From Ferroplasma acidarmanus Fer1 (GTDB lineage Archaea > Thermoplasmatota > Thermoplasmata > Thermoplasmatales > Thermoplasmataceae), in NCBI RefSeq assembly GCF_000152265.2, contig NC_021592.1:186001-250000 (forward strand): a stretch of DNA of 64,000 nucleotides. Reading direction: 5' to 3'. The notes below the pieces were generated by a model that saw only the letters and a program-made list of their open reading frames with translations, made no database searches and was not told where the DNA came from. Both the position numbers and the translations under genes were made by a program. Of the stretch, positions 1-64,000 are shown one piece after another. Positions within the stretch are counted from its first letter, which is position 1, and each line of letters begins with the position of its first letter.

Positions 1-1288
1 TGGAAATATCATAATTATTTACAGAAAACTTCCTTGCATAATAATAAACTATGCTAAAATTAACTGCATTCATGGAGGAATAAGCAATTGCAGCGCCTAT
101 AATATTAAATCTTGGTATGAGTATGACAGAAAGGACAATATTGGATGCCAGTGCAAAACCGGAAGAATAAAGGAATATTCTGGTCTTTCTTATACTGGAG
201 ATGCCTGATGCAAGAACTGTTGTGCCGATAAAAATGGATGTTATGAACATAATTATAATGAGTGGAATATAAGCTATTGTATAATCTGAGCCTGCAAACT
301 CATAGAGTATTATTCTCGAAAGTGCGGCTATGCCAAGAGCTGCAGGTATGTAAATAAGTGAGACAATATTCAGAAGAATCCTGATACTTTTTCTGAAACC
401 TTCTTTATTATCCAGTGAAAAGAATGAGGAAAGCTTTGGAACGAGCAGGTTTGAAACAGGTACCACAAGGAATGTGGCAGCAGATGCTATGATCAGGGCA
501 AAATTATAAATCCCCAGATATGAAAGATTAATGAAATAGGAAACCACTATCCTGTCAATATATGTGGCGCTGGTTCCCATTATTGATGAAAAAAATAAGG
601 GAATAGAATAGTAAACAAGATTGCGGTATGGTTCTTTAACCGCTTTTGTCTGCAACCCGCTGAGCCTGTTATACACCTTATAAACAAAAATCATGAAAAG
701 CATGGCACTTATAATATTAATTGTTGCCAGCCCGGCTATCAGGTATACAGATTTTCCAGTAATAAAAAGCATTGAAAGCGGGAAGAAATAGGTAAAAATA
801 TTTATGAAAATGTAAATCAGTGAATATTTTTTATACTGGTTTAATCCAAGCAGCATTGAACCGGATACATTTATCATCACAGAACCAGCTATTGCAATTC
901 CAATAAGCTTGATTGACAGCACATAAGCGCTGCTGTGGAAAAATAATATTGCAATTTCACCTGCAGAGAAGTACATAAAGCCAAAAGCCGCAAGTGCTAA
1001 TATTATTGAAAATGCGATAGTTTGTTTCATTAATTTTATTACAGCGCTATGGTTTTCCCGTGCAATATGGTATGAAAGATAATGCTGGACACCGTTCGAA
1101 AGTCCGAACACAAATACAACAGCCATTATGTTCATTATAGCATATAGCAGAGAGATTGAACCTACTACGGAAACAGGCAGGAGATGTGCTATGAAAAAAT
1201 AAAACAGGCTGGAAGAAATAAACATAGAGGCAACTGCCGAATACTGAAATGTGACGCCAGAACTAAAAGATTCAGTTATATTACCCAA
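1..1288 (-). CDS. Polysaccharide flippase (Wzx/MATE-like), 3' end cut by window
   Basis: My translation of the minus strand from 1288 down to the window edge gives about 429 codons without a stop, almost entirely hydrophobic helices separated by short basic loops. This is the pattern of polysaccharide flippases (RfbX/Wzx, MVF superfamily), which move lipid-linked glycans across the membrane. Short basic loops follow the helices and a central P-[FL]-F-x-S segment sits where these proteins have one. The only upstream start in frame before a stop (TAG at 1307-1309) is TTG at 1286-1288; the first in-frame ATG is about 20 codons further in. The gene lies divergently from a DUF2079 envelope protein. 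The family call is by overall pattern; the substrate is unknown. Confidence 0.75.
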   Translation of the reverse strand, partial: MGNITESFSSGVTFQYSAVASMFISSSLFYFFIAHLLPVSVVGSISLLYAIMNIMAVVFVFGLSNGVQHYLSYHIARENHSAVIKLMKQTIAFSIILALAAFGFMYFSAGEIAILFFHSSAYVLSIKLIGIAIAGSVMINVSGSMLLGLNQYKKYSLIYIFINIFTYFFPLSMLFITGKSVYLIAGLATINIISAMLFMIFVYKVYNRLSGLQTKAVKEPYRNLVYYSIPLFFSSIMGTSATYIDRIVVSYFINLSYLGIYNFALIIASAATFLVVPVSNLLVPKLSSFFSLDNKEGFRKSIRILLNIVSLIYIPAALGIAALSRIILYEFAGSDYTIAYIPLIIIMFITSIFIGTTVLASGISSIRKTRIFLYSSGFALASNIVLSVILIPRFNIIGAAIAYSSMNAVNFSIVYYYARKFSVNNYDIS

Positions 1289-1642
1289 TGAATAGGTATA
1301 TAAATTCTAAATAAAAACTTATGCATAAAGATGTCGTTCCTGACTGTCCTGAAATAGGTCCCCATCATTAACATAAACACGGTTCAAATCGTTTATTTTG
1401 CGTATTTATTATATTATTTTTTCATCAGTTTATCACATTATAATCAACACCCAATATAAATCAATGTGCAGAATACCTAATTAACTTTATGAATAATTGA
1501 TACTGACAGATATTCAATTTGTTTTTAAGGTTAATAACATAAACTTTTTATAAATTATAAAAAAACTGCTTTTGAATAGAATATTGTAATGGCCTTTAGT
1601 TATATGATAAAATAAATATATCAATAAAGACTTGGCAGTTAG
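1289..1642. other. Divergent intergenic region, no gene seen
   Basis: This AT-rich stretch lies between two divergent envelope genes and should hold both promoters. A TATA-like run (aaataaatata, about 1611-1621) lies 25-30 nt before the ATG at 1643. On the other strand a T/A-rich run around 1315-1325 could serve the flippase. I see no RNA gene and no convincing small ORF. Confidence 0.5.
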
Positions 1643-3661
1643 ATGCAATTTGAGTGGATGCCCCTCCAGATAAAAAGAATATTTACGGATGGAAAGACTG
1701 TAAATTACCACAACATTCTTATTTTATTATCCATTATATTCGCTATTTTCTTTTCATTTTATTCTATATTAAAGGCATATACACTTAATGCGTATGCATG
1801 GGACCTGGGATTATATTCTCAGGCATTTTATTCATCCATGCACGGGCAATTATTCTATTCAAACCTGCTTGGAGAGAGTTATCTTGCAGAACATTTCTCG
1901 CCATTTATGTTTGCCCTTCTCGGTGTCTTTTACATATATCCGAATCCATACATATTGCTTATTATTCAGGCAGTATTCATAAGCTTCGCAACACTTCCAC
2001 TTTACTACATCTCCATGCATATTTTTTCCAGGATAAAGGAAACATACCCGGAAAACATAAAAAATCCTGCCCTTTATTCATTTATAATAGCAAGTGCCTT
2101 TCTACTTTCACCCTTAACAGAAAGCCCGATTTATTTTGATTTCCATTTAATGATATTTCTCCCATTCTTTTATTTTATGGCAATTTATTTTTACATTAAA
2201 AACAGGATGGCATGGAATATTGTTTTTCTTGCCCTGATAGTAAGCCTTCATGCTTCCTTTGTTTTTATTGTAGTAATGACATTAATAATGGAAATGATGA
2301 TATCACGGTATTATTTCAAAGAATCCGGCGAGCGGACAAAAAGAATGTCATACATATTTATCACATCACTTTTAGTTTTACTTATATATTATACTGCAGC
2401 AGGCTACCTCAAAGGAGACATAGCACATAGCCAGAGTATTTTGCTTTTCGCAAGTGGAGCTACGGGTTCTGCGTCGAGAAGCATAACTGGCCTTGTTTTA
2501 ACATTTTTTCTCCATCCATACAGATTTATGACTTATATCATCGCCAATTACCAGATTAAGCTCCTCTTCCTGGTTCTTGCATTTCTGGCCGTCGATTTTG
2601 CATTTTACCGTTTCCCTATTGGTTTAATCCCGGCTATTCCATATCTTGTATATGCCATGACTTCCTCATACATACCTTATTATTTTATAGGATACCAGTA
2701 CTCCATGATGTTTATACCCATGATATTTATCGCCGCCGTATTTGGAATATCTAAAATGATGGAATTTAAGCCTACGCCTTCAATTAAAACTAAACGGGCA
2801 TACAGGAATTTAAAAAATACCATGGTAGTTATTGCTGTATTTGCAATTGCAGCGTTTATAGTGGTGTCACCCATATCACCTGTATCTCTGGAACCTTCAG
2901 GCATCCATAATATTGTAAATGATTCAACAGGATATTCTGCAGAACGGAACCACCTTGTATATTCACTGGAAAATAATATAAGTATGAATTCGTCCCTTGT
3001 AACCGGCAACAACATTTACCCGCTATTTTATAGAGATTTAAACGCAACAGCGTTTCCGTACAATAATATTTCATCGCCATCTGTGCATTTTAAGTATCTA
3101 ATTGCAGATTTAAATGATAGCCAGACCTACATTGAAAATGCTTATAACATATCACTAGCAAATCTTGCATCGGATTATATGAATAGTGGTTCCTATGGCA
3201 TACTTGCTGAGGGTTACGGTGTGATAGCACTTGAACTCCATTATACAGGAAAACCATTAATATTTAACCCATTAAATATTTCCTATAGTTCAAAGGAATT
3301 TGACCATAATAACGGTAAGGTCTATGGCCCGATACCGGATAAAAACATGTCCAGTTTTCAAGAATTAGAAAATCTGGGGGCAGATGTTTTTTCCGGCAAC
3401 ACCACCTATCTTTTGCCCGGGAATTACAGCATATCTGTGTATTTAAACAGCAGCTATAAAATACCTGCATCCGGGATTAATATCACTATTCTCGACAATG
3501 GAAGGGTTTCTCTATATACGATAAATTCCAGCTCATACAGATTAAATGGTGAAACTTTAACATTCAATGTGAACAGCACAGAGATATATACTGGAGTTAC
3601 TTACGTATTCACCGGCGTTCCTTCCATAAATGGAATGTCAATAATGCAGAATTATGTATAA
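1643..3661 (+). CDS. DUF2079 polytopic membrane protein
   Basis: This 672-residue protein fits the DUF2079 family (archaeal/bacterial predicted membrane protein, COG3463). The hallmark is near residues 50-85: W-D-L-G-L-Y-x-Q-A-F followed by a short loop and A-E-H-F-S-P. The first 420 residues carry roughly ten membrane helices. The last 230 form a hydrophilic region rich in N-x-S/T sequons, so probably outside the cell and glycosylated. The family resembles GT-C glycosyltransferases in topology, but no activity has been shown, to my knowledge. The ATG has a TATA box about 25 nt upstream, typical of a leaderless archaeal transcript. The neighbouring flippase hints at envelope glycan work, by inference only. 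Confidence 0.8.
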   Translation: MQFEWMPLQIKRIFTDGKTVNYHNILILLSIIFAIFFSFYSILKAYTLNAYAWDLGLYSQAFYSSMHGQLFYSNLLGESYLAEHFSPFMFALLGVFYIYPNPYILLIIQAVFISFATLPLYYISMHIFSRIKETYPENIKNPALYSFIIASAFLLSPLTESPIYFDFHLMIFLPFFYFMAIYFYIKNRMAWNIVFLALIVSLHASFVFIVVMTLIMEMMISRYYFKESGERTKRMSYIFITSLLVLLIYYTAAGYLKGDIAHSQSILLFASGATGSASRSITGLVLTFFLHPYRFMTYIIANYQIKLLFLVLAFLAVDFAFYRFPIGLIPAIPYLVYAMTSSYIPYYFIGYQYSMMFIPMIFIAAVFGISKMMEFKPTPSIKTKRAYRNLKNTMVVIAVFAIAAFIVVSPISPVSLEPSGIHNIVNDSTGYSAERNHLVYSLENNISMNSSLVTGNNIYPLFYRDLNATAFPYNNISSPSVHFKYLIADLNDSQTYIENAYNISLANLASDYMNSGSYGILAEGYGVIALELHYTGKPLIFNPLNISYSSKEFDHNNGKVYGPIPDKNMSSFQELENLGADVFSGNTTYLLPGNYSISVYLNSSYKIPASGINITILDNGRVSLYTINSSSYRLNGETLTFNVNSTEIYTGVTYVFTGVPSINGMSIMQNYV

Positions 3662-3677
3662 CAAAAATAAAGAAAAA

Positions 3678-4568
3678 TCAGAAATTTATTATTCCCATAT
3701 TTTTTAATATTACATAACCTGCTGCAACATCTTCCAATCCTATTCCCATGGATTTAAATATGGTTTTATTTCCGGGATATTTGCCTTTATTTATCATATA
3801 ATCCTTCAACTCAACTATTTTTTCCTTTTTCTGTACACCCATTATTTCTGCCGATTCTTTCATTCCCTGTTCCAGATTTTCCACTATCACTACGTCAGAG
3901 TTGTCCAGTACATCAGGTGCGGCCTCCCTTCTGATAGGAAAATTGGATCCTGCGAGGTTTATATGGTACCGCTCTGGCAGCTGGCTATAGTTGAATATAG
4001 GGCTATTGCTATTCGTAATGCTTGTAATGACATCCGATTCCTTTAAAACATCAAGTGAGTCAACTGACTCTATTCCAAATTTGTCTGCAAAGGCCTTTGA
4101 ATGTGAAGGATTCTTTGAATATACATGGGCATGCTTTAAATTAAAAATCTCTTTCATTGCCAGAAACTGTGATTCTGCCTGGTATCCAGATCCTATAATC
4201 GTAAAATTTATGGATTTTTCTTTGACAACCTCTGAAGTCGCCATTGCAGCAAGCGCTCCTGTCCTGACCTGCCCAAGTGTGTTTGCCTCCAGTATGTAAA
4301 GGTCTTCAGGTTTTTCCGTATTGAATATTACAACTACAAAATGTATTCCGGATGGACCTGCATAATAGGTTTTTAATCCAGCTAAATGCCTATCCCCATA
4401 AACTCCTGGCATAGTATTAAGCATGCTATTATTATTCATTATTCTGTCTCTTGGATGGGCATCTGAAGCACCATTTCCGTAGGATTTGAAGGCTTTTCTT
4501 AACTCTTCAATGCATTCGCCCATTTTCAAATTTGATCTTACATCCTCTTCCGTTACGTAGGTAATCAT
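3678..4568 (-). CDS. Ornithine cyclodeaminase / mu-crystallin family NAD(P)-dependent enzyme
   Basis: The 296 residues match the ornithine cyclodeaminase/mu-crystallin/archaeal alanine dehydrogenase fold. A substrate-binding region holds G-L-K-T-Y near residue 65, then the segment G-Q-V-R-T-G-A-L-A-A. A Rossmann glycine motif G-S-G-Y-Q-A is near 125, and a conserved acidic A-P-D-V-L is near 220. Members deaminate ornithine or alanine, or reduce imines, with NAD(P). The chain is a little shorter than the usual 310-330. It is convergent with the DUF2079 gene (16 nt apart) and divergent from a radical SAM gene. Which amino acid it uses cannot be read from the sequence. Confidence 0.8.
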   Translation of the reverse strand: MITYVTEEDVRSNLKMGECIEELRKAFKSYGNGASDAHPRDRIMNNNSMLNTMPGVYGDRHLAGLKTYYAGPSGIHFVVVIFNTEKPEDLYILEANTLGQVRTGALAAMATSEVVKEKSINFTIIGSGYQAESQFLAMKEIFNLKHAHVYSKNPSHSKAFADKFGIESVDSLDVLKESDVITSITNSNSPIFNYSQLPERYHINLAGSNFPIRREAAPDVLDNSDVVIVENLEQGMKESAEIMGVQKKEKIVELKDYMINKGKYPGNKTIFKSMGIGLEDVAAGYVILKNMGIINF

Positions 4569-4737
4569 AAAATTTAATTGTTTTTGCTTTAATAAAATTT
4601 GTGTTTAAACCGCTATAATGTTTTAACTATAACTCCATTCAAAAAGAGATTCACCATTCTTATATTCATTACATTATAATTAATTGTTATAATATATACT
4701 GCGTAAAACGTAAATATTCGTTAATTATATAAATAGT

Positions 4738-6336
4738 ATGTCATTCAGGGCAGTTTTTATAAGGCCCAGCAATCGTACCGGGTCAGCATATTTAAGCAAG
4801 TGGGGGTTCCTTCCAGCACCCCTGGGTTTGTTAGCTCTAGCAGGAGAGATCAAAAGGATCCCGGATAGTAAAGTAAAAATTATAGACATGGAAGCAGATA
4901 ATATCTCCCTGGATGAGGCCATAATACAAATTCTTGAATTTAAGCCTGACCTGGTGGGAATTACACTTCATGCCACTGCTGCACACAATAATGCAGGGTA
5001 TATAGCCCGCGGTATCAAGAAAGCTAAACCGGATACAGTTCTTGTGGCGGGTGGCCACCATGCTACTTTTCTCCCGGAAGAACTTATAGAAGCGGGCTTC
5101 GATATATCTGTCCTTGGTGAAGGGGATGAAACCATTTATGATATAGCTATGGCAATAGTAGAAAATGGAAGCTTTAATCATATAAATGGAATAGTTTTCA
5201 GGGAGGATGGAAGCACCAAGCGGACAATGCCCAGAAAATTAATCCAGGACCTGGACACGCTTCCCATGCCCCCACTTGGACTTCTTGACCCTTCGAAATA
5301 CACATTCAAGGTATTTGGCACTGATGACAGGGTTATGTGCCTGGAGACTTCCCGCGGGTGCCCCTATGGCTGTGATTTCTGCTCGGTAACACCAACATGG
5401 GGAAATACCTGGAGAAACAAATCCAACGAACGTATTATAAAGGAAATGGAAAACGCTAAAAGTTATGGGTATAACTGGATATTCTTTACTGATGACATAT
5501 TCATAGTGGAGCCAAATGTTAAGCACAGGGAAGCTTTATTTGATATGATACTGGAAAAGAATCTTAATACTTCATGGATTGTCCAGATGCGCGTCGATGT
5601 TACATCACGCCATCCGGATCTGATTGAAAAGGCCGCTAAGGCTGGAATGAGCATTTCATTCCTTGGAGTGGAGTCAGGCAGTGAAGAGATATTAAAGAAA
5701 ATGCATAAGGGAGAATTTACTCCACAGTCCGCACAGGCAGTTAGAATTCTATCCAGCAATGACATCGTTGTCATAGTTGGCATGATGATTGGGGCACCAT
5801 ATGAAAGGTACCGTGATTTAAGATCCACGGTCAGATTTTCAAGGGAATTGGCAAGGGCAGGGGCCGATGCCCTTCAATTTTCAATATATACGCCACTTCC
5901 AGGTACCAGGATATTCGATGAAGCACTGGAGAAAAAGTCGCTCTTCACATTGGATTGGGATAGATTTGATGTCCTTACGCCTGTTATGAAAACCCGTGTC
6001 GGTCCGGTGCTTGACCAGATGGTGCAGTTCTATGCATCCTATTCATTCTATATCTATAAATTTTTAAGAGGAAAGATTATAGGATTGCAACTGGCCGGAA
6101 AAAAGAGAAAATTGATTGATACCGGAACAAAATTTATAGTTGATATGATGCCAGAATATTTACGGAGCATTGCCCGATTTCCCAGGCATTTGCTGGAAAC
6201 ATACGATATGTACTGGAACTCGAAGAAGAATGGATTTATCGGAAAAGAAGGGCATGAGGAACTTGTTTCCAATTCAAATAAGATAATTTATGATATGGGG
6301 AAAAAGAAAAATGTATATTATATGATAAAGCGTTAA
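4738..6336 (+). CDS. B12-binding-domain radical SAM protein
   Basis: Residues 1-150 form a cobalamin-binding Rossmann-like domain of the type seen in BchE/HpnR-like enzymes (P-L-G-L-L-A-L-A followed by V-G-I-T and a V-A-G-G-H-H turn). Residues 195-420 are a radical SAM barrel with the C-x3-C-x2-C cluster motif in R-G-C-P-Y-G-C-D-F-C. A 110-residue helical C-terminal tail follows. Length (532) and order match COG1032 Fe-S oxidoreductases. Such enzymes methylate or cyclise unactivated carbons; in archaea this group includes GDGT ring synthases (GrsA/B), a plausible but unproven job in a tetraether-lipid organism. It lacks the multiple extra cysteine motifs of tetraether synthase (Tes). ATG at 4738 follows an AT-rich promoter. 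Confidence 0.85.
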   Translation: MSFRAVFIRPSNRTGSAYLSKWGFLPAPLGLLALAGEIKRIPDSKVKIIDMEADNISLDEAIIQILEFKPDLVGITLHATAAHNNAGYIARGIKKAKPDTVLVAGGHHATFLPEELIEAGFDISVLGEGDETIYDIAMAIVENGSFNHINGIVFREDGSTKRTMPRKLIQDLDTLPMPPLGLLDPSKYTFKVFGTDDRVMCLETSRGCPYGCDFCSVTPTWGNTWRNKSNERIIKEMENAKSYGYNWIFFTDDIFIVEPNVKHREALFDMILEKNLNTSWIVQMRVDVTSRHPDLIEKAAKAGMSISFLGVESGSEEILKKMHKGEFTPQSAQAVRILSSNDIVVIVGMMIGAPYERYRDLRSTVRFSRELARAGADALQFSIYTPLPGTRIFDEALEKKSLFTLDWDRFDVLTPVMKTRVGPVLDQMVQFYASYSFYIYKFLRGKIIGLQLAGKKRKLIDTGTKFIVDMMPEYLRSIARFPRHLLETYDMYWNSKKNGFIGKEGHEELVSNSNKIIYDMGKKKNVYYMIKR

Positions 6337-6402
6337 ATGCAGATTGCCAGATGGCTTCACCATATCATATTTTTATAAAAATTGCTGTTAAATACCGGCT
6401 AA

Positions 6403-6483
6403 ATGCATATTATTGTACCGCAGGTTATTGTACCGCAGGTTATTGTACCGCAGGTTATTGTACCGCAGGTTATTGTGGATTAA
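6403..6483 (+). CDS. Micro-ORF of four IVPQV pentapeptide repeats (26 aa)
   Basis: ATG at 6403 opens a 26-codon frame reading M-H-I, then four exact copies of I-V-P-Q-V, then I-V-D and TAA at 6481-6483. The coding text is the 15-bp tandem repeat described separately. A TATA-like box (tttttataaaa, about 6370-6380) lies about 28 nt before the ATG, the spacing used by leaderless genes in this window. The stop sits only 2 nt from the convergent stop of the GntR gene. The unit is a multiple of three, so copy-number change would keep the frame. It may be a real expressed peptide or a chance reading of a minisatellite; I recognise no homologue. Confidence 0.35.
   Translation: MHIIVPQVIVPQVIVPQVIVPQVIVD
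6411..6477. repeat. 15-bp tandem repeat, four perfect copies plus partial
   Basis: The unit TATTGTACCGCAGGT occurs at 6411-6425, 6426-6440, 6441-6455 and 6456-6470 without a mismatch, followed by a 6-7 bp partial copy. Perfect identity suggests recent slippage expansion. It lies between convergent genes and is open in all three forward frames. I see no other copy of the unit in the window. Confidence 0.97.
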
Positions 6484-6485
6484 TT

Positions 6486-6869
6486 TTAATCTGACCTTAT
6501 GGAAGAAATTATTCTTTTAACGCTCTCAATTATATCATTCTCAGTATAACCCATCGCAAGTGCCTCGTTTACCATATCCTTTTCCTTTTCAATTAATTTT
6601 GTTCCTTTTTCCGAATTATTTCCACCAGCAATTGCATATTTCTTGCTTTTTCCAAGAACGATAATTCCATTGTTTCGCAATTTCTGGTATGCCTGGTTTA
6701 CAGTATGAAAGTTTATATCGAGCACGCTGGCAAGTGTTCTGGATGATGGGAGAACGTCACCAGGATTTAATTTTCGGGTTGAAATATTATATGTTATCTG
6801 ATTGTAAATCTGCAGATACAGCGGTTGTTCAGAATTTCTATCAATAACAATTTCTAAAGTTTTTACCAT
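6486..6869 (-). CDS. GntR-family transcriptional regulator (YtrA-like)
   Basis: A 127-residue protein with an N-terminal winged helix-turn-helix of the GntR type: P-L-Y-L-Q-I-Y-N-Q-I near residues 15-25, then P-G-D-V-L-P-S-S-R-T-L-A and the recognition helix with T-V-N-Q-A-Y. Only a short helical tail follows, as in the YtrA subfamily, which lacks a large ligand domain. It is the gene after an APC permease on the same strand (66 nt gap). A 17-bp inverted repeat between its TATA box and ATG suggests autoregulation, and control of the permease is a reasonable guess. The effector is unknown. Confidence 0.88.
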   Translation of the reverse strand: MVKTLEIVIDRNSEQPLYLQIYNQITYNISTRKLNPGDVLPSSRTLASVLDINFHTVNQAYQKLRNNGIIVLGKSKKYAIAGGNNSEKGTKLIEKEKDMVNEALAMGYTENDIIESVKRIISSIRSD

Positions 6870-6872
6870 ATG

Positions 6873-6889
6873 TTATAGTTATTCTATAA
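6873..6889 (-). promoter_or_regulatory. Candidate GntR operator over its own promoter
   Basis: TTATAG and CTATAA form perfect 6-bp arms around a 5-nt spacer. The site starts 3 nt upstream of the GntR ATG (6869) and immediately downstream of a minus-strand TATA box near 6890-6900. A repressor bound here would block transcription start. Because the arms are AT-only apart from one G/C, chance is not negligible. Confidence 0.4.
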
Positions 6890-6935
6890 TAATATAAATT
6901 TATTACGTTCATAAAATACTAAAAAATTTAAATTT

Positions 6936-8612
6936 TTACTGGGACTCTTCCACTTCCGGTTTACTATTCTGGCTATCTTTCCAATCGGCTTCACCCTGTT
7001 TTGTGTAGAGTTGCTCAGTAAAGTCCTTGTGTATAAATTGCTTTTTAAAGCCAGACAGCACACCAAGCGGATATATTACAAAGAGTCCCACTATAAAGGT
7101 TATGATAGTTCCCTGCAGGTATGTAAAGTATTGCGGAAATACAGCAGATGTCAATCCATCGTGGCTTGTAGCAACCATAAAAGTTGCGAATCCTATAAAG
7201 AATACATACCACAGGGCATTTTTTGCACCTATTTTTACCTTTGAAAGGGCACCGAACAGTACTGCACCAGCAGCTATGAGTATTACAGCATAGGGTTCAG
7301 ATGGCCATCCTGTCCAGAACACGATTAGGGCTGAACCGGCTGTAGCAAGTGGCGCTATGATACTCATTCCACGTACCATATCTTTCTTCTTTGTTATTCC
7401 CTGCCTCCTTGTTACCATAAGGGCGATTGGATTAGTTATCAGCCCGATGTAACCTGCTGCAGTTGCATCGTCTATAAAGGTATATATGCTTGGTACAGGC
7501 GCAGTCACAAATACAAGCACTACACCAACTACCGCGAATATAATTAAAGACCACAATGGTACCGAATGCTTGCTTTCGATGCTTTTTAATTTATTTGACA
7601 TATAGCCAGATCTTCCCATGGAGAAAAGAACCCTGGTTCCTGAACCCAGGTAAATGTAACCGGTAACAAATGGAGTTAGCACTCCTGTTATTACAGCAGC
7701 TATAAATACAAATGGGAATGGCTTGGACAGCAAGAAAAATGGATTATCCCCATGGAAAGCCGCCTGCACGCCCAGGAAGTTCCCGGGTATTACACCAATA
7801 AGTGACCAGTTTGTCCCCATTGTGAGAGCAAAGGCTACACTGATATATATTAATGTTTCAAATAATAGAACCATTCCTATTGCCCTTGGCATTTTGCTTC
7901 TGTTATTTGTTTCTTCAGCGAGGTCAGGTATTACCCGTATTGCACCGAAATCATACATTGCGTATGGCATTATAGAGAATAGAGGAATAGCAACTCCGTA
8001 TGGGGCGAAGCCATATTTGTAGAAATTGGCGTAATCAAAGGCAAAAAATACTAATCCAAGCGACATTGACAGGTAAAAGAATATTTTAACAGCACCTGTA
8101 TATAGCGTAGATTTTCCGAACTGCTTTATACCATAATAGTTAAATGGAATTAAGCCGAGCATAAGTGCAAGCCCCAGTGCCACACCGGTATATGTGGGAG
8201 CCCCGCTGGCGGCCAGAAAAATGGGGTCAAAATAATTTATACCTGCTATTATGGAAATTACTTCAACCGGCGGTATAAACAGATACCAGATAATATCGGA
8301 CATGGCATTTATGATGTTTGTCCATCGCCCATGTGTATAAATTGAATACCTTGTTGGGCCACCCGCCTCCGGGTAGGTAACACCAAGTTCCATGTATGTC
8401 AATCCTATCAGGGAATATATAGCGGCACCCAGTATAAATGCCAGAATTGCTTCAGGCCCTGCTATAGTTATCATAGCAACTGTTCCAAACAAAGCTCCAT
8501 TACCAAATGCACCTACAAGACCGACCATAAGCATTTGATTAAATGTCAGGTCTTTTTTAAGTCTTGGTTTTCGTTTTATTATATTGTGTTTCATAGTATT
8601 AGAGTTTTCCAT
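6936..8612 (-). CDS. APC-family amino acid permease
   Basis: The 558-residue protein has about twelve to fourteen membrane helices and the APC superfamily N-terminal signature: the first helix reads G-L-V-G-A-F-G-N-G-A, followed by a conserved helix with G-A-A-I-Y-S-L-I-G-L-T-Y-x-E-L. A charged segment (D-L-A-E-E-T-N-N-R) near residue 230 is the usual E-E-x-x-N/P loop before helix 6. Such permeases import amino acids or amines by proton or cation symport. A hydrophilic 35-residue tail ends the protein. An alternative start is the internal ATG seven codons in. A GntR gene follows. Substrate unknown. Confidence 0.85.
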   Translation of the reverse strand: MENSNTMKHNIIKRKPRLKKDLTFNQMLMVGLVGAFGNGALFGTVAMITIAGPEAILAFILGAAIYSLIGLTYMELGVTYPEAGGPTRYSIYTHGRWTNIINAMSDIIWYLFIPPVEVISIIAGINYFDPIFLAASGAPTYTGVALGLALMLGLIPFNYYGIKQFGKSTLYTGAVKIFFYLSMSLGLVFFAFDYANFYKYGFAPYGVAIPLFSIMPYAMYDFGAIRVIPDLAEETNNRSKMPRAIGMVLLFETLIYISVAFALTMGTNWSLIGVIPGNFLGVQAAFHGDNPFFLLSKPFPFVFIAAVITGVLTPFVTGYIYLGSGTRVLFSMGRSGYMSNKLKSIESKHSVPLWSLIIFAVVGVVLVFVTAPVPSIYTFIDDATAAGYIGLITNPIALMVTRRQGITKKKDMVRGMSIIAPLATAGSALIVFWTGWPSEPYAVILIAAGAVLFGALSKVKIGAKNALWYVFFIGFATFMVATSHDGLTSAVFPQYFTYLQGTIITFIVGLFVIYPLGVLSGFKKQFIHKDFTEQLYTKQGEADWKDSQNSKPEVEESQ

Positions 8613-8909
8613 AATAGTTGTTTAGTGCATATTTATATTTAAATATTCATGAAAAAGAATATATATGTGGACTTAAATCATCGAAAATTTGCATAATTGA
8701 AAAATTATAAAAATATGGTTATTTTAAAGGATTGGTTTTAGAATATTATGCGAAAATGAAAGGGTAAATTTATATTACATGTACTGAACAACAGTATAGA
8801 AATTTTTTGAATACGTATCTAAAAATTCTTTAAGCGACCAGGGAATTACCATCTGAAAATATAAAAATAACAAAATAGAGAGATATTTTATTGGAATTAG
8901 ATTAATTTA

Positions 8910-9416
8910 TCAAAGAAGTGATTCTTTAATTTGCTTTATGGCCTCATCTTTTCCTTTGAAATCATGGAAGGTCATAAATTTGCCCTTTTCCAGTTCTTTA
9001 TAGTGCTGGAAGAAATGCTTTATCTTATCTTTAACGGCATCAGGGACATCCTTTATGTCAGTGTATTCTTTAGACATCGGGTCCACCTTATCCAGTGGTA
9101 CCGCTATAACCTTATTGTCAGAACCTTCCTCATCGCTCATTTCAGCTATGCCGATAGCCCTGCATTTAACTATGGCACCAGAAGGCATAGGTACAGATGA
9201 AATAACAAGGACATCAAGCGGATCCTCATCCTTTGCTTTTGTGTTAAGCACAAACCCGTAATTTGTCGGGTATACCATTGATGTAAAAAGTATTCGATCT
9301 AAAACTATATTTTCTACATCAAATTTATATTCAAGCTTTGTGTTTCCTCCCTGGGGAATTTCTATAAAGACATAGAAAGAGTCAGGGAAATTTTCTGTCT
9401 GCACATTAAATTTCAT
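8910..9416 (-). CDS. ppa: Inorganic pyrophosphatase, family I
   Basis: At 168 residues this has the normal length of a soluble family I pyrophosphatase, which hydrolyses the diphosphate released by biosynthetic reactions. The signature D-E-D-P-L-D-V-L-V-I holds the Mg-binding aspartates. The K-Y motif before it (K-L-E-Y-K-F-D), Y-P-T-N-Y-G-F and the late D-x-x-D-x-x-P-x-x-K region are all present. ATG at 9416 has a TATA-like stretch upstream. Monocistronic by position; nothing unusual. Confidence 0.95.
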   Translation of the reverse strand: MKFNVQTENFPDSFYVFIEIPQGGNTKLEYKFDVENIVLDRILFTSMVYPTNYGFVLNTKAKDEDPLDVLVISSVPMPSGAIVKCRAIGIAEMSDEEGSDNKVIAVPLDKVDPMSKEYTDIKDVPDAVKDKIKHFFQHYKELEKGKFMTFHDFKGKDEAIKQIKESLL

Positions 9417-9743
9417 ATTTTGTTATTGCTCTATTTAATATAAATATTATCTAAATTTTAGGATTTTCGTAATTGACCATGCCATCATTTTAATTATTTT
9501 TCAGTGAGGTATCAGATTCCAAACCTATGCCGGTCATTGATTGTCTGCCCCATTGGGATGTGGATACAGAAAATTGCTGTACTTTTAGATATTTTTCTAT
9601 ACACCCCAATTGTTATCCGGGCTATTGTATTGCAAATCCAGTATTTCCAGAACCGCCATAACGAATTCAGATTTATTACATACAGTCAATGACTGCCATA
9701 GTTCCAAACAAAAAAATTATATTCACATTTAATATATATTTTA
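9417..9743. other. Divergent intergenic region, no gene supported
   Basis: It holds the promoters of ppa (minus) and the iron-ADH operon (plus; TATA-like tatatatttta just before 9744). Short open frames on both strands from about 9500 to 9690 look like degraded sequence, and none has family features. I cannot name a source for them. Confidence 0.4.
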
Positions 9744-10988
9744 ATGGATGATTTTGAAAACGCATATGCTTATAATAAAGAATTGAAATTTGACCAGGTG
9801 AAACGTATTTTATTCGGTGAGTGGCAATCTATGCGCGTTGGCGAACAATTAAAAGAAATAGAAAAGAAAAATACCCTAATTGTAACTGATCCTAATGTTT
9901 ACAAATTCGGGTTACTGAACGACATTGAAACATCACTTTCCAAATTTCAGATAAAGTACGAAGTTTATGATAAAATTTCCAATGAACCTACAATGGAGAA
10001 CATCGTGAATGCGGTGGAATTTGCGAGAAGCAATGGAAAATTTGACTCGGTAGTTGCAGTAGGTGGAGGAAGTGTCCTTGATACCAGCAAGATGGTGGCA
10101 TCTATGGTAACCAATAAGGGAGAGCCTGCGGAATACTTAACGCCGGTCGAGGATAAATTTAAAAATCCGGGGCTTCCCAAGATTCTGATACCCACAACTG
10201 GCGGTACAGGAAGCGAAGTTTCAAACATGTCCGTTGTTATAAACAGGGAATCTATGTATAAAACATGGGCGGCCAGCAGCAACCTTCTTGCAGATACTGC
10301 AATAGTAGATCCTGTACTGAATGTCAGCGCACCACCACGGACTACTGCAGCGAGTGGGATGGATGCCCTTGCGCACAATATAGAGGGGTTAATCAGCAAA
10401 GAGGCTAATCCTATTTCTGATGGCATGGCCACAAAGGCTGCGTCATTAATTTTTAGAAATTTACGGACAGCCTACAATGACCCTTCTAATATGGAGGCAA
10501 GATCGGCAATGTCAATGTCCGCTATGCTTGGTGGAATGGTGATCACTTTCCCGTGGGTAGCCGGCCCGGCGGTTCTCGGGCATTGCCTTGGCGAAGCTTT
10601 TGGGCCAAAATATGGAGCAATTCACGGCGTTGCAGTAGGCATGGCACTGCCATACATACTGGATTTCAACATATCTGCTGCCTATAACAAGATAGGCTCA
10701 CTGGCCAGAATATTCAATATACGTTATAAAGGAGAATCGGCAAGGGCCGTAGCATCAAAAATTCCACCGGCAATAATCCAGCTGCTTGAAGACCTGGAAA
10801 TGCCTACAACGCTGAAGGATATAAATTTCCCAGCATCTGATATTGAAAAATTTGGTGATTATATATTTTCATCAAGGCAGAAACTCTACGATCTCCCCAG
10901 ATTTAATCCCAGGAGGCTCACAAAAGAAAATTCTATCAGGCTAATACAGAATATGTATGATGGTACACTGGAAAACCAGGTAAGGTAA
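9744..10988 (+). CDS. Iron-containing alcohol dehydrogenase
   Basis: A 414-residue group III (Fe-ADH) enzyme that interconverts an alcohol and aldehyde/ketone with NAD(P). It shows the dinucleotide motif G-G-G-S at 107-110, the P-T-T-G-G-T-G-S-E signature at 150-158, and the metal ligands D207, H211, H280 and H294 with the family's 14-residue spacing between the last two. The helical C-terminal domain is complete. The stop lies 5 nt before an aldehyde dehydrogenase start, so the pair probably oxidises an alcohol through its aldehyde to an acid, or runs in reverse as a redox valve. The natural substrate is not evident. Confidence 0.9.
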   Translation: MDDFENAYAYNKELKFDQVKRILFGEWQSMRVGEQLKEIEKKNTLIVTDPNVYKFGLLNDIETSLSKFQIKYEVYDKISNEPTMENIVNAVEFARSNGKFDSVVAVGGGSVLDTSKMVASMVTNKGEPAEYLTPVEDKFKNPGLPKILIPTTGGTGSEVSNMSVVINRESMYKTWAASSNLLADTAIVDPVLNVSAPPRTTAASGMDALAHNIEGLISKEANPISDGMATKAASLIFRNLRTAYNDPSNMEARSAMSMSAMLGGMVITFPWVAGPAVLGHCLGEAFGPKYGAIHGVAVGMALPYILDFNISAAYNKIGSLARIFNIRYKGESARAVASKIPPAIIQLLEDLEMPTTLKDINFPASDIEKFGDYIFSSRQKLYDLPRFNPRRLTKENSIRLIQNMYDGTLENQVR

Positions 10989-10993
10989 TTACT

Positions 10994-12487
10994 ATGGAAA
11001 CATATAAAATGTTTATTGGCGGTGAATGGGTAGAATCATCAGAGAACCAGGTTCTGAAAGTACTGAATCCATCTACAGGATTGCCTGTTGCCAGTGTCCA
11101 ATCCGCATCCAGAGATGATGTCGGGAAAGCTATAGACGCAGCAAGAAACTCATTTGACTCAGGAATCTGGAGCAGGGCCACCCCCGGAGACAGGTCAAAT
11201 GTCCTTCTAAAAGTGGCGGATCTTATAGAGAAGAACCAGGATAAATTTATTAAAGTTGAAACTGAGAACTCCGGAAAAAGTATAAAACAGATATCCGGTT
11301 ATGATATTCCATATACTGTAGACAACATACGCTTCCTAGCAGGTGCCTGCAGGACGCTTGAAGGGAAAGCAATGAATGAATATGTTGCAGATGGGACAAG
11401 TGCAATAAGGCGTGAGCCCATAGGGGCTATTGGCATTATAACACCATGGAATTATCCATTAATGATGGTTGTTTGGAGAGCTTTTCCTGCCCTTGCAATG
11501 GGCAATTCTGTCGTGGTAAAACCGGCTAGCTATACACCACTGACAACACTTATGCTTGCGGATATACTGAAAGAAGCAGGAGTTCCGGATGGGGTATTCA
11601 ATGTGATTACTGGGCCAGGCAGCTCTGTCGGGGAGGAAATGGCAAAAAGCGAAAAGCTGGACATGATAGCATTTACCGGTAGCACAGAGGTTGGAAAACG
11701 CCTGTCAGTACTTGCTGCTTCCAATTTAAAAAAAGTTTCACTGGAACTTGGGGGAAAAGCACCGTTTATAGTTTTCAAAGATGCCAATATAGATGCTGCG
11801 GTTGAAAGTGCCATTGTAGGCGGATTGGTAAACAACGGCCAGGATTGTGCAAACTCAACAAGGTATTATATACAGGAAGAGGTGTTCGATAAATTCGTTT
11901 CCCTGTTGAAAAAAAGGATACAGAAATTAAGAATTGGAGACCCCATGGACCCGTCAACTGATATGGGGCCATTAATATCTGAAACCCAGAGAGAAAGGGT
12001 TGAAGGATATATAGAAAAAGGGATTAAAGAAGGCGGAAAATTGCTTTCAGGTGGAGAGAGGCCTGAGATACCGGGCCACAAAAAAGGTTATTACATAAAC
12101 CCTGCACTTATTTACACAGAGAATGAGGATTCTGCAATTGTAAAAGAGGAGATATTTGGCCCGGTATTTACCATATTAAAATTTAAAGACTATAATGATG
12201 CAATAAGAAGAAGCAACGACGTTACCTATGGGCTCGGGTCCTCTGTATGGACATCGGATATTACCACAGCCATGAGAGCAACAAGGGATTTAAGATTCGG
12301 AACAGTCTGGGTCAATGAACATGTTGTGGTGCCTTCTGAAATGCCATGGGCAGGATATAAGGAAAGTGGTCATGGAGCATCCTTATCACCCTATTCTCTA
12401 GAGGAATTTACATATATAAAACATGTATACTTCGATCTAACAGGGAAAGTAAGAAAAGACTGGTATGATCAAATATTCAAAGGATAA
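10994..12487 (+). CDS. NAD(P)-dependent aldehyde dehydrogenase
   Basis: A full-length ALDH superfamily protein (497 residues). Catalytic residues are all in place: N153 in T-P-W-N-Y-P, the general base E251 in S-L-E-L-G-G-K, and the nucleophile C285 in N-N-G-Q-D-C. The cofactor motif F-T-G-S-T-E-V-G is at 227-234 and the E-E-I-F-G-P-V motif is in the C-terminal half. The sequence is of the betaine-/aminoaldehyde-/lactaldehyde-like class. Starts 5 nt after the iron-ADH stop, so cotranscription is very likely. The C-terminal residues continue past the usual end only slightly. Confidence 0.93.
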   Translation: METYKMFIGGEWVESSENQVLKVLNPSTGLPVASVQSASRDDVGKAIDAARNSFDSGIWSRATPGDRSNVLLKVADLIEKNQDKFIKVETENSGKSIKQISGYDIPYTVDNIRFLAGACRTLEGKAMNEYVADGTSAIRREPIGAIGIITPWNYPLMMVVWRAFPALAMGNSVVVKPASYTPLTTLMLADILKEAGVPDGVFNVITGPGSSVGEEMAKSEKLDMIAFTGSTEVGKRLSVLAASNLKKVSLELGGKAPFIVFKDANIDAAVESAIVGGLVNNGQDCANSTRYYIQEEVFDKFVSLLKKRIQKLRIGDPMDPSTDMGPLISETQRERVEGYIEKGIKEGGKLLSGGERPEIPGHKKGYYINPALIYTENEDSAIVKEEIFGPVFTILKFKDYNDAIRRSNDVTYGLGSSVWTSDITTAMRATRDLRFGTVWVNEHVVVPSEMPWAGYKESGHGASLSPYSLEEFTYIKHVYFDLTGKVRKDWYDQIFKG

Positions 12488-12494
12488 TAATATA

Positions 12495-13925
12495 TTAATC
12501 CGTGGTAATTACCTCGGAAAAATCTTCTGACCCTGCATTCTTCAGGTCTTTTCTCTTATTTTTATACAGGTATAATCCAAATATAAACGCACCCAGAACC
12601 CATAATCCAGCCAGAATAGGCGATAGGATATAAGGCCACGTCAGTTCATCAAATGCAAATATGATAATTGGGATTAGGATTATAAGGGAGGCTAAGGGTA
12701 TTATTGCATCCTTGACAATACTATACTTAATTTTATTGTCTTTCCTTGCATATCTTATATAAGCAAGGCTTGACATTGCATGTGCCGATACCAGTCCTAT
12801 CCCCGCCATGGCTCCTGTTATAATTGCGGCGTTAAATGGTCCGAATGGAAATGACAATCCCATGGAAACAATAAGTGCTATAATGGATACGAGAATGACC
12901 GCACGGTATGGTGTTTTATATTTTTTATGAGTGACTGCGAACCACCTGGGAAAAACTCCATCACGTGCCATGGCATAGATAACTCTGGACTGCACTATAG
13001 GATTCGCAACAGTGTATGCAATGTAGCCATTAAGTATGAAGAACAGGAGTATTATCTCTCCTGGAAGTCCGAAGAACCTATGCCATATAATTAATCCCGG
13101 ATCAGGCGATGTTGCATAGCTAGTCATGCTGGTAGGTCCCCATGCTATTGTCAGGGCATACATGGCTGAAATAAGTGTTGCTCCTGCAAGTATTGCTGCT
13201 ATTATTATGGCCCTTGGAATATTGAGTTTAGACTGTTTTGTTTCCTCGCTGATGCCAATAACTGTACCTAGCCCACCATAAGCTTCTATGCCGTATAACA
13301 GCGCAAAGATAAATGGAATTACATTAATCCCTGAAAGGGAAAACACGCTTAAAGTATTTGCAGGCCCCATTGTAAATATAATATACCAGCTTGTTGACAG
13401 AAGGAATATAACCTCAACTGTGGCAGTAATAAGTAGATAAACCAGGGAGGGCTTTATGCCGAAATAGTTAAACAGTAATCCGGTTGCGAAGGGAATAAGT
13501 ATCAATGGCACCCAGATGAATGGTATTGAAGATATTGCAGGACTCAATAGGAATATGACTGACGCAAAACCTAGAAGGCCGAAACTTGGATAAATTATCA
13601 TTTCATCAAGAAGGTATATCCAGCCATTCATAAACCCATAAAAGCCGCCCATTCCGTGTCCACCAATTGCATAATACCCTCCAGCATGTGAAACCCTCTG
13701 GCTAAATCTATAATTGGTATTGACCATTAAGAGATAAATGACCCATGATAATAACACAGCCAGAGGCGATGCTCCAAGTGCAAAAAGTGCAACACCTGTA
13801 AGCAATATTCCGATATCTCCTGAGGGTGCAACATGTGTATATGCCTGAAAAACAGCATGCCATTTTCCTACTGCACCTTTTTTCAGTTGAAATTTAGATT
13901 CAAGTACAGGTTCATTAGTATCCAT
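12495..13925 (-). CDS. APC-family amino acid permease
   Basis: A 476-residue polytopic protein with about twelve helices. The first helix carries V-A-P-S-G-D-I-G-I-L-L-T, the altered glycine-rich motif typical of this archaeal APC group. The loop I-S-E-E-T-K-Q-S-K-L-N-I-P near residue 225 is the conserved cytoplasmic E-E motif. It is convergent with the ALDH gene (7 nt between stops). It resembles the permease at 44637-46082 in length and in the A-P-A/S-x-D-I motif, so these two are probably paralogues. It is expected to import an amino acid or amine. Confidence 0.85.
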   Translation of the reverse strand: MDTNEPVLESKFQLKKGAVGKWHAVFQAYTHVAPSGDIGILLTGVALFALGASPLAVLLSWVIYLLMVNTNYRFSQRVSHAGGYYAIGGHGMGGFYGFMNGWIYLLDEMIIYPSFGLLGFASVIFLLSPAISSIPFIWVPLILIPFATGLLFNYFGIKPSLVYLLITATVEVIFLLSTSWYIIFTMGPANTLSVFSLSGINVIPFIFALLYGIEAYGGLGTVIGISEETKQSKLNIPRAIIIAAILAGATLISAMYALTIAWGPTSMTSYATSPDPGLIIWHRFFGLPGEIILLFFILNGYIAYTVANPIVQSRVIYAMARDGVFPRWFAVTHKKYKTPYRAVILVSIIALIVSMGLSFPFGPFNAAIITGAMAGIGLVSAHAMSSLAYIRYARKDNKIKYSIVKDAIIPLASLIILIPIIIFAFDELTWPYILSPILAGLWVLGAFIFGLYLYKNKRKDLKNAGSEDFSEVITTD

Positions 13926-14590
13926 TCGAATATAATTTTTAATTATATATAAACATTGACAAAAACATATTAGAAATTGTTAAGTCTTAGCATACATAGT
14001 ATGTCAAAACGTTTAAATTGTTATGAATCACAGATATGAAATGCGCGATGAATCTTTCTTTTTATCCTGCAACATATAATCAATTGTTTATGCTTAATCA
14101 ACAGAGGAGGTTGAGGAATTTCTGATCTAGATATTGTGTAAGTATAATATTTTTAAGGTCAATTAATCAGGAATTATTCAGCTCTTTCTGTGCAAGCATT
14201 TTCTTAAGCTTTTCATTTCCAGCCTTCATCTTCCTTATATCAGTACCTATCCTTGCCGCATCAGGCCTAATGCTATCCAATCTAAATACACCATAACTCT
14301 TTTTATTTATCCTGCATTTTCAATCTATTTAATTATTGCAAGTTTTTCTTCTATGTTCCATTCTCTTCTTCCAACATTATATACCATGATCCTCCCTGGC
14401 TGATATTATATATTCTGTTAACATAAGATTACCACTATCGTGTGGCTTTATATCCCCATTCAGGGACATGACACTTGCTATCATATATTGGCTCCGGTTG
14501 ATATGCACTACTATTTTTATTATCCATTTAAATGTTAATTTAATAAACACTGGTGGATAATTGATTTTACAATAAGGGGCATGTCTACTA
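13926..14590. other. 665-bp intergenic region with decayed sequence
   Basis: Both flanking genes are on the minus strand; the promoter for the permease lies near 13930-13960. The only structured content is a short coding-like remnant on the minus strand (14167-14319). A frame overlapping the 3' end of the next gene (14377-14613) starts with TTG and has no family features, so I leave it out. Confidence 0.4.
14167..14319 (-). pseudogene. C-terminal remnant of an unrecognised basic coiled-coil protein
   Basis: The minus strand reads 50 codons to TGA with coding-like composition: a basic start, R-P-D-A-A-R-I-G near the middle, then a lysine- and glutamate-rich helix (M-K-A-G-N-E-K-L-K-K-M-L). 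A stop directly upstream and no start codon before it mean only a tail is left. The charged helix resembles the end of transposase OrfA-like or other small DNA-binding proteins, but I cannot assign it. Confidence 0.3.
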
Positions 14591-15529
14591 TCACTGATTA
14601 AATAACCGTTCAAAATTGTCTAAATCTCCATAGGATTCCAGAGTAACCCATTCAAAATTTTTTAAATCGATTTCAGTATCTACTATAAGCCTAAAGTATT
14701 CTTTTGCCATGAATTCTGGAACGATAAAATTTAATAATAACTTATCTTCACTTTCATACATAAATGTAAAATTTGATGTTATATTATTCTTTATGACGTT
14801 TGATGCAAACAGCACCAATATACTTTCGTCTATACTGGTTTCATATATGTGGTCAGTGTCTGATATAACTTTAATGCCTTCAACCTCACCCAGATTACTA
14901 TCAGAATAAAGGATAATCCTGAACTTCCCACCTTTGGTGATGTTGTCTACGTACTGAATTACTGTATTAGTGCCTTTCAATACTTTGATTATCTGGTACT
15001 GCGAGAATTCAGACATAGGAAGGCTTATGGTGATACTTTTAAGTGGAATCCCCATATTCTTCATAAAATCATAAAAGCCCATGGATGGCTTAAAGGTTAG
15101 TTTTTCAATGTTTACCTGCATATAGTTATACTTGCTCAATAAATTAGAAAAATCTGTCTCAGAGTTTGTATGCATAAAACCTTGTAATTTCAATTTGCCA
15201 GATTCAATACCAGCATAACTGATTACCAGCCCGGTTATGCTATCAAGGTCTCCTAAAAATCCTGATAAGTAAGGATCTTGAATTTTTTCACTGTAAAAAT
15301 AATAACGCGCCTTCTCTTCTATATCAACCAGTTGAAAGAACGGTTTTAAGGCTGTAATATCATCTGATTTCGGGATAAAAAGATTAAAAAGGAAATCATG
15401 GCCATCCCTAATAAGGCTGCCCGCACCGTTATACCCGGTTGCACGGAACAATGCTATTTGCCGGGAGTTAAAATTTATAGAAATATCAAAATATTTTGAA
15501 AGCTTTTGATCAAAATTAACCGGTTTCAT
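14591..15529 (-). CDS. Unrecognised 312-aa protein downstream of KaiC-like/GT2 genes
   Basis: I do not recognise this protein. It is soluble-looking, without signal peptide or membrane helix, mixed alpha/beta, with acidic C-terminal 60 residues. Two halves (about 1-150 and 160-312) may each be a small sensory-like alpha/beta domain, but no motif supports that firmly. A minus-strand TATA box (ttttatatatt, near 15556) sits about 28 nt before the ATG, so it has its own leaderless promoter, although it follows the GT2 gene by 117 nt in the same direction. The neighbourhood suggests a role with the polysaccharide synthase, by position only. Confidence 0.7.
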   Translation of the reverse strand: MKPVNFDQKLSKYFDISINFNSRQIALFRATGYNGAGSLIRDGHDFLFNLFIPKSDDITALKPFFQLVDIEEKARYYFYSEKIQDPYLSGFLGDLDSITGLVISYAGIESGKLKLQGFMHTNSETDFSNLLSKYNYMQVNIEKLTFKPSMGFYDFMKNMGIPLKSITISLPMSEFSQYQIIKVLKGTNTVIQYVDNITKGGKFRIILYSDSNLGEVEGIKVISDTDHIYETSIDESILVLFASNVIKNNITSNFTFMYESEDKLLLNFIVPEFMAKEYFRLIVDTEIDLKNFEWVTLESYGDLDNFERLFNQ

Positions 15530-15646
15530 TAATTTCTATAACATATGAATATATAAAAATATTCTTTTAATGGCTAAATTATCAGCCTTAAAATTGCTAG
15601 GCCGTGTAAACGCTTCTGGAATCCGCCAAATTAAATGAATACAAAC

Positions 15647-17209
15647 CTACATAGAATTTTTGAAGGCAGGATCGTCCATTGATGATGCACGTGGGGTTTT
15701 ATTTAACCAGAATACCGGCATGAGAAGTGTGAACTGAAAAAACGCCCAGAACGCAGTAATATATGAAAAGGTGTTGTGCTGTAAAATGAGATAAATTGCA
15801 GCAAGAGGCAGGAGGATTAGAATTGTGAACTGTGGCCAGAAACGGTACAGAGGAATGTTTCCGCCTGTTCTGGCTGTTGTAAATGGTTTGGATTTTTTCA
15901 GTAACACACTGATTGAAGTAGAAATGCTCAGAGGGAATATCAGGAGATTTGCGGCCATATTATAGAAGACAAACCTTAATGGTGCCTTTTTAGATACCTG
16001 GGAAAGGGTAAATGTTGTCATGAGAAGTATGGTATATGGCAACCAGGCAAGAAGGTAAAGAAGACTGTTTATTGTCAGAACCCGTATTCCAACAATTTCA
16101 AGTATCGGAGAAAGGAGGAAAATTAGATAAAACCAGCCGAAGATATACCATGTTGATGTTGCAAACCAGTCTAATTTCTGTTTCGGCGAAAATTTTCTGC
16201 TTAAAAGGATTTTTTTGACAATTTTTGGCATTAAAGACAGCGAACCATACATCCATCTCCATTGCTGATTAATGTACCCCTGCATCGTTACCGGAGCCCG
16301 CCCAAACACTAACTTTTTATTGTAATATACACCGGTCCATCCATTTATTGCCATGTTAACAGATGTGGCTATATCTTCAACTATGTTATTCTCATCAAAA
16401 TAACCTACTGACTTCAACGCATCTAGATTATACACTACATTTGTGCCACAGGAGAATAATGTGCCTGCTACACTTTTACCTTCCGTGAGTATGTCATAAA
16501 ATATGAATTGCTGGGCCTGTGCTATCTCTGCTAGGATGCTTGAATCAATATTTGAGTATACCTGTGGAACCTGGATAAACCCTATTTTTGGATCCTTTGC
16601 CAGTACAGCTGTAGTCTCCCGTAGAAAATCAGGAGCCGGCGTCTGGTCTATATCAATTACTGCAACATATGGCACTTCCAGTGTTTTAAGGACATTATTC
16701 AATGCACCGGCCTTGTATCCATTTCTATTTTCACGGTGTATGTATTTCATCCCCAGTTTCCGGCATAAATCTATTATGGGAGCAGAATCGCCACGTGTTG
16801 AATCGTCAAGGACATATATATCAGAGTCTTCTCCCGCGTTGGAATAAATGGCTACCAGATTAGTAATTACCATTTCCTCTTCTTCATTGAAAATAGGTAC
16901 AAGGACAGCTACTTTGCCACGAAGCCCAGGTACATAAGAATCATGTATTGTATCTGTATAGTCAGTAACACTACGGTGGAAGGATAGAAAGTATGTTATA
17001 CTTTGAATCCCAAAAAACACGCTTGCAATCCAGAACCACGCGGTGAATATATAATCAAAAGTAGTGCCATTCTTTAAAACCAATGCCGAATATAAAGCTG
17101 AAGCAATACCGATGATTATGAAAACTATAGAGAGTATACTCATTATATTTACAAAAATAACAGTTCGTCTGCCCAGATTATCACCTTGTGCTTCTAAATA
17201 GGCTGTCAT
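15647..17209 (-). CDS. Processive family-2 glycosyltransferase, cellulose-synthase-like
   Basis: Starting at the ATG at 17209, 520 residues: two N-terminal membrane helices, a cytoplasmic GT2 domain, then about five to six C-terminal helices. Catalytic signature is complete: D-D at 135-136, D-I-D at 186-188, V-E-D (in place of T-E-D) at 277-279 and Q-Q-W-R-W at 315-319. This is the D,D,D,Q-x-x-R-W set of processive synthases that polymerise and export a beta-linked glycan. A TTG 11 codons earlier would enlarge the overlap with the KaiC-like gene from 29 to 62 nt; no Shine-Dalgarno supports either. The overlap implies one operon. The polymer made is unknown. Confidence 0.88.
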   Translation of the reverse strand: MTAYLEAQGDNLGRRTVIFVNIMSILSIVFIIIGIASALYSALVLKNGTTFDYIFTAWFWIASVFFGIQSITYFLSFHRSVTDYTDTIHDSYVPGLRGKVAVLVPIFNEEEEMVITNLVAIYSNAGEDSDIYVLDDSTRGDSAPIIDLCRKLGMKYIHRENRNGYKAGALNNVLKTLEVPYVAVIDIDQTPAPDFLRETTAVLAKDPKIGFIQVPQVYSNIDSSILAEIAQAQQFIFYDILTEGKSVAGTLFSCGTNVVYNLDALKSVGYFDENNIVEDIATSVNMAINGWTGVYYNKKLVFGRAPVTMQGYINQQWRWMYGSLSLMPKIVKKILLSRKFSPKQKLDWFATSTWYIFGWFYLIFLLSPILEIVGIRVLTINSLLYLLAWLPYTILLMTTFTLSQVSKKAPLRFVFYNMAANLLIFPLSISTSISVLLKKSKPFTTARTGGNIPLYRFWPQFTILILLPLAAIYLILQHNTFSYITAFWAFFQFTLLMPVFWLNKTPRASSMDDPAFKNSM

Positions 17210-18323
17210 CTGAAGTGGGATTTTCTGGTGAGTTGCCTTCAATAGCTTCCTGATTTGATTTTGTTGCTTCCGGTTCTGGCATTTTAATATTGCTCAAAGG
17301 CACTATGCCGTCCGCAGTAATTTTAAAGTCAAATGGATTTGGATCGAAGGCAGTGCCCCTCATTTTTATTATGCTTCCGGTTCTGGTACTTATATCATTC
17401 TGCGGTCTATATTCAAGTTTTATAATGCCTGTGGTGTAATATTCTTCAATGCCAAAAATGCTTAAATTGCTATTCCTCAAACCACTTGTAATTAATATTG
17501 TGACTCCTTTGATCGCCATGCTATTTAAGAGGAGGTTAACAAAATCATCATCAGGTATAATAAGGAGCGTGATCGGGTCTATAACAACACGTTTAATATC
17601 TTTGGAAATAATAATTTTCTTTAGTTCTGTGACCAGTTTTGTGATAAATTTTCTGGAATCTGCTTTTCCCTGGGATATATCAGATTTCATTGACCGTATC
17701 TGGTCGGAAATCTCCATTACCTCTATTTTTCTATCTTTGTATGCCTCTGCAAATCCGATATTCATTGTACGTATATTATCAATAAATTGGTCAGGGAAAG
17801 TATCGGTAAGTATCATCAAACCCTTTTCACCGATACTGGCACCGTATGAGAGAAAGGTACTTGAGAGTGTTGTTTTACCCACACCGGGTTTGCCAGATAT
17901 CATATACACATACCCGGGCCTGAGCCCTCCGGATAATTTCGCATCGAGGATAGGAATTCCAAATCTTGCACGGAAAGCATCCGGTGTGGCGATTTCTCTT
18001 GGGTCTGATATTATAATACCGTAAATGTTGCACATTTTTTTTACGTACTCGCCAAGTTCAATTTCACTTATTAAAATTTTTCTTGCAATGCCTGCATCTG
18101 TAGCCTGGGAATTAAAAACCATGATATCATTCGTTGTGATATCTGAATTTGCAAGCTTTACGGCGATTTTATCTTCCCCTGAAGCAATTATATAATCAAA
18201 TTTATAACTTAATCCAGATGCACCCTGAACTGCCATTCCCCCAACTACCTTAACTTTGTGTATATCAAATTGAAATTTTTGCAAGGCAATTTGCGCCAGG
18301 ATATCATCATCCAGTTTTATCAA
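17181..18323 (-). CDS. KaiC/RecA-superfamily ATPase with extra N-terminal domain
   Basis: A 380-residue protein. Residues 1-115 are an alpha/beta domain I do not recognise. Residues 120-345 are a single KaiC-type RecA ATPase with Walker A G-K-P-G-V-G-K-T-T at 144-152 and Walker B R-V-V-I-D-P at 245-250. A hydrophilic Ser/Asn/Glu-rich tail ends it. Single-domain archaeal KaiC homologues often regulate motility, signalling or biofilm; none has a fixed function. The start is TTG at 18323, with a TATA box about 28 nt upstream and an operator-like palindrome between them. It overlaps the GT2 synthase, suggesting ATP-dependent control of glycan production. Confidence 0.85.
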   Translation of the reverse strand: MIKLDDDILAQIALQKFQFDIHKVKVVGGMAVQGASGLSYKFDYIIASGEDKIAVKLANSDITTNDIMVFNSQATDAGIARKILISEIELGEYVKKMCNIYGIIISDPREIATPDAFRARFGIPILDAKLSGGLRPGYVYMISGKPGVGKTTLSSTFLSYGASIGEKGLMILTDTFPDQFIDNIRTMNIGFAEAYKDRKIEVMEISDQIRSMKSDISQGKADSRKFITKLVTELKKIIISKDIKRVVIDPITLLIIPDDDFVNLLLNSMAIKGVTILITSGLRNSNLSIFGIEEYYTTGIIKLEYRPQNDISTRTGSIIKMRGTAFDPNPFDFKITADGIVPLSNIKMPEPEATKSNQEAIEGNSPENPTSDDSLFRSTR

Positions 18324-18345
18324 TAGGTGTCCTATTTCAAATAGG
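18322..18345 (-). promoter_or_regulatory. Overlapping palindromes at the KaiC-like/GT2 promoter
   Basis: Three alternating half-sites occur in 24 bp: AATAGG, CCTATT and AAATAGG. The first pair makes AATAGG-TGT-CCTATT (18322-18336). The second makes CCTATTT-C-AAATAGG (18331-18345). Both are perfect. They fill the gap between the minus-strand TATA box (near 18347-18356) and the TTG start, covering the predicted transcription start. That is the classic position for an archaeal repressor. Confidence 0.65.
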
Positions 18346-18522
18346 CATATAAATTTTTTTAAAAAACATAGATAAATATCATTAAATAACCCTGTATTAT
18401 CAAAGAAAATCTCTTATAAATATTTTAGATTCATAAAGTTTATAAACCAGGTAATCCATTCGTCTCGAAATTTCGATATTGTTTCTATCGAATAAAATTT
18501 TTAATATAAAACTATATTAACT

Positions 18523-18621
18523 ATGGAAATCCTGATTTTAAATATTCCATCATTTAGTTGGGCTGGTTTTGGAAGAAGTAGAAATTATTCTTCCCCTAAT
18601 TTCATCAGCATCTGCCCGTAA
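18523..18621 (+). pseudogene. Possible N-terminal stub of a B12-type radical SAM protein
   Basis: A TATA-like run is followed after about 20-25 nt by ATG and 32 codons ending at TAA. The start reads M-E-I-L-I-L-N-I-P-S followed by G-F-G-R-S-R-N-Y, very like the first strand and loop of cobalamin-binding radical SAM proteins (M-K-I-L-L-I-N-P-P pattern). After the stop there is no continuation in any frame. Either a decayed gene or chance similarity. Confidence 0.3.
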
Positions 18622-18933
18622 ATATACCCGTTGTGTTGGAATTGATTTTAATCACATTATCCAGATGATAGGTAAAATATATATCTACAATATCATTTTT
18701 TTCAGATATAACTGTAAATTTATTTAAATATGCTCTCTTTACAATTATATGCCGGAGGAATTTTTGCCGGTATATGCAATATAATCATTGTCTATAAGTT
18801 ATTTTGATATAGAAACTGCATTATGCACTGAAACAGGTATATAGAATTGACACTGCTATACCGTGTATAATATAAACCTTCAGGTAGTATCAGAAAAATC
18901 AAATAAATTCTATAATAAACAGGAATGAACTAA

Positions 18934-18955
18934 TGACTATTGACTGTTATAGTCA
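18934..18955 (+). promoter_or_regulatory. Inverted repeat upstream of ferredoxin/GGR operon
   Basis: TGACTAT and ATAGTCA form perfect 7-bp arms separated by 8 nt. The site ends about 40 nt before the ferredoxin ATG, just upstream of the likely TATA element, where an archaeal activator or repressor could act. No partner site was found elsewhere. Confidence 0.35.
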
Positions 18956-18994
18956 AAAGCAAAAAATAGATATAGGTATGTAGCTTTTACGCTT

Positions 18995-19204
18995 ATGGAA
19001 GTGAAAGTTAAGAGCGAGATGGATGTGGACAGAGGGCTTTGCGACTATTGCGGAGCCTGCGTTGGAATGTGCCCCACAGACGCGATTAATTTAGATGAGA
19101 CCGTAATAGCTATAAATGAGGATAAATGCATAAAATGCGAATTTTGTGTAATTGGATGCCCTACCGGGGCAATATCAGCGGAGTGGTTCCATGCTAAACT
19201 ATGA
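18995..19204 (+). CDS. 2[4Fe-4S] ferredoxin
   Basis: A 69-residue bacterial-type ferredoxin with two complete cluster motifs, C-D-Y-C-G-A-C-x3-C-P and C-I-K-C-E-F-C-x3-C-P. It overlaps the geranylgeranyl reductase gene by 14 nt. In archaea this reductase can take its electrons from a ferredoxin encoded next door, so it is the likely redox partner for saturating isoprenoid lipid chains. Confidence 0.93.
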   Translation: MEVKVKSEMDVDRGLCDYCGACVGMCPTDAINLDETVIAINEDKCIKCEFCVIGCPTGAISAEWFHAKL

Positions 19205-20381
19205 TGTTCTTGTAATAGGTGCAGGTCCAGCAGGAAGTTCTGCTGCAAGATATGCATCAAGATACGGATTGAAAACGTTGCTTGTTGAAAAAAGGCCAGA
19301 CATAGGGTCACCGGTAAGATGCGGTGAAGGAATTTCAAAAGCATGGATGCCAGAAGTAGATATAAAGCCGGAAGCACACTGGATATCAGACGAAGTCAAA
19401 GGAGCGCGTATATATGGCCCGTCGGAAAAAAAGCCTATTATGCTTACCGCCGAGAGTGCAGGGAATGAGGTTGGATTTGTTGTTGAGAGAGATAAATTTG
19501 ACAAGCATATTGCCACACTTGCAGCAACTGAAGGAGCAGATATATGGATAAAATCTCCTGCTATGTCTGTCATAAAAGAGGGGAACAGGGTTGTTGGCGC
19601 AAAGATAAGGCACAACGGGGAAGAAGTTGAAGTACGTGCAAAGATGGTAATAGCAGCAGATGGATTTGAAAGTGAATTCTCAAGGTGGGCTGGATTAAAA
19701 TCACCTATTTTGAAGAAGAATGATATAATATCTGCACTGGAATACAGGATGGAAAACGTTGATTCTAATGAGGATTTCACAGACTTCTATCTTGGCTCTA
19801 TAGCACCAGCAGGATACCTCTGGGTATTTCCAAAGGGTCCGCATGAAGCTAATGTTGGAATCGGCGTAACAATAACAATGATGAAAGACAGGCTTGACGT
19901 GAAAAACTATCTTGATTCCTGGATTAAATCACATCCTGCATATAGCAAGGGTAGAATAATCCAGCAGATAAGTGGCGGAGTTTCAGTTAATAAGGTAAAG
20001 GATAAGATGAGCCTTCCGGGTCTTCTTGCAATAGGAGACGCAGCAAGGCTTATAGATCCTATTACCGGTGGCGGTATAGCCAACGGAATGATATCCGGAA
20101 AGTTTGCAGCCCAGGTCTCAAAGAAAGCGATTGATGAAAATGATTTTTCAGAAGAAATGATGAAGAATTACGATCTCATGGTAAAGGACAAATTCGAGAG
20201 GAAGCATCTGAGAAACTGGTTTGCAAAGGAAAAATTGGGTACACTTTCAGATGAGACACTGGACAAGCTTGTTGACGTTGTTGCTGACGTGAAAATGACA
20301 AGTATATCTGTTGAAGAAATATTGAAAGGAGTTCAACTGAAATATCCTGAACTTGTTTCACAGCTGGAAGACCTGATTTAA
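19191..20381 (+). CDS. Digeranylgeranylglycerophospholipid reductase (geranylgeranyl reductase)
   Basis: FAD flavoprotein that reduces the double bonds of geranylgeranyl chains in archaeal membrane lipids. With the ATG at 19191 it has 396 residues, the size of the characterised Thermoplasma enzyme as I recall it. It begins with a Rossmann strand and G-A-G-P-A-G motif at 10-15, has the R-C-G-E-G segment after the first 40 residues, the lipid-site motif Y-x-W-x-F-P followed by G-I-G, and the late G-D-A-A FAD motif followed by P-I-T-G-G-G-I. A start 13 codons earlier would add a segment with no family match. It is translationally coupled to the ferredoxin. Confidence 0.95.
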   Translation: MLNYDVLVIGAGPAGSSAARYASRYGLKTLLVEKRPDIGSPVRCGEGISKAWMPEVDIKPEAHWISDEVKGARIYGPSEKKPIMLTAESAGNEVGFVVERDKFDKHIATLAATEGADIWIKSPAMSVIKEGNRVVGAKIRHNGEEVEVRAKMVIAADGFESEFSRWAGLKSPILKKNDIISALEYRMENVDSNEDFTDFYLGSIAPAGYLWVFPKGPHEANVGIGVTITMMKDRLDVKNYLDSWIKSHPAYSKGRIIQQISGGVSVNKVKDKMSLPGLLAIGDAARLIDPITGGGIANGMISGKFAAQVSKKAIDENDFSEEMMKNYDLMVKDKFERKHLRNWFAKEKLGTLSDETLDKLVDVVADVKMTSISVEEILKGVQLKYPELVSQLEDLI

Positions 20382-20382
20382 A

Positions 20383-22032
20383 TTAATCTTTTGTTTCTAA
20401 TTTTTCTTTTAATATTGATGTTACATATTTTTCTGCAACTTTGAAATTAAGTTTTGGAGGCATAGGAGTTTCATTTGTTTCAGTCACAACATCAAGTACT
20501 GCCGGCCCATCGCATTTAAAAAATTTATCAATCCCTGCATCCAGTGCTTCGACGGTATCAACTCTTATTCCTGTAATGCCAATTGATTCTGCAAGCTTTG
20601 CGAAATCTGGATTATATAAGTCCACGCCGTATTCCGGATATCCCATTACCTCCTCCTCAAGTTTAATCATGCCCAGTATGCTGTTATCATACACTATTAA
20701 TTTAACCGGCAGATTATACTTTTTGATAGTAATCAATTCCATTACCGTCATTGCAAAGCTGCCATCGCCTATCAGTCCACAAATTTTTTTCCCTGATGCA
20801 AAGGCAAGACCTACTGATCCGGGAATTCCGGAACCCATGGTTCCTAACCAGGATGAAAAATAAAACTTATTGTTGTTCCCAGCATTAAGAAAACGGTTTG
20901 ACCACAGGGTTACATTGCCCGTATCTGTAATTATTATTGCATCGTCTTCAATTTTCTTTGATATTTTATCTGTTAAGAGTTCAGCCCTTATGGGATTTTT
21001 ATGGTTGCTCGCGAGCCTGACCATATCTTCCGACCATTTTGCCTTTTCATCCTGCATTTCCTGATAGAATTTTTTATCTTTTTCATTTACATTGATATTA
21101 TCAAGGAAATATTTTATATCGCATAGATAAGAATAATTTGCCTTCATTATTTTATTCAAATCATCTATATTTGTATTCACCTGAATATTGTCTACATTTT
21201 TCAAAAACTGTGTATACGGGAATATGGTACCCAGGAATATTATTAAATCTGATTTTTCTATTGCTTTGATAGATGGCTTTGTACCCAGAAGTCCGATGCC
21301 CCCCATCACTTTTTTATCCGTATCGTTGAACACACCCTTGCCGTTCAATGAATATATTATCGGAGCTCCTATCTTTTCGGCAAATTCGTCTATTTCTCCG
21401 CGATAGTTTCTGGAACCGCCACCAATCATTATAACCGGTTTATTTCTATTATTAATCAAATTTACAGCCTCATCCAGGCCGCCCGGGTTATAATTTACCG
21501 GATTTATGTAATATGATAGGTCCTCCTCTTTGCATGATTCCATTAAAATATCTACAGGCATATCAATATGCCCTACACCTTTCTTCGTTATAGCCTCTCT
21601 GCAGGCCTTCCATATTAAATAATGTGCATTGTCCGGTGTTATAATTCTTGCATTGAAGACAGAAACGTCATCAAATAATTTAACCAGGTTTACTTCCTGA
21701 AAATAATCATGATGCAACAGTTCTGTTTCCACCTGGCCTGTTAAAGCTATTACAGGAACATGCTGCGTTTTTGCATCATATAATCCATTTAGCAGATGTA
21801 TTGAACCAGGGCCAGAAGTTCCCATACATGCTGCCAAATTCCCCGTATATTTTGATTCATATGAAGCACTGAGGGCACCGCCTTCTTCATGCCTTACCTG
21901 AACATATTTTATATCTTTATTTCTCCGTATTGCATCGATTATAGGATTTAGAGAATCCCCTGGAATTGCATATATTCTTTTTACACCGAAGTTTACGAGT
22001 GTTTTAATTATGACATCGGCTACAGTTGGCAT
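20383..22032 (-). CDS. ThDP-dependent pyruvate oxidase / acetolactate synthase family enzyme
   Basis: At 549 residues with three domains: the pyrimidine-binding domain carries the catalytic glutamate in V-R-H-E-E-G-G-A near 47-53, a central nucleotide-binding-like domain follows, and the pyrophosphate domain has G-D-G-S-F-A-M near 420 and the N-x-I-L-G metal motif. The sequence, including T-G-Q-V and H-H-D-Y-F-Q-E near residue 110-120, is most like PoxB-type pyruvate:quinone oxidoreductase, which gives acetate and CO2 and feeds electrons to quinone. Acetolactate synthase cannot be excluded, but no regulatory subunit gene is adjacent. Convergent with GGR, with only 1 nt between the stops. Confidence 0.82.
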   Translation of the reverse strand: MPTVADVIIKTLVNFGVKRIYAIPGDSLNPIIDAIRRNKDIKYVQVRHEEGGALSASYESKYTGNLAACMGTSGPGSIHLLNGLYDAKTQHVPVIALTGQVETELLHHDYFQEVNLVKLFDDVSVFNARIITPDNAHYLIWKACREAITKKGVGHIDMPVDILMESCKEEDLSYYINPVNYNPGGLDEAVNLINNRNKPVIMIGGGSRNYRGEIDEFAEKIGAPIIYSLNGKGVFNDTDKKVMGGIGLLGTKPSIKAIEKSDLIIFLGTIFPYTQFLKNVDNIQVNTNIDDLNKIMKANYSYLCDIKYFLDNINVNEKDKKFYQEMQDEKAKWSEDMVRLASNHKNPIRAELLTDKISKKIEDDAIIITDTGNVTLWSNRFLNAGNNNKFYFSSWLGTMGSGIPGSVGLAFASGKKICGLIGDGSFAMTVMELITIKKYNLPVKLIVYDNSILGMIKLEEEVMGYPEYGVDLYNPDFAKLAESIGITGIRVDTVEALDAGIDKFFKCDGPAVLDVVTETNETPMPPKLNFKVAEKYVTSILKEKLETKD

Positions 22033-22329
22033 AATATATTAATAATTTTATCTTTTATAAATCCTTGTGTTTAATACATTTATTAACTTCTTAACGGGAA
22101 TCTCCATGATACGGGTAGGACTGGCAAATGGTATCGGCAGTGTTATAGTATATCCGGTTAGCACAATGGGTGCTATTTAATATTTTAGAATTATGTTTCC
22201 GTTTTATTTAACTGGTTTGCTACCAGGTACACAGTTTCATACCCGGTTCCATTGTACATTTTAATGAACATACAAGGCATACAAGTTATTTGCTTATGTG
22301 TTTCTGGCATAAAAAAATAAATTTTAATT

Positions 22330-23703
22330 TTATAACATTTTTGATTCCAGGTCATCGAGGCTGAAATTCCCGCCTTTGAGCTGGGTTTTTAGCATTTTCT
22401 TGAAATTTCTGTTCTTTTTTATGCTTTTCATGTTTTTCTTCATGGCGTTATATTCTTTAAGCAACTGGCGCACGTTTTTCTCACCCTGCCCGGAGCCAGC
22501 AGCAATTCTTTTGATACGTTTTGCATTCAATACATCCGGGTTTTCCAGTTCATAAAATGTCATTGAATCGAGTATTACACGGTAAAGCCTTAATTTCTCA
22601 TCTGCCTGGTCCAGCTGTGATTCGTCAAGTTTGTTGCCTCCTGGCATTTTTCCAAGTGGGAGTGCTCCAAAGAATTTCTTAAGCAACCCTGGCTTGGCAA
22701 ATTTCTCCCAGACATCATACATATCCTTTAAATCAAATTTCCCTGACATGAGTTTATCCAGTGAGGCTTCAGCTTCTTCTTCAGTTATGTTTGTTTCCTT
22801 TACTACTTCCATAAGGGCATCTATATCACCCATACCCAGTAGCCTTGACAGGAACTTTTTCGGATTAAATATCTGGATATCATCCATGTGTTCCCCGGTT
22901 CCAATAAAATAGACAGGTGATTGTATATCGGCGACAGCACTCAGCGCACCACCAGCCTTTCCAGTACCATCCATCTTTGTAATAATTACTCCATCTATGT
23001 TTACAGCATCGTGCAGGGTTTTTGCCTGAGGGCCAGCCTGCTGGCCAAGTGTTGCGTCTATAACAAAAAGCACCGTATCAGGATTGATTTTTTCCTTAAT
23101 TTCATGTACTTCGTCTATCAATTCCTGGTCCAGTGAATCCCTGCCGCTGGTATCGATAATCTTTATTTTGAAGTCTTCAAGTTCCTTTATGCCGTTTCGA
23201 ACTATTTTAAGGGCGTTTTTTTCTTCCTTTTCACCATAAAATCCACAGTTTACATCCCCGGAAATCTGCTGGAGTTGTTCAAATGCACCTGGCCTGTGGA
23301 CATCAGCAGCTATCAGACCCGTGGATAAGCCTTTCTTCATAAAAAGTCTGGCAAGTTTTCCTGCTGTTGTTGTTTTACCGTTTCCATACAAACCCACAAG
23401 CATAATTGTCTGGGGCTTAAGATCGAAATTTGAATCTGTGCCGAGTATTTTTAGAAGCTCTTCGTAGATAACACGTATAATATAATCCTGCGCTGTCATG
23501 CCTGCAGGCGGCTTTTCATTTAACGCCCTTTCCTGAACTGTATTGGTTAACTTTAATACGAGTTTAACATTCACATCAGCTTTTAATAAAGCTCTTTGAA
23601 TTTCTTTTGTGACCTCCTTTATAGTGTCCTTGTCAATAAAACTTGAACCGGAGATTTTACGCATAATGCTCTTAAGTGACTCTGATAAATTGTCTAGAAC
23701 CAT
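22330..23703 (-). CDS. srp54: Signal recognition particle protein SRP54 (Ffh)
   Basis: GTPase that binds signal sequences and SRP RNA to target membrane proteins. From ATG at 23703 it has 457 residues: N domain (1-90), G domain with G-L-Y-G-N-G-K-T-T-T near 105, D-T-S-G-R-D (usually D-T-A-G-R) and T-K-M-D-G-T-G-K-A-G-G, then the methionine-rich M domain ending in a basic tail with repeated K-K-N/M. TTG two codons upstream is in frame but less likely. SRP RNA is not in this window as far as I can see. Confidence 0.96.
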   Translation of the reverse strand: MVLDNLSESLKSIMRKISGSSFIDKDTIKEVTKEIQRALLKADVNVKLVLKLTNTVQERALNEKPPAGMTAQDYIIRVIYEELLKILGTDSNFDLKPQTIMLVGLYGNGKTTTAGKLARLFMKKGLSTGLIAADVHRPGAFEQLQQISGDVNCGFYGEKEEKNALKIVRNGIKELEDFKIKIIDTSGRDSLDQELIDEVHEIKEKINPDTVLFVIDATLGQQAGPQAKTLHDAVNIDGVIITKMDGTGKAGGALSAVADIQSPVYFIGTGEHMDDIQIFNPKKFLSRLLGMGDIDALMEVVKETNITEEEAEASLDKLMSGKFDLKDMYDVWEKFAKPGLLKKFFGALPLGKMPGGNKLDESQLDQADEKLRLYRVILDSMTFYELENPDVLNAKRIKRIAAGSGQGEKNVRQLLKEYNAMKKNMKSIKKNRNFKKMLKTQLKGGNFSLDDLESKML

Positions 23704-23760
23704 AAGCAAACATCAAAATATATTATTTAATTTTTTGTAAAATTCTATAGAGAATATAAT

Positions 23761-24066
23761 TCAATACTCTCTCCATCTATGCCCGCAGGACTCACATGTA
23801 TAAAACTTTGTTTCAGGTTCATCTGCAGAACGTGTTTGCTTGAGGAGATAATAGGCTCCTGTATGATGGCATACCGGGCACACGGCATCGCTATCAAGTG
23901 GTTCCGCGTTTACTTCCTTGGCTACCATTATAATTTCTTTATCTGAACTCTTTGATATAATTTTCTGGTCAGCTGTTCCTGCTTTTGGAATTTCATTGCC
24001 ACAACTATTGCAGATATATTTATCCCTTGAGGGTGTCATCAGTGCACCGCATTTAGAACAGAACAT
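23761..24066 (-). CDS. Transcript-cleavage factor TFS (RPB9/TFIIS-like)
   Basis: A 101-residue two-zinc-ribbon protein. The N-terminal ribbon has C-S-K-C and C-N-S-C; the C-terminal ribbon has C-P-V-C and C-E-S-C. The conserved loop Q-T-R-S-A-D-E-P-E-T contains the acidic D-E pair that reaches the RNA polymerase active site and stimulates cleavage of backtracked transcripts. The two ribbons and the D-E loop together mark archaeal TFS. It is encoded 57 nt upstream of srp54 in the same direction. Confidence 0.95.
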   Translation of the reverse strand: MFCSKCGALMTPSRDKYICNSCGNEIPKAGTADQKIISKSSDKEIIMVAKEVNAEPLDSDAVCPVCHHTGAYYLLKQTRSADEPETKFYTCESCGHRWREY

Positions 24067-24217
24067 ATATACCTTATTTCAAAACGATATTTAAATATTG
24101 TTTGTTGCTGGATTTCTATGGATAACTATCTTATGCATACTCTTTTTATTTCAATATGCCTGTAACATTACAATTTGATTTAGATACCTTTAATAATAAA
24201 TTTAACGATTCCTGATT

Positions 24218-24607
24218 ATGAATGCAGAGGAAATATTGAAAAAATACAGGGATATCGCTGTCGTAGGTATTTCTGATAAGCCCGATAGGGCCAGCTATCA
24301 GGTTTCAAAGTACCTCATGGGAAATGGATATAACATAATTCCGGTTAATCCTGTGCTGGAACACTGGGAAGGAAAAAAGGTTTATAAGGATGTAAAGTCC
24401 ATTGAGGGAAACGTGGATGTTGTCGATATATTCCGCAAACCTGAATTTGTTGAAGAAATAGTGAAAGATGCAAAGGGGAAAGCCAGGGTCATATGGATGC
24501 AGGAAGGAATAGTAAATGAAGATGCAAAAAAACTTGCAATAGATATGGGAATGGAAGTTATAATGGATAAATGCATGAAGAAAGAACATCAAAAATTAAA
24601 TAAATAA
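24218..24607 (+). CDS. CoA-binding domain protein (YccU-like)
   Basis: A 129-residue single Rossmann domain of the CoA_binding_2 type. V-V-G-I-S-D-K-P-D-R-A-S-Y begins the nucleotide loop, I-I-P-V-N-P follows the second strand, and W-M-Q-E-G-I precedes the late M-D-K-C-M-K-K-E-H motif with a conserved cysteine. Members bind CoA, and the family is linked to succinyl-CoA synthetase alpha domains. The precise role is unknown. It is followed 17 nt later by tRNA-Ser. Confidence 0.88.
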   Translation: MNAEEILKKYRDIAVVGISDKPDRASYQVSKYLMGNGYNIIPVNPVLEHWEGKKVYKDVKSIEGNVDVVDIFRKPEFVEEIVKDAKGKARVIWMQEGIVNEDAKKLAIDMGMEVIMDKCMKKEHQKLNK

Positions 24608-24624
24608 TAGAAATACTGGATTAA

Positions 24625-24708
24625 GCTGGGATAGCCTAGCCCGGTAAGACGGTAGATTCGAAATCTACTGCTAGAAATAGCTCGGGAGTTCAAATCTCCC
24701 TCCCAGCG
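24625..24708 (+). tRNA. tRNA-Ser (anticodon CGA)
   Basis: The acceptor stem GCTGGGA pairs with TCCCAGC. The anticodon stem GTAGA/TCTAC encloses the loop TTCGAAA with anticodon CGA, and the long class II variable arm folds as GCTA-GAAA-TAGC, as expected for serine. T arm GGGAG-TTCAAAT-CTCCC. Discriminator G. No intron and no encoded CCA. It reads UCG codons. Confidence 0.96.
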
Positions 24709-24755
24709 CTTTTAAATTTCTAGTAAATATATATACAGCATAATCATATTTAACT

Positions 24756-25460
24756 ATGAAATCGAATATTGTTATAGCAGGTGTTGGAAAGGGAATGGGT
24801 AGTTCTCTCGCATATTATCTCAAAGGTGGAGACTACAACGTTTTTCTAATATCCCGTGGAAGCAATGTAAGAGAAGTTGCCGGTAAAACTGAATGCGAGT
24901 TTTATAATGCAGATTTGAATTCATATCCACAATGCGTGGAAGCCATTAAGGCAGCGGATCGATCAATGGGAGGCATAGATGCGGTTATCAATGTAGCAGG
25001 AAATTATTATTCAAATAAAAGTATTGAAGAAACAGAGCCAGAAATGTTCATGGAGGCTATTTTGAATAATGCTAGGACATTTTACAACATTGCCCGTGCA
25101 GCAATTCCTTTGCTTAAACGGCAAAAACATGGCTCCATAATAGGATTTTCCGCGTCAGAAAATGTGTATTATAATTCAAATCCTGGGTATGCAGCAGGAA
25201 AGGGGGCAGTTTATTACATGGTAAAAAGCCTCGCCAGGGAACTTATTAAATATAACATAAAAGTAAATGGTGTTGCTCCGGGATTCATTGGAAAAGATGA
25301 TGATGAAATGAAATCAAATATAGAACTTGGAATAACCCGGAGATATCCACCAGATGATATTAACAGAACTATAGAATTTCTGATCAACTCTGAAATGGTC
25401 ACAGGAGAGATTATACCAGTAGCCGGGGGCCATGACATAAATTTGAATTCTGGCATATAA
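24756..25460 (+). CDS. Short-chain dehydrogenase/reductase family protein
   Basis: A 234-residue classical SDR. The cofactor loop is G-V-G-K-G-M-G-S-S, a slight variant of G-x3-G-x-G. N-V-A-G follows strand four, and the catalytic set is a serine in G-F-S-A-S-E and Y-A-A-G-K-G, where Y-x3-K is intact. The C-terminal P-V-A-G-G-H-D end is normal. An NAD(P)-dependent oxidoreductase; substrate unknown. A TATA-like element precedes the ATG shortly after the tRNA. Confidence 0.88.
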   Translation: MKSNIVIAGVGKGMGSSLAYYLKGGDYNVFLISRGSNVREVAGKTECEFYNADLNSYPQCVEAIKAADRSMGGIDAVINVAGNYYSNKSIEETEPEMFMEAILNNARTFYNIARAAIPLLKRQKHGSIIGFSASENVYYNSNPGYAAGKGAVYYMVKSLARELIKYNIKVNGVAPGFIGKDDDEMKSNIELGITRRYPPDDINRTIEFLINSEMVTGEIIPVAGGHDINLNSGI

Positions 25461-25751
25461 ATGTATAATTACAGTAAAGGGTTTAATAACACAGTATTTC
25501 CTGTTATATTACACAATCAAATCAATGAATATATTTATTAAAATATTTTGTGCATTTATGTAAAAGTTAATCAAAATTTTAACCTCTATGTCTATTTGCG
25601 GTTCCTTGTTTTCCGAATTTTTTTAGATTTTGAAGAACACGAAACCGGGAGATTCATACCCGATAATTATTCTTTTGCTCATATTGTGTATACCGCTTAA
25701 ATTACATCTATATTAGTGCCACGGGCAAGCACTGGAGTTGTGGACATATAT

Positions 25752-27575
25752 TTACTCAACTGCGGGCTTATCCGTACTCGCGAGCTTTAATAGAATTTCC
25801 CTCTCTGTGATTGTGCCTGTACATTTTCCTGACCCGTCAACAATTGAGAGGATATTTACATTATTTTCCTTGAGAATTCTGACAGCGTCTGTTACCTCAT
25901 CATTAACACTTATGTTGACAACTTTTTCAAGATGCATCTGATTTACTTTCCCACGATCGATGGCGTCTTTAGGGAGGAGAAGTATGTCGATTACATACAA
26001 AGTTCCAACAGGCTTCATGTTCCCATCAAGAACTATTGCATAGGGTATGTTTTTAGAAAGTAGTTTTTCCAGAGCAGCCCTTAATGGATCGTTAATTCCA
26101 ACAATTACATCAAGTCCAGGGATTCTTGCGTCCATAACCTTTATGTTCATTAGATTTTCAGCAAGTATTTTTCCTTCTTTGCTTATATCCATCATATCAT
26201 CCGATGTTTTCAATGTAATTGCTTTTACTTCGGACAATATAAATCCTACCACAATCCAGACCAGAAATAGTAATGTGTACCATGATACAGTAGAATATGC
26301 TGAATAGACAAGCACTATAGAGCTGATAATAGCTGCAACCAGGGCGAGTATTACCTCTTTAAAATCTTTTATGTAAGAGTATATGCCTTTTTGTGTACGT
26401 GATATCAGCCTTCTTCCACGCCTTAGCCCTATTCTGATAAGGGAGAAATTGGCACTGACGTGTATAAATAATCCCCCAAGGGCAGATATTGTTCCAAGTA
26501 ATATAAAAGCGGTTTCTACTGTTATGTAATGCATAATAAGCAATGGAAGTGCAACCATTATAGCGCTCACTGCGAAACTGGCAACAATAGGATTGTCTTT
26601 TACTTTTTTTGCGAAAATAGAGGGGAAAGATTTATCATATCCCATTCTGAAAAATGTACGGGATGCTGCAGAGCCGAATGAAAGTATAGCTAATATAGCA
26701 TCGTTGATGGTTGCAATTGCTACAGCATAGTATAGGTATATTCCGTATTTTCCGAAATTGTGCAGGATAATACCTATAACCGGCAATTTATCACTTGTAG
26801 GGATAATGATGTTATTCTGCAGAATGAGATTGGCAAATGCATAGATCATCAATGTTGCCAGGGTGCCACCGATTAGTATAACAGATATAACGCTACGCCC
26901 TACAACTTTCTTCGGATTGGACACCTCGCCTGATACCGGTGCTATGGAACCATACCCTGTAGGAATTCCCATGGCAAATAATATCCCGAGGGCAAAATCG
27001 CCACCGCTGATGTGGTATACGGCTGGATTTGGAATGTATGCAGCACCCTTTGTCACTACAAATGATATTACTACTATAGCCAGCATGAGAGATATTTCAA
27101 TTGCTACGGCATAGAGTGCATATCTGGAAGAAAGCTTTATTCCTACAATAAGGAATGTAATAGAGGGAATTATTATGAGAAGAAAGGCATAATACTCTGA
27201 AATGCCCAGTACGGTGACAATTATAAATATTGCACCGGTAAGATAAGCAAGGGCGTATAGGATAGAATAGAAGATGTACATCCACCCTGTATCAAACCCT
27301 ATTCTTGCAGATAATGCCTGAAAAGCGTATGTGTAATATCCACCAGATGACGAAAATCTTTTGGATAATTGTGTTACAACGAGCCCGTTTACAAGCACCA
27401 GGAGCATACCAATGACCATGACTATTGGAGCGTCATATCCCACCAGTGTTATTACGAAGGCAGCATATGTGAGTATACTTAAAAGTGGAGACATGCCGCC
27501 GAATGAAAGGAAGAAAACATCCTTGAAAGTTAAGTGCCTTGTAAGTTCACCGTTTTGCGGTGACGTTTCTGTCAT
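25752..27575 (-). CDS. APC-family permease fused to a C-terminal CBS pair
   Basis: Residues 1-440 are an APC permease of about twelve helices (F-L-S-F-G-G-M-S-P-L in helix 1). A linker of about 45 residues leads to two CBS motifs, about 485-540 and 550-605, the second reading V-D-G-S-G-K-C-T-G-T-I-T-E-R-E. CBS pairs bind adenine nucleotides or ionic cues and gate transporters, so uptake may respond to energy state. The other three permeases in the window lack this module. Total 607 residues. Amino acid import is inferred from the family. Confidence 0.87.
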   Translation of the reverse strand: MTETSPQNGELTRHLTFKDVFFLSFGGMSPLLSILTYAAFVITLVGYDAPIVMVIGMLLVLVNGLVVTQLSKRFSSSGGYYTYAFQALSARIGFDTGWMYIFYSILYALAYLTGAIFIIVTVLGISEYYAFLLIIIPSITFLIVGIKLSSRYALYAVAIEISLMLAIVVISFVVTKGAAYIPNPAVYHISGGDFALGILFAMGIPTGYGSIAPVSGEVSNPKKVVGRSVISVILIGGTLATLMIYAFANLILQNNIIIPTSDKLPVIGIILHNFGKYGIYLYYAVAIATINDAILAILSFGSAASRTFFRMGYDKSFPSIFAKKVKDNPIVASFAVSAIMVALPLLIMHYITVETAFILLGTISALGGLFIHVSANFSLIRIGLRRGRRLISRTQKGIYSYIKDFKEVILALVAAIISSIVLVYSAYSTVSWYTLLFLVWIVVGFILSEVKAITLKTSDDMMDISKEGKILAENLMNIKVMDARIPGLDVIVGINDPLRAALEKLLSKNIPYAIVLDGNMKPVGTLYVIDILLLPKDAIDRGKVNQMHLEKVVNISVNDEVTDAVRILKENNVNILSIVDGSGKCTGTITEREILLKLASTDKPAVE

Positions 27576-27640
27576 CCGTTCATAAGTATATCAATGTTAT
27601 AAAAGTTTATCTTTTACAGAAATAAAATTCATTAATTAAA

Positions 27641-28855
27641 TTAAAGCTTTAAAATATCTTTTATAGTGGCCTTAAGGAACTCGTTGTCTGTTATATCTTC
27701 AATATATCCTGTAAAGCCATTTATGATCATATCAGTTGCTTCCGCCTCGCTCAATCCCCTGGATCTCAGGTAGAATATCTGCTCCGGGTCAAGGCTGGAT
27801 ATTGATGATGAGTGCTTTGACTTTGTATCGTTGTTTTTAATCAATAATGCTGGCTTTGAGTTTCCCTTTCCGTTTTCGGACATAAGCAATATGGCTGAAC
27901 CATAAAATCCAGATGATTTTACACCTTCAGGCTCTATATCTATATTTCCCCTATGCATGGTGGAACTCCTATCCAGAACAACGCCCTTTATATTTATATC
28001 ACAGTTTGAATACTTTCCGTACTGCACACTTGAGTCCCATATATCCATTTCCTGGTCACCCCTTGAAACATTGACTCCATATGATTTCATTGTTGTGTTG
28101 TCGTACATTTCACTTTCGTGGTTATAAAAGACCTTGTTTGCGCCTGCGTTAACATCTATTATCCTGATTTCTGAATCACGGTAAAGAACCGGTCTTACAT
28201 AGGTTAAGTTGACTGTATCTTCCCCCTCATCCTGGACATAGTTGTATTTCACATGGGAACCTTCCCCGCAGAATATGTATATATTCCTTCCATGGACGCC
28301 ATTTCCCTTATTGTGTTTCTTATATACATCTGTGATCTCAACCGATGCATTTTTTCCAACTATGATAACATTTTTGAAGGCAAATGACGCATTGGAATCC
28401 TGTATTGATTCTATCTTCACATCGTTGGTGGTATTATCAGGGAAATGTATAAAGTATCCGTTTTCATAGGAAAAATTGATCAGGTATTCCCGATTATATT
28501 TGCCTAACTGCTGGTCAACATACTTTTTGAACAGGTCCTTTTTCTCCTCAAATGCAGTTTTCATATTTGAAATATATACTTCCTTTTTTTGCCTGCTTAT
28601 AATAAAATCAGAATCGGTTACAACGAGATCATAATTGCTATCAATTTTTTCTTCTTTTTTGATAGAAACTGAGAGCTCACCATATGCCATCCTTTCAAGG
28701 TCTTTTTCAGTAATATTTACATAAGTTTTTTTGTCCGGGCTTTCCTTGTAAGGCGGGTCTGGATATTTTAAATAATAAATATAAGCCTGTTTTCTATATT
28801 CGATGTCAAAATCTCTAAATCTTTGATTTAATGTTTCTAAATAATTCTCTATCAT
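27641..28855 (-). CDS. sufD: Fe-S cluster assembly scaffold subunit SufD
   Basis: A 404-residue SufB/SufD-family beta-helix protein that pairs with SufB as the scaffold for Fe-S cluster assembly. The C-terminal signature Y-L-R-S-R-G-L-S-E-A-E-A is shared with SufB in this operon, preceded by the M-H-R-G-N-I-D motif. I chose ATG at 28855 because G-G-T-G-A-T, a good Shine-Dalgarno, lies 4-5 nt upstream; the GTG at 28864 overlaps that site. Third gene of sufC-sufB-sufD, 31 nt after sufB. Confidence 0.93.
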   Translation of the reverse strand: MIENYLETLNQRFRDFDIEYRKQAYIYYLKYPDPPYKESPDKKTYVNITEKDLERMAYGELSVSIKKEEKIDSNYDLVVTDSDFIISRQKKEVYISNMKTAFEEKKDLFKKYVDQQLGKYNREYLINFSYENGYFIHFPDNTTNDVKIESIQDSNASFAFKNVIIVGKNASVEITDVYKKHNKGNGVHGRNIYIFCGEGSHVKYNYVQDEGEDTVNLTYVRPVLYRDSEIRIIDVNAGANKVFYNHESEMYDNTTMKSYGVNVSRGDQEMDIWDSSVQYGKYSNCDINIKGVVLDRSSTMHRGNIDIEPEGVKSSGFYGSAILLMSENGKGNSKPALLIKNNDTKSKHSSSISSLDPEQIFYLRSRGLSEAEATDMIINGFTGYIEDITDNEFLKATIKDILKL

Positions 28856-28886
28856 GTTAATCACCGGTATAAATTAAAAAAATGGT

Positions 28887-31403
28887 TTATCCCACAGCTC
28901 CCATTTTTGACATTTCGAGTTTTACGAGCCTGTTCATTTCCACGGCAAACTCCATAGGGATTTCCTTCATAATATCATCCATAAACCCTAGAACTATCAT
29001 GGATGAAGCTTCATCTTCGCTCAATCCCCTGGATCTCAGGTATGTAAGCTCATCTGTACCTATCTTTCCTACAGTAGCTTCATGGCTGAATTCTGCTGTT
29101 GGCTCATATATCTCATCATAGGGATATGTGTAGTTCTTGGAATCGCTATTTATCAACAGTGCATCACACTGTACATGGCTTTTAGCGCGCTTTGCACCTT
29201 CATTCATCCTTACAAGGCCCCTATAGGCGGTAAGCCCGTTATCAAGGCTGATAGATTTAGATACTATTCTGGATGTGGTATCCGGTGCCAGGTGCAATGC
29301 CTTTCCTCCTGCATCCTTGAATGTGTCCTTCGTTGCAAGGGTTATCTGGAGATTTGATGTGGATGCGCCCCTCCCCCTGAGGTATGATGATGGATATATC
29401 ATGGTTACTTTGGATCCCAGTTCACCTGTTACCCAGTCCATATGGGCATTTTCATCAACCCATGCCCTTTTGACAGGGAGGTTGTATACACTATCGGACC
29501 AGTTCTGTACACTTGTGTACTTTACATCAGAATTCTTCCTGGCGTATATTTCCACTATTGCGGTGTGCAATGAACTTGTGTTGTATTTGGGAGCAGTGCA
29601 GTTATGGACTGCGAATCCTTTTACCAGATAGGAATCGTCTGTTTCTACTTCCATATTGTATACAATGTCGTCATATACTTCGGCTTCCATTTTCTTTATG
29701 GGAACATAATAGTAGTTATCCTTATGCCTTACCCTGCTGAATTTTATATTCTCTGTATACTCTACGATATATTGTTCCTTTCTTTTTATATTTCTACCCA
29801 GTATTACATCGTCTGAAGCTTTTCTTATCATTATGCTGGCAAATGTGTTATTTCTCGATAACATTTCCTGTAGCTGCAATGCAAGTATTTTACTAGCCGT
29901 GCCAGCACGGATCATTTTTGATTTGCCCTTTTTAATGTACACATTGCCATCGCCCTTCAGGTAATAATCGATCAATAGTTTCTGTTTTTCCGGTGGCAGT
30001 TTCATTATTTTTTCAGAGAATGCCTTTTTGTCCGCATACTTTCCAGCATTATTTAAGCAGAAGTCTATCAGTGTTTTTGAGTATGTCGATACTGTGTAAT
30101 ATTTTTTATCTGCTTTGAATATATTCGCCCGCTCGCCTTTCTCTTTTATGATATTATACAATTCATATGCAATTTTTTCTTCCTTTGCTGATAAACCGAA
30201 TGAGAAAGACATCTGATATAAATTCAGAGATTTATTGAATGATATTGAACCTTCTGCGGTATAAAGGCCAAGGATTTTAAGCATATCCTCATCTATGGAA
30301 GCGTCATCTTCTGTTTCAACAGGCGATACGTAAACGATAAAGTCTCCTTCGCTCAATTCATCCATTCTTCTGTATTCGGGTATAGCTTCCATCAGCTTTT
30401 TTGTTGATATTTCGTAATGCCCATCCCTTATTCTTGACGTTACATCCTCTTTCTTTATACTTAGAACAGGATGTTCTGATGTTGCCCTGAAAGCATTTCC
30501 AGGTGATAATGGTGTTATTTTATACATCAAGCCACTGTATGGATGCACATATTTGCGTGTAATCTTTCTTTGATTGCCGGTGTTTGAGACTACTGAATCA
30601 TCTGTCAATAGTTCATTTATTGGCACAAATTTATCGCCCTGGCTGATCAATTCATCCTCAGGCAGGCAGCCTTCGATATAATGGACTTTTGCACCCTCAT
30701 CAGCTACAACTATAGTATGTTCAAACTGTCCGCTCTGTTCACCATTCATTCTAAAATATGTCTGCAATGGCATATCTATTGTAACGTTTTTCGGGACATA
30801 AAGGAATGACCCTCCTGACCATACAGCACCATTTAAAGCTGCGAATTTATTATCACTGGGTGGAATGGCCCTGCAATAGTAATCTTTCACAAGGTCAGGA
30901 TGCTCCTGTACAGCGGTATCAAGATCGGTAAATATTACGCCTTTGTCTTCCCATTCCTTCCTCAGGCTGCCGTAAACGCCTTCACTATCATACTGGGCAA
31001 CAGACCCTGCAAGATATTTCTGCTCCATCTGTGGTATGCCGAGTTTATTGAATGTTTCCTTGATTTTATCAGGCACGTCATCCCAGTTTTTGGCTTTTGT
31101 TTCCCCTGGCTTTGAGTAGTATGTTAATTCATCAAAGTTTATTCCTGATAGGTCTGGCCCCCATGTTGGCATTGGCTTCGACAGGAATATGTCAAGAGCT
31201 TTAAGCCTGCTCCTCCTCATCCAGTCAGGTTCATGCTTGATATCTGATATTTCTTCTACGGTCTTTCTATTCAAACCTGTTCCTGTTGAATAAACGGGAT
31301 TTATTGTATCGTGGAATTCAAAATCTGACTTTTTGTTGTGCTTTAAACTTTCAGTAAGTTTTTCTATTTCTTCATCTTTATTGTAGTCTTCCATTTTTAT
31401 CAC
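28887..31403 (-). CDS. sufB: SufB Fe-S scaffold, interrupted by an intein
   Basis: The 838-residue reading frame is SufB (482 residues) split by a 356-residue intein at residue 246. Extein landmarks are W-M-R-R-S-R-L-K-A-L, the K-A-K-N-W-D-D-V segment, Y-I-E-G immediately before the intein and C-T-A-P-K-Y-N immediately after, then the conserved S-H-V-Q-C-D core and the Y-L-R-S-R-G-L-S C terminus. The first extein residue after splicing is cysteine, and SufB needs splicing to regain its core. The ATG at 31403 overlaps the sufC stop (ATGA). As I recall, SufB inteins are known in Ferroplasma and others. Confidence 0.96.
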   Translation of the reverse strand: MIKMEDYNKDEEIEKLTESLKHNKKSDFEFHDTINPVYSTGTGLNRKTVEEISDIKHEPDWMRRSRLKALDIFLSKPMPTWGPDLSGINFDELTYYSKPGETKAKNWDDVPDKIKETFNKLGIPQMEQKYLAGSVAQYDSEGVYGSLRKEWEDKGVIFTDLDTAVQEHPDLVKDYYCRAIPPSDNKFAALNGAVWSGGSFLYVPKNVTIDMPLQTYFRMNGEQSGQFEHTIVVADEGAKVHYIEGCLPEDELISQGDKFVPINELLTDDSVVSNTGNQRKITRKYVHPYSGLMYKITPLSPGNAFRATSEHPVLSIKKEDVTSRIRDGHYEISTKKLMEAIPEYRRMDELSEGDFIVYVSPVETEDDASIDEDMLKILGLYTAEGSISFNKSLNLYQMSFSFGLSAKEEKIAYELYNIIKEKGERANIFKADKKYYTVSTYSKTLIDFCLNNAGKYADKKAFSEKIMKLPPEKQKLLIDYYLKGDGNVYIKKGKSKMIRAGTASKILALQLQEMLSRNNTFASIMIRKASDDVILGRNIKRKEQYIVEYTENIKFSRVRHKDNYYYVPIKKMEAEVYDDIVYNMEVETDDSYLVKGFAVHNCTAPKYNTSSLHTAIVEIYARKNSDVKYTSVQNWSDSVYNLPVKRAWVDENAHMDWVTGELGSKVTMIYPSSYLRGRGASTSNLQITLATKDTFKDAGGKALHLAPDTTSRIVSKSISLDNGLTAYRGLVRMNEGAKRAKSHVQCDALLINSDSKNYTYPYDEIYEPTAEFSHEATVGKIGTDELTYLRSRGLSEDEASSMIVLGFMDDIMKEIPMEFAVEMNRLVKLEMSKMGAVG
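29601..30668 (-). mobile_element. SufB intein with LAGLIDADG homing endonuclease
   Basis: The element spans SufB residues 246-601 (356 residues). Splicing motifs: N-terminal Cys (C-L-P-E-D-E), block B-like T-S-E-H-P-V near intein residue 63-68, and the C-terminal F-A-V-H-N with the next extein residue Cys. Two dodecapeptides, I-L-G-L-Y-T-A-E-G and L-I-D-Y-Y-L-K-G-D-G, carry the acidic active-site residues (E139 and D240), so the endonuclease looks intact. All residues for class 1 splicing are present. The DNA ends fall exactly on TGC and AAC codons. Confidence 0.95.
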
Positions 31404-32143
31404 TCCTTTATCCAGTCGTATCCTTCATCTTCTATTCTATCGGATACTTTGTTATCACCATTCATTACTATTCTGCCATCCTTTAACACATGGACAAATT
31501 CAGGGATAATGTCCTTTAATATCCTCTGGTAATGTGTAATTATGAGAAATCCTACTTTTTGATCATGCATTTTCTTGATTTCAGCTGATACAAGTTTCAG
31601 TGCATCCACATCAAGTCCGGAATCAATTTCATCCAGTATTACTATTTTTGGCTTCAGTATAACCATCTGTAGAACTTCAAAACGCTTTCTCTCTCCCCCG
31701 GAAAAGCCATCATTTATAGATCTTGATATAAAGGATTCGTCCATGTCAACATCTTTCATTACAGTTTTGACCATATTAAAAAATTCCTTAAGTGGCATCT
31801 TTTCATCGGGATATAGATTATTGTATGCCATTCTAAGAAAAGTAGATATTTTTACCCCACTTATGCTAATTGGATTCTGAAAAGCCAGGAATAAACCTGC
31901 CCTGGCACGTTCTTCCGGCGTGGCGTTTGTCAAGTCCCTGCCATTTATCAGGATCTTTCCGCCTGTGATTTTATAGTTAGGATGCCCTATAAGTACCTCA
32001 CCAAGGGTACTTTTGCCGGCCCCGTTAGGACCCATTAAAGCGTGAATTTCGCCTGAGTTAATAGTAAGGTCAATACCCTTTAGTATTTCTTTGCCTTCTA
32101 CTTCGGCTTTAAGATTTTCTATCTTGAGTGCCATATCTGTCAT
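31400..32143 (-). CDS. sufC: Fe-S cluster assembly ATPase SufC
   Basis: A 247-residue ABC-type ATPase that drives SufB-SufD. Walker A is G-P-N-G-A-G-K-S-T near 37-45, the ABC signature F-S-G-G-E-R-K-R near 146 is the SufC form, and Walker B reads I-V-I-L-D-E-I-D-S-G-L-D. H-Y-Q-R-I-L follows the switch histidine. First gene of the suf operon; a TATA-like tttaaata (32165-32172) lies about 25 nt upstream of the ATG, in the gap shared with the divergent SufR-like gene. Confidence 0.96.
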   Translation of the reverse strand: MTDMALKIENLKAEVEGKEILKGIDLTINSGEIHALMGPNGAGKSTLGEVLIGHPNYKITGGKILINGRDLTNATPEERARAGLFLAFQNPISISGVKISTFLRMAYNNLYPDEKMPLKEFFNMVKTVMKDVDMDESFISRSINDGFSGGERKRFEVLQMVILKPKIVILDEIDSGLDVDALKLVSAEIKKMHDQKVGFLIITHYQRILKDIIPEFVHVLKDGRIVMNGDNKVSDRIEDEGYDWIKE

Positions 32144-32247
32144 TATAGATTCATTACAAATTGGTATTTAAACATTTTATTATGTATAAAGTAACTAAAG
32201 TACATATAAGTATAAATATTAAATTAGAATATATATTTAGTGATTGT
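32144..32247. promoter_or_regulatory. Divergent sufCBD / sufR-like promoter region
   Basis: TATA-like elements face both ways: tttaaata (about 32165-32172) for sufC and gtataaatatta or atatatatt (about 32209-32238) for the regulator. The region also contains two short ACT-rich direct repeats (aagtaac.. and aagtac..). Its compactness, 104 bp, means one bound regulator could control both directions. No perfect palindrome stands out. Confidence 0.5.
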
Positions 32248-32907
32248 ATGGAAGTAATAGTTAATGATTATCTGGGCAATAGCAAAAGCACTATACTCAG
32301 TTCTCTACTATACGATGATAAAACACTCGATCAATTATCCGAGATTATGGGTATTAACAAAAATGCAGTCCAGGAGCATATCTATTATCTTGAAACACAT
32401 AATCTTGTTTCATCTTATTTTGTCAGAGCTAAAACAGGAAGGCCAAAAAAATATTATAAGTTAACAAAGAATGGAATGCAAATTTTCCCAAAACAGTATA
32501 TCAATTTTTCATCTATGCTTTTAAAAGAAGTAGAGAGAGAACTGGGGACTGTAGGATTAAATAAAATTCTCATGCGGATGGCAGAAGACATTATAAAGGA
32601 AGTTACATCAGATAACATGTCGCTAACATCACTGAACAGGGAAGAAAAACTTGAAAAAATAGGTGAATACGTTAATATTCTGAACAAGCTTGGTTATTAT
32701 GCAAAGATGGAAGTGGATCATGACACAGTTAAAATCATCAGGCATAACTGTATTTTCTACGAACTGGCAAAAAATAATAAAGACATGGTCTGTGGCTCAC
32801 TTGAAGGTTCAATGCTGCCTAACACTTCAAATGAAGGTTTCAAGCTAATTGAGAATTTTCCTGATGGGGACAATAAATGTGTTGTTGAAATTACACTTTC
32901 TCCATAA
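32248..32907 (+). CDS. SufR-like winged-helix Fe-S-sensing regulator
   Basis: From ATG at 32248 the protein has 219 residues. The N-terminal winged helix-turn-helix (D-Q-L-S-E-I-M-G-I-N-K-N-A-V-Q, then a wing K-T-G-R-P-K-K-Y-Y) is of the DeoR/ArsR-like SufR type. The C-terminal half carries cysteines spaced C-x13-C and a third near the end, the kind used by SufR to hold a [4Fe-4S] cluster. It is divergent from sufCBD, so it probably represses or activates it in response to cluster status. An upstream in-frame start at 32161 would add a segment lying over the promoter and is rejected. Confidence 0.82.
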   Translation: MEVIVNDYLGNSKSTILSSLLYDDKTLDQLSEIMGINKNAVQEHIYYLETHNLVSSYFVRAKTGRPKKYYKLTKNGMQIFPKQYINFSSMLLKEVERELGTVGLNKILMRMAEDIIKEVTSDNMSLTSLNREEKLEKIGEYVNILNKLGYYAKMEVDHDTVKIIRHNCIFYELAKNNKDMVCGSLEGSMLPNTSNEGFKLIENFPDGDNKCVVEITLSP

Positions 32908-32979
32908 TAAAATATAAAGTTTATAGAAGCTGGCAATATTGAAAAGGGTTAATATAGTATTTAGAATTAATAAGGTTAC

Positions 32980-34209
32980 ATGGGAAAAAAGCTGGTTAAA
33001 ATTCCACCATCGTTATGCGTAAAATGCCGCGGTGCAAAGATGCTATGCGGTCTTTCATATTGCCCTGTTTCTATTGTGGACAGGGTTAAAAAAGTTTATA
33101 CATTCAATGGAAATTCAATTTCAGGTTCCTCACCGCCATCGCTCTTTGTTGGCAGGTATGGCTACCCAAAAATTAATATTTATCCGTCAACACCCCCTTT
33201 CTCCGGTGATACAGCCTATATGGAGGACGAGTCAAAATGGCTTTCCACAGATTTGAATGAGTTTCTCTCCAGCAGGCTTTCACTCTTAAGGGGTGGAATT
33301 AAAATTGAAGCAACGAAGGCTTCAGACCCGGACTACAGGCTCCAGGAAATCCAGATAAGCTCATTATCATCCAGGCCTGTGGATGTTGAGATGACTGTGG
33401 AAAAATCATTTAAAGATAATGTTGTGCTTGATGAAAATATAACGCCTATGGGGCCATCATCGCCACTGAAGAGCATTAAATTCGGGAATTACCATATAGA
33501 TAACAGGATTGAAAAGATATACTATGATAAGGACCTGAAGGCAGGAAGTGGAATACTGAAGCTATATGAAAGGGGAATGGGAATTAATGGGATTTCCAAG
33601 GCCCTCAGTTCAGGTTCCCTTGGAACAGGAAAAAAGAGGAGGATAGTGCCAACCAGATGGTCAATAACGGCTACGGATAAATCAATATCTGATAATTTAG
33701 TGGAAGAGATAAAGGATTACAGGGAAATAGATGAATTTGAAGTTTACATAAGGGAAACCTCAGGCAATTTATTTATAGCAATACTGGCACCTGGTCAGTG
33801 GATGTTTGAATGGGGCGAATCATGGTTCCCGGGAAGCACATGGAATAGTTTTGGCGATTCTGTTGAAGTTGAACTTGACTATGAAGGGTATTACGGAAGG
33901 AAGACATATCCGGGAATAGGCGGGTGTTATTATTCTTCCAGGCTTGCTGTTGCAGAGAAATACAGGGAAATCAAAAGAACCGGGTCAGCGATGCTCTGGA
34001 GGGAGATATATCCCGGTTTTAATATACCTGTAGGGGTCTGGTATGTAAGGGAAAATGTCAGGGAATTGCTTAAAGGAAAGCCGGAGAAGTTCGATAATAT
34101 ACAGGATGCAATAAAATATGTTGGAAAATTTACAAAGGTTGACATAAAGGCATGGAAAGCAAAATCAAACAATTTAAAATATCTTGTGTCCAGCCTTGAT
34201 AATTACTGA
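32980..34209 (+). CDS. Archaeal DNA repair protein Nre
   Basis: A 409-residue member of the archaeal Nre family (formerly DUF650/DUF651). The N-terminal zinc-binding motif is C-V-K-C-R-G-x4-C-G-x4-C, followed by P-S-L-F-V-G-R-Y-G-Y-P and the long conserved C-terminal domain with W-M-F-E-W-G-E and R-E-I-Y-P-G-F. NreA of haloarchaea works in repair of DNA damage and contacts PCNA; a clear PCNA-interacting peptide is not obvious at this C terminus. A radical SAM gene follows by 5 nt. Confidence 0.9.
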   Translation: MGKKLVKIPPSLCVKCRGAKMLCGLSYCPVSIVDRVKKVYTFNGNSISGSSPPSLFVGRYGYPKINIYPSTPPFSGDTAYMEDESKWLSTDLNEFLSSRLSLLRGGIKIEATKASDPDYRLQEIQISSLSSRPVDVEMTVEKSFKDNVVLDENITPMGPSSPLKSIKFGNYHIDNRIEKIYYDKDLKAGSGILKLYERGMGINGISKALSSGSLGTGKKRRIVPTRWSITATDKSISDNLVEEIKDYREIDEFEVYIRETSGNLFIAILAPGQWMFEWGESWFPGSTWNSFGDSVEVELDYEGYYGRKTYPGIGGCYYSSRLAVAEKYREIKRTGSAMLWREIYPGFNIPVGVWYVRENVRELLKGKPEKFDNIQDAIKYVGKFTKVDIKAWKAKSNNLKYLVSSLDNY

Positions 34210-34214
34210 TAAAT

Positions 34215-35042
34215 ATGCCGGATAATATAAAAATAATTGAAACAAATGCAAAACATGCACTGGGTAAATCAGGAATGGCTGAGCTTGATTATGCATTTAA
34301 TCCATATCTTGGATGCTTTCATGGTTGCCGTTACTGTTATGCAATAGATATGTCACCCGCAGAAGCGGCTAATAACTGGGGGAAGGTAGTTTTTGTCAGA
34401 AAAAATATAATTGAATTACTGGAACATGAGGCAAGAACATATAAAAAGGGAATAGTTGGAATATCAACAATTACAGACCCTTACCAGTCTATTGAAATGA
34501 AATACAGAATAGTGCCAGAGGCTATAGGAATACTGGTGAAGAATGGTTTTTATGTCACCATCCAGACAAAATCACCACTTATTTTAAAGGATATCAAAAT
34601 TCTTGAAAAATATAAAAAAAATATTGATGTTGGCATTACAGTAACAACTATTAATAGAAAAGTCTCAAAAATACTGGAGCCATATGCACCTGATCCATTT
34701 AAGCGTTTAAATGCCCTGAAAAAGTTGGCTGAAACCGGAATCAGAACATGGCTTTATTTAGGGCCCATAGCCAATGGGGTAAACGACAATATAGATGATA
34801 TTGACAGGATAATAGAATTCTGTGCTTCAACAGGGACAAGAATAATATATGACTCATTTCAGGATTTTAAAGGCACCGTTCCATATATGGCAGGAACGGG
34901 ATATATTAAAACAGGGAATGAATGGTGGAATAGCTTCCGGCGAGCCATCGAAGAAGCCTGCCGGAGAAATAATGTTATATGTACATCAGAGGAGGATGAG
35001 TGGAAATATGAAGCACAGAGCAGGTTCCGGACATTGTTTTAG
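34215..35042 (+). CDS. Radical SAM protein of the SplB-like (COG1533) group
   Basis: A 275-residue radical SAM protein with an early cluster motif C-F-H-G-C-R-Y-C-Y near residue 34-42, preceded by N-P-Y-L-G. This is the COG1533 pattern, related at distance to spore-photoproduct lyase and to Rv2578c. The barrel holds T-D-P-Y-Q-S and T-K-S-P motifs characteristic of the group. It begins 5 nt after nre, so both are probably one transcript. A DNA-repair role is suggested only by that partner; the reaction is unknown. Confidence 0.86.
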   Translation: MPDNIKIIETNAKHALGKSGMAELDYAFNPYLGCFHGCRYCYAIDMSPAEAANNWGKVVFVRKNIIELLEHEARTYKKGIVGISTITDPYQSIEMKYRIVPEAIGILVKNGFYVTIQTKSPLILKDIKILEKYKKNIDVGITVTTINRKVSKILEPYAPDPFKRLNALKKLAETGIRTWLYLGPIANGVNDNIDDIDRIIEFCASTGTRIIYDSFQDFKGTVPYMAGTGYIKTGNEWWNSFRRAIEEACRRNNVICTSEEDEWKYEAQSRFRTLF

Positions 35043-35096
35043 TGCCTGGCTTTTAGAGCAGCCAACCTTTAAATAGGATTTATTCTTTTAATAATA

Positions 35097-36263
35097 ATGA
35101 CACAATTTGGATTGGATTATCAACTTAAAATTTACTTGAAAATGGATGCAGATTCTGATCTTCCTGTATCGCTTGAATCCTGGAGGTCTTCTGCCAGAAT
35201 GGCATTGCAGGATGGTCCCTGGGGATATCTCGAAGGTGCCGCAGGGTCGGAAGATACCATGATAGAAAATATAAAGGCATTTTCCAGGTATAGGATAAGG
35301 CCACGATACCTGCATGATGTAGAAAACAGAAATCAATCCATAACACTATTTGGCCGGAAACAGGATTCACCATTTATAATAGCACCTATTGGTGTGCAAT
35401 CGATAATACATAAAGATGCAGAATATGCCAGTGCAGGAGCTGCTGCTTCACTGGGCATGCCATATATACTGAGTACTGTTTCATCAACCAGCATTGAGGA
35501 CATAGCAGCAAAGTTCCCGGAGAGCGAGAAATGGTTCCAGCTTTACCCCGGAAAGGATGAAAATGTCATGAAGAGTATGGTCAACAGAGCGGAAAAAGCC
35601 GGATACAAAGTCATAGTGGTAACGGTTGACACAACAATGCTGGGTTGGAGGGAACAGGATATTAAAAATGCGTATCTTCCATTCCTGCAGGGAGAGGGCA
35701 TTGCAAACTTCATAACTGACCCTGAATTTTTGAAAATGCTTGAAACTTCACCTGAAAATAATATGCAGGCCGCAATTGAAGAGTTCCTTATGGTTTATGT
35801 CAACCCTTCGTTCACATGGGATGGCTTCAGGAAAATAAGGAGCTGGACAAAACTGCCCATTTTAATCAAAGGAATATCGTCAGAAGAAGATGTGCATACT
35901 GCAGTTAAATACGGTGCAGATGGCGTGATAATTTCCAATCATGGGGGAAGGCAGGTTGATGGTTCAATATCCTCACTGGAAGCACTTGATGAGATAACCG
36001 GTGAAAATAAGCCGGAATTTACCATACTTTTTGACAGCGGGATCAGGCATGCTGCCGATGCCATGAAGGCCCTCGCTCTTGGTGCTTCAGGCGTTCTAAT
36101 AGGCAGGCCATACTGTTATGCAATGGCAGTTGCTGGGCAAAGAGGCATAGAACGGTATCTCAATCAATTGAGGGCTGAGTTTGACCTTCAAATGGCTTTA
36201 TCAGGTTATAGCTCGATTTCTCAACTTGGAAGGCATACTATATATAAAAAATCCCCGTATTAA
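35097..36263 (+). CDS. FMN-dependent alpha-hydroxy acid oxidase/dehydrogenase (lactate oxidase family)
   Basis: A 388-residue TIM-barrel flavoprotein. The conserved W-x-Y-L-E-G-A-A near residue 44 gives the active-site tyrosine, I-S-N-H-G-G-R-Q near 282 holds the catalytic histidine and arginine, and the phosphate-binding motif D-S-G-I-R followed by G-A-S-G-V-L-I-G-R-P is present. Family members oxidise L-lactate, glycolate or similar acids; lactate dehydrogenase versus oxidase or monooxygenase cannot be decided here. ATG at 35097 has a TATA-like cctttaaata about 28 nt upstream, a leaderless arrangement. Confidence 0.9.
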   Translation: MTQFGLDYQLKIYLKMDADSDLPVSLESWRSSARMALQDGPWGYLEGAAGSEDTMIENIKAFSRYRIRPRYLHDVENRNQSITLFGRKQDSPFIIAPIGVQSIIHKDAEYASAGAAASLGMPYILSTVSSTSIEDIAAKFPESEKWFQLYPGKDENVMKSMVNRAEKAGYKVIVVTVDTTMLGWREQDIKNAYLPFLQGEGIANFITDPEFLKMLETSPENNMQAAIEEFLMVYVNPSFTWDGFRKIRSWTKLPILIKGISSEEDVHTAVKYGADGVIISNHGGRQVDGSISSLEALDEITGENKPEFTILFDSGIRHAADAMKALALGASGVLIGRPYCYAMAVAGQRGIERYLNQLRAEFDLQMALSGYSSISQLGRHTIYKKSPY

Positions 36264-36267
36264 TTTC

Positions 36268-37503
36268 TTATCTTGTTAGCCATTTTGATTGCTTCCAGAA
36301 TGTGAATAGACCGTAAAGGTTAACGAAGAAAAGTACACCAAGGCCCATTGCCCCGTATGCCAGTGTCCTTATTCTGTTCTTTGGAATCCGTATCATTATT
36401 GCTCCCACAAAAATGCTATCGCCAATAGCCCCTAGGGTATACATTATTCCATTTATTAAGGAACCTAGAATATCATGGGAATGAAGATGTAATAAATGTG
36501 CCATTATCAGGTAGTTTACAGATGAAACACTGAGATAATCAATATGGCCGAGAAATCTAAGGATAAACATGCCACGGAACAAAAATAGTATGAATCCAAT
36601 TATGGGTATCAGGTATATGTAAAACATTTCAAAGGCGTAAAACTTCCCGCCATTCTTTGTTGTTCCATCGCTCAGGTTTTTAAAGAAGAAGTACCACCCT
36701 CTTCTGGACCATCTAATTTGCTGATTTAAAAATTTCCTGGTGCCTTTTTGCGGTTCTGTTTCAACTGTAATATCATAATCTTTTATCATTTTATATTTAT
36801 TTTTAATAAGGAAGCTTGTTAATTGCATGTCATCTCCAAGGACAACTTTCTTGCCAAAAATTTTCTTATTAAGGAATTCATCAGAAACCATGAAAGGCTT
36901 TACCACATCTGTTATATACATGGCGCATCTGCCGTCCAGAACGTAAACATTTCCGTGCCTTGACATGGATTTTGATATCATTTCCGTAAGCCTTTCAATA
37001 AATTCAGATGCATATGAGATATTTGTGCCATCATTTTTAATGTGTATGTTTACACCCACTCCGGCTATGCCGTTGGAAAAATAAGAAAGCATGCTTTTTA
37101 ATGTATCTGCAGGTATTATTGTATCACTGTCTACAAACATAACATATTTCGTTGAAACGTGTTTAATCCCCTGAACCAGGGCATTCTTTTTCCCGCCTCT
37201 CTGGCTTAAATAAATAAACCTTCCTCCGTTCTGTTCGGTTATAGTCTTATAGGGTTCAAGGCTTGAATCACCTACAACAATAAACTTTGAACCCTGAAGT
37301 GCGAGTGATACTATAGCCTGCCTGAAAATTTCAACGTCTTCATTGTAAACCGGCATTACAATAGTGGCTTCATCCGGATTAACATTTGAAATTGTTTCCC
37401 CTTTCCTGTAATATGTGGAATAGTATGCATTTAACAGATAATATATAAAGGATATGACAGTAACTGCAAGCAACGCCATATAAATTATCAGGAAGAACCT
37501 CAC
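36268..37503 (-). CDS. Family-2 glycosyltransferase, hyaluronan-synthase-like
   Basis: A 411-residue membrane GT2: one N-terminal helix, a catalytic domain with V-M-P-V-Y-N-E-D near 50, D-S-D near 125, G-D-D (T-E-D equivalent) near 228 and Q-Q-I-R-W near 268, then four to five C-terminal helices. The organisation resembles processive synthases of hyaluronan or chitin oligomers. The start codon is GTG at 37503. It is convergent with the lactate-oxidase-like gene. The product, an extracellular or lipid-linked glycan, is unknown. Confidence 0.86.
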   Translation of the reverse strand: MRFFLIIYMALLAVTVISFIYYLLNAYYSTYYRKGETISNVNPDEATIVMPVYNEDVEIFRQAIVSLALQGSKFIVVGDSSLEPYKTITEQNGGRFIYLSQRGGKKNALVQGIKHVSTKYVMFVDSDTIIPADTLKSMLSYFSNGIAGVGVNIHIKNDGTNISYASEFIERLTEMISKSMSRHGNVYVLDGRCAMYITDVVKPFMVSDEFLNKKIFGKKVVLGDDMQLTSFLIKNKYKMIKDYDITVETEPQKGTRKFLNQQIRWSRRGWYFFFKNLSDGTTKNGGKFYAFEMFYIYLIPIIGFILFLFRGMFILRFLGHIDYLSVSSVNYLIMAHLLHLHSHDILGSLINGIMYTLGAIGDSIFVGAIMIRIPKNRIRTLAYGAMGLGVLFFVNLYGLFTFWKQSKWLTR

Positions 37504-37599
37504 ATGGTTACATGCTTTACATATAAATAAATATTTTTATAGTTAATGTTTAATTGCATTTATTAAGTATGATGATTTAGAGGTATGCAATCATATTGA

Positions 37600-37686
37600 T
37601 TTTGTCAGACATTAATATGATCACTTGCATCATTCTAGGTGTTCAGTTAAATTATGAATATATAATTTAGTGTTTTTGTCAGACAT
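37600..37686 (+). repeat. Pair of 13-bp direct repeats upstream of the DUF4870 gene
   Basis: TTTTGTCAGACAT occurs exactly at 37600-37612 and 37674-37686, 74 bp apart. The second copy ends just before the likely TATA element (tatttaaat, about 37696-37704) of the gene at 37727. The 74-bp pitch is close to seven helical turns, allowing a protein to bind both on the same face. Confidence 0.6.
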
Positions 37687-37726
37687 CAGGCTCAATATTT
37701 AAATAAGACAATTAGGATATAGTGTA

Positions 37727-38062
37727 ATGGAACATAAAGAGAACAATATTATGTTTATTGTTGCATATTTAATCCCATTGATAACGGGTCTTTTAGTTTA
37801 TATTCTCTATGGAAGCAGAGACAGCAAGCTCAGGTTCCAGAGTATACAGGCTATTTTACTTGGCATATGTCTTATTGTTGCATCAATAATCTTCGGAATT
37901 TTTGACATCTTTATAACAGGTGTAGGTGGGCAGGTAATTTCTGGGATATTAGACCTGATTCTTGTTCTGGTATGGCTATATGGCATATACACCGGTTACA
38001 GGGCCTCAAGAGGGATGAATGCAAATATACCATATCTATCAGATTATGCATCAAAACTTTAA
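37727..38062 (+). CDS. DUF4870 small membrane protein
   Basis: A 111-residue protein with three hydrophobic segments matching the DUF4870 (Tic20-like) pattern: A-Y-L-I-P-L-I-T-G-L, a charged loop with R-F-Q-S-I-Q-A, then two more helices, and G-x-Y-T-G-Y-R-A at the end. Function is unknown. The ATG lies about 27 nt after a TATA element, so it is leaderless. Two 13-bp direct repeats upstream may regulate it. Confidence 0.78.
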   Translation: MEHKENNIMFIVAYLIPLITGLLVYILYGSRDSKLRFQSIQAILLGICLIVASIIFGIFDIFITGVGGQVISGILDLILVLVWLYGIYTGYRASRGMNANIPYLSDYASKL

Positions 38063-38100
38063 AATAATTGCATAATTACAACTAATTTAAAAATAATATT

Positions 38101-40410
38101 TTATTTTTCAGTATTCTGGTTATGTTCCCTAATCAGCTTCCTTAATCCTTTCACTTCTATCACTACATCCAGAGCCACGATAGCGAACAGTATGATGTCA
38201 ATTAATGATATAGCAAATCCCTGGACTGCTATGATTGTTTTGCCCAGAAAAGTATACTGTGAAGCTTCATTGTTTATCATGGAATTCATAGCGGTGATGT
38301 ATCCTGGTTTTTCCTGGGATATATATGTAGCATTGGTTCCGTATGAAAAAGCCTTTCCCTGGAGGTTATATGATATATTAGTATATGGTATTACATATGT
38401 GCCTATGCCTGTAAATGATATTTTATATGTGAAATTTGCATAGTGCCCGGGAGATAAGGTTATATTAGATTCGTTGTAGTTTCCTGAAACTGATGATGCA
38501 GCCCCGTACTTTACATAATTATTTACAAATGCGGATTGCGATGCGTAAAAGTCTTTTAACTGTGATGTGTCATTGTTTTTTATGTGTACGTTAATTTCAA
38601 CAGTATTTGCAGATACCCTTTTAACGGTTGTATCATATAATATATATGCGGGGAAGACTGCATTAAACTTTACTGACACAGACGAAGGTGAAAATGCCCG
38701 GTAATTTGAATTATGAAAAGTTGAACCGGGGGTGTTCAGGGCTGTTTGTGCTGCAAGCGACGCATTGTTTGAGTATATATCAAAGGTATAATTTGAAGTA
38801 TCAACAACACTGCCAGTGCCATTATTATAACCTATGCCTACAAGCGAAAGCTGCGACGAATTGCTGAACGAGATGTTAGAACTATATTGCATGAGCTCTG
38901 ACAGATTGTATGAATGCACATCTCCGGACGAATGGAAATGGTTGGTGTATTCAAATAACCCCGCAGTAAATAACTCGTTAGAAAGGTTAATGCCTGTATT
39001 TCCAGCAAGGGATTTAACAATTGATGCATTAATATATCCTGAAGAGAGAATGTATGAATTGTAATTGTTTAATCCCTGGTCTGTAACAAATATTTCAGGA
39101 ACGCTGCCATTGTAGCCATTACCAAATGTAGCCATAAAGTCACTATCAAGTTTATGAATGGAGGCGGATGAGGAATAAATAAAGATCTCAACATTATTTC
39201 CTGAAAGTGTAATATTTTTTAATGCGACAACAGGATTAAATGTCGTTCCAATTTCTTTTCCAATGGAAGAAGCCATTGAGGATGCTGATCCACTATGTCC
39301 TGTCCCATTATATGCAAGTATAAGGGCATTCTGTGGGGCGAAAGATGCTAGTTTGCTATATTCTGCTCCCAGCTCACTCCCTATGAGAGATGTCATATTG
39401 GCTGAGACTATAAAATCTCCTAACATTAGCCCGTTTCCACTCCAGATAGAATTGGAATTATTGCTGGAAGAATCCATTGCAAATAGATTGTACAGATTCC
39501 CCTGAGGAGTTATCAAACTCAGGGCTGCCTGATCAGATGAATTATTTCCTGTAGCGTATGATGGCATTACAGTATTATTTTCAGCTATCCTTGCTGAATT
39601 ACCGGATATAGAAAGAGGAAATAATGTATTTAACCCGACAGCAGGAATTTCATGGTTTCCAGTTTCACCTGTCTGAAGTGCTGGCTGGCTGCTGGAACTG
39701 ATTCCTGCAGAAGCAGCCATTGCTATAAAAATGATGGCAATAAATATTGATATGGCCGCTGCTACAGCCTTCCTGGATATTTTTTTCTTTCCGTGGAGGA
39801 CCCTGTGTATTACAGCCCCTGAGATTATGGATGTGGCTACAAATATTATATAATTTTCCAGTGCATGTATTGACAATTCTGTAATAGCTCCGCTCAATCC
39901 TGCTGTGCCTGTGGTGCCCGAGGTGATGGAGGATGAAAGATATGGAATTAAAACCCGTAATACCGGCTCTGTTGCGATAGTAGCTATATTGGTGCTGTAT
40001 GGGACGAAAGCTGTTGCAGCCAGTAATACATCCAAAAGCTGTGAAACAGTACCCGAAATTATTGAAACGCTGGTTATGTTTCCTAAAGAGATTCCAAGCA
40101 TTGCAATGGCGGAAAGTGCCATGGTAATTGTGGTCAATGTCCAGACAAGGCTCGCAGATCCCCATGCACGCAAGCCCTTCCGTGTGGAAATTCCAACAAG
40201 CAACCCTATTATAATCCATACTTCCAGTATAATTGTGTTATGTAATGGCGATCCTACAATGAGATAAATAATCCCAAGTATGAATGGAAAACGGTAGCCA
40301 AAATATGGACCAAGCCAGTTTACCAGTGGATTATAACTTACAGATAAAATAATATACGCCGCGAAAGTAGTAGCTATATACCCTACTATAATGGCAGTTA
40401 ATTTTCCCAT
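38101..40410 (-). CDS. Large surface-anchored membrane protein, unrecognised
   Basis: I do not recognise this 769-residue protein. Residues 1-240 contain about six hydrophobic segments, then about 480 residues (240-720) rich in Ser, Asn and Thr with many N-x-S/T sites, and one strong C-terminal helix (about 725-750) ending in a basic cytoplasmic tail. This suggests a multi-helix base with a glycosylated extracellular domain, as expected on the surface of a wall-less archaeon. No catalytic motif is visible. The gene stands alone between DUF4870 and an aminotransferase. Confidence 0.8.
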   Translation of the reverse strand: MGKLTAIIVGYIATTFAAYIILSVSYNPLVNWLGPYFGYRFPFILGIIYLIVGSPLHNTIILEVWIIIGLLVGISTRKGLRAWGSASLVWTLTTITMALSAIAMLGISLGNITSVSIISGTVSQLLDVLLAATAFVPYSTNIATIATEPVLRVLIPYLSSSITSGTTGTAGLSGAITELSIHALENYIIFVATSIISGAVIHRVLHGKKKISRKAVAAAISIFIAIIFIAMAASAGISSSSQPALQTGETGNHEIPAVGLNTLFPLSISGNSARIAENNTVMPSYATGNNSSDQAALSLITPQGNLYNLFAMDSSSNNSNSIWSGNGLMLGDFIVSANMTSLIGSELGAEYSKLASFAPQNALILAYNGTGHSGSASSMASSIGKEIGTTFNPVVALKNITLSGNNVEIFIYSSSASIHKLDSDFMATFGNGYNGSVPEIFVTDQGLNNYNSYILSSGYINASIVKSLAGNTGINLSNELFTAGLFEYTNHFHSSGDVHSYNLSELMQYSSNISFSNSSQLSLVGIGYNNGTGSVVDTSNYTFDIYSNNASLAAQTALNTPGSTFHNSNYRAFSPSSVSVKFNAVFPAYILYDTTVKRVSANTVEINVHIKNNDTSQLKDFYASQSAFVNNYVKYGAASSVSGNYNESNITLSPGHYANFTYKISFTGIGTYVIPYTNISYNLQGKAFSYGTNATYISQEKPGYITAMNSMINNEASQYTFLGKTIIAVQGFAISLIDIILFAIVALDVVIEVKGLRKLIREHNQNTEK

Positions 40411-40444
40411 TCACGGTAATGTAAATTTTTATATATATATCTTT

Positions 40445-41584
40445 TTATAAATTATTGAAATATTTCTCTATTCTTCCAATACCTTCCCTGATAACATCCT
40501 GTGATGTGGCATAGGAAATCCTGAAATGCCCGGGAGCTCCAAATGGACTCCCTGGTGTAACAATAACGTTGTATTTTTCAAGAAGTTCCATAGATAACTT
40601 ATCATCTGCCTTTTCAGTCGAATATCCCGGAAATGCATAAAAAGCCCCTTCAGGTTCATATAACGTTATCCCATCTATCTCTTTCAACAGGGAAACCGTT
40701 AAATCCCGCCTTTTTGCGAATTCCTGCCTCATCTTTGCAACACTTTCTTCATCCTCGAGTGCTTTCATTGCACCATATTGTGATATGGAAGGTGCACAGG
40801 TCAATGTCTGCTGCTGGACCTTATTAGCAGCTTTTATTATATCCAATGGTGCCACCATATATCCTATCCTCCAGCCGGTCATAGCGTAACTTTTTGAAAA
40901 TCCGCTTAATGTTACTGTTTTATCCTTCATCTCCTCTATAGACCCTGGAGAAAACATCCTGCCTTTGTAGATTAAATCTTCATAAATCTCATCCGAAATC
41001 AGATAAAGGTCATTTTCCAGTATAAAGTCTGCAAGTGCCCTCAATGATTTCTCTGAATATACCTTTCCCGTTGGATTCACAGGATTGTTAAACATAAATG
41101 CCTTTGTTTTGGGCGATATGTATTTTTTCATTTCCTGAAAATCAAATTCATAATTTTCATCCGTAGGTACTGTTATCATTTTGCCCTGATTCAACTTTAT
41201 TATATCAGGATATGATACATAATAAGGTGCCGGAAGGAGAACTTCTTCACCAGGATCTATAATCGAATACAATGCCAGATTCAGTGAAAATTTAGTTGGT
41301 GTAACCAGAACATTTGATGCAGTTGCATCTATATTATTCTTTTTCTTCATTTTTTCTGCTATTTTCTCCCTTAATTCCATAATGCCTGCCGATGGGGTAT
41401 AATGGGTTTTTCCCTCTCTGGCTTCTTTAAAAGCATAATCTATTATTTCTTCAGGCGTTGTAAAGTCCGGTTCCCCTATACCGAAACTGTAGATTGTTTT
41501 TCCTGCTGCTTTCAGTTCTGCAGCCTTATTGGACATACTGACAGTGGCAGATTCGTTTATGCCGTTTACTCTGGAAGATACCAT
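40445..41584 (-). CDS. Class I/II PLP aminotransferase (aspartate-type)
   Basis: A 379-residue fold-type I aminotransferase. G-E-P-D-F near 38, the N-N-P-V-N-P-T-G-K motif near 170, D-E-I-Y near 200, the Schiff-base lysine in S-G-F-S-K-S-Y near 230, and G-W-R-I-G after it; the carboxylate-binding arginine is in F-R-I-S-Y near the end. It transfers amino groups between an amino acid and 2-oxoglutarate, likely aspartate or aromatic/alanine. Four amino acid permeases in the window agree with an amino acid diet. Confidence 0.93.
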   Translation of the reverse strand: MVSSRVNGINESATVSMSNKAAELKAAGKTIYSFGIGEPDFTTPEEIIDYAFKEAREGKTHYTPSAGIMELREKIAEKMKKKNNIDATASNVLVTPTKFSLNLALYSIIDPGEEVLLPAPYYVSYPDIIKLNQGKMITVPTDENYEFDFQEMKKYISPKTKAFMFNNPVNPTGKVYSEKSLRALADFILENDLYLISDEIYEDLIYKGRMFSPGSIEEMKDKTVTLSGFSKSYAMTGWRIGYMVAPLDIIKAANKVQQQTLTCAPSISQYGAMKALEDEESVAKMRQEFAKRRDLTVSLLKEIDGITLYEPEGAFYAFPGYSTEKADDKLSMELLEKYNVIVTPGSPFGAPGHFRISYATSQDVIREGIGRIEKYFNNL

Positions 41585-41890
41585 AAAAAGTCATAACTAT
41601 ATAGCTTAAATATTTGTCCATTTGAAATATGTATAAATGATTGTATACGTAGGCTTAACCGGTCATGCAGTATAGTTATAGAGTAATTCGGTATAGAAGG
41701 CCGGATAATTGATATCACGGTTTTATTCATATTCTGGAGTAATGATTTCCCTATGGTTTTGTTCCGGTTCCGGGGTCTCTCAGAATGCTAAGCCCCGGGT
41801 TTCATAGCTGCAATTTTATAATACAAATAAAATCCGGTTTTCTTCGCCCTTCCGCAAAGATTATTATTATATTTTCAATGATTATACAGA
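41585..41890. other. Intergenic region with a GC-rich hairpin
   Basis: Shared upstream region of two divergent genes. Most is AT-rich, but 41760-41800 is strikingly GC-rich and contains a perfect inverted repeat (separate entry). No tRNA fold or supported ORF is present. The phosphoesterase promoter (ttattatatttt) is near 41865-41877. Confidence 0.4.
41770..41798. other. GC-rich stem-loop, possible small RNA or terminator
   Basis: CCGGGG (41770-41775) and CCCCGG (41793-41798) form a perfect 6-bp, all-GC stem with a 17-nt loop. It stands out in an otherwise AT-rich gap. No T-run follows, so an intrinsic terminator is unlikely; a structured small RNA is possible but unproven. Confidence 0.35.
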
Positions 41891-42619
41891 TTGAAAGATA
41901 TTCAGATTGTAAAAGATGTTTTCATATCAGACCTGTATTGCGTTTACCTGCAGGATATATCTGCAGTTGTAATTTCAGATCTGCACCTGGGTTTTGAGGA
42001 GGAAATGAACCTGCACGGTATTTTTTTGCCGAAATTGCAGAGAAGCCATGTTGAAAAAATGGTTGACCAGATAATGGATAGGTATTCACCATCTAAAATT
42101 ATTATTAACGGAGACTTCAAACAGGAATTCTCCAGAAATCTTCCACAGGAATGGGACGATGTTAACCATTTCATTGACAGGTACAGGAAGGAGTCAGAGC
42201 TAATATTCGTAAGGGGAAACCATGACAACTACCTCATGACCATATTAAAGTCAAATGGCCTAGAAATATATGATTATTATGAAACTGATAATTATTACAT
42301 ATATCATGGAGACCGGGATATGTCCTACAGAAAATTAACTATACTGGGGCATGAACACCCTTCGGTAGTGCTCAGGGATGAAATTGGAAGTGTGTTTAAA
42401 CTCCCTGCCTTTGTCTACAATAATGAACAGAAAATGTTAATCACCCCTGCAATGAGTTTTTTCTCTTCAGGAACAGATGTATCTGAATCCTTATTAAATA
42501 ATGAACATTTCACTCCCGTTTTAAAAAATGTTTCAAAGAAATTCAGAGCTTATGGTATAACAGAAGACTTTGGCCTTCTCGATTTCGGGTATGTTACAGA
42601 CCTTGCACAGAAATTATAA
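41891..42619 (+). CDS. Calcineurin-like metallophosphoesterase (COG1407-like)
   Basis: A 242-residue archaeal metallophosphoesterase with motifs I-S-D-L-H-L-G near 33-39, N-G-D-F-K-Q-E near 75, R-G-N-H-D-N near 110, Y-H-G-D-R-D and L-G-H-E-H-P. The set of Asp/His/Asn metal ligands is complete. The start is TTG at 41891; the next Met is inside the first motif, so a shorter protein would be broken. Such ICC-like proteins in archaea often accompany helicases, but not here. Substrate unknown. Confidence 0.88.
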   Translation: MKDIQIVKDVFISDLYCVYLQDISAVVISDLHLGFEEEMNLHGIFLPKLQRSHVEKMVDQIMDRYSPSKIIINGDFKQEFSRNLPQEWDDVNHFIDRYRKESELIFVRGNHDNYLMTILKSNGLEIYDYYETDNYYIYHGDRDMSYRKLTILGHEHPSVVLRDEIGSVFKLPAFVYNNEQKMLITPAMSFFSSGTDVSESLLNNEHFTPVLKNVSKKFRAYGITEDFGLLDFGYVTDLAQKL

Positions 42620-42621
42620 AA

Positions 42622-43740
42622 TTATTCCGGGTATTTCCTTTCTCCAGAACCTCTATATATCGCCCTTGGCCTGATAAGCCTCTCCTGTGTTTCCACGTAT
42701 TCTGTAATGTGTGCCAGAATCCCTGATATTCTTGAAAGTCCAAATAAAGTGGTAAACATGTCTACCGGAAAGCCTATTGCATTAAAAACCATCCCTGCAT
42801 AGAAATCTGTATTTGTATATATACCCTTAGACCCAAAAGCTTTGACACCTGCTTCTTCAAGCCTTTTTGCAATAGCCAGTATTTTTTTCTGCTCTTCTGT
42901 TGTTGAAAGTATATCGGCATATTTCTTGAAAGTTTTCAAACGGGGGTCATATGTCCTGTAAACCCTGTGCCCGAATCCAACAAGCCTTCTTTTCCCATTG
43001 AGTATATTGTTTTCAAACCATGCATTAACATTTTCTGGTTCCCCTATTTCCAGAAACTGCCTGTAAGCACCCTCAGCGGCTCCGCCATGGAGTGGGCCAC
43101 GCAATGCTGCAATGGCTGATGCCAGTGATGAATACATATCAGATAGTGTGGATGCTGTTACCAGTGCAGCTGTTGTGGATGCCGGTATTTCATGATCCAT
43201 ATAAAGAATAAGTGCAGAATCCATAGCACTTATTTTATTTTTATCTGCACTTCCAGAACAGGCTTTCAGGAATGTTTCTGCATAACTTTCACCGGGTTCA
43301 GGGTCTATTATATTGTTTCCTGATTTGAGCCTGTATATATTTGCAACCATAGAAAGGACAGAGCCCAGAATTTCTGGTATTTTTTCCCCATCATTTTCTT
43401 TCGTATATTTATAATTAGATTCTTTAGATGCTTTCGCTGACAACAGTGTCTGCAATATTCCAAGTGAATCAGAGGTTTCTGGCATGGCTCTTAGTATATC
43501 CTTTAAATAATCATCCAGTGCCAGATGGCTGTTTATCTTATTTTGGAAATTTTTTAATTCGGAATCATCAGGAAACTTTCCGAAAAGCATTAGATAAGAA
43601 ACTTTTTCAAAGGATGATTTTTCTGCCAGTTCATTAATATCATATCCCCTGTATCGCATTATTCCTTTCTGTCCATCAATAAAAGTCAATTCTGTATATT
43701 TTATGTATACGTTTTCAAGTCCCGGGCTAATTTCTTCCAT
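42622..43740 (-). CDS. Citrate (or 2-methylcitrate) synthase
   Basis: A 372-residue archaeal/Gram-positive-sized citrate synthase. Catalytic residues are H218 in G-P-L-H-G-G-A, H258 in G-F-G-H-R-V-Y and D312 in T-N-T-D-F-Y. It condenses acetyl-CoA (or propionyl-CoA) with oxaloacetate. Because prpB and prpD occur in the same window and no other synthase is seen, it could also serve the methylcitrate cycle; sequence alone does not tell. It is convergent with the phosphoesterase and its stop is 2 nt away. Confidence 0.92.
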   Translation of the reverse strand: MEEISPGLENVYIKYTELTFIDGQKGIMRYRGYDINELAEKSSFEKVSYLMLFGKFPDDSELKNFQNKINSHLALDDYLKDILRAMPETSDSLGILQTLLSAKASKESNYKYTKENDGEKIPEILGSVLSMVANIYRLKSGNNIIDPEPGESYAETFLKACSGSADKNKISAMDSALILYMDHEIPASTTAALVTASTLSDMYSSLASAIAALRGPLHGGAAEGAYRQFLEIGEPENVNAWFENNILNGKRRLVGFGHRVYRTYDPRLKTFKKYADILSTTEEQKKILAIAKRLEEAGVKAFGSKGIYTNTDFYAGMVFNAIGFPVDMFTTLFGLSRISGILAHITEYVETQERLIRPRAIYRGSGERKYPE

Positions 43741-43769
43741 ATAATGTAATGCATTAAATATATAAAAGG

Positions 43770-44384
43770 TTAGATGCCTGTCCTTAAATCCATTTTATCG
43801 CCATGACCGGGCAGGATTAATGCATCCATGGTACGTATGGCTTTAAGAGATTTCTCTGCATTTTCCGGGTTCGCTGCGAATCCTTTATTGTATCCCGGAA
43901 CACCTTTAAGATTTACAGCGGCATCTCCACTGAAGACTACTTTCTGTTCCTTTAGATAGTATGATGTTGAATCCCTTGTATGCCCAGGCGTTTTTACCAG
44001 TTCAATGCCGGAGATATTCATATCTGAAGATGGTTTCAGGTCCTTCACTTTCCGGGCACGCATAATTGTGGATGCAAATTTAGGCAAGAAAGGTTTTGGT
44101 GGAACAGGTTCAGACCCTGATATAATACTGAGCTCATTAGCAGGGACAAAGATTTCAGGATGGTATTTTTCATAAATTCTGGAAAGTCCCCCTACATGGT
44201 CAACGTGATAATGTGTTATGAGTATTGCATCTAGCTTAATTTTATGATCTTCCAGGTATCCTGTAATTTTCTTACCTGAACCCGGTGTGCCGGCGTCCAC
44301 AATAATGTTCATTCCGTCAATCATTATGAGATACGAATTTGCCATAGCTCCATCTATCTTTTCAATTGAATCTGAAATTTTCAT
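43770..44384 (-). CDS. Metallo-beta-lactamase-fold hydrolase
   Basis: A 204-residue MBL-fold protein. The zinc motif T-H-Y-H-V-D-H-V-G-G is near 57-66, a further H is in T-P-G-H-T-R-D near 132, then G-D-A near 152 and the final P-G-H-G-D. Length and motif order are those of glyoxalase II-like or similar thioester hydrolases, with a full two-metal site. It lies 29 nt upstream of citrate synthase, same direction, and may be cotranscribed. Substrate not assignable. Confidence 0.9.
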   Translation of the reverse strand: MKISDSIEKIDGAMANSYLIMIDGMNIIVDAGTPGSGKKITGYLEDHKIKLDAILITHYHVDHVGGLSRIYEKYHPEIFVPANELSIISGSEPVPPKPFLPKFASTIMRARKVKDLKPSSDMNISGIELVKTPGHTRDSTSYYLKEQKVVFSGDAAVNLKGVPGYNKGFAANPENAEKSLKAIRTMDALILPGHGDKMDLRTGI

Positions 44385-44636
44385 ACTGGCTATAACTTGT
44401 ATGTATTTATAAAGATATCCTATGGCAGTTCATATTTTTCCGAGCTTGATTTAATTTCAATATAAATTAGTTTTTATATATGGCAGATAAATCCCCATTA
44501 ATCTTGGGATTTATATCAGTACAAACCATAGTATATGGCAATTTCCAATTATATTACTATTATAATTATATAAATTTTCACAATTTATACCAAAAAACCT
44601 TTATACTATATAAATATAATACATACAGGTGTCTAA

Positions 44637-46082
44637 ATGGTTATTACTCACACCAAATTAAAGAGAGACTCTGTCGGGCTTTTGCAGGGAATTTTCCAAT
44701 CTCTGGGGCAGGTGGCGCCGGCCGCCGATATAGCTATATTGCTTGTAGCTTCATTTTCAATTTCCGGAGCCCAGACAGTTATGTCTGTAATTATAGGCTG
44801 GATTATATATGCATTATGGATGATTACACCCTATGAATTTTCCAAAATTAAATCAAATTCGGGTAGTTATTATGCATATGCTGCAGGAGCAACTGAAAAG
44901 GGAAGGCTGGGGCCAATAACGGCATTAAGCTTCATGTATTATGATATTACAGGAGCCGCATTTGGAATACTAGGGCTTTCAAGCTTTATATTCCTTATGG
45001 CCCCTGAGGTTACTTCCATACCCTATCTCTGGATTCTGTTTGCAGGTATTTTTACCGCTTTCATTATAATTGTAACATATCTCGGTATCCGGCCCTCATT
45101 GAATTATACAGCAATAACAGGGTTGCTGGAAATTATGTTTCTCCTGATAGGATCCATAATTATTATTATAAGGGTAGGCGGGCATAATTCTGTGGTGCCA
45201 TTTGAGATTACAGGGCCCTATAGCGTTGGATTTTCATCTATAATGTTCGCTTCTGTTTTCTCAATTCTGGACTTTACAGGTTCAGGTGTAGTTACCACAA
45301 TATCTGAGGAGATAAGCAAGCCGAAGAAAAACATTGGAAAATCTATAATATTTGCTATGGTCCTCACTGCAGTTGCACTTATACCGGCAGCATACGCTTT
45401 AACAGTTGGCTGGGGAGTCAGCAGTATTGGGAGTTTTGCATCACATAGCGATGCTGGTTTAACTGTTTTCTCGAGATACCTTGGACCTATAGGGCTGGTG
45501 CTTTTGATAGTGTTTACAATTAACAGCTATTTTTCAAACGGAGTTTCAAAGGCAACTGCAGTTAGCAGATGGTGGTACTCGGCGGCCAGGGACCATGTGG
45601 TATTTCCAGAAACTATAGGAAAAATTAATGAAAAACACCATTCTCCTGCCAATGCTGCAATAATATGGGCTGGACTTTCATTTGTGCTTGACGTAATCAT
45701 GGGCCTCATTTTTGGCCCGCTCAGTGCCGCCTTTGTACTTGAAGCTGGCACAGGGATCTCTATAGTAATAGTCCATATGATTGCAAATACATCGCTTACT
45801 CTATATACCAGAAGAGTTAATAGGTTCAACCTGCTGAAACATGGGATATTGCCCTCGCTGGCTACAATCATCGGGCTTGTTGTCATATACTTTACCATGA
45901 GTGATATATTTAAAAAGTTCCTTGTCACTCCAAGCGCAGTAAATGACGCATATTTCGTGTCTTTCGTTGTTACTATCCTGTGGATACTGTTAGGTGGTAT
46001 AGTGGTAACACTTTACTATAGAATTAAAAAGCCTGAAATTCTGAAAGATGCAGGGGAATTCAATATGAAGTCCAGAACATAA
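44637..46082 (+). CDS. APC-family amino acid permease
   Basis: A 481-residue polytopic protein with about twelve helices. Helix 1 carries V-A-P-A-A-D-I-A-I-L-L-V-A, and the loop I-S-E-E-I-S-K-P-K-K-N-I is the conserved E-E cytoplasmic motif. It resembles the permease at 12495-13925 in pattern and length. The ATG has a TATA-like actatataaatata about 25 nt upstream. Amino acid or amine uptake is expected. Confidence 0.86.
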   Translation: MVITHTKLKRDSVGLLQGIFQSLGQVAPAADIAILLVASFSISGAQTVMSVIIGWIIYALWMITPYEFSKIKSNSGSYYAYAAGATEKGRLGPITALSFMYYDITGAAFGILGLSSFIFLMAPEVTSIPYLWILFAGIFTAFIIIVTYLGIRPSLNYTAITGLLEIMFLLIGSIIIIIRVGGHNSVVPFEITGPYSVGFSSIMFASVFSILDFTGSGVVTTISEEISKPKKNIGKSIIFAMVLTAVALIPAAYALTVGWGVSSIGSFASHSDAGLTVFSRYLGPIGLVLLIVFTINSYFSNGVSKATAVSRWWYSAARDHVVFPETIGKINEKHHSPANAAIIWAGLSFVLDVIMGLIFGPLSAAFVLEAGTGISIVIVHMIANTSLTLYTRRVNRFNLLKHGILPSLATIIGLVVIYFTMSDIFKKFLVTPSAVNDAYFVSFVVTILWILLGGIVVTLYYRIKKPEILKDAGEFNMKSRT

Positions 46083-46234
46083 ATTTTTTATTATTATAAC
46101 AAAATTTTTATAATTATTATTTTCATAGATATAATTAAAGTTCAGATTTAAACTATCTTATCAGATTAATTGTTTGTACGTTATAACACAGCAATAAACA
46201 TTAAATTAATATTCGTTTAATTGATTATGCCACT

Positions 46235-46717
46235 ATGGAAATTGTTGCCGTAGAAATTAACAAACCTGAAGATGTGAACATCATATTAGGTTATTCACAT
46301 TTCATCAAAACGGTTGAAGATATGAATGAAATCATAAAAACAACCATTCCAGGGTGTGAATATGCTATTGTATTTTCTGAAGCTTCCGGCGATAAATTAA
46401 TCCGTTATGAAGGTAACAATAAGGAGTTGATAGACTGTGGAATAGAAAATATCAAAAAAATTTCTGCCGGGCACACGTTTATGATACTGCTTAGAAATGC
46501 ATTTCCAATTAACATCCTGCCACAATTGAAGATGACGCAGGAGCTCGGGGCTATTTTTGCTGCCACTGCAAATCCTATCAAAGTGATACTTGCGAAAACA
46601 GAAAATACAAATGCAGTTATAGGCGTTGCGGATGGCTATTCCCCTGTTGGAGTTGAAACAGATAAAGATAAGGAAAAACGCAGGAAATTCCTCAGGGACA
46701 TAGGTTATAAGTCTTAG
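46235..46717 (+). CDS. Adenosine-specific kinase-like protein (PF04008)
   Basis: A 160-residue archaeal protein of the 'adenosine specific kinase' family (PF04008). It opens with strand V-A-V-E-I-N-K-P, has F-S-E-A-S-G-D-K-L-I-R in the first third and the highly conserved G-H-T-F-M-I-L-L-R-N-A-F-P-I-N near residue 78-92, then D-G-Y-S-P-V-G-V-E-T. The family name comes from structural genomics; the true activity is poorly defined. Its stop codon TAG shares its last base with the first base of tRNA-Arg. Confidence 0.9.
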   Translation: MEIVAVEINKPEDVNIILGYSHFIKTVEDMNEIIKTTIPGCEYAIVFSEASGDKLIRYEGNNKELIDCGIENIKKISAGHTFMILLRNAFPINILPQLKMTQELGAIFAATANPIKVILAKTENTNAVIGVADGYSPVGVETDKDKEKRRKFLRDIGYKS

Positions 46718-46789
46718 GGCCCGTGGTGTAACGGATTATCATATAGGCCTCCGGAGCCTATAATCCGGGTTCGAATCCCGGCGGGCTCA
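46717..46789 (+). tRNA. tRNA-Arg (anticodon CCG)
   Basis: Acceptor GGGCCCG pairs with CGGGCTC (one G-T pair). Anticodon stem TAGGC/GCCTA encloses the 7-nt loop CTCCGGA, anticodon CCG. T arm CCGGG-TTCGAAT-CCCGG is perfect. Discriminator A; no intron or encoded CCA. It reads CGG codons. It starts at the last base of the upstream stop codon, so one precursor transcript is likely. Confidence 0.96.
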
Positions 46790-47323
46790 TTTCATTAATG
46801 GTAACTGAAATGAACTCATATAACACCTTTTTTATATACATTTAAACTGCTTTGCATTAATTTTATCCTGATATCAACAAATCATTATTTCATTGGTATA
46901 TTAACAGATTTTTCAGGAAAATAAAAAACAGGAATAAACTATCTGATATTTATATTAACATACCAATTTCCAATATATAAAACCAACGATCTATAATTTG
47001 ATAAAAATAACATGGATTTTAATTATATCACCTCATTATATTCCAATTTATATTTATCAATTTCTATATATTCCACTTGATAACTGTCTAAATAATAAAT
47101 GGAGCAGACCAGATTTTATTAATCTAACCATATCATCAGAAGTGTCCAAATTTAGATGGGACATACCAATTATAAATTATAAAATAAATATGACGCGGTC
47201 ATGTATAATATTTATATATTGAAACTTGGTATATTTTAATTTAAACAATATTAATTTATTAATAAATTATTTATTAATATTATTACCAATATATATATAT
47301 ATATCAAAGTATTTAAAGTTAGT
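46790..47323. other. 534-bp AT-rich gap at the left edge of an accessory island
   Basis: Directly after tRNA-Arg the sequence becomes very AT-rich. I see no supported gene (a frame at 46998-47222 lacks ATG and features). An (AT)8 run at 47289-47304 sits about 25 nt before the gene at 47324 and may act as its TATA region. No copy of the tRNA 3' end, as an att site would give, was seen at the far side of the island. Confidence 0.5.
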
Positions 47324-47746
47324 ATGAATAATTATAAAAAATTTGAAATAGATTTTATTAATGCCTGGAATTCACATAATATTTTTGAATTACTAAAATA
47401 TTATGATGATGATATGTTATATATACATCCAGGAGAAGAACCAAAAATTATAAGGAAAAAAGGTGATTTCGAAGTTTATTTAAAAAAATTTTTTGAGACA
47501 TTTCCTGATTATACTTTTACATTAATAAACGTTGCATGGAATAATAATGTAGGATTTGGCGAATGGCTCGGAAAAGCCACTTTTAACGGTTTAAGATACA
47601 ACTTAAAAATTAGTAATAAACCTTTTGAGATTTACGGTGTGGATGTTTTGGTTTTAAATAAATCGCACACATGTATAAAGGAAGAACATGTTTATTTTGA
47701 TGTTTTATCTGTACTTAAAGCAGTTGGAATAAATATATTTAAGTGA
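47324..47746 (+). CDS. SnoaL/NTF2-like small protein
   Basis: A 140-residue protein with the NTF2-like/SnoaL layout: an initial helix with F-x-N-A-W-N-S-H, then L-K-Y-Y-D-D-D-M near 28, and a run of strands ending in E-E-H-V-Y-F-D. Such small domains act as ester cyclases, hydratases or ligand binders. Codons are much more AT-rich than in flanking genes, like the MFS gene that follows after 3 nt, so the two form an acquired pair. Function unknown. Confidence 0.72.
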   Translation: MNNYKKFEIDFINAWNSHNIFELLKYYDDDMLYIHPGEEPKIIRKKGDFEVYLKKFFETFPDYTFTLINVAWNNNVGFGEWLGKATFNGLRYNLKISNKPFEIYGVDVLVLNKSHTCIKEEHVYFDVLSVLKAVGINIFK

Positions 47747-47749
47747 AAA

Positions 47750-48949
47750 ATGAATAAAAAAATAGTATTTACATCATTGCCTGGATTTACAGCAGCGTTA
47801 GAAGCAACAATGATTCTACTTGCTATACCTGAAATATCAAAGGAATTCAGCATATCATATTCAGAATCGACATTATTAATAATAATATTTGTAATAACAG
47901 AAACATTGCTTGTTATTCCTTTTTCATTAATAGCAGATAAAAAGGGAATAAAAAAGGTAATGATAACCGGTTCATTTATAATGCTAATAGCATCAATCTT
48001 GATTTTTATTTCAAATAATTTTATTGTAATGCTTTTATTAAGGGCAATTCAGGGCATTGGAGGATCAATGGTCATATTAACATCATTATCATATGCATCA
48101 TTAATAAGCTCTGATATAAATAGAGGTAAATCAATAGGGTTAAACCATACAATAATAAGCTTAGGCTATGTTATAGGTCTTCCATTGGGCGGTTTAATGG
48201 CATCAATAAATTATAAGTACCTATTTTTATTTACAGCATTTTTATCATTATTATCAATTATATTAATAATAAATATAGATGAAATAAAAGGAAAATCAGA
48301 AATAGGAAAATCATCATTTTATATTACATTATTATTCTCCGGATTAATATTATCGATATATTATATTCCATTTATAATTATTGCAATAATAGGTTTAGTA
48401 TTATCATTTAGAATTAAATTAAGCAAAGAATTTTCATTATCATCATTTTCAGGATTTTTACATTCTATAACAAGAAATATGCTTGCAGCATACTTTGTAT
48501 TTTTATTGTATTCATTGAAATACAGTCCTTTAATTGTCGGTTTATTGGTTTTAATATATCCATTATTCTTTACATTTACATCATTTATTTCAGGAAAATT
48601 GCATGATAAATACGGATTAAAAATAGCATCCCTTGGATTTTTATCAATGAGTGTGTTTTCATTGTTATTATTCTTTAATTTTCTATTTCCTGAAGTATTT
48701 TTAGGTTCATCTACAGGAGTTGCAACAACATCAAATACAGCATATACAATGAATTCATTAAATAAAAATGATAGGATAACAGGTTCAGGAATAAGGTCAT
48801 TGCAGGGAATAGTAACAAATGCAATCGGTCTTGGAATAGCCTCAAAATTACTGTTAAATTTGAATTATGTTATATTAATAATAATTATTTTCAATTTAAC
48901 AGCATTATCAATTACATTGATTCTATATAAAAATAAACTAAAATTATAG
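47750..48949 (+). CDS. MFS transporter, 12-TM
   Basis: A 399-residue major facilitator with about twelve helices. Motif A near residue 64 is D-K-K-G-I-K-K, followed by R-A-I-Q-G-I-G-G, the antiporter-type helix 4 sequence. Likely a drug or metabolite exporter; substrate unknown. It is extremely AT-rich in codons (ATA, TCA, TTA), unlike flanking chromosomal genes. Its TAG stop shares its last base with the left end of an IS5-type element (the TA of the stop is the target duplication), so the true C-terminus could have been altered. Confidence 0.85.
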   Translation: MNKKIVFTSLPGFTAALEATMILLAIPEISKEFSISYSESTLLIIIFVITETLLVIPFSLIADKKGIKKVMITGSFIMLIASILIFISNNFIVMLLLRAIQGIGGSMVILTSLSYASLISSDINRGKSIGLNHTIISLGYVIGLPLGGLMASINYKYLFLFTAFLSLLSIILIINIDEIKGKSEIGKSSFYITLLFSGLILSIYYIPFIIIAIIGLVLSFRIKLSKEFSLSSFSGFLHSITRNMLAAYFVFLLYSLKYSPLIVGLLVLIYPLFFTFTSFISGKLHDKYGLKIASLGFLSMSVFSLLLFFNFLFPEVFLGSSTGVATTSNTAYTMNSLNKNDRITGSGIRSLQGIVTNAIGLGIASKLLLNLNYVILIIIIFNLTALSITLILYKNKLKL

Positions 48950-49015
48950 TGTGTTGCATAATTCATTTCAATTTAATAATTATTCCATAATAAATTTAAA
49001 ACTTAAAAGGAAAAC

Positions 49016-49039
49016 CCCCTATATAGTGAAATATAGGGG
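49016..49039 (+). promoter_or_regulatory. Hairpin sequestering the transposase Shine-Dalgarno (IS5-type)
   Basis: CCCCTATAT and ATATAGGGG make a perfect 9-bp stem with a 6-nt loop (AGTGAA). The GGGG at its 3' side is part of the Shine-Dalgarno GGGGTGA (49036-49042), 6 nt before the TTG start of the transposase. A transcript entering from outside would fold and hide the site. Confidence 0.7.
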
Positions 49040-49048
49040 TGATTTGCT

Positions 49049-49243
49049 TTGACTCCACAAATCAATAATAAAATAAATAGAAGTATAAAAAGGTACTGGA
49101 TTGGATCAAACAGGAGATGGGAAAAGTATAATGAATCACTTGCAGATAGAATAGAATACCTTGCAGATCTATCATTCATAAGGGATTATGATTCTCTATT
49201 GGAGGAAAATAATAATGGTAAAATAGGACATCCATACAAATTT
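49049..49243 (+). pseudogene. IS5 transposase, N-terminal part (interrupted)
   Basis: From TTG at 49049 the frame matches the first about 65 residues of an IS5-family transposase: R-Y-W-I-G-S-N-R-R-W, then D-R-I-E-Y-L-A-D-L-S and G-H-P-Y-K-F. After G-H-P-Y-K-F (49243) the reading leaves the family and enters the hyu fragment, hitting TGA at 49268-49270. The second half resumes at about 49528 in another frame. The native protein would be about 310 residues. Confidence 0.82.
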
Positions 49244-49493
49244 TGCAATAAAGAAAAGGGTAAAACCTGATATGCATAGTGTAAAAAACAAGGAACTGGC
49301 TCCACAGAAGAGAAATGTATACATAAATGGCAAATGGGAAAATGTTGAGGTTTACCAGCGGAATTCATTGCCAGTAAAGAAGGAGATAAAAGGGCCATCT
49401 GTAATTGAAGAAGATGGGTCAAGCACCTTTGTTCCGCCTGGATGGACAATATTCCGCGGAGAAAATGATGAATTGAGGGCGGTGAGATTATGA
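49242..49493 (+). pseudogene. Hydantoinase/oxoprolinase subunit A, C-terminal fragment
   Basis: About 83 codons in frame to TGA at 49491-49493 match the end of HyuA-type hydantoinase/5-oxoprolinase subunits: R-N-V-Y-I-N-G-K-W followed by V-Y-Q-R-N-S-L-P, then G-P-S-V-I-E-E-D and F-V-P-P-G-W. The match starts right at the transposase break. No promoter or N-terminus is present, so it is a piece of a gene lying within the IS. Confidence 0.8.
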
Positions 49494-49543
49494 CTGATTG
49501 GGAAATAGTTGGAAAGGCTACACAGTTTATAGCGCTAGATTAA
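49490..49543 (+). pseudogene. Hydantoinase subunit B, N-terminal fragment
   Basis: ATG at 49490 overlaps the hyuA stop by 4 nt (ATGA), the usual hyuA-hyuB coupling. The reading M-T-D-W-E-I-V-G-K-A-T-Q-F-I-A resembles the HyuB start, then returns to transposase sequence and stops at 49541-49543. So the captured fragment straddles the hyuA-hyuB junction. Confidence 0.6.
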
Positions 49544-50241
49544 GATCTATATTCAATGTTCCATTCAGGTCACTTGAAGGCATGTTAAGGTCCTTAGCAA
49601 TTATAGCTAATATAAAATCAATATCATATAGTGAAATATTCAGGAGGATAAGGAGAATTAAGCCAGATCTGAATAGCAATATTAACAGTAAGCTGGATTG
49701 CATTATAGATTCTACTGGCTCTAAGATAACAATAAGGGGAGACTATTTAAGGCATAAATGGCATAGGAAAAGGAATGGATGGCTCAAATTACATGTAATA
49801 ATATCATTAAAAGATGTTACTGTATTATCATTCACAATTACAGATGAGCATACACATGATTCTAAAGCTGCTAGAAAACTATTGAGTAAAATGAAAAATA
49901 ATATTCTAAGAATATTTGGAGATAGGGGATATGATTCAAAGTATATTTACAATATGTTCGGATATAATGCAATAATACCTCCCAGGAAAAATGCTTCTAC
50001 CAAATCCAGAGGTTCATCCACAAGGGCCAGGATTGTAAGATATATTAAAAAGAATTCTATGGAACAGTTGAAAGAGAACAATAGCTATGGCAAAAGGTGG
50101 CTCGTGGAAATATATTTTTCAGGATTAAAAAGAGTAATGACAGAGATAATTAAAGCTAAGAAAATAGAGTATATTATACAGGAATTAGCTCTTAAGGTAG
50201 TCAATTACAATATTATGAGGGGGATGACACATGCCTATTAA
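49528..50241 (+). pseudogene. IS5 transposase, C-terminal part with DDE triad
   Basis: From about 49528 the frame continues the transposase with R-L-R-S-I-F-N-V-P-F-R-S-L-E-G and encodes the whole catalytic domain: first D in I-I-D-S-T-G-S-K, second D in I-F-G-D-R-G-Y-D-S, and E in W-L-V-E-I-Y-F-S-G-L-K-R. The triad is intact, but the N-terminal domain is in a different frame beyond the insert, so the element is probably not autonomous. A GTG at 49498 is in frame but lies in hyu sequence. Confidence 0.85.
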
Positions 50242-50343
50242 TTATGCAACACACTACATTTTATGAATAACATTTATGTTTCATTTATTTCTCGAACTTA
50301 CTGTGTAACCAGTAGCTTTATTTATCCATATTTCCATAGCATA

Positions 50344-51348
50344 TTACAGATCTTGCAATTTATCCGGATAGGAAAGTTTTGTAATTTTGATAAATTCCAC
50401 ACCCTGCTTTATATATAACATAATTATTACAATAATATGAAAATACTGTCGTGGAATGTAAACGGAATCAGGGCTGCGGTTAAGAATGGAATAATAAAAA
50501 CTCTTGAAATCATTAAATCTTATTATAGCTTCTTCCTTATTATCACATTTAAACATCTTATTCGCATCTATTGTTATTTCATCAATATCTTTCTCCCTTA
50601 CATTGGATTTTAATCCCCTTGCATAGTGTATTGTACACAATTGGAATTCTGATCGGGGATATATTTCCATTACTTCCTCATCTAAATTCTTTATTCCATC
50701 TGCTACAATTAACAATGGCTCCTTTAATCCTCTATTATACAGATCTTCAAGTACTTCCTTGTATGCATTATGTGATTCTTTAACTGTTAAATAGAACCCT
50801 AATACTTCATACTCTCCTGTTTCTTTTATTCCTAATGCAAATATAACAGGCTCTTTATCTACATTTCCCCTTCTTAAATAGAAGAATAATCCATCTAAGA
50901 ATACTGCTATATACCTTTTGTCCAATGGCCTGTTAATAAATTTATAAACCTCTTCTATGGTTAAATCTGTTATTCTGGATATAGTAGATTTAGAATATTT
51001 ATTCCCTAAAATATCCTCCATTATACCTGCTATTCTCCTTGTAGATATTCCATTGGAATACATTGATACTATAAGATCTTCCATTCCTATTGATCTGTTA
51101 TATGGTTCTATTACCTGTGTATGGAAATTGCTATCCCTGTCTCTGGGAACATTTAATTGTTTTATTTCACCATACTTTGTCTTTAAATCTCTTTTATATT
51201 TTCCATTCTTTATTCCTGGATTTTCCTCTAGATATGCATTTAATTCTGTTTCCATTAATTTCTCTATTTTCTCTTTTATTGCTTCCTTTAATATTCTATC
51301 TATATCTACATTCTCAAGAGCCGATATGTTTATATCTGTATTTTCCAT
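50344..51348 (-). pseudogene. IS256/Mutator-family transposase, C-terminally truncated
   Basis: Residues 1 to about 284 match Mutator-type transposases: an initial K-Y-G-E-I-K-Q-L-N-V-P-R-D-R-D, then the first catalytic D in F-L-D-G-L-F-F near 172, and the second D in V-A-D-G-I-K-N-L near 218. The reading then enters flanking xthA sequence near 50497 and stops at 50344. The last quarter, with the catalytic Glu and the R-R-R-T-K motif seen in the intact copy nearby, is missing, so it must be inactive. ATG at 51348 follows an SD hidden in a hairpin. Confidence 0.85.
50437..50490 (+). pseudogene. Exonuclease III (xthA) 5' stub with its promoter
   Basis: ATG at 50437 starts M-K-I-L-S-W-N-V-N-G-I-R-A-A-V-K-N-G, the canonical N-terminus of exonuclease III/AP endonuclease (W-N-V-N-G-I-R-A). 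A TATA box (tttatatata, about 50408-50417) lies 25 nt upstream, so this is the true start of a lost gene. About 18 codons in, the sequence passes into the truncated IS256-type element; no other xth sequence is in the window. Confidence 0.85.
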
Positions 51349-51440
51349 ATTTTGTTACCTCTCTGCTCAAAAGAGGTATCCTTTCCTGTTATTTAATGAT
51401 TAAATTCATTGATAACAGGGGGGTTTATATTTACACAAAA
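50495..51440 (-). mobile_element. Remnant of an IS256-type element
   Basis: The element runs from its 5' end near 51440, where the minus strand reads TGTGTAAATATAAACCC, similar to the terminal repeat of the intact IS256-type copy, to a break near 50495 within the transposase gene. Its inner end is gone, fused to an xthA stub. Flanks belong to different genes, so a deletion followed insertion. Confidence 0.65.
51356..51378 (-). promoter_or_regulatory. Hairpin sequestering the transposase Shine-Dalgarno (IS256 remnant)
   Basis: On the minus strand TACCTCT (51378-51372) pairs with AGAGGTA (51362-51356), 7 bp with a 9-nt loop. AGAGGTA is the Shine-Dalgarno, ending 7 nt before the ATG at 51348. 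Confidence 0.65.
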
Positions 51441-52077
51441 TTACATACACAACCAAGGATTCCCCTGTAATTAAATTTGAATATACCGTAAGAACTGATA
51501 AAGCTTTAAAATTATATAATTTAGAATTTAAATAAAGAGCAGATCCTTCCATATCCAAATTATCTATGCCTAATTTATTTAATTTATCTATGAATTCATT
51601 TGTCCTTACTTTCTGCGAATCGGTAGTAAAAGCATCTGTAATATAATGTTCATAATCTTTAAGATTCAAATCAAATTTTTTTAATAAATCATAATCAGCA
51701 GATAATGATATAGATAAATTGTCCTTAATTTCTTCGTTGAATAATCCGCCATTATTATGCGAATATGATATTGGCATTACATATGAACCGGGTTTAATAT
51801 TCTTATTTATGGATGCTGTCGAACCGAATCTTATAATATTTTTTGCCCCTAATTTATAAAGCTCTAAAGTATCCAGTGCAAGCGAAGTATTTCCTATTCC
51901 GCTCCATGATAATGTTAGTCTTTTATTTTCATAAAAACCTGTATATGTATAATATCCCATAAAATCATTAACAAGCTTTATATCGCTTAATTTATTTTTA
52001 ACCATATTAAAACGATCTACATTTGCTACTACTAATGCATTTCCTGCAATATCTCCTTTTTTAGATTTAAAAACCAT
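51406..52077 (-). pseudogene. Nucleoside (uridine) phosphorylase, C-terminus replaced by IS sequence
   Basis: Residues 1-208 match the PNP/UDP phosphorylase family: G-I-G-N-T-S near 60, F-G-S-T-A-S-I near 84 and the ribose-binding D-M-E-G-S-A-L-Y near 175. After T-G-E-S-L the frame runs 15 further codons into the end of the truncated IS256-type element. Family members continue 25-40 residues more, so the helical C-terminus is lost. Codons are as AT-rich as in the MFS gene. It may be inactive. The promoter side (52078-52120) is intact. Confidence 0.8.
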
Positions 52078-52136
52078 ATTTTACTATTAAATATTAATAT
52101 TTAGATAGTGTAAGTAATTGTCTGTAAATTATAAAT

Positions 52137-52178
52137 GGCCTTGCACAATTTAGATTGGGGTGAAAAAAGTGCAAGACC
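52137..52178 (+). promoter_or_regulatory. Hairpin enclosing the transposase start codon (IS256-type)
   Basis: GGCCTTGCAC (52137-52146) pairs with GTGCAAGACC (52169-52178), a 10-bp stem with one mismatch. The GTG start codon (52169) lies in the 3' arm, and the Shine-Dalgarno GGGGTGA (52157-52163) is in the loop. Folding would block initiation. Confidence 0.65.
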
Positions 52179-53320
52179 AATTAAAAGAAGTAAAAGAAAA
52201 GATAAAAAGTTATGGATTGAACAGGGAGAATATGAGAGATTTAAAGAAATGGATTCTTAATGATCTCATGAATGAGGAAGCAGAGGAACAGATCAATGCA
52301 TCCAGGTATGAGAGAAATAGCAATAGAAAGGATTACAGGAATGGGTATAAGCAGAGATCATTGTTAACAACAGATGGAAAGGTTATATTAGATAAGCCAC
52401 AGTTCAGGGAAACATCTTTCCATACAGCTGTATTTGACAATTATTCCAGAGTAGAAAAATCAGTAGAATCCATAATACTGGAATCATACCTGAGCGGTGT
52501 ATCTACAAGAAGCGTTAATAAGGTAATAAAATCCTTAGGCATAGAAGTATCACCATCCTATGTGTCATCATTATCCTCAAGGCTTGATAAAACAGTAAAT
52601 GAATTCCTTGAAAGGAAGATTGATGGAGAATATAAATTCATATATATAGATGGAACATACCTTAAAATAAGAAATAATGGGAGGTACAGGAATAAGGCAA
52701 TATACATCTGTGTAGGGATTAACAGTGATGGATATCGTGAAGTTCTTGGAGCAAGAATATATGACTCTGAAACTGAAATAGAGTGGGAACTATTCTTTGA
52801 TGATCTTAAGGATAGGGGATTGAATGGTGTTGAGATGGTAATATCAGATGGCAATAAGGGTATTAGGGAAGCAGTTAAACAGTCATTCCCTGGATCATCT
52901 TGGCAATACTGCCATGTCCATTTTATGAGGAACTTAAGGAAATCAACGGGAAAACAGCAATGGAAGTTTCTATCATTGCTTATAAAACAGGCACTGGATA
53001 ATCCTGATATACTCCCTTTACTGCAGGATAAGCTTTTTGATAGAGGATTAGATAAATGTTCTACTATGTTCGATAAATACTATGATTCATTATACAACTA
53101 CAGATCATTCAATACAAATATACAGGGATTAAGGAGATTAAGAGTATCCAATACTATAGAACGTTTAAATGCAGAAATAAAAAGAAGGACTAAGAAAATA
53201 GGTGCATTTCCATCTGATGATTCTGCAATGAGATTGGCAGGCTCAATAATGATAGACATAAATGAGGAGTATGTAACAGGAAGAAAATATATAAATATGG
53301 AGGAAATCAACAGTCAGTAA
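52169..53320 (+). CDS. IS256/Mutator-family transposase
   Basis: From GTG at 52169, 383 residues, a normal size. Catalytic Asp residues are in Y-I-D-G-T-Y-L near 165 and V-I-S-D-G-N-K-G near 230, and the Glu in S-N-T-I-E-R-L-N near 336, followed by R-R-T-K-K-I-G-A-F-P, the family's C-terminal signature. C-H-V-H-F-M-R-N is the conserved C/D(2)H-like segment. It is a different lineage from the truncated copy 0.8 kb away. I chose GTG 52169 over GTG 52160 because GGGGTGA ends 5 nt before it, while the earlier codon overlaps that site. Probably active. Confidence 0.92.
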   Translation: MQDQLKEVKEKIKSYGLNRENMRDLKKWILNDLMNEEAEEQINASRYERNSNRKDYRNGYKQRSLLTTDGKVILDKPQFRETSFHTAVFDNYSRVEKSVESIILESYLSGVSTRSVNKVIKSLGIEVSPSYVSSLSSRLDKTVNEFLERKIDGEYKFIYIDGTYLKIRNNGRYRNKAIYICVGINSDGYREVLGARIYDSETEIEWELFFDDLKDRGLNGVEMVISDGNKGIREAVKQSFPGSSWQYCHVHFMRNLRKSTGKQQWKFLSLLIKQALDNPDILPLLQDKLFDRGLDKCSTMFDKYYDSLYNYRSFNTNIQGLRRLRVSNTIERLNAEIKRRTKKIGAFPSDDSAMRLAGSIMIDINEEYVTGRKYINMEEINSQ

Positions 53321-53406
53321 GGCTATTTACAATTTACAGAAAATAATGTACATTATCAATATTTAAATTATAAGCTATAAATTTTACATAAAAATAAATT
53401 AAAAAT

Positions 53407-53604
53407 ATGCCCTATATAGATTATAGCAGGAAATCTGATAGCATAGAGGACATAATTAAAAATGAGTGCCCTGTATACTCCGGGGATATTATCAGGCGCA
53501 GGTTAGCTCTCAGTATTTACTCCACTGATTCCGGGAAATCAATGGAGAATAGTATTAATTCGTTAATGGAGAGTTATTATGAAAATACATATACTGGCAA
53601 ATGA
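53407..53604 (+). CDS. Small hypothetical protein coupled to a lipid-kinase-like gene
   Basis: A 65-residue ORF with normal chromosomal codon use, first after the island. It is soluble and acidic/basic mixed, with segments S-I-E-D-I-I and R-R-R-L-A-L-S-I-Y near the middle. I do not recognise it. Its end overlaps the next gene by 26 nt, and there is no gap for a separate promoter, so translation of the two may be coupled. It is AT-preceded by a TATA-like run. Could be chance, but base composition argues for coding. Confidence 0.5.
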   Translation: MPYIDYSRKSDSIEDIIKNECPVYSGDIIRRRLALSIYSTDSGKSMENSINSLMESYYENTYTGK

Positions 53605-54472
53605 ACATGCAGGTTCTGGAAATGCCTTAAAGATTATGGAAGAAATAAAATCCATATTAAATCGGTATGAACTGACTTCCTCTTTCACGGAAAAAGATCC
53701 TGCAAATTTTATCCAGTTCATGGACGAAAATCCAGATATAAAATATCTTATTGCTATCGATGGTGATGGCACTGTAAATTACGCAATACAGGCACTTGCG
53801 GGAAAGGATACCATACTCATTCCCGTTCCAGCAGGTACCGGATCAGACCTGACAAGGACAATAGGCCGTGTTACTGTAAAAGAAATCCCTGAGATTATTT
53901 CTGGTGGGAGATTCAGAAAAGTTGATCTCGGCCTTGTGCACATAAACGGGAAATCCCGGTATTTTATGAATATCATGGAAACAGGCCTTGGTGGGAATGT
54001 AATGGTGAGGGTAAATTCCACTGAGCATCGAACAGGATCCACATTCGTGAAGGCTATCCTTTACTATATTTTAACGATGAAAAGTATTGGGGCTGACATA
54101 AAAATCGGGGATGAAATTATACATGAGCAGATAATAGATATTATCATAGCAAATGGGCAGTATTTTGGCAAGGGCATGCATGCATCCCCCGATTCTAAAA
54201 TTGATGATGGATTCCTGGATCTGCATCTGATAAAATACATGCCAAGGTCACGAATTTTATTTAAACTCCCATCTCTCCGTTCAGGCGCCTACATCTCTGA
54301 CAAATATGTAATTAACAAAAAAATAAAAGAAGCAAGCGTGAATTGCAAAAGCATTGTTGAAATAGATGGAGAAATAATAATTGCTGATTCCTTCTCCGTG
54401 GAAGTTCTACCGGGTATAATAAATATTTTTGAGTTGCCCGGAGAGGATAATAGTGCCATAAATAAAATTTAA
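53579..54472 (+). CDS. Diacylglycerol kinase-like / lipid kinase family protein
   Basis: A 297-residue DAGK catalytic-domain protein (LCB5/YegS type). G-D-G-T-V-N-Y near 61-67 and P-A-G-T-G-S-D near 83-89 are the ATP- and lipid-binding signatures, followed by the beta-sandwich C-terminal domain with N-G-Q-Y-F-G-K-G-M. It likely phosphorylates a lipid or sugar-alcohol head group at the membrane. The ATG at 53579 lies inside the preceding small gene. Confidence 0.88.
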   Translation: MKIHILANEHAGSGNALKIMEEIKSILNRYELTSSFTEKDPANFIQFMDENPDIKYLIAIDGDGTVNYAIQALAGKDTILIPVPAGTGSDLTRTIGRVTVKEIPEIISGGRFRKVDLGLVHINGKSRYFMNIMETGLGGNVMVRVNSTEHRTGSTFVKAILYYILTMKSIGADIKIGDEIIHEQIIDIIIANGQYFGKGMHASPDSKIDDGFLDLHLIKYMPRSRILFKLPSLRSGAYISDKYVINKKIKEASVNCKSIVEIDGEIIIADSFSVEVLPGIINIFELPGEDNSAINKI

Positions 54473-54528
54473 ATAGAAAATGAGACTGATAACTATACGT
54501 ATAATTCCAAAAAAAGGTGATGGTTGAA

Positions 54529-55290
54529 ATGTATGATATAAAAGATAAAGTATGTATAGTAACAGGGTCAGGAAGGGGAATAGGAAAAGCTATTGCGATT
54601 AAACTTGCACAGGCAGGCGGGAAGATTGTGGTTAACGTTAGAACCCATGAGGATGAAGGCATGCAGACGCTGGAGGAGGTAAATAAGGCATCGTCCGGAA
54701 TTCTTTCAATGGCGGATGTTTCAACAGAAGAAGGCAGGAAAAAATTATTCAGGGATGCTATAGAAAAACTTGGAAAACCTGACATACTTATCAACAACGC
54801 AGGAGTTGGTATTCTCGAGCCATTCGAAAACATAGATGAAAAACACATGCAATTGATGTTTAACACTAACCTCTATTCTCCAGTATGGCTTTCCAGAGAG
54901 TTCGTTAGCAAGTACGACAATGGCGTTATTATAAATATGGCCTCACTGGCAGGCATATCCCCTTTCCCCGGGCTATCTGTATATGGAATGACCAAGGCAG
55001 CGCTTATTAGCATGACTAAATATCTTTCCCTGGAAGCTGCCGGCCACCATATCCGTGTAAATGCTGTTGCACCGGGAGTAGTTAAAACCAGGATGGGCGA
55101 CAGCCTCCTGAAAATTATGAATCTAGACGAGAAAAATTTTTCTAAGAAATTTACGCTTACGGGCAAACTCATAGACCCTGATGAAGTTGCAGATACGGTT
55201 CTTTATTTGATCAGGAACGAATCTATGACTGGCCAGGTTATAACAATAGACTCTGGCGGAGAACAGATGGCAACGGATTATTTCAGATAA
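54529..55290 (+). CDS. Short-chain dehydrogenase/reductase (3-oxoacyl-ACP reductase-like)
   Basis: A 253-residue classical SDR from ATG at 54529: G-S-G-R-G-I-G-K near the start, N-N-A-G-V-G, the catalytic tyrosine in Y-G-M-T-K-A and the serine in N-M-A-S-L-A, with I-D-S-G-G at the end. G-G-T-G-A (54516-54520) is a good Shine-Dalgarno for this ATG; upstream GTG and ATG overlap it and are rejected. FabG-like in pattern, but archaea lack fatty acid synthesis of that kind, so glucose dehydrogenase-like or other substrates are possible. Confidence 0.9.
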   Translation: MYDIKDKVCIVTGSGRGIGKAIAIKLAQAGGKIVVNVRTHEDEGMQTLEEVNKASSGILSMADVSTEEGRKKLFRDAIEKLGKPDILINNAGVGILEPFENIDEKHMQLMFNTNLYSPVWLSREFVSKYDNGVIINMASLAGISPFPGLSVYGMTKAALISMTKYLSLEAAGHHIRVNAVAPGVVKTRMGDSLLKIMNLDEKNFSKKFTLTGKLIDPDEVADTVLYLIRNESMTGQVITIDSGGEQMATDYFR

Positions 55291-55415
55291 AGGGTTAATG
55301 TACCCATAATAATATTAATATACAGATACATAATATTTTTTTATGTGGGAATTTATAAACGTAAAGCCGGAAAAAATCTATAATAATAACAACAATTCAG
55401 AAAGAGGCGATTTAT

Positions 55416-56537
55416 ATGTGGTTTTTTAGGTCGCCGCAGATAATATTTGGTGATGAATCATTAGGATTTCTGGAATCATTGTCAATAAAAAGAGCTGTTA
55501 TAGTTTCAGATAAAAATATCAGAAAAGCAGGCATTGTAGACCTAGTAATAAAGAACCTGCATGGAACAGAATTATTAATAATTGATGATATCCCGGAAGA
55601 GCCGGAATACAGAGCTATTGCAAAACACCTGGATGAGATAAATCAATTCAAACCGGATTATTTTATATCTGTAGGAGGCGGTTCTGTTATAGATAGTTCA
55701 AAAATATTATTCTTTAAGTATGAACGCCCGGATCTCGAATTTTATGATGTTACACCACTTGTTAAACTGAATTTGAGGCAGAAAAGCAAATTAATTTCGA
55801 TTCCCACAACCAGTGGCACCGGTTCGGAATGTACCTGGGCTGCAGTAATTTCAGATGAAATGGAAAATAGGAAAGATGAGCTGGCATCACCGGAAATAAT
55901 GCCTGACTATGCAATACTTGACCCGCAGATGGTTAAATCACTGCCAAAAACCCAGACAATAAATACTGCAACCGATGCTATCACACACGCCATAGAAGGT
56001 TACACAAGCAGATGGAACAATCCATATTCCGATGCCATGGCTGAGAAGGCCATTGAACTAATTATTCCGTCAATAGTTAAACTGGTGAAAGATCCGGAGA
56101 ATCTGGAGTTGAGAAATAATGTTCATATAGGGGCATCTATGGCAGGATTATCATTTTCAAATTCCCAGATAGGGCTAGCGCATGCTCTGGGCCATTCTCT
56201 AGGTGCAATGTTTCATGTGGCGCATGGAAAATCTGTTGGCATATTTCTTCCAGGAGTAATTAAATTTAATTATGCGGCAGCCGGGGAGAAGTATCAGAGG
56301 CTTAACCTCTTAATTCCTGAAATGTATAGAGGGAAAACACTGTACGAATCCATAGTTATTATACTCAAAGCTCTGGGGCAAACTATCAGGATATCTGAAA
56401 CAGGGATAGACGAAAAAGCATTCCGGAATAATCTCGATAAGCTTGTGAGCCTGGCATCGGAATCCACGGGAATTGTAACAAATCCAGCGGATGCCAGCAG
56501 GGATGACATAACGCGGCTGTTTCTGGATTCGTGGTAA
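55416..56537 (+). CDS. Iron-containing alcohol dehydrogenase
   Basis: A 373-residue group III ADH, second in the window and shorter than the first. G-G-G-S is at 87-90, P-T-T-S-G-T-G-S-E at 130-138, and metal ligands D187, H191, H256 and H270 are all present with the usual spacing. The ATG follows a GAGGCGAT Shine-Dalgarno-like stretch. Family members reduce aldehydes or oxidise alcohols with NAD(P). A hairpin lies 13 nt after the stop. Confidence 0.92.
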   Translation: MWFFRSPQIIFGDESLGFLESLSIKRAVIVSDKNIRKAGIVDLVIKNLHGTELLIIDDIPEEPEYRAIAKHLDEINQFKPDYFISVGGGSVIDSSKILFFKYERPDLEFYDVTPLVKLNLRQKSKLISIPTTSGTGSECTWAAVISDEMENRKDELASPEIMPDYAILDPQMVKSLPKTQTINTATDAITHAIEGYTSRWNNPYSDAMAEKAIELIIPSIVKLVKDPENLELRNNVHIGASMAGLSFSNSQIGLAHALGHSLGAMFHVAHGKSVGIFLPGVIKFNYAAAGEKYQRLNLLIPEMYRGKTLYESIVIILKALGQTIRISETGIDEKAFRNNLDKLVSLASESTGIVTNPADASRDDITRLFLDSW

Positions 56538-56549
56538 TCCGAACTGCTC

Positions 56550-56580
56550 CAGCGAGTTAATTATTTTCTGTTTCGCTGGC
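56550..56580 (+). terminator. Stem-loop after the iron-ADH gene
   Basis: CCAGCGA (56550-56556) pairs perfectly with TCGCTGG (56574-56580); the loop is 17 nt and T-rich. It lies 12 nt beyond the stop. There is no T-tract after it, so it may stabilise the 3' end rather than terminate transcription. Confidence 0.35.
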
Positions 56581-56800
56581 AAAAGTCACTGTACATATAG
56601 CTTTATACTAAAATCTTTAAAGCATTAAAATTTGTTAGCAAAATGATAATTTTCGATTGCCCGTAGAATTTTAAAGCACAACCTCCTGTGCCTTCAGTTC
56701 ATAGTATTAAATTCACTTGCATTTTCTTATTTTAATAAACCAGTTTATAATAAAAAAAGACGAGTATTAAAGGTTAGGATTCATTTATAATAGGGGAAAA

Positions 56801-58039
56801 TTAGAGCACCATATCCTCGATCTTTGTGCTTCTGTACCTTCCAGTGTATGTATTATTAATCTTCTTGCCTCCATAAAGTGTTGTGGTGTTTTTATGGTCA
56901 TATCTTGCTGCCACGATTCTTCCTATTGAGTCCCCCTTCATAATTCCTCCACCGGTAGAACCGGAAACCACAATTAAATTGATCTCGTTGAATATATATG
57001 GCATGAAATCTATGGTGTTGTATGAATAGTATCCTGCCCATGATGCGGTGATCCTTGAGTCTTCAGATGCCGGGAAATAATTGTCCAGTATTGGCTTTAT
57101 GTTGTATGTATAAAAATCCGGTTCAGGTTCTGGATTTTCAGTAAATGAAAAATCTCTGTTAAGTTCATCTGCAAGACTTGTCCAGAATGAATTAGCCTGG
57201 GGATAGGGCCTCATGTATACGCCAGTAGGGAATATTGTAAATGGAAATACACCGGAATCGTTAAAAATATTTTTGCCGATAAGTTTCTGTATTCCCGGTG
57301 AGGTTATCTGGAATATCTGCCGCTTTTTAGGCCTGAGATGTGAATCTATTCCTACAGGATTCAGTAATGCGGTTGTCCAGACATCTGTGCATAACACATA
57401 AAAATCAGATTCCAGAATTCCCTTATCGGTCTCAGCATATTTTATTTCCGATTTCTGCCAGTTAAATGGCTCTCCTGGATAATTTAAAGACGTGTCAGGG
57501 GCAAGAACAAGTTTTTTTACAAATGTATTGAACATGAAATTAACACCCATTTCCAGAAGCCTGTCGTAGTACCATTTTGATAGGAGGTCTGGTTCTATAA
57601 TGCCTGCATTTTCGTCTATGACAGCAGATTTAATTGAGTCTATACCCATGACTTCCCTTGTGTCCTTATCTATATTTAAATTAAAAATTTCCGAAAGGTC
57701 TTCGTCTACAAAACGTGAATGAGGATATTTTGATATAAAATCCCTGGCTTTTTCATGGTCGAATAGGAATAGGTAGCCGGTAAATTTCATCCCCAGGTCG
57801 ACATCCATATCGTTCTGTAAATGCTTATAGAAATTTATGGCAGTCTGTGCCATAACCTGATTTTCCCTCAAAGTAAAGAAATCCCTGAATGCAGCTGCAC
57901 TTTTTGCTGTATTTCCCTGTGAAAAAGTCTTAAACTTGTCCACCACAAGAATTTTAAGTGACGAATCCTTTTTCTTGAGATGGTAAGCAGAGCTCAACCC
58001 TGTTATTCCCGCACCTATAACAACTACATCATACTTCAT
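56801..58039 (-). CDS. FAD-dependent oxidoreductase, DadA-like (D-amino acid/sarcosine type)
   Basis: A 412-residue FAD protein of the DAO superfamily. G-A-G-I-T-G-L-S-S-A opens the Rossmann fold, and T-A-K-S-A-A-A follows near 48-54 as in sarcosine oxidase/DadA members. The late G-S-T-G-G-G-I-M-K-G motif near 375 is the C-terminal FAD contact. It probably deaminates D-amino acids, glycine betaine derivatives or proline. The ATG at 58039 is clear; the gene is 99 nt downstream of a GNAT-like gene in the same direction. Confidence 0.86.
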   Translation of the reverse strand: MKYDVVVIGAGITGLSSAYHLKKKDSSLKILVVDKFKTFSQGNTAKSAAAFRDFFTLRENQVMAQTAINFYKHLQNDMDVDLGMKFTGYLFLFDHEKARDFISKYPHSRFVDEDLSEIFNLNIDKDTREVMGIDSIKSAVIDENAGIIEPDLLSKWYYDRLLEMGVNFMFNTFVKKLVLAPDTSLNYPGEPFNWQKSEIKYAETDKGILESDFYVLCTDVWTTALLNPVGIDSHLRPKKRQIFQITSPGIQKLIGKNIFNDSGVFPFTIFPTGVYMRPYPQANSFWTSLADELNRDFSFTENPEPEPDFYTYNIKPILDNYFPASEDSRITASWAGYYSYNTIDFMPYIFNEINLIVVSGSTGGGIMKGDSIGRIVAARYDHKNTTTLYGGKKINNTYTGRYRSTKIEDMVL

Positions 58040-58138
58040 ATCATTGGAAAATTCACAACTTTATATAAATCTATGTTTAGAGAATATAATGGAATGATAT
58101 TTTTTGTGTGCTTTGCCGGATTACCCTGCACAATTTTA

Positions 58139-58846
58139 TTATTTGGCCTGGTGAGGGGCAATATTATATAGTTTCAATAATTCACCTGAATTGATAAATC
58201 CCAATTTTAATAGCCCATCTTTTAGTTTTTCCTGGTATGGCGCATATATAACAATATTTTCGGTCTGCGATTTATATATATTGGCTATAGAGGATATTAT
58301 ATCATAAATAGACCCTTCGTAACCATCTTTATAATGCAGGCATCCTATAGCGCATGACTTAATATTTAATGAAAGCACCTTTACAGAGCCTAGTATCTCA
58401 CCGTTTTTGCGTTTAATGAAAATATTATTATGCCTATCTTCTTTTCCGGTGCTTCCCGTATCTCTTTCTACGCCATCTGCAACTGTTGTGCCCTCATATT
58501 CCCTGATTTTAAGCCTCATTGCCAGTAAACCAGAATATTCAACACTAAACCTGGATTGTATTATATCCAGGTTCTTTTTATCTATGTACAGAACCTGGTT
58601 GCTTTTAATTTCAATATTTCCTATAACTGCCTTAAGAGATTTACTGTTTCCATAGAACCACATTTCATCGTGTACAGGGTCAACTGAAAGGATCCCTTTT
58701 ATTACTCCGTTGTCATATATTATCTTTGAGTAATCTGGATAATCTTCCAGCAATGAAACGAGCCGTGTATTTTTGTAAGGGTCTTTCATCATGAATTCTG
58801 TTGCCATGTATGTATTTTCAGTTTTGAACGGAACGATATTTTCCAT
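58139..58846 (-). CDS. GNAT-like protein, poorly resolved
   Basis: A 235-residue protein in two halves of about 110 residues. The pattern of strands and the ending L-L-K-L-G-F-I-N-S-G-E-L-L-K-L-Y resembles the last strand and helix of GNAT acetyltransferases. The usual acetyl-CoA loop Q/R-x-x-G-x-G/A is not visible, so the binding site may be degenerate. Divergent from the 14-TM MFS transporter. I place it only tentatively. Confidence 0.6.
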   Translation of the reverse strand: MENIVPFKTENTYMATEFMMKDPYKNTRLVSLLEDYPDYSKIIYDNGVIKGILSVDPVHDEMWFYGNSKSLKAVIGNIEIKSNQVLYIDKKNLDIIQSRFSVEYSGLLAMRLKIREYEGTTVADGVERDTGSTGKEDRHNNIFIKRKNGEILGSVKVLSLNIKSCAIGCLHYKDGYEGSIYDIISSIANIYKSQTENIVIYAPYQEKLKDGLLKLGFINSGELLKLYNIAPHQAK

Positions 58847-58984
58847 GTTTGATAATGTATTATTTATAAATTAATATGCCGTATTAAACTGGTAGCAGAT
58901 ACAAAATGAACCAACGTGATTATACAATTTAGTAATAAATAGTTTAGTAATAATATTTATATAATGTATTGCAATTTTAAACTG

Positions 58985-60685
58985 ATGCAGGAAAAATGGA
59001 TTGCACTCAGCAACACAACTATAGGACAATTAATGGCCACAATAAACACCAGCATAATTATAGTAGCACTTCCATCAATTTTTGTCGGCATTCATTTAAA
59101 TCCTATGCAGGCCAGTTCATTTCCCTATCTTTTATGGCTTATCATGAGCTATATGATAGTTCTCTCTGTACTTCTCGTCAGTATTGGAAAACTTTCCGAT
59201 ATATTTGGACGGGTAAAAATATTCAATCTTGGTTTTTTAATTTTTACCATAGGTTCTATATTGCTTTATATAGCACCGGGAACAGGATACACCGTGGCTC
59301 TGGAACTTATAATATTCAGGATTGTCCAGGCTGTGGGTGGGGCATTCATAATGGCCAACACATTTGCCATAATCACAGATAACTTTTCACCTAAAGAACG
59401 TGGTTTTGCAATTTCCATAAACAGTGTGGCTGCAGTTTCCGGAGTGAGCATTGGTGTGGTCCTGGGAGGAATCCTGTCAACCATATACTGGAGGGACATT
59501 TTTCTTATAAGTATACCAATAGGCGTATTCGGTACTTTATGGTCATTCCTTAAACTGAAGGACGTCCGGGAAAGGGCTGCAAGGCATATAGACATCCCGG
59601 GCAATATACTCTTTGCTGTAGGCCTTATCATATTGCTCCTCGGGGTAACATATGGCATAACACCATATAGGAATAATCCCATGGGATGGACCAACCCGCT
59701 TGTGATATCAGCCCTTGCAATTGGGGCGATAATGCTGGTTCTGTTCCCATTTGTAGAAAACAGGGTAAAAGGTCCCATGTTTGATATGCGGTTATTCAAA
59801 TCAAGAAATTTTAGCATAAGCATATTTACAGCATTTGTTTCAGCGATGACCATGATGGGCTTAATGTATATGCTCACGCTCATATTTCAGGGAATCTGGC
59901 TCCCGATACGTGGATACAGGTATGCAGTAACACCTCTATGGGCAGGCATATATATGCTGCCACTGCCAATATTTATGGGCATATTAGGAGTTCTTTCCAG
60001 TAAACTTGCAGAACGGTTCGATGCGAGGTGGCTCACTACAATAGGGCTTTTCATATCTGGCTTTGCCCTCCTTGCACTGGTTACATTAACGTATAACTTT
60101 TCCTATGTTTTCCTCGCCATTGTAATAAGTATTTTCGGAATCGGGTATGGCATATTTAACGTTCCCAATTTAACCGTAGCTATGTCATCTGTCCCGGCAG
60201 ATGAAAGGGGTGCTACATCAGGAATACTCAATACTATGAGAAATACCGGATACGCGGCAAGCATAGGGGCATTTTTCTCAATATTGTTGCTGGGGCTTTC
60301 CTTAACATATCCAGGTTCAATCACACATGGATTGACAGCTGAAAATGCTGGTAGCCTCGTCCAGTATTTCAATAATATTCCACCTACAGAAATATTATTT
60401 TCCACATTTCTCGGGCTAAACACTGTGAAAGATGTTATCTCTACAATACCAACCAGCGTAGTTTCAGGTCTCCCTTCAGGGGTAATGGACACTATTTCCG
60501 GCAATATATGGTTCCCTGAAACTATAGCCACGGCTTTCATGACATCTATGCACGACGTATTCTACGTTGGTTTTGGAGCATCGATCATTGCAGGCATCGC
60601 ATCGCTCTTCAGAACGCCTTCTGGTGATAATGGTGAAGCAAAAGTAGGGGGTAATAATGCTTCCCGGAACAACAGGTCAAAATAG
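58985..60685 (+). CDS. MFS transporter, DHA2-type with 14 helices
   Basis: From ATG at 58985 the protein has 566 residues and about 14 helices, the DHA2 drug:H+ antiporter architecture. Motif A is G-K-L-S-D-I-F-G-R near 65, and the helix 5 motif C-like segment G-V-S-I-G-V-V-L-G-G follows. It likely exports a toxic compound or acid anion. I chose 58985 because it lies about 30 nt after the TATA box (tatttatata, near 58945-58956), while the ATG at 58964 is only about 10 nt from it. Confidence 0.86.
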   Translation: MQEKWIALSNTTIGQLMATINTSIIIVALPSIFVGIHLNPMQASSFPYLLWLIMSYMIVLSVLLVSIGKLSDIFGRVKIFNLGFLIFTIGSILLYIAPGTGYTVALELIIFRIVQAVGGAFIMANTFAIITDNFSPKERGFAISINSVAAVSGVSIGVVLGGILSTIYWRDIFLISIPIGVFGTLWSFLKLKDVRERAARHIDIPGNILFAVGLIILLLGVTYGITPYRNNPMGWTNPLVISALAIGAIMLVLFPFVENRVKGPMFDMRLFKSRNFSISIFTAFVSAMTMMGLMYMLTLIFQGIWLPIRGYRYAVTPLWAGIYMLPLPIFMGILGVLSSKLAERFDARWLTTIGLFISGFALLALVTLTYNFSYVFLAIVISIFGIGYGIFNVPNLTVAMSSVPADERGATSGILNTMRNTGYAASIGAFFSILLLGLSLTYPGSITHGLTAENAGSLVQYFNNIPPTEILFSTFLGLNTVKDVISTIPTSVVSGLPSGVMDTISGNIWFPETIATAFMTSMHDVFYVGFGASIIAGIASLFRTPSGDNGEAKVGGNNASRNNRSK

Positions 60686-60719
60686 AAAGTATATTTAAAT
60701 GCCTTTAAATTAATCCACC

Positions 60720-61409
60720 ATGATAAGGAAAGCCAATGTAGAAGACTGGGAATCCATAAGTTCCATTTCGGCAAGGGCAGGATATGATGATTACATTAAC
60801 ATGGAATTTGGTAGATCTTATCTGGATGGACGTGACGTTTACGTACATATTTCGCAGGAAATCGATGGTTTTATTAAACTGGAGCCACTTGCTGACAAAT
60901 CATTATGGTTCAGTGGATTGAGAGTCGGGCCAGAATCACGCAGGAATCATGTGGGAACAAAACTTCTCAAATTCGCACTTGATCATGCTATAAACAATGG
61001 TTATAAGTCGCTCAGATGTATGGTAGAAACAAATAATATCCCATCTATCAGGCTTATGGAATCTTTCGGTTTATCTGTTGTTGATAAATATTTCTTTTTT
61101 TCCGGAGGGATAGATATATCTGGCTTTGAAAAATCATATTCTCATGTAGGAAATTATGCCAATAAGGAATGGAAGTTTGATAGTGTGCATGAGATTGTTT
61201 ATTCTAAGGGAAATAGGCAAGTTTACCTTCATACTGGAAGAATGCTATACTATACCGTATTAAGTGGGGATGAATTCAAATATACTGATGAAGGATCAAC
61301 CTGCGCCCCGGAAACAATTGCGCCTTTTATAAAATTGCAACCTGATTATGGATTTCAATCTGGATATATATTTGAAATGGAAACCTCGCATAGGCCAGAT
61401 AACTTATAA
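60720..61409 (+). CDS. GNAT-family N-acetyltransferase
   Basis: A 229-residue protein. The first 140 residues are a clear GNAT fold with L-R-V-G-P-E-S-R-R-N-H-V-G-T near 68-82, the acetyl-CoA pyrophosphate loop (R-R-N-H-V-G), and N-N-I-P-S-I-R-L-M-E-S-F-G-L near 104-118. A further 85 residues form a C-terminal domain I do not recognise. It starts 34 nt after the MFS gene, same direction. Acceptor unknown. Confidence 0.88.
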   Translation: MIRKANVEDWESISSISARAGYDDYINMEFGRSYLDGRDVYVHISQEIDGFIKLEPLADKSLWFSGLRVGPESRRNHVGTKLLKFALDHAINNGYKSLRCMVETNNIPSIRLMESFGLSVVDKYFFFSGGIDISGFEKSYSHVGNYANKEWKFDSVHEIVYSKGNRQVYLHTGRMLYYTVLSGDEFKYTDEGSTCAPETIAPFIKLQPDYGFQSGYIFEMETSHRPDNL

Positions 61410-61453
61410 ATTCATTACATAGTAATTTCTATTAACAGCTTTGAATGCCGCTC

Positions 61454-62197
61454 CTAGATGCTATACTTATTATCGTAATTTCTCGGAGTTATCATGTATT
61501 TTCCATATACGTATGTACTTGAATTGCCAATTACTACCAGGGTAAACATATTAATATCAGATTGCAGGAAGTCCCCAAGTGTGGATATTTCTACTTTCTG
61601 TTCTTTCCTGTAGGCATTTGTCACCAAACCCACAGGTGTGTCTTTATTTCTATATCCCAGCATTATTTCCCTTGCTTTCTTTATAAGTTCTGTTCTTTTT
61701 AAACTCACGGGGTTATAAATAGCAGTGACAAAATCACCGGCACCAGCAGCGTGTATTCTTTTAAGTATAACATCCTCAGGCGTCAATTTATTGCTAAGGC
61801 TTATGGAGCAGAAATCATTCATAAAAGGAACTCCCAGCAACGACCCTGCAGAACTTAATGCTGTAATGCCAGGAATTATCTGCAAATCAATTCTGTAATT
61901 ATGTGATGCAATAATTTCAAAAACGATGCCTGCCATGCCATATATGGCTGAATCTCCGCTGGAAACAATAGATACAGTTTTTCCTGACATTACATATTTT
62001 ATTGCATTATTTGCACGGCCTATTTCGTCCGTTACAGGGCCTGATTCTATTTCCTTATCGCTTACAAATTCTTCAATTAACTCTATATATTTGCTATATC
62101 CCATAATAATATCTGAGTTTTTCAGGCTTTCTATGGCGTCACCTGTAATTTCCCCATTGCTGCCTGGCCCGATACCAATTAAATATAACTTAGGCAT
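61454..62197 (-). CDS. cbiH: Precorrin-3B/cobalt-factor III C17-methyltransferase
   Basis: A 247-residue SAM-dependent tetrapyrrole methylase. G-I-G-P-G-S opens it, S-S-G-D-S-A-I-Y-G-M-A-G near 79-90 is the class signature, I-P-G-I-T-A-L-S-S-A follows, and I-Y-N-P-V-S and V-V-I-G-N-S-S are later motifs. These match CobJ/CbiH, ring contraction in cobalamin synthesis. No other corrinoid gene is beside it in this window, which is unusual because cbi genes usually cluster. Confidence 0.92.
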   Translation of the reverse strand: MPKLYLIGIGPGSNGEITGDAIESLKNSDIIMGYSKYIELIEEFVSDKEIESGPVTDEIGRANNAIKYVMSGKTVSIVSSGDSAIYGMAGIVFEIIASHNYRIDLQIIPGITALSSAGSLLGVPFMNDFCSISLSNKLTPEDVILKRIHAAGAGDFVTAIYNPVSLKRTELIKKAREIMLGYRNKDTPVGLVTNAYRKEQKVEISTLGDFLQSDINMFTLVVIGNSSTYVYGKYMITPRNYDNKYSI

Positions 62198-62310
62198 AGA
62201 CCTTCATAAATGAATTAATAATATTCTTTGCTATTTTTTATAAATAAATATACAACATCGGATAAATATATCTCCATATATAATGGAGCCTTGTAGATGG
62301 TTTTAAATTT

Positions 62311-63168
62311 TTATTGATCGTTCGCCTTTGAGGGTTTATCTGATATATTCTTATCAAAATCCTGATAAAAATCATAGTTTATAACTTCGTATTGCTCCTT
62401 CCTGGTCATCATTTGATCAATAATCTTTTCCTGGTTTCCATCTTTTTTGAGTGCATCAAGTGCTAAATCCATAGCCTTTGCAGCGATTCTAAACAATGTA
62501 ACCGGGAAAATAACTATTCTGTACCCCATTTCCTGAAACTCTCCTGCTTTTATAAATGGCGTTTTTCCGAATTCGGTCATATTTGCCAGCAATGGAAAGT
62601 CTGTATTGTCTGCGAAATATTTGAATTCATCGCGGTCTGTCAGGGCTTCGGGAAATATTATGTCCGCGCCCTCTTTTATGTATGTTTTAGCCCTGGACAA
62701 GGCATCCTCCATGCCCGTTACAGCCCTTGCATCCGTCCTTGCAATTATCAAAGCATTCTTTCTTGCTGCATTTGCTGCCCTGATTTTTTCAACCATGTTA
62801 TCCCTGGATATAACCTCCTTTCCATTGAGGTGGCCGCATCTTTTTGGTGACACCTGGTCTTCAATCTGTATAGCAGATGCCCCTGCTTCTTCCAGAAGCT
62901 TAACAGTCCTGTATACGCTCAGGGTTTCCCCAAAGCCGGTATCAGCATCAACTATGATAGGTATGTCTGTAATTTCGTGTATTCCCCTTACCATATTTGT
63001 AAGCTCTGTCAATGTTATTACACCCAGGTCCGGAAGGCCCATGGATGCCGTTAATCCACCGCCCGACAGATATACAGCCTTGAAGCCTTTCCTCTCTGCC
63101 AGCATAGCAGAAAACGGATTATAAACACCTGGAACAGATAAAAATTTATTATCAAGAAGATTAGACAA
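62311..63168 (-). CDS. prpB: 2-methylisocitrate lyase
   Basis: A 285-residue isocitrate-lyase-superfamily protein. Y-L-S-G-G-G near 34, D-A-D-T-G-F-G-E near 74-81 (metal ligands), and K-R-C-G-H-L near 110-115, with the catalytic cysteine, are all present. It cleaves 2-methylisocitrate to pyruvate and succinate in propionate breakdown. The TTG start at 63168 lies within the last codons of prpD, with G-G-A-G-G-T-G about 8 nt upstream as Shine-Dalgarno. Length is normal. Confidence 0.93.
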   Translation of the reverse strand: MSNLLDNKFLSVPGVYNPFSAMLAERKGFKAVYLSGGGLTASMGLPDLGVITLTELTNMVRGIHEITDIPIIVDADTGFGETLSVYRTVKLLEEAGASAIQIEDQVSPKRCGHLNGKEVISRDNMVEKIRAANAARKNALIIARTDARAVTGMEDALSRAKTYIKEGADIIFPEALTDRDEFKYFADNTDFPLLANMTEFGKTPFIKAGEFQEMGYRIVIFPVTLFRIAAKAMDLALDALKKDGNQEKIIDQMMTRKEQYEVINYDFYQDFDKNISDKPSKANDQ

Positions 63169-64000
63169 GTTCTGACACCTCCCTGTCTTCCATTGTCCAC
63201 ATATCCTTTAAGGAATCTGTAATTCCTGTAAGCCTGACAAATTTTGATTCGATTTCCCTGTCATCCATAGGATTCTTATAATGCCCTCTGGGTATTTCTA
63301 TCTCGCTTTCTACCTTCTTTCCATTGCACTTTGCCTCCAATCTTATGGGCAGTTTATCCGGGTACTGTTCCGTGAATTCTTTCAATTCCGTTACGTGGAT
63401 TTTTCCCATCAGTTCAGAAATCTGCTTGTTTCTTATATCATTATAATTATTTACCCAGAAATCCTTATTGACAAGAGTAGAAGCTATGATGAATGGGAGG
63501 CTATGGTCTGCGGTTTCCTTGTTTTCCGGATGCCATTTCTCCTTATCAGCCAGTATAGAAACTGCTGCCTCATAGGTATAAACTTCTATTGAATCGGTAT
63601 GGTTTAAATCCATGTCATTAACAAGTTTCAATGAAGCTTCAACTGCAGCCATGGCATGGTATTCAACAGGATATTTCTTAACGTATGTCCTCATAATTCC
63701 ATTAACTTTGCTTCCCTCCAGTTTTGAGAAATCTATATCAGGGGCAACTATATTTTTGAACCCCATTTTGCCTGACAGTGGCTCAGTTGGCGATGTAAAC
63801 CCATACAATGTTGCCAGGGTACCGAAAACTGAATTTCTGGCGCTATTTGCTGCTGCGCCTGCCTTCCACATTGTGAGGTCCCCAACCCTTGGCTGCCTTA
63901 ATGCCACATGTGGAACAAGCGCTATCGATATTGCATTTATTGTCTGGCTCTCATCAAATTCCAGCAACCTGGAAAGTGCTGCTGCCATGGCTATTTCTGT
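63161..64000 (-). CDS. prpD: MmgE/PrpD-family 2-methylcitrate dehydratase, 5' end cut by window
   Basis: A partial protein of about 280 codons, the C-terminal part of an MmgE/PrpD dehydratase. The reading frame is open to the edge (T-E-I-A before the first Met), so the start lies outside. V-K-K-Y-P-V-E-Y-H near 110 is a PrpD motif, and W-K-A-G-A-A-A-N-S-A-R earlier matches the helical lid. It converts 2-methylcitrate to 2-methylaconitate/isocitrate. It is upstream of prpB with an 8-nt overlap, forming an operon. Confidence 0.9.
   Translation of the reverse strand, partial: TEIAMAAALSRLLEFDESQTINAISIALVPHVALRQPRVGDLTMWKAGAAANSARNSVFGTLATLYGFTSPTEPLSGKMGFKNIVAPDIDFSKLEGSKVNGIMRTYVKKYPVEYHAMAAVEASLKLVNDMDLNHTDSIEVYTYEAAVSILADKEKWHPENKETADHSLPFIIASTLVNKDFWVNNYNDIRNKQISELMGKIHVTELKEFTEQYPDKLPIRLEAKCNGKKVESEIEIPRGHYKNPMDDREIESKFVRLTGITDSLKDMWTMEDREVSELV

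Follow-up and report, generated by a model that had tools for sequence, protein, structure and literature searches.

The window, a stretch of 64,000 nucleotides that runs from base 186001 to base 250000 of a genome closed at 1.935 Mb, carries on its minus strand a KaiC-like gene, a cellulose-synthase-like GT2 gene and a Ta1207-family gene. We searched the same-species strain G108 and eight other genomes of the same genus within a total of 77 genomes of the family, the nearest sister species being G008. The features of the locus are:

14591-15529, minus strand: Ta1207-family gene on the 3′ side of GT2, a recurrent neighbour of the pair (Pfam PF19020, E 3e-30; fold match to PDB 5m86)
15647-17143, minus strand: putative BcsA-like GT2 glycan synthase, 498 aa from the ATG at 17143 (not from 17242)
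17181-18323, minus strand: KaiC-like gene, 380 aa, TTG start
17301-17963, minus strand: KaiC domain, residues 121-341 (Pfam PF06745, PDB profile match and fold match)
17799-17804, minus strand: D174-T175, where KaiC has its catalytic glutamate pair (alignment)
17871-17894, minus strand: Walker A, GKPGVGKT, residues 144-151 (motif reading)
17988-18323, minus strand: N-terminal domain, about residues 1-112, a likely degenerate Mrr-like PD-(D/E)XK fold (hhalign, predicted elements and weak Pfam matches)
18322-18345, no strand assigned: overlapping palindromes in the spacer between TATA box and start, not conserved and probably due to chance
18347-18375, minus strand: conserved 29-bp block of the promoter that contains the TATA box (TTATCTATGTTTTTTAAAAAAATTTATAT) and occurs at one genomic site

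At the 5′ end of the KaiC open reading frame no ATG fits the frame, and TTG (18321-18323 in the window) stands in the same alignment column in the KaiC genes of all 10 aligned species and strains (the window gene and its relatives L036-L041 and L064-L066), Acidiplasma aeolicum included; TTG is a rare start codon, yet all ten keep it. In the closer relatives among these the TATA box precedes the TTG by 29-30 nt. Given the conserved column, this spacing and the lack of an in-frame ATG, the KaiC message is likely to be leaderless, or nearly so, and to start at the TTG.

Between the TATA box and the start lie the half-sites CCTATT-TGA-AATAGG-ACA-CCTATT (18345-18322, minus strand), the last of which runs into the TTG, much as the preliminary description had reported. 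Tight transcriptional repression had been read from them, in which a repressor bound at the overlapping palindromes would silence the KaiC-GT2 transcription unit. Such an operator would fit the exact triple of half-sites within the core promoter, an expectation of 0.23 occurrences per window for the pattern with up to three mismatches, and the 5-bp arms that remain in the same-species strain. The site is nevertheless altered within the species, where strain G108 has one base changed (AATAGG to TATAGG), more altered in the sister species and absent in farther relatives. The exact palindrome occurs once in 1.94 Mb, and near-matches with at most one mismatch are not enriched genome-wide (6 versus 16 for the reversed control). 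Furthermore, chance produces such triples when their sequence is left free: when three alternating 6-bp arms of any sequence with gaps of 0-8 were counted, 25 shuffles of the window gave a mean of 1.6 and a maximum of 4 against 5 in the real window, the promoter triple being the one of these five with equal gaps. We have set the operator aside on these grounds and consider it highly improbable; the palindromes probably arose by chance. If any regulatory site exists here, the 29-bp block would be the better candidate, as the closer relatives retain it and a search of the genome that allows three mismatches still finds a single copy.

The KaiC assignment itself is firm. The match to PF06745 covers the whole KaiC domain (E 1.2e-39; 136.6 bits against a cut-off of 26.6), a PDB profile search of the protein matches KaiC, and the AlphaFold2 model (mean pLDDT 80.6), searched whole with Foldseek, matches PH0284 and KaiC C1, the matches listed being to the KaiC domain alone. 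Together with the open reading frame and the BcsA-like match of the adjacent gene product, this bears out the description of a KaiC homologue with an extra N-terminal domain next to a cellulose-synthase-like GT2. Neither the lysine nor the threonine of Walker A varies across 30 relatives, Walker B reads VVIDPIT, and the KMRG motif, which in KaiC is situated at the subunit interface, is mostly kept in the family. Alignment shows that the catalytic glutamate pair that follows Walker A in active clock KaiC is absent from the window protein, D174-T175 taking its place, and that D174 is invariant among the relatives. Of the nucleotide or redox control proposed at the outset, the former is plausible in view of the intact Walker A, whereas the latter is unsupported by a protein with a single cysteine, C108, and we reject it.

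Pfam matches nothing within residues 1-115 of the window protein, and no PDB profile matched the N-terminal domain either. Among 25 members of the family, Pfam scans matched DUF1829 weakly in 11 (best E 0.002) and Mrr_cat weakly in one (E 0.06). A profile of the 25 members aligned by hhalign with six Mrr-type nuclease domains at a probability of 70 (E 4e-5, 104 columns), two unrelated comparisons that served as controls having probabilities of 0.1-0.2, and the predicted order of secondary-structure elements is compatible with the PD-(D/E)XK core. Nearly every member has alanine for the ExK glutamate (A54 in the window protein), and D43 is mostly kept. By its profile alignment and the predicted order of elements, the domain is likely to be a catalytically dead nuclease-type fold, one that aligns with Mrr-type PD-(D/E)XK nucleases over those columns but, with alanine in place of the ExK glutamate, is presumably incapable of cleavage. 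A nuclease-type domain joined to a RecA-type ATPase could instead place the protein in DNA transactions or defence, with GT2 as a passenger. The likeness to Mrr and a single weak PADLOC match (mad8, E 4e-4, to the P-loop) lend this some weight, but the catalytic glutamate is missing, no defence genes were found adjoining the KaiC gene in the window region, and the GT2 partner has been retained through the duplication and divergence described below, so that we think it improbable. PADLOC gave no match for GT2 or Ta1207, and a defence system was rejected as a candidate.

Of the solved structures, BcsA matches GT2 best (PDB profile search, E 4e-29). The D,D,D,QxxRW motifs expected of it are present as D114, D164/D166, E256-D257 and Q293-W297 (QQWRW) and vary little or not at all among 15 copies; the N-terminus has one hydrophobic segment, the C-terminal end several. 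Pfam found no PilZ domain, and the score against the CelA equivalog TIGR03030 is 153.6 bits, below the cut-off of 699.1. GT2 thus has the D, DxD, ED and QxxRW motifs of BcsA and CelA and differs from them in its length of 498 aa and its lack of PilZ; by its motifs it would be a BcsA-like processive-type glycan synthase. The overlap with the KaiC gene that had been described does not stand. In strain G108 and in the sister species G008 an in-frame TAA comes after both upstream GT2 starts (TTG 17242 and ATG 17209), and the ATG common to the relatives is that at 17143, 38 nt past the KaiC stop. GT2 therefore most likely starts at 17143, clear of the KaiC gene.

The comparison with relatives, chosen beforehand as the refutation test, divided the preliminary description: the palindrome is mutated or absent, and the pair is conserved, adjacent and duplicated. 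Adjacent KaiC-GT2 pairs of this main type number 17 among the 77 family genomes; 14 genomes have both genes, one has KaiC only and one GT2 only, for a hypergeometric co-occurrence value of 3e-13 that is overstated because the genomes are related. The two exceptions lie on short contigs, GT2 without KaiC on one of 5.7 kb (G001), and KaiC without GT2 on one of 4.4 kb, where unrelated sequence and Ta1207 come after it (G003). Two lineages of the genus carry the pair in duplicate, and the window genome has a second main-type pair at 1.838 Mb, in common with G004. A group-1 type glycosyltransferase gene precedes this second pair (L047, 6899-8008), which fits a glycan locus. Distances among the KaiC proteins correlate with those among the GT2 proteins (0.84; 0 of 2000 permutations), a value uncorrected for the species tree. 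A pair that is conserved, nearly always adjacent and duplicated supports a functional link between this type of KaiC protein and GT2.

A second, diverged type of pair occurs in the window genome (96-99 kb), in G108, in G026 and in another Thermoplasmata family, with KaiC proteins 22-24% identical to the main type placed ahead of BcsA-like GT2 genes. These proteins have an added cysteine-rich, zinc-ribbon-like N-terminus and then the same two domains as the main type, with which they align by hhalign at a probability of 99.6 over 296 columns. Walker A is lost in the copies of the Ferroplasma family and the pairing with GT2 is still kept; in the other family of the class (G187 and G201) the cysteine-rich N-terminus, the N-terminal domain and KaiC directly precede GT2, and the Walker lysine is kept. 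In the window genome the second-type pair looks broken (L130, 4337-7327, or G000:C1:96337-99326), in that one TAG interrupts KaiC and GT2 is disrupted in its 5′ part; in G108, and likewise in G026, both genes are intact. Since the pairing outlives loss of the ATP site, the comparison speaks for a structural or regulatory partner rather than for an enzyme whose one tie to GT2 is the operon. A protein of 209-215 aa directly precedes a related GT2 in another Thermoplasmata family (in G171 and G215; L161, 2864-3490, and L162, 2933-3577, minus strand). By eye it resembled KaiC, but it was rejected as KaiC-like (hhalign probability 0.5); it has no Pfam family, and it may be another type of GT2 partner.

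Ta1207-family genes (PF19020) are recurrent neighbours of the KaiC family with or without GT2 (L062-L079 and L090). The predicted model of the Ta1207 protein (pLDDT 87.9) has PDB 5m86, the solved Ta1207, as its sole fold match. Several genomes have the order Ta1207-KaiC-GT2-Ta1207, and in the I-plasma clade Ta1207 and KaiC occur together without GT2; the link between Ta1207 and KaiC may be older than that between KaiC and GT2. Micrarchaeota bins also have the same two-domain KaiC protein without GT2 (L080, 5893-6975; L084, 5866-6981), perhaps through exchange with Thermoplasmata hosts or a binning error, and in these DPANN bins a GARS-type ATP-grasp gene adjoins the KaiC gene. In the open-access literature we found no paper on Ta1207, nor on KaiC paired with such a GT2. 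The copies without GT2 in the I-plasma clade and the Micrarchaeota count against GT2 as the sole context of the KaiC protein, and the linkage to Ta1207 in the former would suit a regulator of the signalling or transcriptional kind whose gene shares a transcript with GT2 but which makes no contact with it and controls expression or other partners, perhaps of the Ta1207 family. Archaeal KaiC-like ATPases have indeed been proposed as signalling hubs, to judge by the title under which PMC6393860 cites Makarova 2017. We regard this as rather unlikely, as Pfam and NCBIfam scans recognised no DNA-binding domain in the KaiC protein, although the dead-nuclease-like domain could still bind nucleic acid, and as the adjacency to GT2, present independently in two types of pair, implicates GT2 itself.

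We propose that the KaiC-family protein is a cytosolic regulator or scaffold and the dedicated partner of the membrane glycan synthase GT2, a reading to which we give a probability of about one half. It builds on the adjacency and co-inheritance of the two genes, the two recurring pair types, the motifs and the KaiC fold, from which we infer physical contact, ATP dependence, the direction of control and the identity of the glycan. The KaiC domain, with its Walker A and KMRG motifs, would most likely bind ATP and self-assemble. As the catalytic glutamates are replaced, the protein would be no motor but a switch that works by binding the nucleotide or turning it over slowly, and would thereby turn the synthase on or off or hold it in place; the dead nuclease-like domain would provide a docking or input module.

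To our knowledge, little has been established about how exopolysaccharide synthesis is switched in archaea. The hosts of this pair are wall-less acidophiles of mine-drainage and bioleaching biofilms. Glycoconjugates are present in Ferroplasma biofilms (PMC4408177). GT2 lacks the c-di-GMP input that bacterial cellulose synthase has in PilZ, and the conserved KaiC partner is a candidate for the switch. More tentatively, and with some doubt on our part, the pair could be a Thermoplasmata-wide module in which a glycan polymerase resembling cellulose synthase carries a dead-nuclease KaiC as its ATP-gated ring or scaffold, a c-di-GMP-free control of exopolysaccharide parallel to BcsE in which the Walker-less versions would be pure scaffolds.

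Among known systems, clock KaiC and the single-domain archaeal KaiC PH0284 share with the window protein the KaiC domain, its fold and its oligomer-type motifs; unlike cyanobacterial clock KaiC, the window protein has one KaiC domain, Asp-Thr for the glutamate pair and an added nuclease-like domain. ArlH (FlaH) binds ATP, does not hydrolyse it and serves a membrane motor (PMC8978795). It resembles the window protein in its single KaiC/RecA domain with Walker A kept, and service to a membrane machine is a feature of ArlH that we extend to the window protein by analogy; the window protein differs in its extra N-terminal domain and in having GT2 rather than ArlI/ArlJ as partner, and scores 36.6 bits against the ArlH model, below the cut-off of 215. 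BcsE, which regulates cellulose secretion of the E. coli type, contains a Walker-degenerate RecA-like domain (PMC7439463) and so recalls the loss of Walker A in the second pair type, but the KaiC protein lacks the GGDEF-like c-di-GMP module, GT2 lacks PilZ, and Pfam and NCBIfam scans gave no match to the BcsE family. ArlH and BcsE are accordingly offered as analogies of working and not as family membership. If our proposal is correct, the KaiC protein of this pair would join ArlH as a second protein of KaiC type that partners a membrane machine.
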